Part shown: piece after piece, positions 1 through 10,585 of the stretch
How positions within the stretch are numbered: position 1 is the first letter of the stretch
How the letters are laid out: every line of letters begins with the position of its first letter
DNA from: Gammaproteobacteria bacterium UBA2168
GTDB lineage: Bacteria > Pseudomonadota > Gammaproteobacteria > Pseudomonadales > Azotimanducaceae
Assembly (NCBI GenBank): GCA_002327525.1
Contig: DCWG01000045.1
Span: 47,899 to 58,483, forward strand
DNA: 10,585 bases
Direction: 5' to 3'
Notes under the pieces: model-generated
Seen by the model: the letters and a program-made list of their open reading frames with translations, nothing else
What the model was told of the DNA's origin: nothing
The model's database searches: none
Position numbers and translations under genes: made by a program

Positions 1-497
1 GTGGAGAGGCGGGGCATGGCACCGCGCCCTGGATAGCTGAGCTCGAAGCCAACGAATTCGAGCCCGGGCAGCCCGCGAAAGGGGCGCGGCCAGGGCTGGT
101 GCTCGAGAATGCGCCAGTGGGCGAGAAGCTCAGGCCCATGTCCGTGCCGGTGAGCGCCGAGGACGCGCGGACCTACTCGCGAGAACGTGAGCGCGAGACG
201 CTTGGATTGTTTGTTGGCGCAGCACCCCGCGTGCACATCGGCTGGATTGCCGAACAACTCATCCACCTGCTGCACCACTCGTACGACTACGGGCCGTCCA
301 TACACGCGCAGAGTCATATTCAACACCTGGCCCCGCTGGTTGCGGGCCAGACGTTCACCGTCACCGGGCGCTGCCATGCGGCGTACGAGCGCGGCGGACA
401 TCACTACATCGAAAATGATGGCGCCATCTGGAGCGAGCGGAGGGAAGAACTGGTGCGATTACGCCACACATCGGTGTTCCACATCGCTAAGCGTTGA
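1..497 (+). CDS. Hotdog-fold (MaoC-like) protein, 3' part
   Basis: The reading frame is open from the left edge (first full codon at base 3) to a TGA at 495-497, so the 5' end lies outside the window. A GTG at 99 is a possible internal start, but the upstream codons read as protein (for example GTAPWIAELEANEF), so I prefer an interrupted longer gene. The C-terminal ~100 residues look like a hotdog domain: a histidine-rich helix (HIGWIAEQLIHLLHH), then PLVAGQTFTVTGR, the usual 'PGD/PGE plus strand' of MaoC and acyl-thioester dehydratase or thioesterase folds, then paired strands (AAYERGGHHYIENDGAIW) ending in RHTSVFHI. The aspartate-histidine hydratase motif of catalytic MaoC proteins is not visible in this part. 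Substrate is unknown, a CoA thioester being likely. It converges on the alpha/beta hydrolase gene with a 54-base gap. Confidence 0.6.
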   Translation, partial: GEAGHGTAPWIAELEANEFEPGQPAKGARPGLVLENAPVGEKLRPMSVPVSAEDARTYSRERERETLGLFVGAAPRVHIGWIAEQLIHLLHHSYDYGPSIHAQSHIQHLAPLVAGQTFTVTGRCHAAYERGGHHYIENDGAIWSERREELVRLRHTSVFHIAKR

Positions 498-551
498 GGC
501 CGCCCTTACCGGGGACGTCCGCGCCGTGACCTGCCCATTGCCCCGTCCCGA

Positions 552-1514
552 TCAATCGATCGGCAGGTGCCTGGCCAGCCAGGCGAGCTGCAGCCCCAAC
601 GCCTTTTCGTAACCCTTGCCACGGTACACGTCGTAGTGTTTGCCTTCGATGGTGTCGTACGCGGCAATGGTCTGATCCTTGATCGTAGCGTAGAGGTGGG
701 CGCCGTTTTTGGCAATGTCGAACAATTCCTCCTGACCGGCGTCGATGATCAGTGTTGCCGCGCGCAGGCGCTCGACGCCGGCCATGGGATCGTAGCGAAC
801 GAAGTCGGCGTAAAACGGATAGCCGCGCAACCCTGGCGCCGAACTCTCTTTGCCCGGAAAGGAAGGAGCATCGCCGCGTGCGATAGCGCTGCGCCACGCT
901 CGTACGTTTTGTGCGGACAATGGGCTGTCAGCGGGTTGATTGCCGAAGTCGGCCTGTGGATTAACGCTGCCGACCTGCGTCATCAGCACCTTGAATTCCG
1001 GATACGCGATGGCGGTGGCCAGCGACAATCCCCCTCCGAGGCTCGATCCCCAGATGGCAAGGCGCTCTGGATCGACGCCGGGTTCACCCTGAAGCCAGGC
1101 GACCGCCGCACGTATGTCGCGCAGTTCCACCAGCGGATTGACGATGGTGCGTATCTCCCGCACTCGTGCTTCGAACGGTTGCGTATCGTCCCGGGGCGTC
1201 GGGCTGATCGCAAAGATGGCTCCATCACTCTCTCCCCAGCCGCGGTAGTCGAACGTGAGAACGGGGTAACCTGCCGCTGCGATCTGTGGCGCGTATGCTT
1301 GATTGAGGTGCGATTTCTCGCCTCCCCAGCCGTGCACCATCAGCACCGCAGGGCGCGCTTTGGCGGTATCGAAGCCCTCCGGATACCACATGTTGCCGGC
1401 TAGCCGTACACCGTCCGCGTATATGTTGATGGCTTTGTCCTGAACATCGGCAGCACAGGTCATGCCATAGGTGACGAACAAGAATATCGAAATGGTTCTG
1501 CACCAGGTGGGCAT
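552..1514 (-). CDS. Exported alpha/beta hydrolase
   Basis: A 320-residue serine hydrolase of the dienelactone hydrolase/acyl-peptidase-like type. The chosen ATG (1514) is preceded by GGAG 11 bases upstream. It gives an N-terminus with a short hydrophobic signal segment (residues 7-19, ISIFLFVTYGMTC) and probable cleavage near TCAAD, so the enzyme should act in the periplasm or outside the cell. An in-frame start at 1565 would bury that signal behind 17 hydrophilic residues and overlap the upstream gene. Core motifs: HGWGG oxyanion loop at 61-65, DYRGWGES at 89-96, nucleophile elbow GSSLG at 156-160 with Ser158, probable acid Asp258 in IIDAG, and His293 in GKHYD. The triad looks complete. The start lies one base after the stop of the small basic protein, so the two are probably co-translated. 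Substrate unknown: an ester, lactone or peptide is possible. Confidence 0.85.
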   Translation of the reverse strand: MPTWCRTISIFLFVTYGMTCAADVQDKAINIYADGVRLAGNMWYPEGFDTAKARPAVLMVHGWGGEKSHLNQAYAPQIAAAGYPVLTFDYRGWGESDGAIFAISPTPRDDTQPFEARVREIRTIVNPLVELRDIRAAVAWLQGEPGVDPERLAIWGSSLGGGLSLATAIAYPEFKVLMTQVGSVNPQADFGNQPADSPLSAQNVRAWRSAIARGDAPSFPGKESSAPGLRGYPFYADFVRYDPMAGVERLRAATLIIDAGQEELFDIAKNGAHLYATIKDQTIAAYDTIEGKHYDVYRGKGYEKALGLQLAWLARHLPID

Positions 1515-1515
1515 G

Positions 1516-1728
1516 TCAGTCGTTTCTCCGGCGTATCGAGCGTGGCGTTGTCCACACTTTACCACTGCTGTCCTCGTGATAACCCGATCCGAGCTGCTGC
1601 AAAGTGGTCTTCACTTCGGATTCGGGTATGTCGAGAAGCTCGGCCAACTCACTCTGCCCGAGCACGGTCACCGGTTTGCGACGCCGGTTGCGCTGGCGGT
1701 GCAGCGGACGGATCCTGAAATCACTCAT
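1516..1728 (-). CDS. Small basic protein under a LexA-like operator
   Basis: A 70-residue protein I do not recognise. Residues 4-18 are strongly basic (RIRPLHRQRNRRRKP). Residues 21-46 (VLGQSELAELLDIPESEVKTTLQQ) have the helix-turn-helix spacing of small winged-helix or excisionase-like proteins, and the tail is basic again (PRSIRRRND). DNA or RNA binding is a reasonable guess only. The ATG at 1728 lies inside the right arm of a 26-base-pair dyad and has no Shine-Dalgarno sequence. A promoter-like pair upstream would place the mRNA start at or next to this ATG, suggesting leaderless translation. A TTG at 1764 in the same frame would add 12 residues read through the palindrome, which is less likely. 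The stop is one base before the hydrolase start, supporting a real, translationally coupled gene. Confidence 0.55.
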   Translation of the reverse strand: MSDFRIRPLHRQRNRRRKPVTVLGQSELAELLDIPESEVKTTLQQLGSGYHEDSSGKVWTTPRSIRRRND

Positions 1729-1752
1729 ACTGTATGAATATACAGTATGAGT
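1723..1752. repeat. Perfect inverted repeat, 13-bp arms
   Basis: Arms 1723-1735 (ACTCATACTGTAT) and 1740-1752 (ATACAGTATGAGT) are exact reverse complements around the 4-base centre GAAT. The element is AT-rich against a GC-rich background and has no T-run after it on either strand, so it looks like a protein-binding dyad rather than a terminator. It sits between the HpaB-like gene's stop (1779) and the small gene's start (1728). Confidence 0.95.
1729..1748 (-). promoter_or_regulatory. LexA (SOS) box-like operator
   Basis: The core of the dyad reads TACTGTATGAATATACAGTA, with the CTGT-N8-ACAG layout of the gammaproteobacterial LexA site. It agrees with the consensus TACTGTATATATATACAGTA at 18 of 20 positions, differing only at the two central bases. 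It overlaps the proposed -10 element and abuts the ATG of the 70-residue gene, which is where a LexA repressor would block transcription of that gene and the hydrolase. LexA itself is not in the window, and other dyad-binding repressors could use the same site. Confidence 0.65.
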
Positions 1753-1764
1753 TCGCCAGCACAA
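1737..1764 (-). promoter_or_regulatory. Promoter candidate overlapping the LexA-like box
   Basis: On the minus strand a -35-like TTGTGC (1764-1759) is separated by 16 bases from TATATT (1742-1737). A start 7-9 bases beyond the -10 falls at 1730-1728, on or next to the ATG of the small gene, so the transcript would have almost no leader. The -35 is weak and the call rests on spacing and position only. Confidence 0.4.
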
Positions 1765-1778
1765 GTGCCGGTTCAGGG

Positions 1779-3167
1779 TCAGTCGATGTATTCACCCATG
1801 TGTGCGGATTCCAGTGCCACGCGCTTGGCGTGATCTATATCATAGTGCATGCGCGAGACGATACGCTGGGCATACAACCCGCCACCGGCCTGTATGTTGG
1901 TCACGGCATGCCAGCCACCGAGGGCGTCCGCCGTGTAGTCGCGGATGGCATGAAACAACCGCGTGCGGTAGGTGCCGTCCACTTCCTGTTTGGTGCCCAT
2001 GTACTTGCGTATCAGGTGGCCGACACGATCGTTCTCGAGATCGGCCATGCCGGGAGCCGTGAGGATGCTGCCACCGGCGATATCGTGCAGGTGGCGTACC
2101 ATCATCGAGTAGTTGGCAGCACCATGGTACTTGCCGACATTGATGTACAACTCGTGCGGGAATGCGGCGCCATCGGAAGTAATGCTGCAGTTCTCGATGG
2201 CAGCCTCGAGACTCGCGCGGATGAGCGTCGCGTTGATCATCATCTCGGAGATCTTTTCCTTGATGTGGCCCATCTTCTCCAGGCCATTGGCCTCGGAAAT
2301 GAGCTGGGCGAAACCGACGAGGCGGTCGTAGGCGGTGACCATACCAGCCAGACCACCAAGTCGTTCCCACAGCCCTAGGGAGTGCGCGAATATGCCAGCC
2401 AGCTCCGGATGCTCGCCGCCCAGGAACACGCGCTCGTCGGGTACGAACACGTCATCGAAGATGACGAACCCCTCCGGAGTGTGGTGGGAACCGGACATTG
2501 GGAAGTCGCGCACGTCCTCATGGCGGGGGGCGTAGGTGGTATTGACGATTTTCACTCCCGGCGCGTTCACCGGCACCATGGCGGCCACCGAGTATTCCTC
2601 CTCACCGGCTTTCATGGATTTGGTGGGGATGGTCATCAGCTCGTGTCCCATCGAGGCCGCCGAGATATGCAGTTTCGCACCCCGGATCACGATGCCGTCG
2701 TCGCGGCGTTCGACAACGTGCACATAGGCATCCGGGTCTTCTTGCTGACCCGGACGCCGGCTCCGGTCGCCCTTGGCATCGGTGATGCACTGAGTGATGC
2801 GCACGTCGCGTCGCTGGGCCTCACCCACCCATGCGCGGATACGCTTCGCATTCTCGGGCGCGCTCCCCTCGATGCGATCGGCTGCGGTGAGCAGCGTCAT
2901 GATGGAGGCGTAGGTCACGTGGGTCAGGAGATCCACCGATTCGTGCAGATCTACCTGCTCGCGCAGTTCCGCCGCCGAACCGGGCACCACCATGAATGCG
3001 CCAATCGCGCCTGGTTCCGGGTCGTAGAAGCGGTCGTATCCGGAGGCTGCTGAATCAACGGTGATCCCGAGGATCCGGTGCGCCGGCAGATCTTCGATCT
3101 GCTCACCCTCGAAAAAAGTCTCCCGCCCGTCGTTCAACGAAGCGCGGTACTCGTCTCCTGTCATCAT
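1779..3167 (-). CDS. HpaB-family flavin-dependent oxygenase
   Basis: A 462-residue member of the 4-hydroxyphenylacetate 3-hydroxylase/4-hydroxybutyryl-CoA dehydratase superfamily, which has an acyl-CoA dehydrogenase-like fold. Seen: the family N-terminus MTGDEYRASLNDGRE with GEQIEDL (residues 2-27), CITDAKGDRS at 127-136 (HpaB flavin/substrate region), GAKLHISAASMGHE at 163-175, FDDVFVPDERVF at 237-248, and KYHGAANY with HDIAGG at 346-366. HpaB enzymes use FADH2 from a separate reductase to hydroxylate, and sometimes dehalogenate, phenols; no reductase gene is seen here. The radical dehydratases of the superfamily need three Cys and one His for a 4Fe-4S cluster. This protein has only two cysteines (127 and 327), so the monooxygenase side is favoured. 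The length is somewhat below that of HpaB/TftD-type enzymes. AGGGAGAG precedes the tandem ATG. It follows the dehalogenase-like gene by 71 bases on the same strand. Confidence 0.8.
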   Translation of the reverse strand: MMTGDEYRASLNDGRETFFEGEQIEDLPAHRILGITVDSAASGYDRFYDPEPGAIGAFMVVPGSAAELREQVDLHESVDLLTHVTYASIMTLLTAADRIEGSAPENAKRIRAWVGEAQRRDVRITQCITDAKGDRSRRPGQQEDPDAYVHVVERRDDGIVIRGAKLHISAASMGHELMTIPTKSMKAGEEEYSVAAMVPVNAPGVKIVNTTYAPRHEDVRDFPMSGSHHTPEGFVIFDDVFVPDERVFLGGEHPELAGIFAHSLGLWERLGGLAGMVTAYDRLVGFAQLISEANGLEKMGHIKEKISEMMINATLIRASLEAAIENCSITSDGAAFPHELYINVGKYHGAANYSMMVRHLHDIAGGSILTAPGMADLENDRVGHLIRKYMGTKQEVDGTYRTRLFHAIRDYTADALGGWHAVTNIQAGGGLYAQRIVSRMHYDIDHAKRVALESAHMGEYID

Positions 3168-3238
3168 GGCGTGTCTCTCCCTTCCTGTTGTTTCAGTTGT
3201 TCAGTCTTTCCTGCGGTCCGGTCCGTTCCCATATTCGG

Positions 3239-3919
3239 CTAGCGTTGCACCTGGCCACCCGTAAACGGGATGGCCTGGCCGACGAAGAAGTCGCTCTCGT
3301 TGGAGGCGAGAAACAGCGCGAAGCGCGCGTCTTCCTCGGCGGTGGCGAGGCGCCCCAGTGGTACCTGGCGCTTGAGCGATGCCTGAAAAGACTCTTTCTC
3401 GCGCAATGCCGGCGGGTAGTAAACCGGGTTTTCCACGTAGTTCTGGGCGATGAGGTTGACCTGCACGTTGTGGGGCGCGACCTCCACACCCACAGATTGT
3501 ACGTATCCGACCTGTGCGGCGCGCGCGGCACTGTAGGCACACACGGTCTTCAAACCCTTTAGCGCGGTTGCGCTGCCGTACACCACGATCTTCCCGGCAT
3601 GGCGTTCGATCATCTGGGGAAGCACCGCGCGTGTGAGCCGGTGCAGAGGGTGCACCATCATGTCGAAGGTCTCCGCCCAGTCATCGTCGTGGAGTTGGGT
3701 GGTGGGTATCCCAGCGAAGTTCTTCGAGGCGAGATTGGCGATCAACACGTCCACCGTTGCGGAGCGCTCGATCAGCGCCTCGCAAGCACCGGATTGGCGC
3801 AAATCGCTGGTATCCGCGACGATCGTCGCACCCTCCTGCTCGAAAACCTCAATGGTGGCGGGTCCCATGTAGTCGTCGGCCTGTGTCACGACGACGCGTT
3901 TTCCTTCCAGTCGACCCAT
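3239..3919 (-). CDS. Halohydrin dehalogenase-like SDR
   Basis: A 226-residue protein with the SDR fold but not an ordinary NAD(P)H dehydrogenase. The glycine-rich cofactor loop is replaced by T12-QADD-Y17-M-G19, exactly the T-x4-F/Y-x-G halide-site motif of halohydrin dehalogenases (HHDHs). The catalytic set is S116-x12-Y129-x3-R133, with Arg in place of the SDR lysine, again the HHDH signature. After the active site NYVENPVYYPP (160-170) resembles the NY...FYP halide-pocket loop of HheC, and the C-terminus (PLGRLATAEE, ALFLAS, FTGGQ) follows the family. Length matches known HHDHs (about 225-260). Such enzymes are cytoplasmic and cofactor-free: they expel halide from vicinal haloalcohols to give epoxides, and open epoxides with small anions. 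AGGAG lies 7 bases before the ATG. It is the first gene of the minus-strand set and is divergent from the AKR operon. The natural substrate is unknown. Confidence 0.85.
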   Translation of the reverse strand: MGRLEGKRVVVTQADDYMGPATIEVFEQEGATIVADTSDLRQSGACEALIERSATVDVLIANLASKNFAGIPTTQLHDDDWAETFDMMVHPLHRLTRAVLPQMIERHAGKIVVYGSATALKGLKTVCAYSAARAAQVGYVQSVGVEVAPHNVQVNLIAQNYVENPVYYPPALREKESFQASLKRQVPLGRLATAEEDARFALFLASNESDFFVGQAIPFTGGQVQR

Positions 3920-4154
3920 GTATCTGCTCCTGTCGTTCTACCATCCGGGCACGATTGGCGCCAGCGATGTCGAGCACCAGCGTGTCGCGCTACTCCGGCT
4001 CAACATAGCACACGAGAGAGGAGAGGACGGTTGTGGCTGTGGGGAGGCGCGCGTGTTCCGCCTCCGGGAATATCCAGGCACTGATGTCCGGTTTGCGCAC
4101 TTCCTGTGCCGGAAACTACAATGGTCCGTGCGAATCAAGAAAGGAGAGTGTTCC
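3920..4154. other. Divergent intergenic region
   Basis: This 235-base gap separates the minus-strand dehalogenase gene from the plus-strand reductase operon. It carries a good plus-strand promoter (4093-4122). On the minus strand only a weak extended -10-like TGCTATGTT (-10 hexamer at 4007-4002), without a convincing -35, is seen. Open frames cross it in both directions, but none has a ribosome site or a recognisable product. Confidence 0.6.
4093..4122 (+). promoter_or_regulatory. Promoter of the AKR-larC operon
   Basis: TTGCGC (4093-4098) and TACAAT (4117-4122) are 18 bases apart, a plausible sigma-70 pair. Transcription would begin near 4129-4131, leaving a leader of about 25 bases that contains the strong ribosome site. 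A small TTCC/GGAA dyad lies in the spacer (4101-4114). Confidence 0.55.
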
Positions 4155-4157
4155 ATG
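4142..4157 (+). promoter_or_regulatory. Ribosome binding site fixing the AKR start
   Basis: AGGAG at 4142-4146 lies 8 bases before the ATG at 4155. This start puts a twin-arginine signal at the N-terminus. The same frame is open back to 3918, but those 79 codons have no ribosome site, read as low-quality protein, and would place the signal in the middle of the chain. Confidence 0.8.
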
Positions 4158-5201
4158 CTCGACTCAAGCAATCGTCGGACCTTCATGCAGAAGCTGGCCA
4201 TGCTCGGAGTGGGCGCACAGGCGCTGCTGAGCACGGGCAGCGTCAAGGCGGCAGTGGCCGAGGCGAAAGGTCAGGTGGAAGGGGGCCTGGGCTGGCCCGA
4301 GATGACCTACCGCATACTCGGCAGAACGGGCTTCGAGGGCAGTCGTCTGTTCTTCGGCTGCGGCGCTTCACTGGCGCGGCGGCCGCGCGATGAGTTGTTG
4401 AACGTGGCCTTCGATGCGGGTGTGAACGTGTTCGATGTGGGCACGGGCCGCTACTACGGTGACGCCGAGCGCAACCTGGCGCCGTTCGTGAGAAAACATC
4501 GGGACGATATATTCGTGATTTCGAAAGGCTATGCGCAGGTAGAGGACGTGGGCCCTAATGATCCCGTGACACCAGCGCAGGCAAAGCAGGCGGCCGCCAT
4601 GTGGCAGACGCTGATGGACGAAAGCCTTCGTGATCTCGAGGTGGACGGTATCGATGCGTACTATCAGATGGCGGCGAACAACCCCAATCTCACCGGCTCC
4701 GAAGAGATGCGCATGACCTTCGAGAAAGCCCGGGATGCAGGAAAGGTGAAGCACTGGGGGCTGAGCACGCACCAGAATGCGCAGGCAGTACTCGCGAAGG
4801 CAGTGGAGACGGGTTGGTACGATCTCGCCATGATCGCGATCACGCCCGGCGGCTGGTACGACTGGGATGGCAAGAGCCTGCTGGCCGGCACACCGCCCAT
4901 GACGGGGTTGAAGCCGCAGCTGGAGGCCGCTCGTGAATCGGGCATGGTGCTGGTGGGAATGAAGGTGGTGCGCCACATTGCGGGACGCAACCTGTTCGGT
5001 TGGGGGGATGAGACGGCGTTTGATGAGTACTACGACGAGAGTCTTTTGAAGGCGGATCTGAGTGCGTTTCAGCGCAGCTACGCCTACGTGCTCGAACATG
5101 GCGTGGATGCGGTGAATGCGGATATCCAGAATTTTCTGCACCTGCGCGAGAATTTCACGGTCGCGGCCACCTCTGGTGAGCTGTTCGCCAACAAGGCCTG
5201 A
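4155..5201 (+). CDS. Tat-exported aldo/keto reductase-like protein
   Basis: A 348-residue protein opening with a twin-arginine signal: SSNRRTFMQKLA (R7, R8), then a hydrophobic stretch (LAMLGVGAQALL) and a probable cut near VKAAVA at 30-35. Export as a folded, cofactor-loaded protein is therefore expected. The mature part is an aldo/keto reductase barrel: YRILGRTGFEGSRLFFGCG (52-70), the catalytic Asp in NVFD94, Tyr in RYYG (100/101) with a spacing one or two residues longer than usual, Lys124 in VISKG, DGIDAYYQM (164-172), GKVKHWGLSTH near 186-196. Where AKRs have the catalytic His (IDLYQLH) this one reads YQM-A-A, so the tetrad is incomplete and activity may be altered or lost. Tat-type AKR-fold proteins are known, with unclear roles. 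It is first in an operon with larC, 18 bases downstream. Confidence 0.8.
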   Translation: MLDSSNRRTFMQKLAMLGVGAQALLSTGSVKAAVAEAKGQVEGGLGWPEMTYRILGRTGFEGSRLFFGCGASLARRPRDELLNVAFDAGVNVFDVGTGRYYGDAERNLAPFVRKHRDDIFVISKGYAQVEDVGPNDPVTPAQAKQAAAMWQTLMDESLRDLEVDGIDAYYQMAANNPNLTGSEEMRMTFEKARDAGKVKHWGLSTHQNAQAVLAKAVETGWYDLAMIAITPGGWYDWDGKSLLAGTPPMTGLKPQLEAARESGMVLVGMKVVRHIAGRNLFGWGDETAFDEYYDESLLKADLSAFQRSYAYVLEHGVDAVNADIQNFLHLRENFTVAATSGELFANKA

Positions 5202-5219
5202 GGCGGCTGAATCAAGGGC

Positions 5220-6431
5220 ATGCGCGCGTTGCTGTACCAGCCGAGCGCCGGTATCAGCGGCGATATGCATCTCGGTGCGATGGTGGATCTCGGTGTGCCG
5301 GAATCTCACCTGCAGGCGCAACTCGCACGCTTACCGCTGGCGGAGGAGTTTCGAGTGTCCTTCTCTCGGGGCGCGAAGATGGGCGTGTCAGGCACGCGTG
5401 CCCACGTCGAGGATCTTGGCGGCTCTCACCAGGATCACACCGATGCGCATGCGCACGGACACGAGCATCGTCACTACGGTGAGATTCACGAGCTGATCAG
5501 CGGTTCGGGGTTTGCGCCTGGAATCGAGGTGCGTGCGCAGGCTATTTTTCGCGAGATCGCCAATGCCGAAGCGAAGATCCACGACGTGCCGGTGGATGAC
5601 GTGCACTTCCACGAGGTGGGCGCCGTGGATTCCATCGTCGATGTCGTCGCAGCCGCCATCTGCCTCGACTGGCTGAACGTGGAGCGGGTGTATTGCGACA
5701 CCATTGAGGTGGGATCCGGTTACGTGAACTGCGCGCACGGCCACTACCCGGTACCGGCGCCCGCCACGCAGGAGATCCTGACCGGCATGTCATGCCATTA
5801 CGCCGGCGTACAGGGCGAGAGTACGACGCCCACGGGGGCGGCGATTCTCAAAGCGAGTGTCGATGAGAACGAAGTGCCGCGCCGATTTGTGCCCCAGCGA
5901 ATCGGCTACGGGCTGGGTATGAAGGACTTCGAGGTACCCAACGTGCTGAGGGTAGTGCTCGGCGAGGTGGATGAGACGGCTGCCATCGAGGCGCACTTCA
6001 AGATCGAGGCGAACATCGACGATATGAGCCCGGAAGCCTTTGAACCGCTCATCGAGCACTTACTCGACATCGGTGCGAGCGATGTCTATCTGCTGCCCGT
6101 CGTGATGAAGAAATCGCGGCCTGCAACCTGCCTTTCGGTGCTCTGCGAGAGTGCACGGGTCGATGCTCTTGCCGATGCCATCCTTAATCGATCGACGACC
6201 ATCGGCCTGCGTGTGCTGCCCTTTGAGAAGCGTGTGCTGCCGAGAGAAGAACGGCGCATTGAAACGAGTCTTGGTGAGGTGAGGGTCAAGCTGGTCACGC
6301 GACCGGACGGAGGCCTGCGATGGAAATCCGAACACGACGACGTGCGTCGTCTGGCGGATGGCGCGGGTCTTGATTACCTCGACGCTAAAAAGCGTATCGA
6401 CCAGGAAATCGCCAACGTCATCGACATCTGA
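5220..6431 (+). CDS. larC: LarC, nickel-pincer nucleotide nickel insertase
   Basis: A 403-residue LarC (DUF111) protein. In the lactate racemase system LarC uses CTP to insert nickel into pyridinium-3,5-bisthiocarboxylate mononucleotide, completing the cofactor of LarA-type racemases/epimerases. Seen: N-terminal GISGDMHLGAMVDLG (11-25), a histidine-rich loop at 70-90 (HQDHTDAHAHGHEHRH) likely to hold metal, HFHEVGAVDSIVD at 129-141, GESTTPTGAAIL at 199-210, the C-terminal domain opening NIDDMSPE (265-272) and MKKSRP (296-301). It is one uninterrupted frame; the programmed frameshift that splits larC in Lactobacillus plantarum is not needed here. The start fits the family N-terminus although its ribosome site (AAGGG, very close to the ATG) is poor, so coupling to the upstream gene is likely. 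larA, larB and larE are not in the window. Confidence 0.9.
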   Translation: MRALLYQPSAGISGDMHLGAMVDLGVPESHLQAQLARLPLAEEFRVSFSRGAKMGVSGTRAHVEDLGGSHQDHTDAHAHGHEHRHYGEIHELISGSGFAPGIEVRAQAIFREIANAEAKIHDVPVDDVHFHEVGAVDSIVDVVAAAICLDWLNVERVYCDTIEVGSGYVNCAHGHYPVPAPATQEILTGMSCHYAGVQGESTTPTGAAILKASVDENEVPRRFVPQRIGYGLGMKDFEVPNVLRVVLGEVDETAAIEAHFKIEANIDDMSPEAFEPLIEHLLDIGASDVYLLPVVMKKSRPATCLSVLCESARVDALADAILNRSTTIGLRVLPFEKRVLPREERRIETSLGEVRVKLVTRPDGGLRWKSEHDDVRRLADGAGLDYLDAKKRIDQEIANVIDI

Positions 6432-6462
6432 ACGATTCTGTTAGTTTCGCGAAGGAGAGAAT

Positions 6463-7239
6463 ATGGGAACGCTCACGGACAAGGTCGCCCTCATCACGGG
6501 TGCGGCGAGTGGTATAGGCCGCAGTAGCGCGCTGCGCATGGCGGAGAACGGCGCTGCGATCATGTGTGCGGACCTCGATGGCGAGGGTGCTGCGCAGACC
6601 GCCGCCATGGTTCAGCAGGAGGGTGGCCGCGCTGCCTCGATGGATCTGGATGTGACGGAGGAAGCGGCCATTGTCGAAGCCCTGCAGAGCACGGCCAGCG
6701 AGTTCGGTGGGTTGCAGGTGCTGTTCAACAACGCCGGTATCGGAGCTGTGGAGCTGACCTGGGATCAGGTTATCAGCGTAAACCTCACCGGCGTCGCGCA
6801 CGGCCTGTTTCACGGCGCGCCGTTCATCGCGCAGCAGGGTGGGGGAAGCATCATCAATACCTCGTCTATTGCGGGCCTGGTGGGATTGGTGGGAGTGCCG
6901 CCCGCGGACGACGACGAAGCGCCGGAGCTGCAACCGGGTGCTGGTGCGTACGTTGCCTCGAAACACGGTGTGGCGGGACTCACCAAACAATACGCCATCG
7001 CATTCGGCGCGCTGGGCGTACGCGTCAACGCCATCTCGCCGGGTTACATCGAAACGCCCATGACGGCGGAAATGCGAGAGACGACGGAGGGGGAGGCTTT
7101 TCTCATCTCGCTGCATCCGATGGGCCGTCTCGGTCAACCGGAGGAGATTGCGTCCGTGGCTGCGTTTCTCGCCAGCGACGATGCGAGCTTCGTGAACGGT
7201 ATCGTAATGCCGGTCGACGGCGGCTATACGGCCCGTTGA
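6463..7239 (+). CDS. Classical SDR oxidoreductase
   Basis: A 258-residue NAD(P)-dependent short-chain dehydrogenase/reductase. Cofactor loop TGAASGIG (12-19), Asp37 after the second strand (favouring NAD over NADP), NNAG at 89-92, Asn107, catalytic Ser (INTSS, 131-135), Tyr163 and Lys167 in YVASK, then SPGYIETPM and the C-terminal GGY. All four catalytic residues are present. Between the catalytic Ser and Tyr there are about 29 residues instead of the usual ~13: an acidic, proline-bearing insertion (PPADDDEAPELQPG, 146-159) next to the substrate pocket. AAGGAG lies 5 bases before the ATG, 31 bases after larC, so it is probably in the same operon. It likely oxidises an alcohol or reduces a ketone; substrate unknown. 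Confidence 0.9.
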   Translation: MGTLTDKVALITGAASGIGRSSALRMAENGAAIMCADLDGEGAAQTAAMVQQEGGRAASMDLDVTEEAAIVEALQSTASEFGGLQVLFNNAGIGAVELTWDQVISVNLTGVAHGLFHGAPFIAQQGGGSIINTSSIAGLVGLVGVPPADDDEAPELQPGAGAYVASKHGVAGLTKQYAIAFGALGVRVNAISPGYIETPMTAEMRETTEGEAFLISLHPMGRLGQPEEIASVAAFLASDDASFVNGIVMPVDGGYTAR

Positions 7240-7249
7240 GCATTTTCAG

Positions 7250-7741
7250 GTGACATCACTGACCGGGCTCGGGACGAGTGTCGGGGAGCATCTGAAGGCC
7301 AGCGGTGAGACGCTGGCGGTGACCGAGTCCTCGACGGGTGGTCTGGTCTCCGCCTCTTTGCTGGCGGTTCCGGGAGCATCCGCTTATTTCAAAGGCGGAT
7401 CGGTCGTCTACACGCTGGCCTCCAGAAAGGCGCTGCTCGGCATCACCGGGGACCATGTGCAAGGGCTCGAGCCGCTGACGGAAGCGATGGTGCAGCGGTT
7501 CGCCGAGGTTGCCCGCGCCCAGCTGGATACCACATGGGGTATCGCCGAACTGGGAGTTGCGGGGCCCGCCGGCGCGAGGTATGGCCACCCACCCGGGATC
7601 AGTGTGATTGCGGTGGACGGTCCCTATCGGGCATCGGTGACCATCGAGACCGGGAGTAGCGACCGGGAATCGAATATGTGGCACTTCACCCGGGCTGCGC
7701 TCCAACTCCTGGAGAAGGTGCTGGTCACCTCGCCGCGCTAG
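7250..7741 (+). CDS. CinA C-terminal/PncC-type amidohydrolase
   Basis: A 163-residue stand-alone CinA C-terminal domain, the size of PncC, which deamidates nicotinamide mononucleotide to nicotinate mononucleotide and ammonia in NAD salvage. Seen: TESSTGGLVSASLLAVPGAS (25-44), where the family usually has ESCTGG (here Cys is Ser), FKGGSVVYT at 47-55, RKALLGI at 59-65 and GVAGPAG at 102-108 (family GIAGPGG). The fold assignment is firm. Whether it is active on NMN is less sure because of the C-to-S change and a divergent second half. The start is the GTG at 7250, 10 bases after the SDR stop, with only a weak AGG before it, suggesting coupling to that gene. No N-terminal CinA domain is present. 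It is the last gene of the plus-strand operon. Confidence 0.75.
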   Translation: MTSLTGLGTSVGEHLKASGETLAVTESSTGGLVSASLLAVPGASAYFKGGSVVYTLASRKALLGITGDHVQGLEPLTEAMVQRFAEVARAQLDTTWGIAELGVAGPAGARYGHPPGISVIAVDGPYRASVTIETGSSDRESNMWHFTRAALQLLEKVLVTSPR

Positions 7742-7897
7742 AAGTGTTTCCGTTTTCGCGGTGTGGTAACCGGAGCACGAAACCAGGGGGGTCGCCGGAT
7801 GCGGGGAATGGATGTTGCTTGATCCGAGATGGCACTATCATATTCGCGACCGTGCACTGAGAGGTGACGGAATAGGTGATTATTTCCAGTACGAATT
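7742..7897. other. Non-coding gap between convergent operons
   Basis: Nothing codes convincingly here on either strand. No stem-loop with a T-run was found to end either operon. A weak plus-strand promoter-like pair (TTGCTT near 7815 with CATATT downstream) leads into no gene. The stretch continues into the decayed gene to its right. Confidence 0.5.
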
Positions 7898-8258
7898 CTA
7901 GCGGGACGACAGTCCTGAGATGATGACGCCTTGCACTGGTATGTTGCATCCAGGCCAGGGTCCTTCATCGGGAGTACCGTAGTCGGGTTCGGGCTTCGTG
8001 TCGTCGATGAGCGTCCGGCCGGCAGATCTCGCAGCATGTCGAGGTAACGATGCCGGCCGCCGAGTACGGAGTGGATGATGTCGGTGTCGCTGCGCGGACC
8101 CTCGAAGTGGACGACGTCGGTAAACAACAGCACGCACCCGCCGGTATCCGCCGTCAGTTGCCAGCGCATCGAGCCGCATTCCATGTTTCGTCTGCATCCT
8201 GAGGTTGGTGTCCTTCGAAGCGGACCTGTTTGCGGCCATCGGGTAGGGTGATGGCCAT
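7898..8258 (-). pseudogene. Remnant of an SRPBCC/AHSA1-like gene, three frames
   Basis: Protein-like segments follow one another in all three minus-strand frames. From ATG 8258: MAITLPDGRKQVRFEG, stopping at 8154. From about 8184: SMRWQLTADTGGCVLLFTDV, then GGRHRYLDMLRDLPAGR ending at 8011. From about 8014: TLIDDTKPEPDYG onward, to a stop at 7898. Joined, they follow the second half of SRPBCC/AHSA1 (START-like) proteins: a charged strand pair, the 'W-E-L-T ... G-T-x-L-x-x-T-H' strands, and the final helix 'GWHxxLDxLxxxLAG'. At least two frameshifts and a missing N-terminal half make it a pseudogene, unless the read contains errors. It starts 16 bases after the ligase stop, so it was probably the third gene of that operon. 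The family call is tentative. Confidence 0.45.
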
Positions 8259-8274
8259 ACAGCACTTGTTCGGC

Positions 8275-9840
8275 TCAGATACGCGAATCCTGATCTTTCC
8301 AATAACGATCTCGCAGCAGCCGCTTGTACAATTTGCCCGTCTCGTGACGTGGAAACTCGGTTTCGAAGTCGATCGAGCGCGGCGCCTTATAGCCGGCGAG
8401 ATGCGCGCGGCAGTGGGCGATGATGTCGTCTGCCAGAGCGGCCTGATCAGCCGCCCCGGCCGGCTTGGTCAGTAGCACGGCGGCTTTGACTTCTTCGCCG
8501 AACTCCTCGTTGGGGATGCCGAATACGGCGGCGTCCTGAATACGGGGGTGCCCGACGAGCACCGCCTCTATCTCAGCGGGATAGATGTTCACTCCACCTG
8601 AAATGATCATGTCGATCTTGCGATCGCTCAGGTACAGATAACCGTCCTCATCGAGGTAGCCGATGTCACCGAATGTGAAGGTGCCGCGCTCGAGGTGCAC
8701 CGAGGCGGTCTTCTCAGGTTCGTTGTGGTATTCGAAGTCGGATCCCATGAGATTTTTCACATAGATCTGCCCTGATTCGCCGGTGGCCACCGTATTGCCG
8801 TCATCGTCCCGGATGCTCACCTCGACGGTTGCTGAAGCCTTGCCTACGGTGCCCGGATGCGTCAACCAGTCTTCGGACGTGGCCGTGGTGACGATGGAAC
8901 CCTCGGTGGAGCCGTAGTACTCGGCGATCACGTTGCCCCACCAGTCGATCATCGATTGCTTTACTCGCGGGGGGCAGGGTGCGGCGCCGTGCCACACAAC
9001 CTGCAGGCTGCCACCATCGAATCCGGTGCGCGTCTGTTCATCGAGCTGCAACAACCGGTGGAACTGCGTTGGCACTAGGTGCACGTTGGTAACGCCGTGC
9101 TCGTCGATGTCTGCCAGGGCGATGGCAGGATCGAATCTCTGACGCATAACGACACGGCTGCCGGTCAGCAGTGGAAGGAAGGAGAAAGCCCACTGGGCAG
9201 AGTGGTAGATGGGGCCGCAGAGGTAGGTGGTTCCGCTCGCGGGTAGGGATAGCATGTCGGACAGGCCGCCGCCCACCAACTCCATGAGCGCGAGATCCCC
9301 ACCAGCGGCGAAGGTACTGGATCGTACCCCCTTGGGACGGCCCGTGGTGCCAGAGGTGTAGAACATCGGGCCGCCCAACAGCTGATTGTCCGGTGCGTGC
9401 GCACTGACGCTCGCGAGCTGCGCTTCGTAGTTGTCGAATCCGCGCGCATCGGAGCGAATGGCAACTGCGAATTCGAGCCCGGATGTCTCGCCGCGATCGA
9501 GTGCATCCACGGCGGTCGAAAGGTACGCTTCCTCCGCGAACAGTGCCCTGGCTCCCGAGTTGTCGATGACGTAGGCCAGTTCCTCTGCGCTGAAATGCCA
9601 GTTGACGGGCACGTACACCAACCCCGCGTGTGTGCAGGCCATCATGAGTTCGTAGTACTCGATGCAGTTACCGGCGTACACGGCGACGGCGTCCTGAGGC
9701 TGCAGTCCGCGCGCGCGCAGCATGTTGATCAGCTTGTTGGTGCGCTCATCGAGCTCCCCCCAGGTAGAAGTGCCGCGATCGTCGATGAGAGCGATACGCC
9801 GGTCGTCCAGCGCGGCCATGCGGCCGGGGAAGTGAGCCAT
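8275..9840 (-). CDS. Class I acyl-CoA synthetase/AMP-dependent ligase
   Basis: A 521-residue enzyme of the ANL (adenylate-forming) superfamily. It activates a carboxylic acid with ATP and joins it to CoA in the cytoplasm. Motifs in order: P-loop YTSGTTGRPKG (161-171), YHSAQW at 212-217, VPTQFHRLLQ near 256-265, HGAAPCP at 284-290, YYGSTEG (308-314), GDIGYLDEDGYLYLSDR (391-407), hinge and A8 core KIDMIISGGVNIYPAEIE (408-425), and catalytic Lys503 in ETGKLYKR. All expected motifs are intact. The ATG at 9840 has GGAGG 6 bases upstream. The same frame stays open to 10053, but that part overlaps the dioxygenase gene and is not protein-like. It follows the dioxygenase by 29 bases and was probably followed by the SRPBCC-like gene. 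The acid cannot be named from sequence: a fatty, aryl or cyclic acid is possible. Confidence 0.9.
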   Translation of the reverse strand: MAHFPGRMAALDDRRIALIDDRGTSTWGELDERTNKLINMLRARGLQPQDAVAVYAGNCIEYYELMMACTHAGLVYVPVNWHFSAEELAYVIDNSGARALFAEEAYLSTAVDALDRGETSGLEFAVAIRSDARGFDNYEAQLASVSAHAPDNQLLGGPMFYTSGTTGRPKGVRSSTFAAGGDLALMELVGGGLSDMLSLPASGTTYLCGPIYHSAQWAFSFLPLLTGSRVVMRQRFDPAIALADIDEHGVTNVHLVPTQFHRLLQLDEQTRTGFDGGSLQVVWHGAAPCPPRVKQSMIDWWGNVIAEYYGSTEGSIVTTATSEDWLTHPGTVGKASATVEVSIRDDDGNTVATGESGQIYVKNLMGSDFEYHNEPEKTASVHLERGTFTFGDIGYLDEDGYLYLSDRKIDMIISGGVNIYPAEIEAVLVGHPRIQDAAVFGIPNEEFGEEVKAAVLLTKPAGAADQAALADDIIAHCRAHLAGYKAPRSIDFETEFPRHETGKLYKRLLRDRYWKDQDSRI

Positions 9841-9869
9841 CAGAATCCTCCAGGAAGTGTGGGTATGAA

Positions 9870-10585
9870 CTACGCGAGCCGTTGACGCGACAGCCGCATG
9901 TCTGAGCGCGCTTGTGGAAGGCGGCCGTCGAAGAACGGCCGTTCGCCCTTGATCGTCACCCGGTGCCCTTTGCGCTCGCTGGGCCAATAATCCCAAAGAG
10001 CGAAATGCTGAGTGCAGCGGTTGTCCCACAGTGCGACCGTGTTGGGGCGCCACTGCAGGCGGACCTGAAACTCGGGACGCTGCTGGTGTGAATAGAGCAT
10101 GCCGAGCAAGGCGCTGCTCTCGGTAGGTTCGAGTTCGTTGATCCGGGTGGTGAAGCTCGGGTTGACGAAAAGAGCCTGCCGGCCCGATATGGGATGCGTT
10201 CGGATGACAGGATGCACCGAGCTCGGGTACTCACGACCCTCGTCGTTCACGCCTCGATCAGCGTAACGCCCACGATAGATGTGTTCGGAGGCGTGCGTTG
10301 CGGTTAGCGGCGCCAGAAATTCCTGCATTGTTCGAGAGAGCGTCTCGAGCGCGGCATACATGCTAGCAAACAGAGTATCGCCACCGCTTGGCGGCAGTTT
10401 GTGTAGTTGCAGCATAGTACCGAGCGGCGGTTGTTCGTCGCAGGAGACATCGCTGTGCCAGCCGTTGCCGTTGGCAATCTTCGAATCCGCGTGAGCGTGA
10501 ATGACGAATACCTCGGGATGACCTTCCATGCCGGGGGCGGCGGGATGGTAGTGCAGCGGACCGAAACGGCGGGCGAAGTCCATCT
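9870..10585 (-). CDS. TauD/TfdA-family Fe(II)/2-oxoglutarate dioxygenase, partial
   Basis: The last 237 or more residues of a 2-oxoglutarate-dependent dioxygenase; the first ~40-50 residues lie beyond the right edge. The ATG at 10583 is internal, since the FARRFGPL segment it opens normally follows an N-terminal strand region. Numbering from that ATG: iron ligands H43 and D45 in WHSDVS, T70 in GGDT, distal ligand H193 in CTQHFALWDYWP, and R204 and R208, the latter at the position that binds the 2-oxoglutarate carboxylate. The spacings H43 to T70 (27), H193 to R204 (11) and H193 to R208 (15) match those of E. coli TauD, so the active site is complete. The family removes sulfite from taurine, cleaves 2,4-D-type ethers or acts on alkyl sulfates; the substrate here is not evident. 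It heads an operon with the acyl-CoA ligase. Confidence 0.88.
   Translation of the reverse strand, partial: MDFARRFGPLHYHPAAPGMEGHPEVFVIHAHADSKIANGNGWHSDVSCDEQPPLGTMLQLHKLPPSGGDTLFASMYAALETLSRTMQEFLAPLTATHASEHIYRGRYADRGVNDEGREYPSSVHPVIRTHPISGRQALFVNPSFTTRINELEPTESSALLGMLYSHQQRPEFQVRLQWRPNTVALWDNRCTQHFALWDYWPSERKGHRVTIKGERPFFDGRLPQARSDMRLSRQRLA

Follow-up and report, generated by a model that had tools for sequence, protein, structure and literature searches.

A putative halohydrin dehalogenase and its HpaB-superfamily neighbour in a gammaproteobacterial genome

Genes and features of the locus

The window, that is the whole stretch of 10,585 nucleotides that was analysed, carries on its minus strand a gene for a halohydrin dehalogenase (HHDH), followed closely by a gene for an HpaB-superfamily flavoprotein. 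The features are as follows.

3239..3919, minus strand: HHDH gene for a 226-aa protein whose SDR fold lacks a cofactor site (open reading frame; PDB matches to HheB, HheD8 and HheD2; fold; trees)
3863..3886, minus strand: motif 1, T12-x4-Y17-x-G19, the predicted nucleophile pocket, in place of the Gly-rich NAD(P) loop
3521..3574, minus strand: motif 2, S116-x12-Y129-x3-R133, the Ser-Tyr-Arg catalytic set
3413..3442, minus strand: predicted halide-pocket loop, N160-Y161...Y167-Y168-P169, aligning with the N-Y...Y-P loop of HheC
1779..3167, minus strand: HpaB-superfamily flavoprotein gene, 462 aa, 71 bp downstream of the HHDH gene (Pfam HpaB_N and HpaB)

The HHDH reading frame starts with ATG, and a scan for promoters and terminators gave nothing clearly above shuffled sequences. 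Divergent from the HHDH gene lies an aldo/keto reductase gene (4155-5201, plus strand), whose product has a twin-arginine-like N-terminus as judged by eye and gave no NCBIfam match. A LarC nickel-pincer cofactor gene (5220-6431, plus strand) scored above the cut-off with both LarC models; the ten window ORFs that were scanned showed no further recognisable lar gene. At 8275-10583 on the minus strand, a TauD/TfdA-family dioxygenase gene and then an acyl-CoA ligase gene are found on the same strand.

Motifs, sequence and fold of the dehalogenase

HHDHs are defined by the motifs T-x4-F/Y-x-G and S-x12-Y-x3-R (PMC4989007, PMC11976700), and 19 enzymes, selected from those that the motifs had turned up, proved active (PMC4989007). 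The first-pass annotation had read both motifs in the window protein, and a script check found T12, Y17, G19, S116, Y129 and R133 all present. The pocket loop that it had likened to HheC also stands, as N160, Y161, Y167, Y168 and P169 are in place and align with the HheC loop. Both motifs occur in 96 of 97 HHDH-type rows (93, window included, kept from 110 matches, together with HheB, HheD8, HheD2 and HheC), the sole exception being L058 with an X at the catalytic Tyr. They also occur in 117 of the best 120 of 5579 homologues (E ≤ 0.001), with P0033, P0116 and P0037 missing a motif. Residues T12, G19, S116, Y129, R133 and N160 are invariant across 48 aligned sequences, window included. The control set came from the 20 best-scoring regions of 51 other SDR matches in the same genome, 15 of which yielded an SDR ORF. 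None of these 15 paralogues has both HHDH motifs, with motif 1 found in one and motif 2 in none, and nine have both classical SDR motifs.

Homologues that bear names are called SDR or dehydrogenase among the matches listed, which would make the window protein a cofactor-using SDR oxidoreductase. This is highly improbable and is contradicted by the sequence. The motif T-G/A-x3-G/A-x-G is absent, Arg replaces the catalytic Lys, and the usual cofactor region shows a gap, being about 28 residues shorter than that of the window's SDR. NCBIfam scores reach at most 112 bits against cut-offs of at least 215 (25 of 181 families, among the matches listed). The window protein shares 48-52% identity with HheB, HheD2 and HheD8 versus 26% with the window's SDR. 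In the fold comparison, HheB is closest to the model of the window protein, and B- and D-type HHDH structures outrank every listed SDR. A 100-row quick tree separates the HHDHs from three SDRs as well, a split that is weak alone because the branches to the SDRs and HheC are 7-10 changes per column long. The cofactor-using SDR is thus ruled out by motifs, NCBIfam cut-offs and fold ranking.

The assignment of 3239..3919 to the HHDHs, made in the first-pass annotation, is therefore backed by motifs, sequence and fold. By identity and fold ranking the protein groups with verified HHDHs and not with SDRs; its model fits HHDHs first, and the Gly-rich NAD(P) loop is missing from the sequence. We consider it very likely that the window protein has HHDH chemistry. 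No activity report was found for a close relative, the nearest one with a solved structure sharing 52% identity. The enzyme family is a known one, and the window protein is a new member of a rich, largely unnamed lineage.

Subtype and distribution

A 50-row tree, built without HheC and SDRs and rooted by us on the third group, revealed three groups: the window lineage, the D clade and a third clade. The window lineage comprises 38 rows (92/81) with HheB inside, where HheB pairs with a protein from a Halioglobus MAG (96/86) in a subgroup of four (99/95). HheD2 and HheD8 form the D clade (100/99), with the window outside it on the best tree. The third clade (100/100, on the root branch) unites HHDH-motif proteins of the window's own taxonomic family. 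In the 100-row quick tree HheB and D are placed in the same way, but the third group is broken up. AU tests rejected neither a position of HheB outside the window lineage (p 0.31) nor, on the unrooted tree, a window joined to D (p 0.23). E-type HHDHs are described from marine gammaproteobacteria. The D-type relationship once suggested for the window protein is not borne out by the best tree, which places it outside the D clade, with the caveat of the AU value (p 0.23); we reject the D-type on that basis. HheD19-38 share 57-95% identity with verified D enzymes (PMC4989007), and the window protein 48-52% with HheD2 and HheD8. From its sequence, the window HHDH is not D on the best tree and is perhaps B-related.

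HHDHs had been described as a small family, which no longer fits. At a threshold of E ≤ 1e-40, with the own genome counted, an HHDH-type gene is present in 131 of 206 genomes of the taxonomic family (a count covering the window lineage and the third clade), in 22 of 58 relatives, and in 4 of 398 genomes sampled phylum-wide. Among the 80 named loci, MAGs titled Pseudomonadales or Gammaproteobacteria predominate, and several names suggest marine sources. Members of the third clade (L115-L121 and L155-L157) share 41-51% identity with the window protein. The cluster of L156 holds DUF2237, aspartate aminotransferase type Ic and ArgC-type reductase genes, with a microsomal-like epoxide hydrolase gene (EHN) about 5 kb upstream, and the clusters of L155 and L157 resemble it by similarity. 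In addition, HHDHs with 71-75% identity to the window protein were found in MAGs titled Acidimicrobiaceae, Acidimicrobiales or Klebsiella pneumoniae (L048, L057, L063 and L065), pointing to gene transfer or to mislabelled bins; mislabelling is likely for Klebsiella.

The HpaB-superfamily neighbour

The product of the gene 71 bp downstream scored 155 bits against a cut-off of 480 with TIGR02309, and 80 against 885 with TIGR02310, far short of the equivalog cut-offs for HpaB 4-hydroxyphenylacetate 3-monooxygenase. Its best PDB matches include 6vjr (137 bits), 1u8v (133), 9lft (119) and 3hwc, a chlorophenol 4-monooxygenase (92). The 4Fe-4S cluster of 4-hydroxybutyryl-CoA dehydratase is held by three Cys and one His. 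Because the 462 residues of the neighbour include only two Cys, Cys127 and Cys327, it has no Fe-S ligand set, and an alignment inspected by eye showed that His292 and Cys299 of 1u8v are not conserved. With too few Cys for the cluster, a role as 4-hydroxybutyryl-CoA dehydratase / vinylacetyl-CoA isomerase was rejected. The scan of ten window ORFs brought up no recognisable flavin reductase.

An HpaB match (E ≤ 1e-60) was found in 45 of the 206 family genomes, and an HHDH-type gene accompanies it in 38 of these 45, compared with 93 of the 161 genomes lacking HpaB. The 38 divide into 26 with the window HHDH type (≥ 68% identity) and 12 with the third clade. Among the 26, HpaB directly follows HHDH on the same strand in 13, window included, as read by hand from coordinates; fragmented assemblies may lower this count. 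In G422, an EHN gene lies 57 bp after the HpaB orthologue. At L129 (G412, 1489-2837), the HpaB orthologue that comes after HHDH is broken into two ORFs of 145 and 291 aa, by either a frameshift or an assembly fault.

The pairing could also be an inherited gene order without shared function, with the HHDH alone serving as a general detoxifier. HpaB is not adjacent in the other 13 of the 26 genomes, plainly unrelated genes (malate synthase G, RsgA) recur as neighbours too, and a block of glyoxalase, GST and RND genes that recurs beside HHDH in relatives lies apart from it in the own genome. Order and strand of the pair are nevertheless kept in 13 genomes, the flanking genes are not the same, at least when the window is compared with loci such as L009, and the epoxide hydrolase gene of G422 comes directly after HpaB. 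We regard mere inheritance as the less probable account, though one with a real share of the probability, and favour HpaB on the same pathway as HHDH.

Epoxide hydrolase and other neighbours in relatives

The genomic context was compared across 80 loci of relatives and the window, with positions taken from tblastn because greedy ORF calling overlooked the HHDH in 15 of these 81 loci. On the HHDH strand, 10 of 71 eligible loci have EHN no more than 2.5 kb downstream; with the limit set at 10 kb, the figure is 21 of 57. Loci were eligible if they had at least 2 kb of downstream DNA (8 kb for the 10-kb counts) or a positive result, a rule that slightly favours positives. The chance expectation for 2.5 and 10 kb is about 0.02 and 0.08 in 38 genomes, and about 0.05 and 0.2 in 81, at a density of 1.6 EHN per genome drawn from 38 genomes that we chose and that include all 21 EHN-linked ones. 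Since the loci are related, neighbour counts are not independent events.

At least three EHN arrangements exist. In L076, L077, L080 and L081 the genes follow one another directly as HHDH-EHN-PNPOx, and the ORF caller puts the gaps at 63-125 bp and 1 bp; in L041, L044 and L075 EHN is 0.9-1.8 kb off; and in 11 loci it stands at 7.6-9.3 kb behind a glyoxalase-GST-RND run. Along its entire length, the EHN of L077 matches epoxide hydrolases of solved structure. L055, L060, L066, L072, L078 and L086 have a sodium:solute symporter gene upstream of HHDH and, on its downstream side, a PNPOx-like gene.

EHN occurs in all 22 of the 58 relatives (own genome included) that have HHDH versus 15 of the 36 without, and within the family subset in 22 of 22 versus 11 of 15. 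EHN is common anyway, being present in 182 of the 206 genomes of the family, and it is missing from at least four that have an HHDH-type gene (G537, G542, G572 and G601). Therefore co-occurrence was set aside as strong evidence for a link, and only adjacency is informative.

A CoA ligase gene is divergent to HHDH in 17 of 59 loci with at least 5 kb upstream; 15 of these 17 have at least one of the LivH, LivM, LivG, LivF and binding-protein genes, and 14 at least three. Within 10 kb downstream, a glyoxalase-like gene is found in 35 of 59 loci, GST in 34 of 59 and RND in 29 of 57. In the own genome, EHN (one EHN-type gene, C138), the glyoxalase-GST-RND block (C123) and LivH (C70/C137) are all on other contigs, so that the neighbourhood argument is borrowed from relatives. 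The block is intact there, and its separate contig led us to reject it as a fixed partner of HHDH. At three D-type loci, tblastn found neither EHN nor HpaB near HHDH, two weak HpaB hits at the HHDH itself being due to a false N-terminal extension of one query; a glyoxalase-like gene is near HHDH in two of the three (L163 and L165), and in L165 it precedes HHDH by about 40 bp on the same strand. L163 and L165 also have nearby genes that resemble Entner-Doudoroff edd/eda by eye.

Proposed chemistry and role

In HheC, Ser holds the hydroxyl of the substrate, and Tyr, with its pKa lowered by Arg, takes its proton. The alkoxide displaces the halide from the neighbouring carbon in a reversible reaction to yield epoxide and halide, and the halide exits the pocket where other SDRs hold the nicotinamide (PMC4989007). 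By analogy with HheC, Ser116 would position the hydroxyl and Tyr129, with its pKa lowered by Arg133, would deprotonate it; the alkoxide would then expel the halide to form the epoxide, and the halide would leave through the former nicotinamide site. In the cell, natural vicinal chloro- or bromo-alcohols may thus be converted to epoxides, which would then be disposed of by an epoxide hydrolase (in the own genome, the unlinked EHN) or by glutathione chemistry. The HpaB-type flavoprotein in the window lineage might act on the substrate or the product of HHDH.

Taken jointly, the best explanation is a cofactor-independent HHDH that turns haloalcohols into epoxides in the cell, with HpaB on the same pathway, and we hold it to be probable; for the haloalcohol-to-epoxide role in vivo the chances appear evenly balanced. 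We infer that natural vicinal haloalcohols are broken down or detoxified via epoxides. The natural function of HHDHs is described as assumed, namely the detoxification and degradation of natural haloalcohols (PMC11536340).

The fold and chemistry of an HHDH might also serve the opposite direction, with an epoxide as natural substrate, a nucleophile other than halide, and ring opening as the job. In the reverse reaction HHDHs can use azide, cyanide and nitrite (PMC4989007), the recurrent neighbours EHN and GST handle epoxides, and those of the 38 neighbour clusters that were scanned included nothing recognisable as a halogenase or halide transporter. The pocket loop, in turn, is that of halide-binding HHDHs, of which the 8xxb structure contains chloride. 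The abundance of chloride and bromide in seawater also counts against ring opening as the natural job, which we judge unlikely.

Epoxide formation from haloalcohols remains our preferred reading. The HpaB gene and the importer genes with a CoA ligase raise the possibility that the cell takes up the substrate and catabolises it. A tentative, and on balance doubtful, extension is that HHDH, the HpaB-type flavoprotein and EHN make up an interchangeable module for the catabolism of natural compounds that are halogenated or epoxidised, that in many relatives the divergent LivHMGF importer and CoA ligase supply this module, and that HheB arose in this lineage. Its host family would be gammaproteobacteria known here mostly from metagenomes. 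If the module were true, the natural substrate would be an imported carboxylate, and these HHDHs would accordingly be catabolic and not only detoxifiers.

HHDHs are valued as biocatalysts, and their natural role is an assumption; the recurrent neighbours point to candidate partner enzymes and so make that role testable. A search of open-licence literature on the natural role and genomic context of HHDHs, a weak one covering titles and the beginnings of abstracts, returned nothing on these neighbourhoods. The available part of a study on gammaproteobacteria of North Sea blooms mentions epoxide hydrolases and no dehalogenase (PMC8371827).

Comparison with known systems

HheB of Corynebacterium sp. 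N-1074 (4zd6, 5b12) shares 52% identity with the window protein, but sits on a long branch and has the loop H-W-T-Q-N where the conserved loop is N-Y-V-E-N. HheD8 (8xxb, a triple mutant with chloride) and HheD2 (7b73) belong to the separate D clade (100/99). HheC of Agrobacterium radiobacter AD1 (1pwx) has the motifs, the Ser-Tyr-Arg set and the pocket-loop pattern in common with the window HHDH; at 26% identity, it differs in a longer cofactor-region segment and a C-terminal extension, both missing in the window protein. HheC is predicted to work jointly with an epoxide hydrolase (PMC11976700). L-2-keto-3-deoxyfuconate 4-dehydrogenase (8y11) and FabG bind NAD(P), which the window HHDH, judging from its sequence, would not. 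In the SDR paralogues of the own genome, both the Gly-rich loop and Lys are mostly retained, and the cofactor region of the window's SDR is the longer one. Similar to 4-hydroxyphenylacetate 3-monooxygenase, the TftD-like chlorophenol monooxygenases and 4-hydroxybutyryl-CoA dehydratase / vinylacetyl-CoA isomerase of the HpaB superfamily, the flavoprotein next to the window HHDH has both Pfam domains.
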